Assembly (NCBI GenBank): GCA_947313745.1 | Contig: CAMZNG010000002.1 | Location: forward strand, 1-44,408 | Source: an uncultured Mycoplasmataceae bacterium | Lineage (GTDB): Bacteria; Bacillota_I; Bacilli_A; Mycoplasmatales; Hepatoplasmataceae | Length of the DNA: 44,408 nt | Direction: 5' to 3' | Part shown: one piece after another, positions 1-44,408 of the stretch | How the letters are laid out: the number at the start of each line of letters is the position of its first letter | How positions within the stretch are numbered: the first letter of the stretch is position 1 | Program-made: the position numbers and the translations under genes | The notes under the pieces: model-generated | Databases searched by the model: none | Told to the model about the DNA's origin: nothing | What the model saw: only the letters and a program-made list of their open reading frames with translations

Positions 1-544
1 TATAAATTGCTTTTGAATTAACATTAAATTTATCAAGAATAATAATCATAGAAATTGTTGTTACAGTCATTGAAATAAATGCAAAATACGCAGTTGAAAA
101 TTCATAATAATCTCATGATATGAATGGAGTATTTTTGCCAATCATACTTTCGAAAAATCAAGCCTCACTTATTATTTTATAACCAAAACTAATCTGTAAT
201 ATATATATGATGAAAAAGAAGTATAAAAATACCAAAGTCATAACTAAAACAATGCTCATAATATTAACAGCAAAAAAAAGAATTATAAATAAAACATCAC
301 TTTCATTACTTTTATATAAAACAGTATTTTTATGTTCTTGGTAACTATTTAACATAACAAATGTTGGAATTATAACTGTTAAAAATAGAAATGATAATAA
401 AGAAGAAACTGCAAACGGAAAAAGTATATTTGTTAATAATGTAATTATTAAAGGAAAAAAGAAAAGTGCAAAATACATTGATTTCTTATTCATTGACTTA
501 ATAAAAATATAAAGGGAAAGATAACTCTTTTTATATAAGCTCAT
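1..544 (-). CDS. Polytopic membrane protein, possibly an ABC-2-type permease (C-terminus cut by window)
   Basis: The frame opens at an ATG (544-542) and stays open through two UGA tryptophan codons to the window edge, giving 181 codons without a stop. A short basic N-terminus (MSLYKKSYLSLY) is followed by at least four long hydrophobic stretches rich in F, I and L, so it is an integral membrane protein. The hydrophilic segment around residues 67-82 separates two helix pairs, as in ABC-2 permeases, but I see no diagnostic motif and the ATPase partner would lie outside. A TATAAT box ends 7 nt before the ATG with no Shine-Dalgarno sequence. It is divergent from the DJ-1-like gene at 613. Confidence 0.6.
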
Positions 545-550
545 ATTAAT

Positions 551-556
551 ATTATA
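551..556 (-). promoter_or_regulatory. -10 box for the membrane protein gene (leaderless geometry)
   Basis: TATAAT on the minus strand; its last base is 7 nt before the ATG at 544, so transcription should begin at the start codon. No convincing -35 is seen. It lies back to back with the promoter of the 613 gene. Confidence 0.6.
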
Positions 557-578
557 TATATTGATAAAAGAGAAAAGT

Positions 579-606
579 TTGAAAACTCTTTATTTTTATT
601 TATAAT
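579..606 (+). promoter_or_regulatory. Promoter of the DJ-1-like gene (leaderless geometry)
   Basis: TTGAAA at 579-584 and TATAAT at 601-606 with a 16-bp spacer. The ATG at 613 lies 7 nt after the -10 box, leaving no room for a ribosome binding site. Confidence 0.7.
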
Positions 607-612
607 AAGATT

Positions 613-1137
613 ATGAAGAAAAAAATATTAATAGTTGCTCACAATGAGTTTGAAGATACAGAACTTATCGCCACAAGAGATGTTTTATTAAGAAAGGGAA
701 TAGATGTTGATTTAATTTCTTTGACAAATAGTATTGATTTAATATCTGCATATAATTTAAAAATTAAAGCTGATGATATTATAAAAAATATTTTATCTAA
801 TTTAGATAAATATGATGCTTTATTTTTACCTGGAGGATCAGGCGTTAAAAATATTGACAACACAAAAGAAATTGATGAAATAATAAATCACTTTTATGTT
901 GAAGAAAAAATTATTGGATCAATTTGCGCAGCCCCAATTTTACTAGCTAAAAGAGGAGTTCTTAAAAATAAGAATGCAACTTGTTTCCCTGATGATAAAA
1001 TAGTAACTTTGCTAAAGAATAATGGAGTCAATGTTATTGACGATGAATTTATTGTTGATGACAAAATCATAACTGGAAGAGATATGAAAGCATCAATTAA
1101 CTTTGCAAGAAAATTATCAGAATTAATTTTAATATAG
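613..1137 (+). CDS. DJ-1/PfpI family protein
   Basis: A 174-residue protein, the usual length for the DJ-1/ThiJ/PfpI superfamily. It opens with the family's first strand (KKKILIVAHNEFEDTE) and carries acidic residues Glu14/Glu17 near the active-site position. The nucleophile elbow GSICAAP has Cys105 as the candidate reactive cysteine, and LFLPGG precedes it. Relatives include YajL/DJ-1-like stress proteins proposed to act as glyoxalases or deglycases; which activity applies cannot be told from sequence. It is monocistronic, with its own promoter and a terminator shared with ktrA. There is no Shine-Dalgarno sequence; the ATG is where transcription should start. Confidence 0.88.
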   Translation: MKKKILIVAHNEFEDTELIATRDVLLRKGIDVDLISLTNSIDLISAYNLKIKADDIIKNILSNLDKYDALFLPGGSGVKNIDNTKEIDEIINHFYVEEKIIGSICAAPILLAKRGVLKNKNATCFPDDKIVTLLKNNGVNVIDDEFIVDDKIITGRDMKASINFARKLSELILI

Positions 1138-1190
1138 GATACTTATTTTAATTGTGCTTAATTAATTTATAAATATTTAAAAGAATAAAA

Positions 1191-1217
1191 AAACTCCTTT
1201 AAAAGGAGTTTTTACTT
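1191..1217. terminator. Bidirectional rho-independent terminator between the DJ-1-like gene and ktrA
   Basis: AAACTCCTTT and AAAGGAGTTT (1191-1211) form a 10-bp stem around a single central A, effectively a CTCC/GGAG-clamped hairpin. It is followed by T-rich sequence on the plus strand and preceded by an A run that reads as a T run on the minus strand. The two flanking genes converge here. Confidence 0.85.
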
Positions 1218-1907
1218 TTATTCATTATCTTTTATTTCTTTGTAAACACGACTTAAGAATTTTGCAAGAATTTTATTCTCACCAATTATTGAAAAGTAAT
1301 CTCCTTCTTTAAGAAGTGTCTTACCTGTGGCAATAAATAATTTTCCATCCCTATATATTATTGGAATAATTATTTCAGAAGGTAACTTAGAATTCTTGAT
1401 CATCACACCAAAAAGAGAAGGGGGAACAGGAATTTTTATAGTTGAAACTCCATCAGCAATTTCAATTACTTCTCCCTCGCTTTCGCTTTTTAATGAAAAA
1501 GGATTTGCAATTTTATTGAATGTTCCTTTTGCTGCTGACTCTTCAGGTTTCACAACTTCTTCAACACCAATTTTATTTAAAATTGCAACATGCTCATTAT
1601 TTATAGCTTTTGCAAAAACAGTGCCCTTAAAACTATTTTTTAAAATAGTTGCTATTGATAGTGAAGACTGAAAATCAGAACCAATACCAATAATATAGTA
1701 ACCAGCATTTTCAATACCAATGCTTTTCATAAACTCTTCATTTGTTGCATCACCAACTATTAAAGATTTTACTCCTTTTATCTTAGTAAGTGCCTCTTCG
1801 CTTTTATCGATAGCAACAATTGAAAATTTATTCATTTTTCTTAAATTCTCAATAAGTGCATATGAATATCTTCCAACACCAATAATAACTATTTCTTTTT
1901 TTTCCAT
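1218..1907 (-). CDS. ktrA: KtrA/TrkA-type potassium uptake regulatory subunit
   Basis: A 229-residue protein with an N-terminal Rossmann RCK domain (IVIIGVGRYSYALIENL, with the GxGxxx dinucleotide loop, then VAIDKSEE and VGDATNEE) and a C-terminal RCK_C domain from about residue 135 (IVPV-like strand IKIPVPPS, then YRDGKLFIATGKTLLKEGDYFSIIG). This is the cytosolic gating ring subunit that binds nucleotides and controls a KtrB/TrkH potassium channel. No channel gene is next to it, so the partner must be elsewhere. Unlike several neighbours it has a clear AGGAG ribosome binding site (minus strand, 1916-1912) and a TATAAT box at 1935-1940. Confidence 0.9.
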   Translation of the reverse strand: MEKKEIVIIGVGRYSYALIENLRKMNKFSIVAIDKSEEALTKIKGVKSLIVGDATNEEFMKSIGIENAGYYIIGIGSDFQSSLSIATILKNSFKGTVFAKAINNEHVAILNKIGVEEVVKPEESAAKGTFNKIANPFSLKSESEGEVIEIADGVSTIKIPVPPSLFGVMIKNSKLPSEIIIPIIYRDGKLFIATGKTLLKEGDYFSIIGENKILAKFLSRVYKEIKDNE

Positions 1908-1934
1908 TTTACTCCTATAAATATGTTCTAATTA

Positions 1935-1940
1935 ATTATA
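1935..1940 (-). promoter_or_regulatory. -10 box of ktrA
   Basis: TATAAT on the minus strand, followed by a leader of about 20 nt carrying AGGAG. It is a conventional leadered start. The rest of 1908-2165 is AT-rich and holds only this and the tRNA promoter. Confidence 0.6.
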
Positions 1941-2129
1941 GTATTTTTTCTATTTAAATATGAATTTTCTTTATTAATAATTTTTTGATAAATTATGTAA
2001 TAAAGATGATTAAAAAATGAATTTAGTTATTATTAAAAATAATAAACTCAACTAAATATTTAATAATAAAATCCTTTTAAAAATTTTTATTTTCTTTTAA
2101 TGTTTGCTAAAATTTTACTTACATTACTA

Positions 2130-2135
2130 TATAAT
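2130..2135 (+). promoter_or_regulatory. -10 box of the large tRNA cluster
   Basis: TATAAT 30 nt before tRNA-Asn. A weak TTGCTA (2104-2109) has a 20-bp spacer, so the -35 is uncertain. Confidence 0.55.
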
Positions 2136-2165
2136 ATTAGAGGTAATTAAAATTAAAAAATTATT

Positions 2166-2240
2166 GCTCTGGTAGCTCAGTGGTAGAGCAGTTGGCTGTT
2201 AACCAATTGGTCGGAGGTTCAAATCCTCTCCGGAGCGCCA
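2166..2240 (+). tRNA. tRNA-Asn (GTT)
   Basis: A full cloverleaf: acceptor GCTCTGG pairs with CCGGAGC, the anticodon loop CTGTTAA reads GTT, the T loop is TTCAAAT, and CCA is encoded. First gene of the fourteen-tRNA run. Confidence 0.96.
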
Positions 2241-2249
2241 TTTTATTAT

Positions 2250-2325
2250 GGCCCGTTGGTGAAGCGGTTAACACACATGGTTTTCATCCATGCATTCACG
2301 GGTTCGATTCCCGTACGGGTCACCA
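2250..2325 (+). tRNA. tRNA-Glu (TTC)
   Basis: Acceptor GGCCCGT/ACGGGTC, anticodon loop TTTTCAT (TTC), T arm CGGGTTCGATTCCCG, CCA encoded. Confidence 0.96.
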
Positions 2326-2329
2326 TTTT

Positions 2330-2405
2330 GGGGCGTTAGCTCAGTTGGGAGAGCGTCTGCCTTACAAGCAGAGGGTCACAGGTTCAAGTCCTGTACGCCC
2401 CACCA
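2330..2405 (+). tRNA. tRNA-Val (TAC)
   Basis: Acceptor GGGGCGT/ACGCCCC, anticodon loop CTTACAA (TAC), standard D and T arms, CCA encoded. It starts only 4 nt after tRNA-Glu. Confidence 0.96.
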
Positions 2406-2449
2406 TCTATAATAAAATTATTTTAATTTACCAAAGTAAATTTATAACC

Positions 2450-2525
2450 GCCGTTGTAGCTCAGCAGGCAGAGCAACTGACTTGTAATCAGTAGGTCGTA
2501 GGTTCGATTCCTATCAACGGCACCA
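2450..2525 (+). tRNA. tRNA-Thr (TGT)
   Basis: Acceptor GCCGTTG/CAACGGC, anticodon loop CTTGTAA (TGT), CCA encoded. An AT-rich 44-nt spacer precedes it. Confidence 0.96.
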
Positions 2526-2532
2526 TATCTGT

Positions 2533-2617
2533 GCGGGTGTGGTGAAATTGGTAGACACGCTAGACTTAGGATCTAGTGCTTTCGGGCGTGGGGGTTCAAG
2601 TCCCTTCACCCGCACCA
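2533..2617 (+). tRNA. tRNA-Leu (TAG)
   Basis: A class II tRNA with a long variable arm (TGCTTTCGGGCGT). Acceptor GCGGGTG/CACCCGC, anticodon loop CTTAGGA (TAG), CCA encoded. Confidence 0.95.
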
Positions 2618-2654
2618 TAAATTATTTTATATTCTATAATTAATAACAAGGTAA

Positions 2655-2669
2655 GTCTATTGGATAGAC
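2655..2669 (+). other. Small hairpin between tRNA-Leu and tRNA-Arg, resembling a D-arm
   Basis: GTCTAT and ATAGAC form a perfect 6-bp stem around TGG. The text ATTGGATAGA recurs in the D arm of the following tRNA-Arg, so this could be a leftover of tRNA duplication or a processing signal. Confidence 0.4.
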
Positions 2670-2680
2670 AACCAACAAAT

Positions 2681-2757
2681 GCGCCTGTAGCTCAATTGGA
2701 TAGAGCGTTTGACTACGGATCAAAAGGTTGTGGGTTCGACTCCTATCAGACGCACCA
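2681..2757 (+). tRNA. tRNA-Arg (ACG)
   Basis: The anticodon loop CTACGGA reads ACG, whose wobble A is normally edited to inosine by TadA. Acceptor GCGCCTG faces CAGACGC with a C-A mismatch at the fourth pair, and the T stem contains two G-U pairs. CCA is encoded. Confidence 0.93.
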
Positions 2758-2761
2758 AACT

Positions 2762-2838
2762 CGGAAAGTAGCTCAGTTTGGCAGAGCACTGCGTTTGGGA
2801 CGCAGGGGTCGCAGGTTCAAGTCCTGTCTTTCCGACCA
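2762..2838 (+). tRNA. tRNA-Pro (TGG)
   Basis: Acceptor CGGAAAG/CTTTCCG, anticodon loop TTTGGGA (TGG), CCA encoded. Confidence 0.96.
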
Positions 2839-2845
2839 TTGTAAT

Positions 2846-2921
2846 GGGGTGGTAGCTCAATTGGTAGAGCACCTGTCTTGCACATAGGAGGTCGCGAGTT
2901 CGACTCTCGTCCGCTCCACCA
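2846..2921 (+). tRNA. tRNA-Ala (TGC)
   Basis: Acceptor GGGGTGG/CCGCTCC with the G3-U70 identity pair of alanine tRNA. Anticodon loop CTTGCAC (TGC), CCA encoded. Confidence 0.95.
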
Positions 2922-2953
2922 TTATATACATTTAATATAAAATATTATAATAA

Positions 2954-3030
2954 GGCGAGGTAGCTCAGCTGGTTAGAGCGTCTGGTTCATACCCAGAAGG
3001 TCGTGGGTTCGACTCCCTCTCTCGCTACCA
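2954..3030 (+). tRNA. tRNA-Met (CAT), elongator
   Basis: Anticodon loop TTCATAC (CAT). Acceptor GGCGAGG/TCTCGCT and overall sequence match the Bacillus elongator Met tRNA type. CCA is encoded. Confidence 0.88.
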
Positions 3031-3043
3031 ACTTAATTTTTAT

Positions 3044-3120
3044 GGTTCTTTAGCTCAGTTGGTTAGAGCCACCGGCTCATAACCGGTTGGTCGCTGGTTC
3101 GAGTCCAGCAAGAACCACCA
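3044..3120 (+). tRNA. tRNA-Ile2 (CAT, lysidine type)
   Basis: The anticodon loop CTCATAA reads CAT, but acceptor GGTTCTT/AAGAACC and the CCGG-rich anticodon stem match the minor isoleucine tRNA of Firmicutes. In that tRNA C34 is converted to lysidine by TilS to read AUA. Assignment to Ile rather than Met rests on this resemblance. Confidence 0.85.
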
Positions 3121-3155
3121 TATATATTATATTAATATCAAAGGCGAATATTTTT

Positions 3156-3248
3156 GGAGATGTACCCAAGTCCGGTTGAAGGGGTTGGTCTTGAAAACCA
3201 AGAGGTGGCGAAAGCTGCGCGGGGGTTCGAATCCCTCCATCTCCGCCA
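3156..3248 (+). tRNA. tRNA-Ser (TGA)
   Basis: A class II tRNA of 93 nt with a long variable arm. Acceptor GGAGATG/CATCTCC, anticodon loop CTTGAAA (TGA), CCA encoded. Confidence 0.95.
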
Positions 3249-3255
3249 TTGTTAT

Positions 3256-3332
<77 letters not shown>

Positions 3333-3333
3333 A

Positions 3334-3410
3334 GGTCCAGTAGTGAAGTGGTTTATCATGCCTCCCTGTCACGGAGGAGATCGCGGGTTCAAATCCCGTC
3401 TGGACCGCCA
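3334..3410 (+). tRNA. tRNA-Asp (GTC)
   Basis: Acceptor GGTCCAG/CTGGACC, anticodon loop CTGTCAC (GTC), CCA encoded. It starts one nucleotide after the initiator tRNA. Confidence 0.96.
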
Positions 3411-3415
3411 TTCAT

Positions 3416-3491
3416 GGCCCGGTAGCTCAGTCGGTAGAGCATGTGATTGAAGCTCACAGTGTCGGCAGTTCGATTCTGTCCCGGGCCACCA
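3416..3491 (+). tRNA. tRNA-Phe (GAA)
   Basis: Acceptor GGCCCGG/CCGGGCC, anticodon loop TTGAAGC (GAA), CCA encoded. Last gene of the run, before the terminator. Confidence 0.95.
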
Positions 3492-3548
3492 TCAATAAGA
3501 AAATGAGTGATTATATTTTTATTAATGGTTACAACCAATTTATTAAAC

Positions 3549-3571
3549 AAAGACCAAAATGGTCTTTTTTT
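3549..3571 (+). terminator. Rho-independent terminator of the large tRNA cluster
   Basis: AAAGACCA/TGGTCTTT forms an 8-bp stem with an AAA loop, then a T run. Confidence 0.85.
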
Positions 3572-3584
3572 ATATAAATAGAGT

Positions 3585-3590
3585 TATAAT
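3585..3590 (+). promoter_or_regulatory. -10 box before tRNA-Cys (and possibly pgm)
   Basis: TATAAT just after the cluster terminator and 24 nt before tRNA-Cys. No further promoter is seen before the phosphohexomutase gene. Confidence 0.6.
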
Positions 3591-3613
3591 ATACTATACA
3601 AAGAAAAATATTT

Positions 3614-3688
3614 GGAGCGGTAGCCAAGTTGGTAAGGCAGATGACTGCAACTCTTCGATCGTCGGTTCGAGTCCGATTCGCTCCTCCA
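3614..3688 (+). tRNA. tRNA-Cys (GCA)
   Basis: Acceptor GGAGCGG faces TCGCTCC, the discriminator is U, the anticodon loop CTGCAAC reads GCA, and CCA is encoded. It is transcribed separately from the fourteen-gene cluster. Confidence 0.95.
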
Positions 3689-3714
3689 TTATTAAATTAT
3701 TCCAAATTTAATAA
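3689..3714 (+). other. Hairpin joining tRNA-Cys to the phosphohexomutase gene
   Basis: TTATTAAATT and AATTTAATAA pair perfectly over 10 bp around a 6-nt loop, directly after the tRNA CCA end. It is not followed by a T run, so it is more likely an RNA processing or read-through structure than a terminator. Confidence 0.5.
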
Positions 3715-3731
3715 TGGGTATTTAAAAGAAA

Positions 3732-5411
3732 ATGGAATGAAAAGAATGTTATGAATACTGAATAGAAAATGTTTCATCTTCAATTAAAAAAGAAATTGAA
3801 AAATTTTCTTTAAGTGAAAAACAAAAATTATTTTCAGAAGAGTTAATCTTTGGAACCGCTGGAATAAGAGGAATCATTGGTTACGCTCCTAGTCTTTTAA
3901 ATGAATTTGTAATTGCAAAATATACATTAGCATTTGCAAAAACACTATTACAAAAATATGGGGAAAGTGCAAAAGAATATGGAATTGTAATTACACATGA
4001 TAATAGAAGAAACAATATCCTATTTTCTGAAACAGCTGCAAAAGTAATGTCTGCACAAGGGATAAAAGTATTCTTATTTGCAAACAATGAATTACAACCA
4101 ACACCATTACTTTCATACACAATTGCAAAAGGTAATTATGTAGGAGGGATAAACATAACAGCATCACATAATCCTCCCGAGTATAGTGGGTTCAAATTAT
4201 ATGATCACACAGGAACACAAATGCTTGATGAAACAACAAACAAAATAATTAAGTTTTCAAAAGATAATATAAATATTTTCAAAATAAAAAAAACTAGCAC
4301 AAATATTTCATATCTTAATAAAGGAATAATTAATCAATATGTTGATTCAATTCTTAAGTTAGTTCTATTTGATTTAAAAGATATGGATAAAAGTAACTTA
4401 AAAGTAATTTTTACATCTCAACATGGAACTGCAACTCCAATCGCAGAAAAGATTTTAAAAAAATTAAATGTTGATTATCATTTGGTTAAAGAACAATCAT
4501 ATCCAGATCCAGAGTTTACGAATACAAAATCTCCAAACCCTCAAAATCCGGATTCATTTATATTAGCAAGGGAGTACGGAGACAAATATGATGCTGATGT
4601 TTTATTTTCAACAGATCCTGATGCAGATAGATTTGGAATCGAGATTAAACACAATGGAAAATGAATTCATATAAATGGAAATGAGTTGCCACTTATTCAA
4701 TTAGAATATAAACTTAGAAAATTAAATGAATTAGGATATATAAAAAATGGTGACTTTATAGTTCGTTCAATTGTAACATCTCATGCAGCAGATGAAATTG
4801 CAAACAAATATAATGTCATTATTTATGAAAGTTTAACAGGATTTAAGTGAATTATAAATGAAGCATTCAAACATGAAATGCAAGGTGATGAATGTTTATT
4901 TGCTTGAGAAGAATCTTATGGTTCAACAGTGAGAACATTTACAAGAGATAAAGATTCTTTCCAAGCTTTAACACAAGTTATTGAATTAATGTGTGAATAT
5001 AAAAAAGAAAATAAAACACTTGTAGATGTTTTAGACAATATCTATAGTGAAATAGGTTATTTTAAATCAGAACAAATTCAATTAAAGTTAAGTGGAAATG
5101 ATTCTATGAATAAACTAAATAAAGTTTTAAATATATTTAGAAATATGGAAATAGGTGATATCATTATTAATGAAATAGTTATTACCAAAAAATGAGATTT
5201 TAAAGAAGGGTATAAAGACTTTCCTAAAGAAAATATTATTATTTTATGATTAAACAACAAATCAAAAATATCAATTAGACCATCAGGGACCGAACCAATT
5301 CTTAGAATATATATAGATGTTCAAGAATCTTCAAAATCAAAATGTTTATCAACATTAAAAACTTTGAAAAATTATTTCGAAAATAACATAATTAAAAATG
5401 AAATCAAGTAG
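3732..5411 (+). CDS. Phosphomannomutase/phosphoglucomutase (alpha-D-phosphohexomutase family)
   Basis: A 559-residue enzyme interconverting hexose 1- and 6-phosphates. The N-terminal FGTAGIRG motif, the catalytic loop TASHNPPEYSGFKLYD with phosphoserine Ser145, the metal-binding loop DPDADR (residues 295-300), the sugar-binding ECLFAWEESYG and the C-terminal phosphate loop RPSGTEP are all present and in order. The length matches the PgcA/ManB group of Firmicutes. It passes through several UGA tryptophans, the first at codon 3. No strong Shine-Dalgarno sequence or separate promoter is visible, so it may be expressed from the tRNA-Cys transcript. It overlaps the MATE gene by 14 nt. Mannose versus glucose preference cannot be read from sequence. 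Confidence 0.94.
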
Positions 5412-7152
5412 TAAAGTAGAAAAATATAAATTTAATTTAGGATCTGACAATGTTAGAAAAACATTTTTTTATATTTTAGTTCCAACATTAGTAGCACAGT
5501 TAATTGCTGGAACTTTTGTTATATTCGATACTTTCTTTGTATCTCATGGATTCCATCCTGGAGCAATATTTTCAGGAATAGGAACTTTAACAACTTCTAA
5601 CCCTTCATATGCAGCTCTTGGACCTGCAGCAATTTCATATGCAATGCCATATACATTTTTCATTATTGGAGTAGGACTAGCCATTGGTGCAGGTCTTGCA
5701 ACAATTATGACAAAACAATTTGCTAATGATGATAAGACGGGAATCCAAAGATCAATGAATACATTTGCCCCAATGACAATAATCCTTGGAGTAATAATGA
5801 TGATAATATTATTGCTTGGTGCAAAATTACTTGTTTGGTTTGGAACAGGATTTCAAAAAGATTATTTAGATTCATGATTTGATAATCCAATGATGAATAA
5901 AAATTGAAGTGAAAATGTTTATAAAGATGTTAATGGGCATATATTTTCACAAGCAGCTTGATTTTTAAGAATACAAGCCCTTGGAACAATCCCGTATATT
6001 TATATGTGTGGAGGAGTAATAATGTTAAGAGTTCAAGGAAAAGCACAAAATGCAACTTCATTCTCTGCAGCAGGACTTGTAGTTAATATAGTTTTAGATT
6101 TTGTATTTATTACAGTATTAAAAATGAATGTTGTTGGTGCAGCAATTGCAACTGTAATTGGTCAATATGTAACTGCTTCAATTTATCATTATTACTTTAC
6201 AAAAAAAGCAACACTTGTTAAGTCAACTAAAATGGATTGGAAAAATTCTAAAGATATATTTGGGGAAATAATGAAAAACGGAGTTTCAATTATGATGCTT
6301 CAAGTTTTATCTGGGTTAATTTTAATATCGTTTACATTTGTTATTGGTATTTCTAATTATGGAAAAATGTATGAAGTTACAAACTATACTGCTGTATATC
6401 AAGGATATAATGCTATATTTATATTTGCTAATTTAGTAATAATTGGTGTTGCACAAAGTATGAAACCAATTGTTGGATATAATGCAACATTAGGAAATAA
6501 AGAAAATGTGAAGAAAGCAAGATTTTGAGGATATTCAATATCAATGGGATTTGCTATTATTATGACATTAATAGTAGTCTTTGCTACCAAAGATGTCATT
6601 GGTTTATTCTATAGTGTTGACGGAAGTTCGAAAGATTATATAACATCAGGTTATTTTGATATTAATCCTCCATTTTCATTGAAGACAACTGAAAAATTAG
6701 AAATTTATACAAATGGAATGGATGTTGCAACAACAATAGTTAAAGTGTTATTCATAACTTTCCCTATTGCAACTGCAATATCAATATCTGGAACCTATAT
6801 TCAAGGATTAGGTGATAATAAGAAAACATCAATATTACTTTTTGGCAAGGTAATACTATTAGTTATCTTAGCACTTATATTTGCGTTTGCTCTTTCAGGA
6901 GCACTACAAAGTAATTGAAAATTTTTAGATAACACTGGAAATCCTATTAAAGTTTTAGATGGTTACACACAAGCAAATCTTGGATTGTTCCTTTCTCTTC
7001 CGGTTACAGATTTAATAGTTGGTGCATTATTAGTCTATTACTTAATAGATGTTGAAAGAAAACTTGTCATCCCGATGAAAAAAGTAGAGAATAAAAAAAC
7101 AAAAGAAAAACCTGAAACTAAGTTAAAAACAGAAACAAAAGCAAAAAAATAA
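5398..7152 (+). CDS. MATE family multidrug/cation antiporter
   Basis: A 584-residue polytopic membrane protein. The first helix region FFYILVPTLVAQLIAGTFVIFDTFFVSHGF matches the MatE start (shown in parts: VPTLVAQLIAGTF, then DTFFVS), followed by LGPAAISYAMP and GVGLAIGAGLATIMTKQ. A second copy of the fold begins near SIMMLQVLSGLILISF. MATE proteins export drugs or metabolites by sodium or proton antiport. It is longer than the usual 450 residues because of a loop at about 155-185 and an extracellular insert near 415-440, and it ends in a lysine-rich cytoplasmic tail. Its start lies inside the upstream gene, implying translational coupling. Confidence 0.88.
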
Positions 7153-7187
7153 TTAACTTAAATAATTTATTTAAGCTAACAAAATAT

Positions 7188-7193
7188 TATAAT
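7188..7193 (+). promoter_or_regulatory. -10 box of the TPR gene (leaderless geometry)
   Basis: TATAAT ends 8 nt before the ATG at 7201, with no Shine-Dalgarno sequence between. Confidence 0.6.
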
Positions 7194-7200
7194 TAAATAT

Positions 7201-8457
7201 ATGAGTGAAAAAGAAAATAAAATGCATGAAAAACTAGAGCCATTATTAGTGATTGATGAATTGGAAAAACTAAAGGACCTAATCTCTTTAGTAAAAAAAA
7301 GAAAATTCTATTTCAAAGGAATGTTACACGGAGATTTACATTCTGCATTATACAATGACTATAAAAAGAAAAATTTAAATAAATCATTTCAAGTAAATGA
7401 TCTAGTTTTTCTTTCGAGAGAAATATTAAGTACCACAAAAAATAAAAAAGAATTAGACCTACATAACAACTTAGAAATAATGATTAATATGGAAAAAAAT
7501 AATGTTGCCACTTTATTAATTGAATTCTCGGATAATTTACTTTATGAAATTTGGCTTGCTGCATCAGAAATTACAAATGCAAATCAACTTTCCTTTGATT
7601 ACTTTAGTTTATTTATTTTAATGGAACCAGTAAAAATAAAAGAAAACGTAAGACATTGACATGAGAAAAATATTTACAAATCTTCTGGTCATGATCTTCT
7701 CCAAAGAAAAGATGATTCATTTTTCATTATAGAAAATGATAATGATTTGATGTCTTTTTATGACATAAAAGAAATTAGAATTAATACTCATTTAAAAGAA
7801 GAAATACTTAAATACTTATATTCTAAAAAAGTAAATGCAGAGAATGTATTTAAAAAAGAAATTGTCCCTTACAAAGAGGTTACAACTTATGGACCACTAA
7901 AATTAAATATTGAAGGAATTGAATCTAATTTTAATGGTGAATATGAAAAAGCAATTAAGAAGTATGAAGAAATTGTAAAAATTTCACCTAAACATAAAGG
8001 AATATACGGAAACTGAGGAATGGTTTATTTAAATATGAAAGAATATAAAACGGCTATTAAGAAGTTTAAAAAATCATTAAATAAAGAAGAAAAAACTGAA
8101 ATTTATAATAGTTGAGGACAAGCTCTTTGTGGATTAAATAAATATAAAAAAGCAATTGGAAAATTTAAAAAATCAATAAAAAAAGGCGTTGATGAATCTG
8201 AAGCATACAATTATTGAGGATTAGCACTTAATGGTATGAATAAATATAAAAAAGCAATTAAGAAATTTGAAAGTTCAATCAAGATAAAGGGAAATTTTGC
8301 TGAGGCACATAATAATTGCGGAATGGCTTATACTGGAATTCGTAAATATAAAAAAGCTGTTGAAGAATTTAAGGAAGCAATAAAATTAGATCCATCTTAT
8401 GAGGAAGCTGAATTTAACCTAGAGTTTGCCGAATCAAAATTATCTTCAAAAAAATAA
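7201..8457 (+). CDS. Tetratricopeptide-repeat protein with an unrecognised N-terminal half
   Basis: A soluble protein of 418 residues. From about residue 242 there are five 34-residue TPR units, each with the pattern KYKKAIKKFxxSI followed by a W/N-G-x-A helix (for example EYEKAIKKYEEIVKISP, KYKKAIGKFKKS, KYKKAVEEFKEAIKLDP). TPRs form a superhelical protein-binding surface. The first 230 residues (with LHGDLHSALYNDYKKKN and FSDNLLYEIWLAASEITNA) match no family I know. There is no signal peptide or membrane segment, so it is presumed cytosolic. It stands alone between the MATE gene and cysS, with its own promoter. Its partner and role are unknown. Confidence 0.85.
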
Positions 8458-8497
8458 TTTAATTAATAATTAATTCAATGATAACCATTACTACATT

Positions 8498-8503
8498 TAT
8501 AAT
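8498..8503 (+). promoter_or_regulatory. -10 box of cysS (leaderless geometry)
   Basis: TATAAT ends 7 nt before the cysS ATG. TTCAAT at 8474-8479 gives an 18-bp spacer to a weak -35. Confidence 0.65.
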
Positions 8504-8509
8504 TAATTT

Positions 8510-9772
8510 ATGAAAGTTAAAGATTTTTTTACAAAAGAATTAAATGTAATAGATAAAAGTGCAACAATGTATGTTTGTGGACCAACTGTATATGATGACC
8601 CCCATATAGGTAATATTAGATCTGTTGTTGTCTTTGATGTATTAAATAGAGTTTTGCTATTAGAAGGAAAAGTTAAATATGTCCACAATATTACAGACAT
8701 TGATGACAAAATAATTTTAAAGGCTAAAGAATTAAATATAAGTGAAAAAGAGGTTTCTCAAAAATATGAGAAGGAATACATTTCCTTACTAAAGAAATTA
8801 AATATTATTATGCCAAACAATATGCCAAAGGTAACCGATAATATAGATGGAATAATTTCTTTTATAAATGAAATGATTAAAAAAAAGTTTGCCTATGAAG
8901 TTAATGGGTCTGTTTATTTTTCTATAAAAAGTATAGAAAATTACGGAAATAAGGGAAACTTATTAATAGACCAATTAATAGATAATGAAAAAAATAATGA
9001 TAAAAAAAATAATAAAGATTTTGTCATTTGAAAAAAAACAACTGAGGGACTAAATTTTGATTCTCCTTGAGGAAAAGGAAGACCTGGTTGACACACTGAA
9101 TGTTCATTTTTTGTAAAAGATATTTTCGGTAATAAAGGAATTTCAATTCATGGTGGAGGAATAGATTTAAAATTTCCACACCACATAAATGAAATGGCAC
9201 AATATGAAGCATGTACAAAAAATGAGTTGGCAAAAAATTGAATGTATGTTGGACATGTAAATGTAGACTCAACAAAAATGTCAAAGTCAATAGGAAATGT
9301 TGTTAAGGCAAAAGAATTTATTGATAAATATAATGCAAATGTTTTAAGAATGTTATTAATATCAATTGACTATTCAAAGCCAATAGATTTAAATGAAAAT
9401 GTAATTTCAAATGCAGAAAAGTCATTATTAAAAATAAAAAACTCTATTACTAAAGCTATGGTCAATCTATCACTAAATTCTAATAGTTCAATAAATGAAA
9501 AAAAACCTTCTAAGGAAATGATAGATTTATTGAAAAATAATTTAGATATTCCATCTGCTATAACATTTATATATAAAATAGTCAAGGAATTAAATCAAGA
9601 AGATAGCAATAAAAGAAAGGAAAACTTAGTTGAAGAAATAATTGCAAATATGAAGCTGCTTGGATTTTCATTTAAAATAAACTTTAACTCCTTAAAAGAG
9701 AAAGTAAAAAATGCAAAAGAGAATAGCGATTACCAAACATTAGATAACTTAAAAAAGGAGTTGATTTTATAA
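8510..9772 (+). CDS. cysS: Cysteinyl-tRNA synthetase
   Basis: A class I aminoacyl-tRNA synthetase of 420 residues that charges tRNA-Cys (a tRNA-Cys gene is at 3614). The HIGH motif is HIGN (32-35), KMSKS is at 256-260, and the zinc ligands of the family are visible as Cys23 ([11 protein letters not shown]), the Cys of [11 protein letters not shown] and the His/Glu of [12 protein letters not shown]. It is shorter than typical CysRS (about 460) at the C-terminal anticodon-binding end, which is common in Mollicutes. The stop overlaps the rlmB start (TAATG). It heads the transcription unit that corresponds to the Bacillus cysS-sigH-secE-nusG region. Confidence 0.97.
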
Positions 9773-10482
9773 TGCACATTTACGGTAAAAATCCAATCAA
9801 AGATTTATTTGATAAAAATCCAAAAATGATTAAGAAAATTTATATCGAAAAAAAAAGACATCAATTTTTTTATGAAGAACTAAAAAAAAGTAATATTCAA
9901 GTTGAACCATTTGAATCATTAAATATTAAAAGACTATTCTATAAAAATGAAAACCTTCAAGGAATCATTGCAGTAATTGAAAGTCCAAAAATATACATGC
10001 TAAAAGATTTAATTTTAAAACATAAAGATGATAATAAATCAGTGTTTATAATTTTGGATAGAATTACTGATCCTCAGAATTTCGGAGCAATCCTAAGAAA
10101 TGCTGCAGCCTTTGGAGTTAATGGAGTTATATTTCCATCAAGGGAATCATCACCATTATCTTCAATTGCAATGAAAGCATCGGCAGGAAATTGAATGAAT
10201 GTTGATCTTTGTGAAACATCATCACTAAATCAAGTTGTAGAATATCTTAAAAAAAATGGTTATTGAATTGTTTCAACTTCTCTTGATGCAGATCAATCAG
10301 TCGATACATTAAAGGACTTTAATCAACCAATGGCAATAATTTTAGGAAGTGAAGGAAGCGGAGTGAAAAAATCCCTCCAAGAAAAATCTGAAATTAAAAT
10401 TAAAATTGATATGAGTGATAAAGTTGAATCACTAAATGTTGCTTCAGCATCAGCAATTATTCTTCATTACTTAAAAAAATAA
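9772..10482 (+). CDS. rlmB: 23S rRNA 2'-O-methyltransferase, TrmH/SpoU family (RlmB)
   Basis: A 236-residue SPOUT methyltransferase. An N-terminal substrate-binding domain ([17 protein letters not shown]) is followed by the knotted catalytic domain with LDRITDPQNFGAILRNA (motif 1), IILGSEGSGVKK (motif 2) and SLNVASASAIIL (motif 3). RlmB methylates a guanosine in the peptidyl transferase centre of 23S rRNA using S-adenosylmethionine. An AAGGAG ribosome binding site lies in the end of cysS (about 9754-9760). It overlaps cysS by one nucleotide and the sigma-factor gene by one nucleotide. Bacillus has mrnC between cysS and rlmB; that gene is absent here. Confidence 0.95.
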
Positions 10483-11048
10483 TGAAAGACCCATTAGAAG
10501 ACCAACTAAAATTAGTAAAGAAAATACAAGAAGAAAAATGTGTAAAGAGTTATAAAAAACTTTTGGGAGAATATGATCCTCTAATAAAATCTCTTTCATC
10601 ATCATTTAAATCAAAATATAGAAATACGCCAATTGAAATAGACGACATAAAAAATGTAATGTCATTTCACTTTTATAAATTAATTCTAGATTATGATAAA
10701 AGTAGGAAAAAAGCCTTTCCTTCATATGTAAAGGAATTTCTATATTATAGAACATCAACCTGAATAAAACATTATGTAACATTAAATCATCAAGTTATGA
10801 ATTATAGTGAAAACAATGTTGATAATAATTCTCAAAGTATTGATAAAATGTATTTGAACGAAGAATTATTAGATACAAAAAATACCTCTAGTTTATCAAA
10901 ACTTGAAGTTCAAGTTATTGAATTAACCAAAAGCGGGATGACAATAAAAGAAATTTCATTAAAGCTAAGCATTAACATCAAAACCCTTTATGCCGCAAAG
11001 AGTAGGGCAATAGAAAAAATTCAAAATAACTTTCAAACAAATAGATAA
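10482..11048 (+). CDS. SigH-like RNA polymerase sigma factor
   Basis: A 188-residue protein with sigma-70 regions 2 and 4 and no region 3. Residues about 50-95 (IDDIKNVMSFHFYKLILDYD, then FPSYVKEFLYYRTSTWIKHYV) align with region 2 of Bacillus SigH, where the text is GLYK-DYD-SF--F-ELCITRQIITAIK. Residues about 138-183 (LSKLEVQVIELTKSGMTIKE, then ISLKLSINIKTLYAAKSRAI) form the region 4 helix-turn-helix. It sits exactly where sigH lies in Bacillus, between rlmB and rpmG. Its start overlaps rlmB by one base. By analogy it binds core polymerase and redirects it to special promoters; its targets are unknown. A degenerate, non-sigma role is possible. Confidence 0.8.
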
Positions 11049-11058
11049 TAATTTAAGT

Positions 11059-11064
11059 TATAAT
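11059..11064 (+). promoter_or_regulatory. -10 box before rpmG
   Basis: TATAAT just after the sigma-factor stop codon, suggesting that rpmG-secE-nusG can be transcribed without the upstream genes. The leader of about 28 nt carries a purine-rich GAAAGAGAGA. Confidence 0.55.
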
Positions 11065-11098
11065 ATATAAGTATATGTTTGAAAGAGAGATATAAATT

Positions 11099-11248
11099 AT
11101 GGAAAGAAAAAAAGTTATACTATTATGTGACAAGTGCCTTTCTCGTAATTACTCAATTTTTAAATCGGCAAACTCAGATACAAAACTTAGTTTAAGAAAG
11201 TATTGTTCTAAGTGTAATGCACATACAACTCACGAGGAAACAAGATAA
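11099..11248 (+). CDS. rpmG: 50S ribosomal protein L33
   Basis: A 49-residue basic protein with the four-cysteine zinc ribbon of the C+ form of L33: CDKC near residue 10 and CSKC near residue 36. It ends HTTHEETR, as in bacterial L33. It packs on the large subunit near the E site. The stop overlaps the secE start (TAATG). The position before secE is conserved from Bacillus. Confidence 0.93.
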   Translation: MERKKVILLCDKCLSRNYSIFKSANSDTKLSLRKYCSKCNAHTTHEETR

Positions 11249-11418
11249 TGTCAAAATTTACAAAAAAAGTAGCAGAAGAAAAAAGAAAAGTAAGATGAGC
11301 AACAGTTAGTGATACAACAAAAATATTTTTTGCATCACTATTTACAATACTAGTTTTCGTTTTAGTAATTTGATTGTTTTCATTTGCAGTGACACAATTA
11401 GAAGGGTTAGCTAAATAA
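11248..11418 (+). CDS. secE: Preprotein translocase subunit SecE
   Basis: A 56-residue protein with a short basic amphipathic N-terminus (KFTKKVAEEKRKVRWATVSD) and one transmembrane helix (FASLFTILVFVLVIWLFSF). This is the minimal single-span SecE that clamps SecY in the membrane. Identity rests on size, topology and its place between rpmG and nusG. Two tryptophans are coded by UGA. The start overlaps rpmG by one base. Confidence 0.9.
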
Positions 11419-11433
11419 TAAAAGGATAACAAG

Positions 11434-12018
11434 ATGGAAAATAACACAGAGAATAGAAACAATAGAAAATGATATATTGTTCAAGTAGTTACAGGATATG
11501 AAACAAAGGTAAAAGAAGATTTACAAAACAGAGATTTTGATAAAGCTGACATTGAAGAAATTTTATTACCACAAGTTGTTTCTACAACAAAGACAGGAAA
11601 GGTAAAAAGAAAATCAATGTTTCCTGGATACCTATATGTTAAAGTAGAAATGACTGATGATTCATGATTTATTATTCGTAATACAAATTATGTTACAGGG
11701 ATTGTTGGATCATCTGGACAAAGAACAAAACCAACTCCAGTAAGAGAAGTTGATATTTTAAAAATTAAAGAAAGAGTAATTGAAGAAGAATTAAGATTTC
11801 AAAATATTGAATCAGGAACTAAAGGTAAGAAACCAATAACTGAATTAAATTATAAAATTGGAGATAGTGTTGAAATAATGAGTGGAGAATTTAAGGAACA
11901 GAAAGCAAAGCTTTTATCAATATCATATGAAACTCAAAAAGTTGAAGTAGAAATTGAGTTCTTTGGAAGAATGACAAACGTTAAAGTTGATATTGACCAA
12001 ATTAAAAAAATTGATTAG
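11434..12018 (+). CDS. nusG: Transcription termination/antitermination factor NusG
   Basis: A 194-residue protein with the NGN domain (KWYIVQVVTGYETKVKEDL, then KRKSMFPGYLYVKVEM and NYVTGIVG) followed by a KOW domain (IGDSVEIMSGEFKEQKAKLL). NusG binds the polymerase clamp, modulates pausing and links RNA polymerase to the ribosome. AAAGGA 9-13 nt before the ATG is the ribosome binding site. Last gene before the L11 operon promoter and leader. Confidence 0.97.
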
Positions 12019-12035
12019 AAAAAATATATATTTGA

Positions 12036-12041
12036 TATAAT
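12036..12041 (+). promoter_or_regulatory. -10 box of the rplK operon
   Basis: TATAAT 18 nt after the nusG stop. The predicted start near 12048 begins the structured leader. Confidence 0.65.
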
Positions 12042-12047
12042 AGAAGA

Positions 12048-12170
12048 GTAAATAACTTAAGATAGTAGCTGTCGTAGAACTAAATTGCTACCGAGGTTTA
12101 AAATTTATTATATTATAATATAATAAATTTAAGATGCATCGGTAGATATCCAGTGCGTCTTATTTTTTTA
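12048..12170 (+). promoter_or_regulatory. Structured leader/attenuator resembling the L10 leader, placed before rplK
   Basis: The region folds into competing helices. AAGAT (12059-12063) can close a long-range stem with GTCTT (12157-12161). GTAGC (12065-12069) pairs with GCTAC (12087-12091), while CTACCGA (12088-12094) pairs with TCGGTAG (12139-12145). A perfect 30-nt palindrome at 12101-12130 lies between the last two arms. AAGATGCA (12131-12138) pairs with TGCGTCTT (12154-12161) and is followed by seven Ts: an intrinsic terminator that excludes the other pairings. The order AAGA-stem, CTACCGAGG, variable stem, terminator resembles the Firmicute L10 leader, at which L10(L12)4 represses its own operon. 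In those genomes it precedes rplJ; here it precedes rplK. The covariance match is from memory. Confidence 0.7.
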
Positions 12171-12202
12171 CAAAAACAAATATAAGAGAGAGGAGAACTA
12201 TT

Positions 12203-12655
12203 ATGGCAAAAAAAGTAACAAGAATTGCAAAATTACAATTTAATGCTGGCCAAGCAAAACCAGGACCTGAACTTGCAGGATTAGGTATTGACATGGGTGG
12301 ATTTACAAAACAATTTAATGATGCAACTAGAGATAGAAATGGTACAGTTGTTCCAGTGATAATCACTGCATACGATGATAGATCATTTGAGTTTGTTTTA
12401 AAAACAACTCCTGCTTCTAACTTACTAATTAAAGCTGCTGGTATTTCAAAGGGTGCTGCAAATTCTTTAAAAGAAAATGTTGGTACAGTAACAATGAAAC
12501 AACTAGAAGAAATAGCAGAATATAAATTAGAAGATTTGAATACTGATTCAATGGATGCAGCAATATCAATGTTAAAAGGAACAGCGAAAAACATGGGAAT
12601 TAAAATTGCTAATGATAACTCTGCTCAACTTGAAAATAGTGGGGAGGATGAATAA
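12203..12655 (+). CDS. rplK: 50S ribosomal protein L11
   Basis: A 150-residue protein with the L11 N-terminal domain (LQFNAGQAKPGPELAGLGID, then MGGFTKQFNDATRD) and the RNA-binding C-terminal domain (PASNLLIKAAGISKGA, then GTVTMKQLEEIAEYK). It binds the GTPase-associated centre of 23S rRNA. It has a ten-residue acidic C-terminal extension (NSAQLENSGEDE) beyond the usual end. A strong GAGAGGAGAA ribosome binding site precedes it. The stop overlaps the rplA start. Confidence 0.97.
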   Translation: MAKKVTRIAKLQFNAGQAKPGPELAGLGIDMGGFTKQFNDATRDRNGTVVPVIITAYDDRSFEFVLKTTPASNLLIKAAGISKGAANSLKENVGTVTMKQLEEIAEYKLEDLNTDSMDAAISMLKGTAKNMGIKIANDNSAQLENSGEDE

Positions 12656-13332
12656 TGACTAAGAATTATAAAAATGCAATTTCAAAAATTAAAGAAGATA
12701 AACTTTATACAATTGAAGAAGCAATAAAATTAGCTAAAGAAATATCATTTGAAAAATTCGACACATCATTTAATCTTTCTATGAATCTAAATTTAGATAC
12801 AACACATGCAGAGCAACAATTGAGAGGATCTATTGTTCTTCCAAATGGAACAGGAAAGACAGCTAAAGTTTTAGTTGTGGCTGATTCAAAAGATCATGAC
12901 ATTGCAAAAGAAGCGAAGGCAGATTATGTAGGTGGAATTGAAATAATGGAAAAAATAAAAATTGAAAATTGATTTGATTTTGACTTCATTGTTACAACAC
13001 CAGACTTTATGCCAAAGATTGCAAAGTATGGAAGAATATTAGGACCGAAAGGATTGATGCCAAATCCAAAATTAGGAACAGTAACAAACAATATAAAAAA
13101 AACAATTGAAAATATTAAAAAAGGACAAATTGAATATAAAACAGATAAGGAAGGAATTGTATCTTCTATATTTGGAAAAAAATCATTTGATGATAAAAAA
13201 TTAGTTGAAAACTATAATGCAATATTTAACTTGGTTAAAAGTAAAAGACCTGCAGCAGTTAAAGGAACATATATTTATACTTCAACTATTTCAACAACAA
13301 TGGGTCCAGGTATTAAAATAAAGGTTGATTAA
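12655..13332 (+). CDS. rplA: 50S ribosomal protein L1
   Basis: A 225-residue protein with the L1 signature GRILGPKGLMPNPKLGTVT (shown within the frame near residues 121-140) and the first domain pattern LRGSIVLPNGTGK. L1 forms the mobile stalk at the E site and can repress its own operon by binding mRNA. The start ATG overlaps the rplK stop. Only 12 nt separate it from rplJ, so there is no room for an rplJ leader. Confidence 0.97.
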
Positions 13333-13344
13333 GGAGAAATAGAT

Positions 13345-13860
13345 ATGCCAATTACAAGACAACAAAAAGAACAACACGTTGCAGAAATTAAAGATCTTAT
13401 TTCAAAATCAAGTATTATAATTGTTTGAGATTATCTTGGATTAAATGCACATGAAATTTCAGAAGTAAGAGCAAAGTTAAAAAAATCAAATGCTGTTAAT
13501 AAGGTTTACAAAAACTTAATAGCAAAAATAGCTTTTGAAGAAAGTGGAAAGAAAGAAATTTCTGAGTCATTAAAAGGACCATCATCATTCTTATTTATAG
13601 AAGATGAAGATTCTAATGCGCTTAGAGATTTAAATAAATTTATAAAAGAGAATGATAAATTATCATTCAAAGCTGGATATATAGATGGAGTGTTCTATGA
13701 CAAAGAAGGAGTTGCAGAAATAGCTGGACTGCCTTCAAAAGACAATTTACTATCAATGTTATTATCAGCATTACAAGGAACAATGAGAAATCTTGCATAC
13801 GCAATTTCACAAATAAATAATGAAGAACCTAGTAATGAAGATAAAACAAAAAAAGAATAA
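13345..13860 (+). CDS. rplJ: 50S ribosomal protein L10
   Basis: A 171-residue stalk base protein: ITRQQKEQHVAEIKDLIS, VRAKLKKSNAVNKVYKNL and GLPSKDNLLSMLLSALQG are family features. The C-terminal helix that carries L7/L12 dimers follows. It has an AAGGAG ribosome binding site 8-13 nt before ATG. In Firmicutes L10 with L7/L12 binds the L10 leader RNA; here the candidate leader is two genes upstream, before rplK. Confidence 0.95.
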
Positions 13861-13899
13861 AATAAACAAAATTAAAGAAAGTTAAAAGGAGAAAATATT

Positions 13900-14256
13900 A
13901 TGGCAATAAAAGTAAGTGATTTTATAAAAGAATTAAAGGAAATGAAAGTTGCAGATCTAAATGAATTAGTTAAAGCAATCGAAGAAGAATTTAATGTTAC
14001 AGCAGCAGCACCTGTTGCAGCAGCAGCATCAACAGAGGTAGCAGCAGCAACAGAGAAGTCAGTTGTACTTATCAATGGTGGAGCAAACAAAATAGCTTCA
14101 ATAAAAGCAATTAGAGAAATAATGGGATTAGCTCTTATGGATGCTAAAAAATTCGTTGATAACGGTGGGACAGTTAAAGAAAACATCCCTACTGAAGAAG
14201 CTGAAGCTTTAGTAGCAAAATTAAAAGAAGTTGGCGCAGAAGTTGAACTTAAATAG
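13900..14256 (+). CDS. rplL: 50S ribosomal protein L7/L12
   Basis: A 118-residue acidic protein with an N-terminal dimerisation domain ([20 protein letters not shown]), an alanine-rich hinge ([18 protein letters not shown]) and the C-terminal factor-binding domain ([20 protein letters not shown], ending VGAEVELK). It recruits translation GTPases. An AAAAGGAG ribosome binding site precedes it. Confidence 0.97.
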
Positions 14257-14297
14257 TTTTAAAATATAAACAAATGGAGGATATTTTTATATCTTTC

Positions 14298-14319
14298 TTT
14301 TGCTATTAAATTAGCAAAA
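14298..14319 (+). other. Hairpin in the rplL-rpoB gap
   Basis: TTTTGCTA pairs with TAGCAAAA around a 6-nt loop. It is followed by A-rich, not T-rich, sequence on the plus strand, so it is not a standard terminator. It may be a processing site that sets different rplL and rpoB levels. Confidence 0.4.
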
Positions 14320-14328
14320 AAAATTATA

Positions 14329-14334
14329 TATAAT
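14329..14334 (+). promoter_or_regulatory. -10 box before rpoB
   Basis: TATAAT followed closely by AAAGGAG (about 14337-14343) and the ATG at 14348. It is a possible internal promoter giving rpoBC independent supply. Confidence 0.5.
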
Positions 14335-14347
14335 ACAAAGGAGAAAA

Positions 14348-17300
14348 ATGGAACATAAAATAAAAAAATATGGAATTGGTACAGAACGTATTAACTTTCA
14401 AAAATCTAAAATAGATTTTAAAATTCCTGATTTGTTATCAACACAAACAGAGTCTTTCAAATTATTTTTGGAAAAAGGTATTGATGAAATATTTAATGAA
14501 ATTTACCCAATTAAGTCAAAAAAACTTACTGTAAGTTTTATTAAGTCAGAATTAAAATTACCTAAAAATAGAGAAGAAAGTATTGATGAAGCAAGAGATA
14601 AAGGTTCAAACTTTTTTGCTCCCTTAAAAGCAAAATTTAGAATTACAAATAATGAAACAGGACAAAAGGTAATGGAGGACACAGCATTCATTGCTAACCT
14701 TCCGTTAATGACTGATGGAGCATCATTTATAATTAATGGTTCTGAAAGAGTTATAATTTCACAAATTGTTAGAGCACCAGGTGTTTATTTTGAAAATATG
14801 AAAACATCAAGAGCTCAATCTGCATCAGATTCTTCAATTTTTAAGTTATCTTCAATTATTCCTTCAAGAGGTGCTTGAATTGAGTTTGATTATAAAGATT
14901 ACAAACTTTTAGGAACAGATCCTTCAGATATAAAAATTAAGATTGATAAATCTAAAAGAATTAAAGTTGCAATGCTTCTTTATTCTTTAGGGTTGTCTGA
15001 TGAAGACATTAAAGGTCTTTATGGAGAGCAGCATGAATTATTACTTGAAACTCTTTCAAAAGTTCCACAAGCAAAAAAAGATCCAATAATTTCTAGAAGA
15101 GAAATATTTAGAATTTTAAATCCAGGTGATAGATTAACTGAAGATCAAGTTAATAGTTGATTTTCAAATTTATTCTTTAACAGAAGAAGATATGACTTAT
15201 CAAAAACTGGTAGATACAAAATAAATGAAAAACTTTCTCCGTTCAAAAGAATAATTAATAAAGTAGCTGCTGAAGATATTAAAACAATTTCAGGAAAAGT
15301 AATTGTAAAAGAAAAAGAAACAATTACTCATGATTTAGCAGAAGAAGTCCAAAAACAATTCTTTAGCAAGAAATTAAAATTAACAAATTTACCAATCGAT
15401 GATTCAATTCTTGGAATAATGAAAGGTGTTTTAATTGAAAATCCTAAGGATAAAGAAAAATTTACTCAAGTTTCAATTATTAAAGTTTTCTCAAATGAAA
15501 ATTATAATGAATCAAAAAATAAAGATGGGGAAAAAATTTCAAATGTTATTTCAAATTCTCCTTCTCCTTATGAGTTCTTAACAATTTCTGATTTACTATC
15601 ATCAATAGGATACATTTTTAACTTAGAAGATGGATTATTTTCATATGATGATATTGATTCATTGCAAAATAGAATGATTAAAACAATTAATGATTTAATG
15701 AAAAATCAATTTAGAATTGGTCTTACAAGAATGGAAAGAAATCTTGCTGAAAGAATAAAAGCAAAAGATATTTCTTCTGTTACTGTCAAATCAATTACAA
15801 ATCATAAATTAATGGAATCTTCATTAAAAGACTTCTTTAATTCATCGCAACTTTCACAATTTATGGATCAAATAAATCCGCTTGCAGAAATTTCAAACAA
15901 GAGAAGAATTACTTCTCTAGGGCCTGGTGGTCTTTCAAGAGATACTGCTTCATTAGTTGTTCGTGGAATCCACGATACTCACTACGGAAGAATTTGTCCA
16001 ATTGAAACTCCTGAGGGTCCAAATATTGGATTGATACTTAATCAATCTCTTTATGCAAGAGTTAATGAATATGGTTTATTAGAAACACCTTACTTTAAGG
16101 TTGTTGATGGAAAAATTTCTGGAACTAAACCAGAATATCTAACTGTTTCTCAAGAGGCTAAACAAGTTATTGCATCTGCAAAAGCAAAAATTAAAGATGG
16201 AAAATTAATCGAAAAAGAATTAATTGCTAGAATAGATGGAGAATTCAATTTCTTTGAACCAACAAAAATTAATTATATTGATGTTTCTCCAAAACAAATG
16301 GTTTCACTTGCAACAGCACATATTCCATTCATTGAAAATGATGATGCTAACCGTGCTCTAATGGGAGCCAACATGCAAAGACAAGCTGTTCCATTAATAA
16401 AACCAGACTCACCAATAGTTGCAACAGGTATTGAAGAGTTTTCAGGATTGTATTCACCAACTACTGTTAAAGCAACTGAAGATGGAGAAGTAATAGAATC
16501 AACTTCTATATCAATAGTAATTGTTGGAGAAAAAAGAACAACTTACAAACTTAAAAAATTTGTAAGATCAAATCAAGGTTCTTCAATAAATCAAATACCA
16601 AGAGTTAAGGTTGGACAAAAAGTTAAAAAAGGTCAAGTTATTGCTGATGGTCCATCAGTTGATAATGGTGAACTAGCAATTGGTAAAAATGTTGTTGTAG
16701 CATTTACAACTTGAAGAGGTTACAACTATGAAGATGCTATAATCATTTCAGAAAGATTATCAAAAGATGATGTTTATACTTCAATTCATATTGAAGAACA
16801 TAAAATTGAACAAAGATCAACAAAACTTGGTGAAGAAATGATAACTGCCGATGTTCCAAATGCTTCTAAAGAATCATTAAGAAATATTGGCGAAGATGGA
16901 ATAATTTTAGTTGGATCAAAAGTTAAAGTTGGAGATATTCTTGTTGGTAAGATAACTCCTAAAGGTGATGAAGATGTTTCAGAAGCTGAAAAATTACTTG
17001 ATTCATTGCTTGGTAACAAAGCAAAAAATACAAGAGATAGTTCAATGAGAGTTCCTCATTCAGCAGAAGGAATTGTTCAAGATATAAAAATCCTTTCAAG
17101 AGAAAACGGGGATAAATTAAATGATGGTGTAGAAAAAATTATAAAAGTTTATATCGCTCAAAAACGTAAGTTAAGAGAGGGAGATAAAATGTCTGGACGT
17201 CATGGAAATAAAGGAGTTATTTCAAAAGTACTTCCTGAAGAAGATATGCCATATCTTGAAGATGGAACACCTGTTGATATAATGTTAAATCCATTAGGAG

Positions 17301-17893
17301 TTCCTTCACGTATGAATGTTGGTCAAGTATTAGAAATTCATTTAGGAATGGCTGCTAAATTATTAGGACTTAAAGTTGCAACACCAATTTTTGATGGAGC
17401 AAACTATGATGACATTCTTGATATGTTTAAAAAAGCAGGAATGAAAAACACAGGTAAATTCACATTAACAGATGGTATCAATGGAGAAAAATTTGAAGAT
17501 GATATTGCTGTTGGAGTAATGTACATGCTTAAGTTATCTCACATGATTGATGATAAAATGCATGGTAGATCAATTGGTCCATATTCATTAATCACTCAAC
17601 AACCATTAAGAGGTAAAGCTAATAATGGTGGACAAAGATTCGGAGAAATGGAAGCTTGAGCTATTGAAGCTTATGGAGCTTCAAATATTTTACAAGAAAT
17701 GATTACACTTAAATCTGATGATATTAAAGGGCGTAATGAATTATATAATTCAATTGCTAAAGGTGGAAGAATGCCTACTCCCTCAATTCCAGAAGGTTTC
17801 TGAGTTCTATACTATGAATTAAGAGGTCTTGGATTAAAACTAGGATTTGTAGATAATGAAGGGAGTGATGTCGAAATCGACAACACAATATAA
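14348..17893 (+). CDS. rpoB: DNA-directed RNA polymerase subunit beta
   Basis: An 1181-residue subunit with the family blocks in order: [19 protein letters not shown], the [17 protein letters not shown]-type lobe, the rifampicin region [18 protein letters not shown] followed by [51 protein letters not shown] and the C-terminal RFGEMEAWAIEAYGA. Several UGA tryptophans interrupt a standard-code reading. Residue 517 is Asn where E. coli has His526 and residue 522 is Thr where E. coli has Ser531, which bears on rifampicin sensitivity. It has a strong AAAGGAG ribosome binding site. The stop is 10 nt before rpoC and lies within the rpoC ribosome binding site. Confidence 0.98.
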
Positions 17894-17903
17894 GGAGGTT
17901 TAT

Positions 17904-21857
<3,954 letters not shown>

Positions 21858-21882
21858 TTAATATCACATTAATAAAAAAATT

Positions 21883-21912
21883 GAGAGACATTATGTCTCT
21901 CTTTTTCTTTTT
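21883..21912 (+). terminator. Rho-independent terminator after rpoC
   Basis: GAGAGACA/TGTCTCTC, an 8-bp stem with a TTA loop, followed by TTTTTCTTTTT. Confidence 0.93.
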
Positions 21913-21917
21913 AGTTA

Positions 21918-21923
21918 TATAAT
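21918..21923 (+). promoter_or_regulatory. -10 box for the 21934 gene
   Basis: TATAAT ends 11 nt before the ATG, giving a leader of at most a few nucleotides. Confidence 0.5.
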
Positions 21924-21933
21924 TATCTTAACT

Positions 21934-22617
21934 ATGATTTTTAAAATGGATTACATAAATATGAATATGTCAACAAAAAAAATACTTAATGCCAATAACA
22001 TTGAGAAACTTTCTATTGAAAGTATTAATCATATTGGAAGTACATATGATCAAAATAATTTTAGTCACTTAAAAAAGAAAATTTTTTTTAAATGGTTCTC
22101 AGATAATGTAGAGAGCACCGAAAAATTTTTAAAGAGAACTAAAAAATTATTAAAAAAAATAGAAATTGAATTAACTGAAAAAGAAAAAGAAATAATTAAT
22201 AATATTGAACCAAGAGAATTTACATTAAGAAGATCAATGAAAACGATTGAAGCACCATATATTAATCTAAGTGTAAGTGATAATTGAAAATTAGAAAAAA
22301 ATGTTTATTTTTTTTATTCATCTTTAAGAACATATGAGAAAAGAAAAATTTTATTCAATCTTAAACACACTAGCAATATATATTTATCATCAAAGGAAAT
22401 AGTTTTATATGAAAAAGATAAGAAAAAAATTATTGATGTTATTTATTATGAAAATATTGAAAAGATAACTTTAAAAGATCATGCAATAAAACTATCATTT
22501 CTCAATGAGGAAGATAATTTGTATTTTAGATATAAGGATAATGAGTTAATCTATATTTCTTTAAAAAGAGCAATTTCTTTAAACAAAAGCAACATCAAGT
22601 TTATTGAGGAAAACTAA
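21934..22617 (+). CDS. Uncharacterised cytosolic protein
   Basis: A 227-residue protein, charged and lysine/asparagine-rich, with no signal peptide or membrane span. The middle (residues about 45-90) is a predicted helical segment rich in Lys and Glu (KKLLKKIEIELTEKEKEIIN). The C-terminal third alternates short beta-like strands (NIYLSSKEIVLYEKDKK, DVIYYENIEKITLKDHAIKL), which recalls a pleckstrin-like barrel but has no diagnostic residues. The start could also be ATG 21946 or 21961; 21934 is chosen because it is nearest the -10 box. One UGA tryptophan occurs at 22285. It converges on pgi with only 20 nt between stops. Function is not recognised. Confidence 0.7.
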
Positions 22618-22628
22618 TTGATGTTGTT
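22577..22628 (-). terminator. Probable terminator of the sufS-sufU-pgi operon
   Basis: On the minus strand an 11-bp stem (22628-22618 with 22598-22588, one G-U pair) with a 19-nt loop is followed by TTTTGTTT. The stem spans the stop codon of the convergent gene at 22617. Confidence 0.6.
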
Positions 22629-22637
22629 AAAGATTAA

Positions 22638-23912
22638 TTATTTTTTTAAATTATCGAACATATTTTTCTTATAAAGTTCAACTCCTGGTTGATTAAAGGG
22701 GTTAATCTCCAACAGATATCCAGACATAGTTACTGATATGAAGAAGAAGTATCACATATATCCAAGTGTCTCTTCAGAATTGTCATTGATGGTGATTACA
22801 ATATTTGGTATTCCACCTTCTTTATGATGGGCACTTAAAACACCATCAAATACTTTCTTATTAATATCATGAAAGGTCTTCCCACTTAGATAATTTAATC
22901 CATCTAGGTTTAACTTATCTTTTTCAACCTTTATCTTTTCTTTATTATTGTTTATTCAAATTGTTGTTTCAAAGAAAGTTTTCTTACCTTCTTGAATTAT
23001 TTGACCAAGTGAATGCAAGTCTCTTGAATATGAAACAGATAATGGCATAATTCCTTTACCATCTTTACCTTCTGATTCACCAAACAATTGCTTTAATCAT
23101 TCAGAAGTCATATCTAAATCAAAATCATAAGTTGTAAATATTTCAGAATTTTTATTCATTTTTGAATTTAAAATAAACCTAGTTATTGCATACTCATAAG
23201 CATCATTGTTAAGGTTGTTTAATTCCTTTGATGCTTTATTTGCACCAGCAAGAACCTTTTTAATATCCACACCAGCAAATGCCATCGGAAAAAGTCCTAC
23301 CGGTGTTATACCAGAAAACCTTCCTCCAATCCCATTGGGAACAACAAATGTATCATAGTTATTCTTCGTTGCAGCAGCTTTTAATGAACCATTTTTTTCA
23401 TCAGTAATTGCAACAATATAATCTTTTGCAAGTGAACCATTTTCCTTTTCAAGAATCTTTTTAAAATGTCTAAATGATAATGCTGGTTCCAAAGTTGTTC
23501 CAGATTTTGAAATAACACAAATACCTCATTTTTTGTTTTCTAACTTTTTTTCAATTTGTTTTATATGAGAAGATGACACATTAATTCCTGCAAAAATTAT
23601 TTTATCTTGCATATTCATTTTACCCTTAATAAAATCAATTGCTGATTGAGAACCAAGATATGATCCTCCAATCCCAATAACAAGAAGTATTTCAATTCCT
23701 TCATTTTTCATTCATTTAACTTTGTTTTCTATTTTTTTAACTTCTTTTTTATCATAATCAGAAGGTCAAGATAATCAATCAGTGAATTCATTACCTTTAC
23801 CTTTCTTTTCATAAATAAGATTATGTATATCTTCTATTTTTTTAGAATATTTCTCTCTATCTTTTTTTGAAACCAAAGAAAAACCAAGATCTAAATTTAA
23901 TATTTTACTCAT
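22638..23912 (-). CDS. pgi: Glucose-6-phosphate isomerase
   Basis: A 424-residue enzyme interconverting glucose 6-phosphate and fructose 6-phosphate in glycolysis. The substrate loops [12 protein letters not shown] and [12 protein letters not shown], the signature [14 protein letters not shown] and the C-terminal [13 protein letters not shown] with the catalytic lysine are present. The length matches the short Firmicute form. The start ATG (23912-23910) lies 8 nt inside the end of sufU, so translation is coupled. It is last in a minus-strand operon with iron-sulfur genes, an unusual pairing. Confidence 0.97.
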
Positions 23913-24318
23913 TTTGTAATATCTCCCTTAATGCATTGATAGGGGAGGCAGCACACTTTATTCTAGATTCATGTTTTTGAACTATTTTAAATAGTCCTAA
24001 CTCCCCATCAATCATTTTAATTTTACCATTAATAAAACTTTCATATTCATTTATGATTTCTTTTGCTTTTGAAGTAGATTTATTTTCAATTGTTGAAAGC
24101 AATGCTTCGTTAGAACCAAGAGAAATGGCGCAACCCTCACCATCAAATTTTGCTTTAACTATTTTCTTATTCTTTATTTCTAAATATATATAAAAATTAT
24201 CTTCACAATTTTCCACTTGAGAGAATACGCTTTTACTTCTTTCATTATCATTTAATCCTTTGTGTTTTGGGTTATAGGCAAGTTGATGAAGAAGGTTTTT
24301 TCCTAAAAAGGGTTTCAA
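23905..24318 (-). CDS. sufU: Iron-sulfur cluster assembly protein SufU (IscU-like)
   Basis: A 137-residue NifU-like scaffold or sulfur-relay protein. The SufU opening LLHQLAYNPKHKG (xYRxxIxDHYxNPRxxG pattern) supports the start at 24318. The metal-ligand residues are Cys38 and Asp40 (ENCED), Cys63 (GEGCAIS) and Cys122 (IKCAASP), the set that binds zinc in Bacillus SufU and accepts persulfide sulfur from SufS. It overlaps sufS by 47 nt and pgi by 8 nt, so all three are translated together. Confidence 0.93.
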   Translation of the reverse strand: MKPFLGKNLLHQLAYNPKHKGLNDNERSKSVFSQVENCEDNFYIYLEIKNKKIVKAKFDGEGCAISLGSNEALLSTIENKSTSKAKEIINEYESFINGKIKMIDGELGLFKIVQKHESRIKCAASPINALREILQNE

Positions 24319-25510
24319 TATAATCTCCTCCCTTCAATAAAGAATTGTATAGCTTGTCTACATCATCTCTATCATTATAAATGTGGAAAGATGCTCTTAA
24401 AGAATTATGTTGTTTATAAATATTATTCTTTATTTTTACACAATTAGATCCAGGTCTAACAATGATTTCATCAAGAGAAAGGTGATAGGCAACATCTTCA
24501 CCAGAAACACCTTTAATTTCAAAAAATAAATTATGACTTTTAACCCCTTCATTAATAATTCTGACATTCTTTATAGATGATATTTTTTTCTCTGCATATT
24601 CCTTTAAATCATAATTATGTTTTTCTATCTTGTCGATTCCAATTTTATTCATATAATCAATTGAAACACCAAACGCAATTACTGATGGAATATTTTGTGT
24701 TCCTGATAAAAACATATTTATACCTTTTTTAAGAGTGATGTCATTCTCTGAATATGTTTTGTTCATTCCACCACCATAATTAAATGGCCTTACTTTTTCT
24801 TCGATGTTTTTAATATACATAAATCCTAACCCATGTGGTCCAAAAGCTTTATGTGCACTAAAGACTAGGTAATCACAATCCATTTTTTTAACATCAATCT
24901 TTATATGTCCAATGGATTGTGCTGCATCAACAACAAGTTTAATATCTTTTCCTATAACATTTCTTATTTCTGAAATGTTATTTTTTGTTCCGAAAGTATT
25001 ATAAGAATGAGCAATTGATATCACTTTGGTTTTTTTGCTTATTATATTTTTTAGGGAAGATAAATCAACTTTGAAATCTTTTAGTTCATATCATTTAAAT
25101 ACTATTTCTTTTTTTCTATCTTTTGCAATATTTATTCATGGGAGAATATTTGAAGCATGCTCAAATTTACCTAAAATTATTTCATCACCATCCTCTAACT
25201 CATCAATAATCAAAGAAGCTATTTTATTAATTGAATCCGTTGTCCCATAAGTTGGGATAGTTGTTCCTGAATCTGCCCCAATAAAATCACCGATTTTATT
25301 TAAAGAATCTCCAAACTTCTTTAAAACTTCATTATTATTTAAATCAATGGATTTATTTAGAGTTGTAATGCAATCATTATATATTTTTTCAATTTCACTT
25401 ACAACAACATTTGGTTTTAATGAAGTAGCAGATGAGTTTAAAAAAACTAAATTTTTATTTTTTTCAAAAATTTTAAAATCATTTTTGAATCTATTTTTTT
25501 CATTATTCAT
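24272..25510 (-). CDS. sufS: Cysteine desulfurase, SufS type
   Basis: A 412-residue PLP enzyme that takes sulfur from cysteine for iron-sulfur clusters and thiolated tRNA. Landmarks are His118 in EHASNILPW, Asp and Gln of VDAAQSIGH, the PLP lysine Lys221 in SAHKAFGPHG, and the reactive Cys357 in RPGSNC. Several UGA tryptophans occur near residues 125-145. No sufBCD genes follow, so the window shows only a desulfurase-scaffold pair. A TATAAT box ends 7 nt before the ATG on the minus strand. Confidence 0.95.
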
Positions 25511-25516
25511 AAATAA

Positions 25517-25522
25517 ATTATA
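25517..25522 (-). promoter_or_regulatory. -10 box of sufS (leaderless geometry)
   Basis: TATAAT on the minus strand ends 7 nt before the sufS ATG with no Shine-Dalgarno sequence. Confidence 0.65.
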
Positions 25523-25543
25523 TTACAAAACAATGATTTAGAG

Positions 25544-25549
25544 TATAAT
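25544..25549 (+). promoter_or_regulatory. -10 box of the P80-P60 operon
   Basis: TATAAT ends 13 nt before the ATG at 25562; the leader should be about 6 nt. It is divergent from the sufS promoter within a 51-nt gap. Confidence 0.55.
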
Positions 25550-25561
25550 TAGATATAACTT

Positions 25562-27373
25562 ATGGAAAATAAAGAGAAAAAAACAAAAGAACTAAATTTA
25601 GAAAAAAATACAAAAAGTAAAACAAAAGAGGTTAATGAAAAGTCAAAGGAGAAAGTAAAAGACAATAAAAAACCTTCTAATTCTTTTTATGAAGAAACTT
25701 CAGAAGTTTCTTTAGACGTAAAATGATATAAAGATTGAAGAGGTAAAACTCTTATTTTAACTTTGGCAGGTGCATTGCTTATTGCAGGAGGAATACCATC
25801 AGGAATGGCGATTTCAGGGTATTGAAAGAAATTTAAGGGAGATCAAATTCCTTATAATCCTTCAAAATATGAACAGGTCATAAATAGAATTAAAGTTGAT
25901 TTAAACACTGCTTATATAGAACAATTAAGTGAAATGACTGATGAAGGGTGATTTACAGAAAGTCAAAAGAAATTAATAGTTAAAAATGCAAAAAATGATG
26001 CAGATGATCAAGTTAAAAACGAAAAGAAATCTGTAAAAAATCAATACGGAAAAGTTTGAGAGGATGCATGAACTAAGCAGTTGCAAGAAAAAGGATTTAA
26101 TAACGATCAAGAATATAAAGACTCAATTATTGCGGGTGAATATAAATCAAAGATATCATCACAATATACAGATATTTCAAATATTGTTAAAAAGTCTTCC
26201 ACAGATCTGGATGCAAAATATAAATCAGGAAAAGCAATGCGTGGAGATCATTGAGAATATATTAATAATTCGGTTCCAAATGAAAACATTGACTCATCAA
26301 AAAATTATGTGATAACTCCTGAGAAACTAATGGATGTATTTATATATTTATATCAACCAATTTTATTTAATGATACATTAATGGAGTTCACTCCATCAAA
26401 GTCTCAAGATGGTGAAGCTGATATTGCTGCAAATACAATATCATTTACAAATGATCAAATATTGAATACATTGGATATGTATTATAACTTAAAAGATGAT
26501 AACTATGAACAATTTTCAAACAATTATGGTGATGTGATGAGTGCTTCAAATCTTTCTTTTGAAGATACTGCTACAACTGTTTCACTAAATAAAAAAGTAG
26601 TTGATGATGGTCCCTTTTACCCTCTTTCAGAATCAAATAAAGAAAATGATGAAAATTTATTAAATTTAGAAAAAATAATTACAGATGCTTTTGTAAAATT
26701 AGAAATTGGTAATATTGATGATTTAACAAAAGATGATATAGATACACTTACTTCAACCCAAGATGAAACATTTTCAGAAAGTGTTAGAAGTGGTTTGGTT
26801 GATGCAAAATTGATCCAAAGTTCTAGTAGTGATAAAAGAGATTTCTATTCTGAATGAAGCAAAGATGGAGATTACTTATCATTTATTTCAACAGATGGAC
26901 TACACTCTGTTGGGATACAAAACCATGATGAAGGGCTTATAGAAGATTATCTTAATATAAAAAACAAATCTGATGGATGAGTAGATCTTGCTTCTTCGTC
27001 AATCGATTCAAAATTTAGTGAATGAGTGAGTACTAATTTAGATAAGTTTATTTTTTATTCTTGATCTATACATATGCATAAAAAAATATTTACCCCTACA
27101 ATAGACTGACCTAAATTAATTACAGCATTAACTTCTTCAAGAACCTCTTTACAAAATTCCATTGATTCAAAGAATGCAGCAAAAACATTTTATACAGATA
27201 ATTTTCAATATTATAATTTAAGTGCATTTGATGAAAATACTTTTTTAATGGGGATGATGAAAAATTCACATATTTTAAAATTAACTTGAGATCTATTGCC
27301 GTCTGAATTTGGGAACGACGGAAATGGTGATCTTAATAACGAAGTAACAAAAGGAGGTAATTATGAAGAATAA
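25562..27373 (+). CDS. P80-like HinT-interacting membrane protein
   Basis: A 603-residue protein: a lysine/glutamate-rich cytoplasmic tail of about 60 residues, one membrane anchor (KTLILTLAGALLIAGGIPSG, about 63-86) and a large extracytoplasmic domain. There is no lipobox cysteine. Order and topology match the hit locus of Mycoplasma hominis, where membrane protein P80 and lipoprotein P60 form a complex that binds cytosolic HinT; here the next genes are a P60-like protein and HinT. Many tryptophans are UGA. The last 11 nt overlap the P60-like gene, whose AAAGGAGG ribosome binding site lies inside this gene. Assignment rests mainly on gene order and architecture. Confidence 0.75.
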
Positions 27374-28883
27374 AAAATTTGTAATCGGAACAAGTATTAC
27401 ACTAGTTATTGTGTTGGGTGCATCAATTGGTATTGGAACATTAATTGGTTTTGGAACAAAAAGTGATTTAGATTATATTGCCTTTAATTTAAATGATAAA
27501 CAATATAAATTTTCAATAGAAGATAAATATAAAGATAATGAAAAAACAGCATTAAAATTAGAGAACTACTTCTTAGAAACTTCTTTGATTGGCGATCAAA
27601 GAGATGAACCAATTATCAAAGATTCACAATCTATTCTTGATGCAAATGATAGTTGAAATATTCCATATATGATTAGTCACGAAGAAGTTGCAAAAGAAGA
27701 TGTCTTTAGTTATTTCATTAGAACAAAATTACTTAAGGAAACTTTATCAAGCAGTGTATTTGAATACTTAATTAGTGAATATTCAACTTCACAAGATATT
27801 GAATTATTACCTGTTATATTTGAATTTAAGGGTCATGAAGATTTATTATCAATGAACTTCTTAGAATTGTTTAATTCAGGAGATTATGGTCAAAATATTA
27901 TTACTGATTCAATAGATGTTTTAGGAGGGGTGAAAAAAACTGAAAAAGAAAAAGGTAAAGCAGGTGAAGAATCATATAAAAATGATGTTTTAAGAAATAT
28001 GATGATATATTCTTATCTTTGACAAGATTCTAATTCTTCTGCATACGATTATTATTTAACAAAAGAAATTGCATATGATAAACCTTCAATGGTTGCTTCA
28101 GTTGAGTTTGATGCAACAAAAGCAAGGATTGGTGATAGTAAAACTTGATACAATGACTTAGCAAATAATAATGTGACATTAAATACAAGTGAAGGTTGAA
28201 ATGATTTTTGAGATGAAGATAAGAAAGAATTTTTAATCGATCCAAACTCACTTGATACAAAAGTTGGTACTGATGGTTTCTCATCATTTAAGGGGATAGA
28301 GTTTGGAACAAGTGCTGGATCAACTGTTGCAAATGATTGAACTGATATTTCGCAAACATGAAATTATGAAGATGAGGAAATTGGTGAAGCAAAAACATTA
28401 GAAGGATTATTTACACATGATGATGTTTTAAAGAAAGGAAATGTCTATCTTGCCAATCCTGGTAAAGCACCTGGTAAAGGAGCAATCATTTCCGAAGATT
28501 CATCTTCACATGGAAAATGAATAAATGGGAATGCACAAGTATTCTCATATTCACAATTATATCCATATGTTTTTGCAGAAAAAACTAGTGAGGATACATT
28601 TGGACCAGTGAGTTATTCATTGTTTGCAAATAAAGATGCTTCTTCATACACAAAAGCATCAATCGATGATGAAGGTGCAACATATATATTTAACGAATGA
28701 TTTGGTGAAGGAGATGCATCAAAAATTGGAGAAATATATTTATCTGAAGAGCTAATAGGATTTAATAGTTCTTTATCAGAAAGAGCAGCACAATACTGAC
28801 ATGATAAAGGTTACTATATTGAACTATCAGGAAAATACTCAGATGACTTCTCTTCATTTATTCCAGATTCACTATTAAAATAA
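27363..28883 (+). CDS. P60-like HinT-interacting membrane protein (no lipobox)
   Basis: A 506-residue protein with a short basic start (MKNKKF), a hydrophobic helix (VIGTSITLVIVLGASIGIGT) and a long extracytoplasmic domain rich in Asp, Ser and UGA-coded Trp. In M. hominis the P60 partner of P80 is a lipoprotein; here the signal region has no cysteine, so the protein should stay anchored by an uncleaved helix. The strong AAAGGAGG ribosome binding site at 27350-27357 sits inside the P80-like gene. A terminator follows and separates it from hinT. Function of the P60-P80 complex is not established. Confidence 0.75.
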
Positions 28884-28898
28884 AACATAATTTAATTA

Positions 28899-28930
28899 AA
28901 AACAACTTAATATATTTAAGTTGTTTTTTA
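28899..28930 (+). terminator. Rho-independent terminator after the P60-like gene
   Basis: AACAACTTAA/TTAAGTTGTT, a 10-bp stem with a 5-nt loop (28901-28925), ending in a T run that runs directly into the hinT -10 box. Confidence 0.88.
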
Positions 28931-28936
28931 TATAAT
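28931..28936 (+). promoter_or_regulatory. -10 box of hinT
   Basis: TATAAT immediately after the terminator T run and 10 nt before the hinT ATG; the leader is at most about 3 nt. Confidence 0.6.
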
Positions 28937-28945
28937 TTATTTATT

Positions 28946-29332
28946 ATGAGCAAAAGTATTTTCGAGAAAATTATTGATAGGGAGATTCCTTCGCGCATCA
29001 TTTATGAAGATGAAAAATTTATTGCGATTCTCGATGTTAGTCCAAAACAAAAAGGCCATACATTATTGATACCAAAAATTAAGAAAGAAAATTTTCTAAT
29101 GGAGAGCAATGAAACAAGGAATGAAATGATGGCGATTATTCCAAAGATTTCAGATTTGTTAAAGAAAAGTTTGGGTGCAACAGGAATAAAATTAGTTTTA
29201 AACAATGGTTCTTCTTCAGGGCAAGAAGTTTTTCATACACACATACATATAATTCCTTATTATGATGCTAAGACAGAAATAGAAGATAACCAAATTGTTT
29301 TTAGTAAAATAAACTCAAATAAAAATGGTTAA
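28946..29332 (+). CDS. hinT: HIT-family nucleotide phosphoramidase (HinT)
   Basis: A 128-residue HIT protein. The N-terminal strand SIFEKIIDREIPSRIIYEDE, the middle HTLLIPK and the histidine triad HTHIHII (His97, His99, His101) are complete. HinT enzymes hydrolyse aminoacyl or sulfuryl adenylates and AMP-phosphoramidates. It is placed directly after the P80/P60-like genes but behind its own promoter, so its level can be set separately. No Shine-Dalgarno sequence is seen. Confidence 0.96.
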   Translation: MSKSIFEKIIDREIPSRIIYEDEKFIAILDVSPKQKGHTLLIPKIKKENFLMESNETRNEMMAIIPKISDLLKKSLGATGIKLVLNNGSSSGQEVFHTHIHIIPYYDAKTEIEDNQIVFSKINSNKNG

Positions 29333-29385
29333 TTGTTTTTTTGAGGTATTATTTATTTATATATAGTTAATATTTTATATTTTTT

Positions 29386-29419
29386 GGAGGCGGTGGACAA
29401 CAATATTAAAGAAAGTTAG
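29386..29419 (+). other. Possible 8-codon leader ORF coupled to the ABC ATPase gene
   Basis: GGAGG (29386-29390) is 2 nt before GTG 29393. The frame GTG GAC AAC AAT ATT AAA GAA AGT ends at TAG 29417-29419, which overlaps the candidate GTG start of the ATPase gene (TAGTG). The spacing from GGAGG to GTG is tight, so this is tentative. Confidence 0.3.
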
Positions 29420-30300
29420 TGATTATGGAGAAAAAAGAAATAAAAAAAACAAATACTATAAAAAATAAAAAGCCAATACTTATTGTAGATGATATTCATA
29501 AAAATTATGGAAAAGTTGAAGTCTTAAAGGGAATATCATTTGAAATTAAACCTGGAGAAAAAGTGGCAATCGTTGGTGCTAATGGAGCAGGTAAATCAAC
29601 AATTTCTGAAATAATAGCAAAAGTTAAAGAACCAACATCAGGAAAGATAACTTATAACTTTAAAGAAATTAAAGATGAAAAAGGAAATATAATTGATTTA
29701 GAACCTGTTAAAACAAAGGCAGACATTTCTTCAAATATAGGAATTCAATTTCAAGATTCATCTTATCCTGATTATTATAAAGTAAAGGATTTAGTTAACT
29801 TTATTATAAGAGCTTCCGAATTAAAAATATCAGATAAAGAAATAAATGATCTTTATGAAACATTTGATCTTTCAAACTTAAAAAATGATGTTGCAAAAGG
29901 ATTATCCGGAGGACAACAACAAAGACTAAATATATTATTAGCAATTGTTAATAATCCTAAACTATTAATCCTTGATGAAGTTGGAACAGGTCTTGATGTT
30001 GAATCTAGAACAAAAATTAAATCGTACATTAAATCATATGCAAAAGAAAACGATGCATCAATTATACTTGTGTCTCACAATTCAGATGAAGTTATGGAAC
30101 TTGTTGAAAGGGTGATTGTTATTCATAATGGAAAAATACATAGTGATTTACCATTAAAAGATATAATAAAGGAATGAAAAACATTTGATGACTATATGAA
30201 TAATCTTTACTTAAAAGTATTTAAAAAAGATTTAGATTTAAGAGCTAATAAATCAGGTAGAGAAAAATCTAAAACTTTAAAGGAAGAAAAGAAAACTTAA
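29419..30300 (+). CDS. ABC transporter ATP-binding protein (ABC-2 type exporter)
   Basis: The ATPase runs 291 residues from ATG 29425 or 293 from GTG 29419. Counting from 29425: Walker A GANGAGKST (51-59), signature LSGGQQQR (from 160), Walker B LLILDEVGTGLD, and switch histidine in ILVSHNSDE. The core ends near 245 and a charged tail of about 45 residues follows. GTG 29419 is reported because its overlap with a TAG stop suggests coupling, but ATG 29425 is equally possible. Two ABC-2 permease genes follow (1 nt and 15 nt gaps), together forming a complete heteromeric exporter. Substrate unknown. Confidence 0.92.
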
Positions 30301-30301
30301 C

Positions 30302-31138
30302 ATGGGAGCTTTAATTAAACTGCAAGCAAAAGCATATTTTTCAAATATCTTTGCAAAAGTAGATTACTTTACAACAGTAATATTTTTATTGGTATTAGGT
30401 TCTTTAGTTCTATCAGGTCATAGTGACTGAAAATATAATGATCCTCGTCTTTCAAGATTAAATATAGCAATAATATCATCAATAACTATATTAATGGTTA
30501 TGAATTCTGCGTTGTACTCTTTTGGGTTTTCGTTCTTTGAAATGAAGGATTCAATTCTACTTAAGAGAATTGGTGCAACAAAAATTACTAAAATAGAAGC
30601 AATTGGTTCATTCTTAATTTGAGGGATGACAACAATGGTTTTTATACTTGCTTGAATTAGTTTTTGAGTAGGGATATTCCAAATACCGGCGATTGCAAAA
30701 TTAACAGGAGGATTGTTATACGTTAGTCCAAAGTTATGAGAAAATGTAAACTGAGGAGGATTTGTTGTATCAATATTAATAACTTCAATATCTTTTTATG
30801 CAATTGCATTCTTCTTTGTATCAATCTTAAGTGATGCAGAACAATATAATATTATGACAACATTCTACTTCTTTGTTGTTGCATTCTTAGGTGGTGTATT
30901 TACACCAAATGCAAATAGAGAGTGGATGAAAATTATTGGACATATGTCACCGTTAGGTTGAGGGTCAGAATTGATGAATCATTCAATGCAAGGGTTACCA
31001 GTATTTGACCTAGGGGGTTATAAAATTCCTCTTCATGATGATATTGGATCATTTGAAGCGGTTGGACATTTTGCGTTTCCAATAATTTATGGATCACTAG
31101 CAGCAGGAGCAAGCTTAAAATTTTTTAAGTGAGATTAG
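30302..31138 (+). CDS. ABC-2 type transporter permease, first subunit
   Basis: A 278-residue membrane protein with about six helices. The cytoplasmic segment MKDSILLKRIGATKITKIEA is the ABC-2 coupling region, and FYFFVVAFLGGVFTP with HMSPLGWGSELM is the typical helix-5/6 loop. Start ATG is 1 nt after the ATPase stop. It is homologous to the next gene (shared LxRIGATKxxK), so the pair probably arose by duplication and forms a heterodimer. Confidence 0.9.
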
Positions 31139-31153
31139 AAGAAGGAGAAAATT

Positions 31154-31972
31154 ATGGGTTCATTATATAAATTAATTACAAAAACAAATCTTAAATCACC
31201 AATGACAGCATTTCCGTTGATATTTCCATTAATAATGATATTAATGTATTCTGTTTTAATACCAGAAGATTTATCAGTACAAGAAGTAAATTCAGCAATA
31301 TTAATTGTGTTAATGACTGCAATATCATTAATAACAATGCAATCTGGGTTAATGGGGTTTGGATTTAACTTTGTAAAATTGAAGAAATCAGTAATGCTAA
31401 GAAGAATTGGTGCAACAAAATTATCAAAAACAGATGTTTTAGGAGCAGTTGTTTTATATGGATTAACTATTTGATTAATCTCAATGATTTGGATTTTTAT
31501 TTGAGGATATATATTTTCTTCAGCAGGTTTATTTTATTCAATAAAAGATGGAAATCATATTGTTGGACACTTAAATATTCTTAATATAGATTGACCAATG
31601 TTTATTGGAGCAACAATTGTTATGGTTTTAATTTCATATTCAATAGGATTATTCTTTGCTTCATTTGCAAAAAATGATTCGGTTTTTCAAGCAATTGTAA
31701 TGACATATTTCTTTTTTGTGGGTCTATTGGGAGGATTGATGATTCCTGGTGTAGTTCCAGATTGGATGATATATGTAGGTTATGTTATTCCTCATTCGTA
31801 TGCAAATGAACTATATGGAATTGCCACTGGATCTGTTGTTGTTGGATATGCTGGGACAAATCCAGAAATTATTTATATTAGCCAAGCAAAAGAGATAGCA
31901 GATTTTATAGTTCCAATTGTATTATCATTTGTAATAACTTTTGGAGCAATAAAAATACTTAAATTTGATTAA
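31154..31972 (+). CDS. ABC-2 type transporter permease, second subunit
   Basis: A 272-residue membrane protein. VMLRRIGATKLSKTDVLGAV corresponds to the coupling segment of the preceding permease, and YFFFVGLLGGLMIPGVVPDW with YVIPHSYANELYG to its last loop. An AAGGAG ribosome binding site lies at about 31143-31148. A terminator follows. Forms the second half of the channel with the upstream permease and shared ATPase. Confidence 0.9.
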
Positions 31973-31982
31973 AAAAAAATTT

Positions 31983-32012
31983 AAAATAGGCATTAATAAA
32001 TGTCTATTTTTT
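31983..32012 (+). terminator. Rho-independent terminator after the ABC-2 operon
   Basis: AAAATAGGCATT/AATGTCTATTTT, a 12-bp stem with one G-U pair and an AATA loop, ending in Ts. Confidence 0.85.
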
Positions 32013-32025
32013 ATATAAAATAATA

Positions 32026-32031
32026 TATAAT
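32026..32031 (+). promoter_or_regulatory. -10 box of the second tRNA cluster
   Basis: TATAAT after the terminator, 45 nt before tRNA-Tyr. Confidence 0.55.
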
Positions 32032-32050
32032 TAAAAAGGACACAAACCAA

Positions 32051-32068
32051 AATTGTATTTATACAATT
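32051..32068 (+). promoter_or_regulatory. Palindrome in the leader of the tRNA-Tyr cluster
   Basis: AATTGTAT and ATACAATT are separated by TT. The half-sites equal those of the TTGTATATACAA elements before the PTS genes but are 2 bp further apart. As RNA it would have only a 2-nt loop, so a DNA-binding role is more likely if it is functional. Confidence 0.4.
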
Positions 32069-32075
32069 AAAAAAT

Positions 32076-32161
32076 GGAGGGGTAGTGAAGTCTGGCTAAA
32101 CACGACTGGCTGTAAACCAGTTCCTTCGGGTTCGGGGGTTCGAATCCCTCCCCCTCCACCA
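32076..32161 (+). tRNA. tRNA-Tyr (GTA)
   Basis: A class II tRNA with a long variable arm. Acceptor GGAGGGG/CCCCTCC, anticodon loop CTGTAAA (GTA), CCA encoded. Confidence 0.95.
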
Positions 32162-32169
32162 TTTTAAAT

Positions 32170-32244
32170 TGGCCTGTAGCCAAGCGGTAAGGCAACTGGT
32201 TTTGATCCAGTCATGCGTAGGTTCAAATCCTGCCAGGCCAGCCA
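32170..32244 (+). tRNA. tRNA-Gln (TTG)
   Basis: Acceptor TGGCCTG/CAGGCCA, anticodon loop TTTTGAT (TTG), CCA encoded. Confidence 0.95.
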
Positions 32245-32250
32245 TATTAT

Positions 32251-32326
32251 GATCCCATAGCTCAGCTGGTAGAGCAATTGGCTTTTAACCAATGGGTCGA
32301 AGGTTCAAGTCCTTCTGGGATCACCA
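32251..32326 (+). tRNA. tRNA-Lys (TTT)
   Basis: Acceptor GATCCCA/TGGGATC, anticodon loop CTTTTAA (TTT), CCA encoded. Confidence 0.95.
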
Positions 32327-32329
32327 TCT

Positions 32330-32416
32330 GCCCAGGTGGTGGAATTGGTAGACACGAGGGATTTAAGCTCCCTTGGCAGTAATGCTGTGTGGGTTCAAGT
32401 CCCACTCTGGGCACCA
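32330..32416 (+). tRNA. tRNA-Leu (TAA)
   Basis: A class II tRNA with a long variable arm. Acceptor GCCCAGG/TCTGGGC, anticodon loop ATTTAAG (TAA), CCA encoded. Second leucine tRNA of the window. Confidence 0.95.
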
Positions 32417-32444
32417 AATATATAAGGTGAAAAATAAGTTTCAG

Positions 32445-32486
32445 TAAATGGAATTTTTTTTTGCCATTTTTGCCATTTATTTTTTA
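32445..32486 (+). terminator. Probable terminator of the second tRNA cluster
   Basis: TAAATGG (32445-32451) pairs with CCATTTA (32473-32479), followed by TTTTTT. The loop is long (21 nt) and contains a partial tandem repeat of TTTTTGCCATT, so two registers are possible. Confidence 0.55.
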
Positions 32487-32518
32487 TTTGTTATTATATT
32501 TTTTGCTTAATAAAGTAG

Positions 32519-32524
32519 TATTAT
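32519..32524 (+). promoter_or_regulatory. -10 box of the 32531 gene (leaderless geometry)
   Basis: TATTAT ends 7 nt before the ATG with no Shine-Dalgarno sequence. Confidence 0.5.
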
Positions 32525-32530
32525 TATATT

Positions 32531-33202
32531 ATGAGTAATCAAAATAATAAACCAAATATGAATATGTTTAATAATAGTCAAATGAATCAAGAAGACTTAC
32601 TAAAACAAATGAGAACACAACCTTTAATAAAACACATTGTTGCATTATTAGTTGGATTTTTACCAATGATAGTAACAATATTTTTGGTAGGTGTCAATAC
32701 AGATGAAATAAAATTTGGACAATGACAAAATATTCACCATACCTTTTCCATTTCATATGGTGCAATGTGAGCAGTTGGATTTTTAGTTATGTTTATTAGT
32801 ATTGTATTAATTTCCTTAATTATCAAATTTAGTAAGGATGTGAAAATTGATACTATTCCTATGGTAACTTCATGGTCTTGTATGATGTTTTCGTTATTTA
32901 TTATTCCATTAGATCATGGACTATTATTTTTAGAAATAATATTAATTCCAATTTTTGCAGCTATCGGTTTCTTTTTTGGAATGGTAGGTGTGATGATGTA
33001 TTCAATTGCCAAATTTTCAAAAGAAATGCAAAAAATGCAAGAGACAAACGGTGGACAAAATCCTTTTGAATTTAAACCAGGACAGAATCCCTTCGATCAA
33101 TCAAAAACTAAACCACAAAACAAATCAAAAACTATAAAAAAAGATGAAGAACCAATAAATGAGGATAATCCTTTTGTTGATATTAAAGAAGACGATGACT
33201 AA
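32531..33202 (+). CDS. Four-helix membrane protein of unknown function
   Basis: A 223-residue protein. The Asn/Met/Gln-rich N-terminus (about 35 residues) precedes four predicted helices: HIVALLVGFLPMIVTIFLVG, GFLVMFISIVLISLII, SWSCMMFSLFIIPL and LIPIFAAIGFFFGMVGVM. A hydrophilic tail with two NPF repeats (GGQNPFEF, GQNPFDQ, then DNPFVD) follows. It is 8 nt upstream of an ABC exporter gene, so it is probably in the same operon and may be an accessory subunit, but no family is recognised. Confidence 0.75.
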
Positions 33203-33210
33203 AACTAAAA

Positions 33211-34998
33211 ATGAAAAAAAACAATAGCAATAATACAATTAAAACCAATGGGGAAAAGCCAGTTGGTTTTTTTAAGTTTGTTGGAAGGTATTATAAAACA
33301 TTTTTGCCATTTTTCATTGGGATGATAGTAGTTGTATTTATATCTTCAATTCTAAGGGTTTTACAACCAAAAATGTTAAACGAATTATTGAAATCTATTT
33401 TTGATAGTGATGGAACTTGATGAATATGAATTGTTGCTATGTTTATAATATTATTTTTTATTGGAATATTTACTTTCGCTAGTGGGATAATAGGTGGTAA
33501 ACTAGGAAAGAAAATTGAAATTGAAGTAAGAAAAGACACTTTGAATAACTTGATTAAACAAGATATGAGTTATTATTCAGACAAGAAATCAGGAGAGACA
33601 TTAACTAAGGTAATTTCTGATACTTCAATAGTAGGTGATCAAGCACAAAGAATTCCATCACAAATTTTTTCAGCAATATTCACAATGTTTGGAGGAACAA
33701 TTGTTTTAATTACAATTGATCCATGACTTTCACTTATAACAATTTCTTGTGTTGTTATAATAATTTTTGTTGTTTTCATCTCATTCTCTATTTTAAGAAA
33801 AAGAATGATGAAAGTAAGAAAAGTAATAACTAAAATTAACGGAGAAGTTAGTGAAAGGATTTCAACAATTAGTTTAATAAAATCATCTGGAACAGAACAA
33901 AGGGAAAGAAATTTTTTTGAAAAAATTCACTATAAATATTATGAATCAAACAACAAAGCTAACAACTCAGTCTCTCTAATGATGACCGTGATGACGGCAG
34001 GGATAATGAGTATATCAACAATAGTAATTATGTCTGCAGTATTGATGTATCGTGATGAACCAGAAAAATTAGCTAGAATACTCCCATCTTTTCTTTCGGG
34101 AGTAACTTTAATGATTTCGCCAATCATTCAAATGGCACAATTGTCACAAGGTATGGCACAAGGTTCTACATCAGCAAGTAGACTTGATGTTTTAATCAAT
34201 TCTAAAACAAGAATAGATTTATTAAATGATGATAATAAAATACATATTGAAAATTTATCTGGTGATATTACATTTAAAAATGTTGTGTTTTCATATCCTG
34301 AAAAACCTGACACAGTTGTTCTTCCAAAAACAACTTTCACCTTTAAAGAAGGGAAGTCATATGCCTTTGTAGGTGAAACTGGAGTAGGTAAGTCAACTAT
34401 CAGTAAGTTATTATTAAGATATTACGATCCAACTAATGGTGAAGTTCTTATTAATGGAAACTTAAACTTAAAGGATGTTTATATGCCTTCATATTTAAGT
34501 AGGGTAGGTTATGTGGAACAAGAACCACAAATACTATATGGGAGCATTAATGATAACGTTTCTTACGGATTAGATAATGTTAATGAGAAAGATATAATTG
34601 AAGCTTGTAAAAAAGCTAAATTAGATTCAATAATAAATTCATGACCAAAGAAATATGAAACAATTTTGGGCGAAAGAGGATTAACACTTTCTGGAGGGCA
34701 AAAACAAAGATTAGTTATTGCTAGAATGTTTTTAAAAAATCCATCATTATTGATATTTGATGAAGCAACAAGTGCACTAGATAATATTGTTGAATCAGAA
34801 ATAAATCAAGAACTAGAAAAACTTTCTAAAGGAAAAACAACAATTACTATCGCACATAGACTAAGCACAATAAAAAATGTTGATACAATTATAGTTTTAA
34901 AGAAGGATAAAGGAATTGTTGAAACAGGAACATTTAAAGAATTAACAAGTAAAAAAGGTTATTTCAAAGATCTCTATGATGCTGGATTAATGGATTAA
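33211..34998 (+). CDS. ABC exporter with fused membrane and ATPase domains (MsbA/LmrA type)
   Basis: A 595-residue half-transporter that would work as a dimer. The six-helix ABC_membrane domain (FKFVGRYYKTFLPFFIGMIV to about residue 330) includes MSYYSDKKSGETLTKVISDT, the usual first intracellular loop. The ATPase has Walker A GETGVGKST (388-396), signature LTLSGGQKQRL (from about 491), Walker B LLIFDEATSALD and the H-loop ITIAHRLSTIK. Exports lipids, drugs or peptides; substrate not predictable. The stop codon overlaps the stop of the convergent kinase-like gene by 2 nt. Confidence 0.94.
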
Positions 34999-35756
34999 TT
35001 AATTTCTATGCTCTCTAATATTTTTTTATAACTTGAATATTTATGATTTGCAATATTTTTATATATTTCTCTATTTGTTTTTTCAAACTTGAATAGTGCT
35101 CATCTTGTTCAAAAAACTTCTAGAAAGGCACAAACGACCAATAAATCATTCTTGTTAATTTTGTTATCATAACAATCAACCAATAATGAAATTTGTTCAG
35201 CTGATAAGTTGTGTTCAGTTATGAATGATGCAATATCAAAAATTGGATTTCCAAGTCCTGCATATTCAAAATCGATTAGTACAATTGTCTTTCCCGTTTT
35301 TAATAAATTTCCTTTAACTAAATCATTATGTAATATAACTTGAGGTCCACTCTTTAATATTTTTATAGCTTTTTCAAGAATTTTATTTTCACTCTCTTTA
35401 ATGGAACAATTACTTCAATCCTTTTTTTTACAGTAAACATTTTTATATATTTTTTTATAATCAATATATTTTATATTTTCAACTTCAATTTTATGAAGTT
35501 TTTTTAATGCATTGACAACAGAAAAAATATCATTTATTTCTATATCTTTATCATAAAAATCTTTATGATCAATATATTCCATTTCAATTTTATCCTTGTT
35601 AATTACATTACATTTAATACCATTTCTATTCAAAAGATTTATTTCACTATTTTCAAAATAAGTTTTAAATTCATCGTTGATATATTCCTTAATAATAATA
35701 TTTCTATCCTCATCATAAAAAACTTTATTTGATAGTGCATTTGTCATTTGCTTCAT
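34995..35756 (-). CDS. Choline kinase-like / aminoglycoside phosphotransferase-fold kinase
   Basis: A 253-residue protein of the APH/ChoK fold. The catalytic loop is HNDLVKGN (His143, Asp145, Asn150), followed by the metal-binding DFEYAG (Asp162), typical of LicA/choline and thiamine kinases. The N-terminal lobe has the lysine candidate in NIIIKEYIN. LicA-type enzymes phosphorylate choline for decorating surface lipids or for phosphatidylcholine; the substrate here is not proven. It has an AAGGGG ribosome binding site before ATG 35756. It is divergent from the GntR gene with facing promoters. Confidence 0.85.
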
Positions 35757-35792
35757 TGTAACCCCTTAATATTAAAAGTAAAATACTTCTAT

Positions 35793-35807
35793 ATTATATT
35801 ATATAAT
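35793..35807. promoter_or_regulatory. Divergent -10 boxes for the kinase-like and GntR genes
   Basis: On the minus strand TATAAT is at 35793-35798, leaving a leader of about 30 nt for the kinase gene. On the plus strand TATAAT at 35802-35807 ends 7 nt before the GntR ATG (leaderless geometry). The two boxes are only 3 bp apart, so polymerases would compete. Confidence 0.55.
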
Positions 35808-35813
35808 TTATAT

Positions 35814-36479
35814 ATGAAGTTTGATTTAGAGAAATATATTTTAGATATGATTGATAACCAAGAATGAAAGGTTAATGAAAGAATTGATTCAGAACAAAAA
35901 TTAATTAAAAAGTCCGGATTATCAAAAATGAGCGTTAGAAAGGTTATAGACAGATTGAAAGAAAGAGAGGTTCTTTATTCAATTCAAGGTAATGGAATTT
36001 TTGTTTCTCCGTTTAATTTAAATTCAAAAATTATAAAACTGGAAAAAACTTTAAATGCTACAAAGGTAACAATACTTCCTTCAAAATCAAAGATACCAAA
36101 TATTTTGCTAAAGAGATTTAATGAAGAGTTTGAATTAGATGAAGACAAAATAATAACTTTTGTAAAATTGTATTTTGTAAGAGATGAAATTGTTGCCTTT
36201 ACATTAAATTGATTAAACAACAACGATGGTAAATATAACATTAAAGACATCTTAAAAGGAAAGACATCTATTTATGATGAAGAAGAATTTAATAAATTAA
36301 TTAATATTCATAGATTAGAAAAAACCTCAAGTTCAGACAAGAATATATTATTAACAACATTTGAGTTTGTACCCACAACTTATTCTTATTTTATTAATAA
36401 AAATAGAAATATTTTAATGTTAAGAATAACAAAAATAAAACCTAAATTTTATAATGCAATTGAAATTAAGAATATATAA
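35814..36479 (+). CDS. GntR family regulator with UTRA effector domain
   Basis: A 221-residue HutC/TreR-type regulator. The winged helix (residues about 1-65) reads INERIDSEQKLIKKSGLS-like WKVNERIDSEQKLIKKSGLS then KMSVRKVIDRLKEREVLYSI, with the wing GNGIFVSP. Residues about 75-221 fit the UTRA domain, which binds sugar phosphates or related ligands (for example FVKLYFVRDEIVAF and TTFEFVPTTYSYF). It has no Shine-Dalgarno sequence and a -10 box 7 nt before ATG. Bacillus TreR binds a TTGTATATACAA-like palindrome; two copies of that sequence lie before PTS units downstream, so this gene is a candidate regulator of them. Confidence 0.87.
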
Positions 36480-36516
36480 ATTTTAAAATCATAATCACTG
36501 TGAAATTTTGTTTTGT

Positions 36517-36522
36517 TATAAT
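36517..36522 (+). promoter_or_regulatory. -10 box of gap
   Basis: TATAAT with a 32-nt leader carrying GAAAGGAAA upstream of the ATG at 36561. Confidence 0.6.
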
Positions 36523-36560
36523 TTAACCATACTACATTCAATTGAAAGGAAATTACTAGT

Positions 36561-37556
<996 letters not shown>

Positions 37557-37570
37557 TTATAAAGTAAAAT

Positions 37571-37595
37571 AAAAAGGCGAGAGCCTTTTTTTCTT
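37571..37595 (+). terminator. Rho-independent terminator of gap
   Basis: AAAAAGGC/GCCTTTTT, an 8-bp stem with a GAGA tetraloop, followed by more Ts. Confidence 0.92.
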
Positions 37596-37601
37596 TATAA
37601 T
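37596..37601 (+). promoter_or_regulatory. -10 box of the 37611 gene
   Basis: TATAAT right after the gap terminator and 10 nt before the ATG; near-leaderless. Confidence 0.5.
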
Positions 37602-37610
37602 TAAATTATT

Positions 37611-37868
37611 ATGATATATATAGAAGTAATAATTGCATTAATATTTGCAGGTTTAAGTGGATGATTCATTTGGATGTATTTTAAATTAAAATCTAGTCAA
37701 TCATCATATGAGCAAAAATTTATTAATAGATCAAGATGATCATTTGTTGGGTTTTGATCCTCAAATAGATTGAAAATAATTTTATTTATAGCAATGGTAT
37801 TTATGCTTCTATCTTTATCATTTATTTTAATTTCCGCAGGTGTGAAGATTGATTATATACCTTTTTAA
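37611..37868 (+). CDS. Small two-helix membrane protein
   Basis: An 85-residue protein reading through three UGA tryptophans. Helix one is YIEVIIALIFAGLSGWFIWM; a polar loop with KLKSSQSSYEQKFINRSRW follows; helix two is IILFIAMVFMLLSLSFILIS. The basic loop between helices predicts both ends outside. Its stop codon is 1 nt before a TTGTATATACAA palindrome. No family is recognised. Confidence 0.65.
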
Positions 37869-37869
37869 T

Positions 37870-37881
37870 TTGTATATACAA
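37870..37881 (+). promoter_or_regulatory. Candidate operator TTGTATATACAA before the glucose-type PTS unit
   Basis: A perfect 12-bp palindrome 37 bp upstream of the -10 box at 37919-37924, that is about 15 bp upstream of the expected -35. The same 12-mer recurs at 40997-41008. It resembles the TreR operator of Bacillus. Confidence 0.55.
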
Positions 37882-37918
37882 CACCTATTTTCCCAATAAT
37901 AAAATTATTTTGTTAAGG

Positions 37919-37924
37919 TATAAT
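37919..37924 (+). promoter_or_regulatory. -10 box of the 37979-PTS operon
   Basis: TATAAT followed by a leader of about 48 nt containing GAAAGGAAA. Confidence 0.6.
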
Positions 37925-37978
37925 TTAATAAATATTTTAATTAAATAGAAAAAAATGAAAGGAAATTAAATAGAAACA

Positions 37979-38242
37979 ATGAAAAAAGTAAGTAATATAA
38001 TTACAAATATTGATAACAAAGTTAATCCAAAAATTGGAAAAATTTTACATAAAGTTTTTAAAATAATAACTTTGTTATTGGCAACTATTGGAGTTAGTGT
38101 TATTGCAATAACATTTGGTGCGTTAGCATTGGATGATAATTCAATTAATAAAATAGCTTCAATTATAACTTTCTTTACTTGAATAGGAATTTTACTTGTT
38201 TCATCATCACTTTGATTTTATTTTTCAAAGTGAAATGTTTAG
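37979..38242 (+). CDS. Small membrane protein leading the glucose-type PTS operon
   Basis: An 87-residue protein reading through three UGA tryptophans. The basic N-terminus (MKKVSNIITNIDNKVNPKIG) is followed by two helices (IITLLLATIGVSVIAITFGA and SIITFFTWIGILLVSSSLWF). It ends 9 nt before the PTS EIICB start with no terminator between, so the two are co-transcribed. No family is recognised; a PTS-associated small protein is an inference from position. Confidence 0.65.
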
Positions 38243-38251
38243 TTTAGTAGT

Positions 38252-40060
38252 ATGGAAAATACAAAACAAAATGTAATGAAGGAATCTAGAATATCAAGTA
38301 ATGGTGGGATAAAAGAATTTTTTTCAAAACTATCAAGAGGTTTAACAATTCCGATTGCTCTTTTACCTATAGCAGGATTATTTCTTGGAGTGGGTGCTGG
38401 ATTTGAAAATGTTATTAGACAAGTAATGGGAGATTCAGACCCGGTAAAATTAGCACAAGCACAATTTATATTCACTGTAATGAAAAGCATTGGTGATATT
38501 ATCTTTGCCAATTTGCCAACACTATTCTGTTTAGCAGTTGCATTAGCATTTACAGAGGATGCAGGAGTAGCAGTATTCTCGGCATTAGTAGCATGAATAG
38601 TCTTTAATGCAACGCAATCAACAATGATATGAGATGCAGGAGTAGACGATAGAGGTAGTCAAATATGAAACATTTTATGATATACAGGAATACCAGATTC
38701 TGTTGTAACAAGTAATGTTGGAATTACTTCGTTACAAACTTCTGTTTTTGGAGGAATAACAATTGGACTATTTGTGGCATTCCTATACAATAAATTTCAC
38801 AAATTTGAAATGCCAAAAGTACTAGGGTTTTTCTCAGGGACAAGATTTGTTCCGATAATAACTTTCTTAACAGTTCCATTATTAGGATTTTTCTTCCTAA
38901 TGATATGACCAATACTTGGAATGGGAATTGATCAATTTGGTAAAACAATGTCAAGTGCACCAGCAGGACTTGATGCTCTAATATTTGGTCTTGTTGAAAG
39001 ATCATTATTACCATTCGGTTTACATGCAGCATTTTATACACCACTATGATATACTGCTGCAGGAGGGTCATTGCATACTGGATTAGATGGAACAGGAGAA
39101 ATACTTGCAAATGGGAATCAAAGTATTTGATTTGCAATGCAAACATATGGAATTCCATTTAATGTAATTGAACATGCAGGTATATATGGATCTTGAACAT
39201 CAAGCGTTTCTGCAGATGGAAACTTTATGAATATAATTAAAGGAGCAGGAGGAAATGGAAATGAATTTTCTTTAACTCTTGGAGTTAATCCAGGTGCATA
39301 CATGCAAGGTAAATATCCAATTATGATGTTTGGATTACCAGCAGCAGGTTTTGCAATGGTAATGGCAGCTAAGAAAGAAAACAGGGAAGTTGCAATGTCA
39401 GTAATTGGTGCTGCATCACTTACATCATTCTTAACAGGAATAACTGAACCTATTGAATATACATTCTTATTCATAGCACCATTAATGTTCTATGGATTCC
39501 ATGTTTGAATGGCAGGAATATCATTTTGAGTATTAGATCTTTTAGGTTCACATATAGGGATGACATTCTCAGGAGGAATATTTGACTTTGTTCTTTATGG
39601 AATATTGCCTGATGCAACAGGATTCCACTCTAACTCTTATTGAGTATTATTAGTGGGAGCAATCTATGCACCTATTTATTACTTTGTATTCTACTTCTGA
39701 ATTACAAAATTTGATATTAAAACACCAGGTAGAACTGAAGGTGAAGTATCAATGATAAGTAAAACAGATTATAGGTCTTCAAAAGAAAGCAAAGTTTCTA
39801 AAAAAAATAAAAAAGGTGTAGATAGAAAAGAAAGACTTTCCACTTTGGTTGAAAACTTAGGTGGAATTGACAATGTTTCTAAAATTGCATCTTGTATTAC
39901 AAGATTAAGATTAACAGTAAAAGATAGAAACAAAATTAATGATGACGGATTAATGAAAATGGGAGCATCGGGAATTGTTGGGAAACAAGTAAATATCCAA
40001 ATTATTTTTGGAGCTGAAGCAGATATTTTTAAAGTTGAATTAATGGAGTTAAAAAAATAA
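38252..40060 (+). CDS. PTS system glucose-family EIICB permease
   Basis: A 602-residue transporter that imports and phosphorylates a hexose using phosphate from HPr/EI. The EIIC domain begins LSRGLTIPIALLPIAGLFLG and includes ERSLLPFGLHAAFYTPLW and the conserved TGITEPIEYTFLF. The EIIB domain (about 525-600) carries the phosphorylated Cys548 in IASCITRLRLTVKD and ends VNIQIIFGAEADIFKVEL. The C-then-B order is that of PtsG/NagE, not of TreP or MurP, which are B-then-C. No EIIA domain is fused, so a separate Crr-like EIIA is needed. Glucose or N-acetylglucosamine are the likeliest substrates. Confidence 0.92.
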
Positions 40061-40079
40061 TTTATTTATTCAATAAAAT

Positions 40080-40108
40080 AAAACACAAATTAATTTTTGT
40101 GTTTTTTT
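40080..40108 (+). terminator. Rho-independent terminator after the glucose-type PTS gene
   Basis: AAACACAAA/TTTGTGTTT, a 9-bp stem with a 6-nt loop, then a T run. Confidence 0.85.
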
Positions 40109-40148
40109 ATTATAAACAAATAAGAACAAACCATAAGGTCTTTTTATT

Positions 40149-40154
40149 TATAAT
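40149..40154 (+). promoter_or_regulatory. -10 box of the MurQ-like gene
   Basis: TATAAT ends 10 nt before the ATG; near-leaderless, no Shine-Dalgarno sequence. Confidence 0.55.
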
Positions 40155-40163
40155 TTAACTAAT

Positions 40164-40991
40164 ATGGAAAATGAAATCTTTGACCAAATGTTAGAAAAAA
40201 CCTTCTCTCAAAAAGAAGGAATTAAAAGAATAAAAAGGAAAATAATACAACTATCTGAAATGGTGGTTGATACCATGAAAAACGATGGAAGGATTTTCTT
40301 TGTTGGTGCAGGAATTTCTTCTGAGATTGCAAGAATCATTACTGAAGAATTATGATTTAATTTTTCAATTAACAGAGAGAGATTTGTTATATTATCTGCT
40401 GCCAAGAAATTTATAAGTGAGATTGATTCTTGGAAAGAACTAGAAGAAATATCTTCTGTTTCAATATTTGAACTTAATGAATTAAAATTAAACAAAAATG
40501 ATTTGGTTATTGGAATAACATGTACTGGAAAAACAGAATATGTAATTGGAGCAATTAAATATGCGAAAGATTTAAAGTGTAAAATTGCATTGATTACAGA
40601 AAATGGTGATTTAAATGAGAATGATTTTGATTTAGTTTTAACATCCAAACTAAACAATCCAACTATATTTGGATTATGTTCAGCAGAGGGAGCAACAATT
40701 CAAAAATTAATTATAGATTTTACACTATATACTTCAATGGAGAAAATAGGAAGAATATGAAAGGGTCACTTGATATTTATGAAGCCTGTTTCAAAAAAAT
40801 TATATGGTTATTGTATTTATACAATAATGGAATTACTAAAGATTAAAAAAATAGATGCTGAAGATTTATTTGAAAAGAACGATTGTAAATTACAACAAAC
40901 GATTTTATCATATGTAAAGAAAATATCAAGTGAAAAAGCAAGCAAATTATTAGAGGATAATGAATTTGATTTTATAAAATTAATATCATAA
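40164..40991 (+). CDS. Divergent MurQ-like SIS-domain protein
   Basis: A 275-residue protein with one SIS fold. GRIFFVGAGISSEIARI aligns with the MurQ segment GRLIYIGAGTSGRLG, and VIGITCTGKTEYVIGAIKYA with the MurQ segment VIGIAASGRTPYVIGGLKYA. FGLCSAEGATIQKLIIDFTL fits the MurQ ETVTGSTRLKAGTAQK region, followed by the helical C-terminal part with KPVSKKL (MurQ VQPTNEKL). MurQ cleaves the lactyl ether of N-acetylmuramic acid 6-phosphate. The GTSGRLG loop and other catalytic-region residues differ, so it may have another sugar-phosphate substrate or act as a sensor like GckR. It is monocistronic, between two PTS genes. Confidence 0.75.
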
Positions 40992-40995
40992 TTCC

Positions 40996-41009
40996 ATTGT
41001 ATATACAAT
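40996..41009 (+). promoter_or_regulatory. Candidate operator ATTGTATATACAAT before the fructose/mannose-type PTS gene
   Basis: A perfect 14-bp palindrome containing the TTGTATATACAA core, 4 nt after the MurQ-like stop and 65 bp upstream of the -10 box at 41075. A further half-site TTGTAT follows immediately (41009-41014). Confidence 0.55.
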
Positions 41010-41074
41010 TGTATAAAAAACAACAAAAAGATATATAACACTACTCAAAAACAAGAAAAAAACTTTTTTAAATT

Positions 41075-41080
41075 TATAAT
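41075..41080 (+). promoter_or_regulatory. -10 box of the fructose/mannose-type PTS gene
   Basis: TATAAT, then a leader of about 25 nt with AAAGAAAAGAGAAAA before the ATG. Confidence 0.55.
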
Positions 41081-41111
41081 ATAAATGTATTAAAGAAAGA
41101 AAAGAGAAAAT

Positions 41112-43172
41112 ATGATTACTAATGAAAAATTAGTTTTTTCCATAAAGGGTAAAAAAACTAAGAACGAAATATTAGAAGAAATATCAAAAAAATTAGTTGA
41201 AGAAAAAATTGCTCTATCTTTAAAGCCAGTATTAAATGGTTTTAAGAAAAGGGAAAAAGATTCAACAACTGGTCTTGCAGACGGAATTGCAATTCCACAT
41301 GTTTCTTCAAAAGAAATTTCAGAAGCAAAAATAGTTGTTGTAAAACTTGAAGAAGATGTTGATTGAAAATCACTTGATGGAAAACCAACAAATCTTGTTA
41401 TTGCAATCGTTGTTCCTGAACCAGGAAGAAATGAACATTTTGAATTGTTAACTTCAATATCAGCAAAATTGGCAGATCCCAAATTTGTAGAAAGTTTTAA
41501 GAAGGCAAGTGTTAAAGAAATTACAAAAATAATAAACTCAATAAAAGTAGAAAAAAAAGCAAAGAAATCTGAGGTAAAAGGCAGAATAAAAGTTGTTGGA
41601 GTTACTACTTGTATTACAGGAGTTGCTCATACATTCCTAGCAGCAAAAGCTCTTGAGGATGAAGGGGATAAAAGAGGTTGAAATGTCAGGATTGAAAAAC
41701 AAGGTCAAATGACAAAAGATATTTTAACTAAAAAAGAAATCGATGAAGCTGATTATGTAATAATTGCTAAATCAAAAAATATTGATAATGCCGAAAGATT
41801 CAATGGTAAATTAGTTTATACAACAGAAGTTGCAAAACCAATAACTAAGGCAGCAGAAGTATTTGATGCAATGATAGAAAAATCATCTATCCAAAGTGGA
41901 AAACAAGGTGGATCATCAGTTTCTTCTGTAGAAGACGGAGTAAAAAGCGGAAAAGTAAAAGAGGTTATGAACCATTTAATGGCTGGGATATCATTTATGA
42001 TTCCTTATATTGCAATGGCAGGGATAACTTTAGGTTTAACAACAGCATTTGGATTTGAATATAAAGATGGTGTCTTTGGACCAAAAAATCATCTTGCAAA
42101 TGCATTTAATGTTCTAGCAGGACAAGCATTTACACTATATATACCAATATTAGCAATGTATATTGCCAATTCAATTTCTGGAAGGAAATCTATGGCACCA
42201 GCAGCAATACTTGCATTAGTGCTAAATCAAGGAATTACACCAATGTTAGTGGAAGGTAGTACAACTGAATATGTTGCTCAATTTGCACCATTTTATAATT
42301 GAGGAACAATGAGTTTTATGTTTACTAATGTATCACCAGCACTTGGATTCTTAGGGGCGGTTGTAGCAGGTTATATGATTGGTTATTCTGTAAAATGATT
42401 TACAACACAAACTGATAAAGTAGAATCACAAGTATTTCAAAGTGTATTACCACTACTACTAATACCAGTTTTATTTACTACAATACCATTTATGTTTATG
42501 ATGTTCATTGGTTATTTACCATTATTCTATTTAGCAATGGGATTAAACTTTCTTGTTCAATTAATGGCTGATAATCATATGTTATGATTAGCTGGAGGAT
42601 TGATGGGTGCAATGATTTGTTTTGACCTTGGAGGACCAGTTAATAAAATTGCAATGACAATAGGAGTTGCAATGATGATGAATCATGATAGTACATCAGT
42701 GCTTAATGGAGTTGCTGCAACAGCAGTTTCAATACCAGCATTTGTTTTAATGTTTTCATGAGCATTTAGTAGATTTACACCATTAAAAATGGATGAACAA
42801 GATATGACAGCTGCAGGTTCTGCAACAGTGATGGGAATGTTTGGGATTACAGAAGGAGCAATTCCATTTGCAGCAAAAGATCCTAAAAAATGGATACCAT
42901 CATTTATGATTGCAGGATTAGTCGGAGGAATATTAGCTTCATTCACAGGAGTTGTGGATAATGTTGCAATGTGAGGAGGACCAATAATCTGAGCATCAGG
43001 TGGATTTGGGTCAACACACATTCCGCTTGAACAAGGAGGAGTTGTTACTTCAAATTGAACTTGAACTCTTCTATACTTTATTCCTTTAATTGTTGCAGGA
43101 TTTGTAGGATTCTTAACAGCATCAGGATTAGAATTTGCTTACACAAAAAAAGAATTAAAAAATGCAAATTAA
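41112..43172 (+). CDS. PTS system fructose-family EIIABC permease (fructose or mannose)
   Basis: A 686-residue fused transporter. EIIA has the phosphorylated His63 in GIAIPHVSS. EIIB has Cys167 in VVGVTTCITGVAHTFLAAKA (family text CPTGIAHTFMAA). EIIC starts near KVKEVMNHLMAGISFMIPYI and holds the family loop FDLGGPVNKIA plus GITEGAIPFAAKDP. Domain order A-B-C matches FruA of Mollicutes. ManP, the mannose transporter of Bacillus, belongs to the same family and pairs with ManA; manA is the next gene here and no 1-phosphofructokinase is nearby, so mannose is a reasonable alternative substrate. Confidence 0.92.
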
Positions 43173-43200
43173 ATTAACAATATAAATTAATTAGACAAAA

Positions 43201-43230
43201 TAAAAAGATTAATATCTTTTTATTTTTTTA
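43201..43230 (+). terminator. Rho-independent terminator after the EIIABC gene
   Basis: A 22-nt perfect palindrome (43201-43222) with AAAAAGAT/ATCTTTTT arms, followed by seven Ts. Confidence 0.85.
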
Positions 43231-43238
43231 ATAAAATA

Positions 43239-43244
43239 TATAAT
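43239..43244 (+). promoter_or_regulatory. -10 box of manA
   Basis: TATAAT, then AAAGGAG at about 43248-43254 and ATG at 43262. Confidence 0.6.
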
Positions 43245-43261
43245 AACAAAGGAGAAACAAA

Positions 43262-44194
43262 ATGTTAAAAATAGAATCAGTATTTTCAGAAAAAATTTGA
43301 GGGAGTTCAAAATTAAAAGAATTAGGCTTTGATATTCCTCTTGATAAAAAAATAGGTGAAGCTTGAATCATATCTGCATACAAAGGTAATTCATCAATAG
43401 TAAATAATGGAATAACATTGAGAGAGTTTTATAAAAATAATAAGGAATTATTCAATAATTATCCATCAAAAGAATTTCCTCTTTTGGTAAAGATATTGGA
43501 TGCGAATGATCATCTATCAATCCAGGTGCATCCTAATGATTTAAAGGCAAAAGAACTAGAGAATTACCCTTTTGGTAAAACGGAGTGTTGATATATTCTT
43601 GATTCCAAAAATACAAAGGATATAATTGTTGGTACTAATGCAAAATCAAAAAGTGAAGCAAAAGAACTAATTGATAAAAAGGAATGGAATAAATTTTTAA
43701 AAACTTTACCAATAAAAAAAGGAGATTTATTTGATATTAAGGCTGGAACAGTTCATGCCATAAAATCAGGAACACTTGTTTATGAACTTCAACAATCATC
43801 AGATATTACTTATAGAATATATGATTATGACAGACTTGATAAAAAGGGGAATAAAAGAGACCTACAAATTGATAAGTCATTGGAAGTTATTGATTATGAT
43901 TCGGTTAATCATAAAAGAAAACCAATCCTTAAAAAAAGTATTGGCTCATCAAAAATATATTCTCTAATATCTAATGAATTATTTATGCTTGAAAAATGAG
44001 AAGTAAAGGATGAGTTAAAAATATCTTTAGATAAAAAAGAAAGAAATTTTTTATTAATAACTCTTATTAGTGGAGAAGTTGAAATTAATAATAAAAAATT
44101 AAAGGTTTATGAATCAGGAATAATTACTTCAAACCAATTGAATAAAATAGATATCAAAGGAAATGCAACGATATTAGTTGGTAATCCAAAGTAA
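43262..44194 (+). CDS. manA: Mannose-6-phosphate isomerase, class I
   Basis: A 310-residue enzyme converting mannose 6-phosphate to fructose 6-phosphate. The type I fold is recognisable: KIWGSSKLKELGF and GEAWIISAYKGNSS at the start; zinc ligands in LSIQVHPND (Gln and His), in KTECWYIL (Glu) and in GTVHAI (His); YELQQSSDITYRIYDYDR near residue 190. The short length is that of the Bacillus ManA/Pmi group. It has a strong AAAGGAG ribosome binding site. It links PTS-imported mannose to glycolysis. Confidence 0.96.
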
Positions 44195-44219
44195 TTTTTT
44201 TAAAAAAATATATTATATT

Positions 44220-44225
44220 TATAAT
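44220..44225 (+). promoter_or_regulatory. -10 box before the last gene
   Basis: TATAAT ends 10 nt before an ATG at 44235 that opens a 14-codon frame (with UGA as Trp) ending at TAA 44277-44279. That short frame contains the AAGGAG of the 44267 gene and overlaps its start, a possible leader ORF. Confidence 0.4.
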
Positions 44226-44266
44226 ATAATAATTATGATTATGGATATAAATGTTAAGGAGAAAAA

Positions 44267-44408
44267 ATGAACAAATTAATAAAAATAACAATGGTTGTTA
44301 TATTTTTTTCATTAATTCTTTTGTTTATTTCAACACTTTCATCATTTTATTTAATCTATTTTGGAAAATCATCTGATGTTAAACCTCCATCAATACCGAA
44401 AAATTTAG
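44267..44408 (+). CDS. Membrane-anchored protein, C-terminus beyond the window
   Basis: An ATG with AAGGAG 5 nt upstream (44256-44261) opens a frame running to the window end (47 codons). A basic MNKLIKI start is followed by a hydrophobic helix (VVIFFSLILLFISTLSSFYL) and then a polar segment (FGKSSDVKPPSIPKNL). No cysteine follows the helix, so it is a signal-anchor or cleaved-signal protein rather than a lipoprotein. Nothing more can be said from the visible part. Confidence 0.6.
   Translation, partial: MNKLIKITMVVIFFSLILLFISTLSSFYLIYFGKSSDVKPPSIPKNL

Follow-up and report, generated by a model that had tools for sequence, protein, structure and literature searches.

An L10 leader RNA in front of rplK in one clade of Hepatoplasmataceae, with a predicted attenuator heading rplK-rplA-rplJ-rplL

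The window, by which we mean the whole 44,408-nt stretch of DNA analysed here, belongs to a 695-kb genome in 24 contigs (G000) that falls within the Hepatoplasmataceae, near Candidatus Tyloplasma and Hepatoplasma, and in the same genus as G008. Members of this family live as symbionts in the gut of isopods and other invertebrates. UGA is read as tryptophan in this genome; translation of secE, nusG, rplA and rplJ requires code 4. The window holds two clusters of tRNA genes, at 2166-3688 (15 genes) and 32076-32416 (4 genes). The locus considered here begins behind nusG, whose stop codon at 12018 is separated from the rplK ATG at 12203 by a 184-nt gap, and continues with the genes for L11, L1, L10 and L12:

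12190-12195, + strand: rplK Shine-Dalgarno sequence GAGGAG, 7 nt before the ATG at 12203
12203-12655, + strand: rplK (L11), open reading frame; product 64% identical to the Ca. Hepatoplasma crinochetorum Ps protein
12655-13332, + strand: rplA (L1), by tblastn and translation in code 4; 1-nt overlap with rplK, one in-frame UGA read as tryptophan
13345-13860, + strand: rplJ (L10), by translation in code 4; 12 nt after rplA
13900-14256, + strand: rplL (L12), open reading frame

When compared with all Rfam families by cmscan, the gap between nusG and rplK contains a single RNA, which covers the full length of the L10_leader model:

12038-12174, + strand: L10_leader (RF00557) match, model positions 1-138 of 138

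With 46.4 bits the match exceeds the curated cut-off, a gathering score of 44; its E-value is 1.9e-4 when the whole window is searched with all 4227 Rfam families, and 7.1e-7 genome-wide, where it is the only RF00557 match. Because circularity had to be avoided, the window's own family was kept out of the training of a hold-out covariance model, R1, which was built from 38 recognition hairpins, all located before rplJ and all from other families. R1 recovers positions 12051-12102 with 42.6 bits and an E-value of 1.2e-8 per genome, and gives one good match per genome in all ten Hepatoplasmataceae genomes of the set (G000 to G009, grouped by kinship). A second, weak R1 match in G004 (C1:314536, E 0.0028) lies inside the coding gene of a YchF-like GTPase and was discarded as a chance match. 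With the exception of G007, the leaders found before rplK outside the window score below the Rfam cut-off, and those of G006, G009 and G002 are missed by the standard model even at E 5 and are found by sequence reading and R1. In an alignment of the ten family leaders with ten outsiders, the nine pairs of the outer and inner hairpin stems are paired in 96.1% of cells, and both-side changes occur in eight of the nine, while controls with slid partners pair in 16-52%; the apical helix was excluded from this count, as MAFFT had misaligned the apical loops. The recognition hairpin is kept before rplK in seven further genomes, which argues that the leader-like fold at this site is not a chance likeness. 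An earlier note on this DNA had proposed a resemblance to the Firmicute L10 leader and named an RF00557 search as a check, which comes out positive; Rfam score, hold-out model, covariation and synteny agree and, on these comparative grounds, the element belongs to the L10 leader RNA family.

The leader and its promoter can be resolved into the following parts:

12033-12041, + strand: predicted extended -10 promoter (TGATATAAT), by sequence reading, with a start near 12048
12054-12098, + strand: anti-antiterminator, or L10 recognition hairpin, by R1 match and covariation
12058-12062, + strand: first strand of the predicted kink-turn (UAA bulge, then GA), with the partner strand CGA at 12092-12094
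12081-12083, + strand: unpaired UAA, predicted second L10 recognition element, aligned with the conserved UUAA of RF00557
12088-12145, + strand: antiterminator, by folding
12130-12169, + strand: intrinsic terminator, hairpin 12130-12162 followed by seven U at 12163-12169

The promoter box is not listed by a simple promoter scan, which demands a -35 box; TGNTAWAAT-like boxes occupy the equivalent place in most relatives and also precede the leaderless rplK of G001. In the recognition hairpin, an outer stem (AACU 12054-57 with GGUU 12095-98) and an inner stem (GUAGC 12065-69 with GCUAC 12087-91) flank a kink-turn-like internal loop, UAAGAUA / CGA, in which the alignment columns of AGA and of the A in CGA do not vary and CGA as a whole is invariant or nearly so; the predicted AGA/CGA element would thus adopt kink-turn geometry. 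The role of the UAA in L10 recognition is taken from earlier work (PMC4538822). By itself the recognition hairpin folds at -5 kcal/mol, no better than shuffled sequences, and the B. subtilis recognition hairpin is likewise flexible without protein (PMC4538822). The genome's own 23S rRNA shares the AGAYAG ... CGAGG signature of the leader, with AGACAG ... UCGAGG strands in its L10/L11 region (L250 near 2581), which is consistent with mimicry.

Downstream, CTACCGA (12088-12094) pairs with TCGGTAG (12139-12145) and, together with the helix 12096-99:12132-35, encloses an AT-rich hairpin, 12101-13:12118-30; this antiterminator fold reaches -20.1 kcal/mol (z -5.43, none of 200 shuffles as good) and has counterparts in seven relatives, weak in G006. 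The terminator hairpin, which a simple terminator scan does not list and folding detects, reaches -14.3 kcal/mol (z -5.15, again 0/200 shuffles as good), and terminators with changed pairs stand at the matching position in G008 and G009. The antiterminator shares bases 12088-12091 with the recognition hairpin and bases 12132-12135 and 12139 with the terminator; because it overlaps both, the three predicted helices are mutually exclusive, and the mutually exclusive helices and seven-T terminator described in the earlier note are borne out by folding, overlaps and sequence. From the end of the U-tract to the rplK ATG there are 33 nt, which contain the Shine-Dalgarno sequence and in which no leader peptide was seen.

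This arrangement would allow attenuation as follows. Transcription would start near 12048. With more free L10(L12)4 than 23S rRNA to receive it, the complex would bind the kink-turn/UAA hairpin (12054-12098) and keep CUACCGA from pairing downstream, whereupon the terminator (12130-12169) would form and transcription would end ahead of rplK. When L10-L12 is scarce, CUACCGA would pair with UCGGUAG, the terminator arm would be tied up, and the polymerase would continue into rplK-rplA-rplJ-rplL. In the eight genomes that carry the leader before rplK, at most about 15 nt separate rplK from rplA and rplA from rplJ, which is too short for internal leaders, and these genomes show no R1 match before rplJ. 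With one leader ahead of the four genes, a single loop would set L11, L1, L10 and L12 and take over from two separate circuits, L1 acting on rplKA and L10 on rplJL, and L10-L12 should repress L11 and L1. We give a probability of about 0.8 to this reading as a whole, namely that an L10 leader moved from rplJ to rplK, acts there as an attenuator, and places all four proteins under one L10-L12 loop. The earlier note's wording, all four stalk proteins, is loose: the L7/L12 stalk has L10, L12 and, at its base, L11, while L1 forms the other stalk of the ribosome (PMC10931766).

The unusual position is shared by relatives of the window. The leader stands before rplK in eight of the ten Hepatoplasmataceae genomes (G000 and G003-G009), and before rplJ in G001, in G002 and in 145/145 other Bacilli genomes checked, among the matches listed (those of family f8, for example, are left out). 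For placement, the loci were searched by tblastn with the operon proteins of the window; by this measure the leader match ends 29-80 nt before rplK in G000, G003, G004, G005, G007 and G008 and the leader precedes rplJ in all 155 other loci (146 distinct genomes, G001 included); G006 and G009 (rplK) and G002 (rplJ) were placed by direct reading and R1. G001 has 116 nt between rplA and rplJ, with the leader inside, and in G002 rplJ is not adjacent to rplA. The earlier note had the element displaced from rplJ to the front of rplK, leaving rplA and rplJ 12 nt apart with no leader; the spacing is exact (stop 13332, start 13345), and synteny across related genomes supports the displacement. In a maximum-likelihood tree of NusG, L11, L1, L10, L12 and RpoB, all from the same neighbourhood, the eight relocated genomes are monophyletic (bootstrap 100), with G001 as the next sister (100) and then G002 (100), so that a single relocation suffices. 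Judged by synteny and this tree, the rplK position is a clade-wide derived state in the Hepatoplasmataceae and no quirk of one window, and the best explanation is a relocation in the lineage from which Tyloplasma, Hepatoplasma and their sister lineage descend.

The site now occupied by the leader holds another hairpin in most Bacilli, GUGGGAG ... ACCAC or a close form of it. A pattern search finds GUGGGAG...ACCAC in 94 loci, those of G002 and other mollicutes among them, and does not find it before rplK in the window, the relocated clade and G001, that is, in nine family genomes besides G002. As a 5' hairpin of rplK that is strongly conserved in Bacilli and mollicutes, GTGGGAG...ACCAC(ATCACGGAC) was noted in L007-L076 and others, for example L022, L024 and L036; no Rfam family reached its cut-off on the relatives' rplK hairpin in the loci tested. 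In Firmicutes, the repression of rplK-rplA by L1 acts at mimics of its 23S site that lie ahead of rplK, of rplA or of both, and a control site for L1 lies before rplK in both Proteobacteria and Firmicutes (PMC10931766). Because L1 sites lie in these places, the GUGGGAG...ACCAC hairpin is probably an L1 regulatory site and, as the relocated clade is devoid of it, L10-L12 control has probably replaced L1 control of rplKA. The events could be ordered in two steps, in which the L1-type hairpin would have been lost in the ancestor of G001 and the eight, after which the L10 leader would have been placed behind the rplK promoter, and have gone from rplJ, in the eight. At the rplK/rplA junction of the window (12637-12665), AGUGGGGAGGAUGAAUAAUGACU is similar to the GUGGGAG strand of this probable L1 site and is a possible remaining L1 site before rplA.

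The output stage does not seem to be uniform within the clade. Leader-end terminator hairpins are found in G000, G007, G008 and G009, where bases have changed and pairing is kept; a strong U-tract follows in G000 and G007, a weak one (3 U in 8) in G008 and G009. In the Hepatoplasma genomes G003-G006, sequence reading and folding reveal no terminator, so that the output stage differs inside the relocated clade. G003-G005 retain an antiterminator-like helix (UACUGAGGUU : ACUUUAGUA side) of -9.4 to -11 kcal/mol, and the interval between leader and rplK in the Hepatoplasma loci L054, L055 and L107 shows conserved ACUUUAGU / ACUAAAGU and ACUUUU / AAAGGUU pairs. Downstream ACUUUU...AAAGGUU in G003-G005 could hide the ribosome-binding site, which suggests a translational output in place of transcription attenuation in Hepatoplasma. 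No clear terminator was seen in G001 and G002, where the leader is at rplJ. Before rplJ of G002 (L178, about 1400-1500), the L10 recognition hairpin lies entirely inside a long helix, AUGACUUAGU...ACUAAGUCAU, a putative expression platform of yet another kind. It is an evenly balanced matter whether the fuller account holds throughout, in which L10-L12 feedback replaced L1 feedback at rplKA, merging two classical autoregulatory circuits, and the relocated hairpin was coupled to termination in Tyloplasma and G007 and probably, in Hepatoplasma, to masking of the ribosome-binding site of rplK.

Some alternatives accept the leader and change what it governs or senses. The attenuator might mainly target rplKA, with rplJL expressed mostly from its own promoter in rplA, in which case the four genes would not be set together. 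Internal promoters are common in ribosomal-protein operons, and consensus scans list promoter-like sites inside rplA and rplJ, though they found 17 sites where chance predicts 20.4. Under such an arrangement, however, L10-L12 would regulate L11 and L1 but not itself, which makes little sense as feedback, and both the absence of a second leader from the genome and the short rplK/rplA/rplJ gaps of the eight genomes speak against it, so we hold it to be improbable. Slightly less credit still is due to a fold that has been kept while sensing another ligand, such as L1 or L11: the front of rplK is indeed where L1 control is located in Proteobacteria and Firmicutes (PMC10931766), but the eight relocated leaders retain the AGA/CGA kink-turn, the UAA and the covarying stems, and the GUGGGAG...ACCAC L1-type hairpin is absent there.

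The least likely reading discards the leader altogether and sees a mere terminator of the secE-nusG unit that resembles an L10 leader by chance. The element does sit after nusG and could also stop read-through transcripts, but its score above the Rfam cut-off, the R1 E-value of 1.2e-8, the covariation, and its conservation in eight genomes, four of which have no terminator, all oppose this; read as a secE-nusG terminator only, it is contradicted by covariation and the R1 match. A further proposal concerns the route only and is compatible with relocation to rplK and joint L10-L12 control: a second copy may have arisen before rplK, by duplication or transfer, and the rplJ copy been lost later. 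Direct movement and copying followed by loss are indistinguishable in the present data, and none of the ten family genomes was seen to carry copies before both rplK and rplJ; we rate the copying route as possible and somewhat unlikely. Its variant by transfer is opposed by the rplJ leader of G001, whose GUAGC:GCUAC and GGUU strands recur in the rplK leaders, so that a foreign origin is unlikely.

The usual description of a ribosomal-protein leader ties it to the gene whose product it senses. Here an L10 leader has changed the genes that it heads, apparently in a single event of which G001 preserves an intermediate stage, and the case shows how feedback circuits can merge in shrinking symbiont genomes. 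The RNA family and the mechanism are known; in the literature searched, mostly open-access journals, we did not find an L10 leader before rplK, the apparent replacement of L1 control, or the restriction of this arrangement to one clade.

The closest known system is the rplJL leader of B. subtilis, for which the same three-structure attenuation logic has been proven in vitro and in vivo (PMC4538822). The window's leader shares with it the kink-turn and UAA hairpin (PMC4538822; RF00557) and the overlapping anti-antiterminator, antiterminator and terminator, which are here predicted. The B. subtilis leader lies ahead of rplJ and controls rplJL, the window's leader lies ahead of rplK, as the first element of rplKAJL; location before rplJ is a usual property of L10 leaders and is not part of the RF00557 covariance model. 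The leader peptide reported after the terminator in Bacillus, an extra layer and not the switch, is likewise not seen in the window. With the E. coli rplJL leader, the element would share recognition through mimicry of the 23S rRNA site (PMC10931766); in E. coli L10 represses translation, whereas the window's leader has a predicted transcription terminator, and the relocated Hepatoplasma leaders may use translation, as E. coli does. Finally, it occupies the same place as the L1 regulatory site of Proteobacteria and Firmicutes, the rplK 5' leader (PMC10931766), but with a different hairpin from the GUGGGAG...ACCAC of Bacilli and, as predicted, for a different protein.
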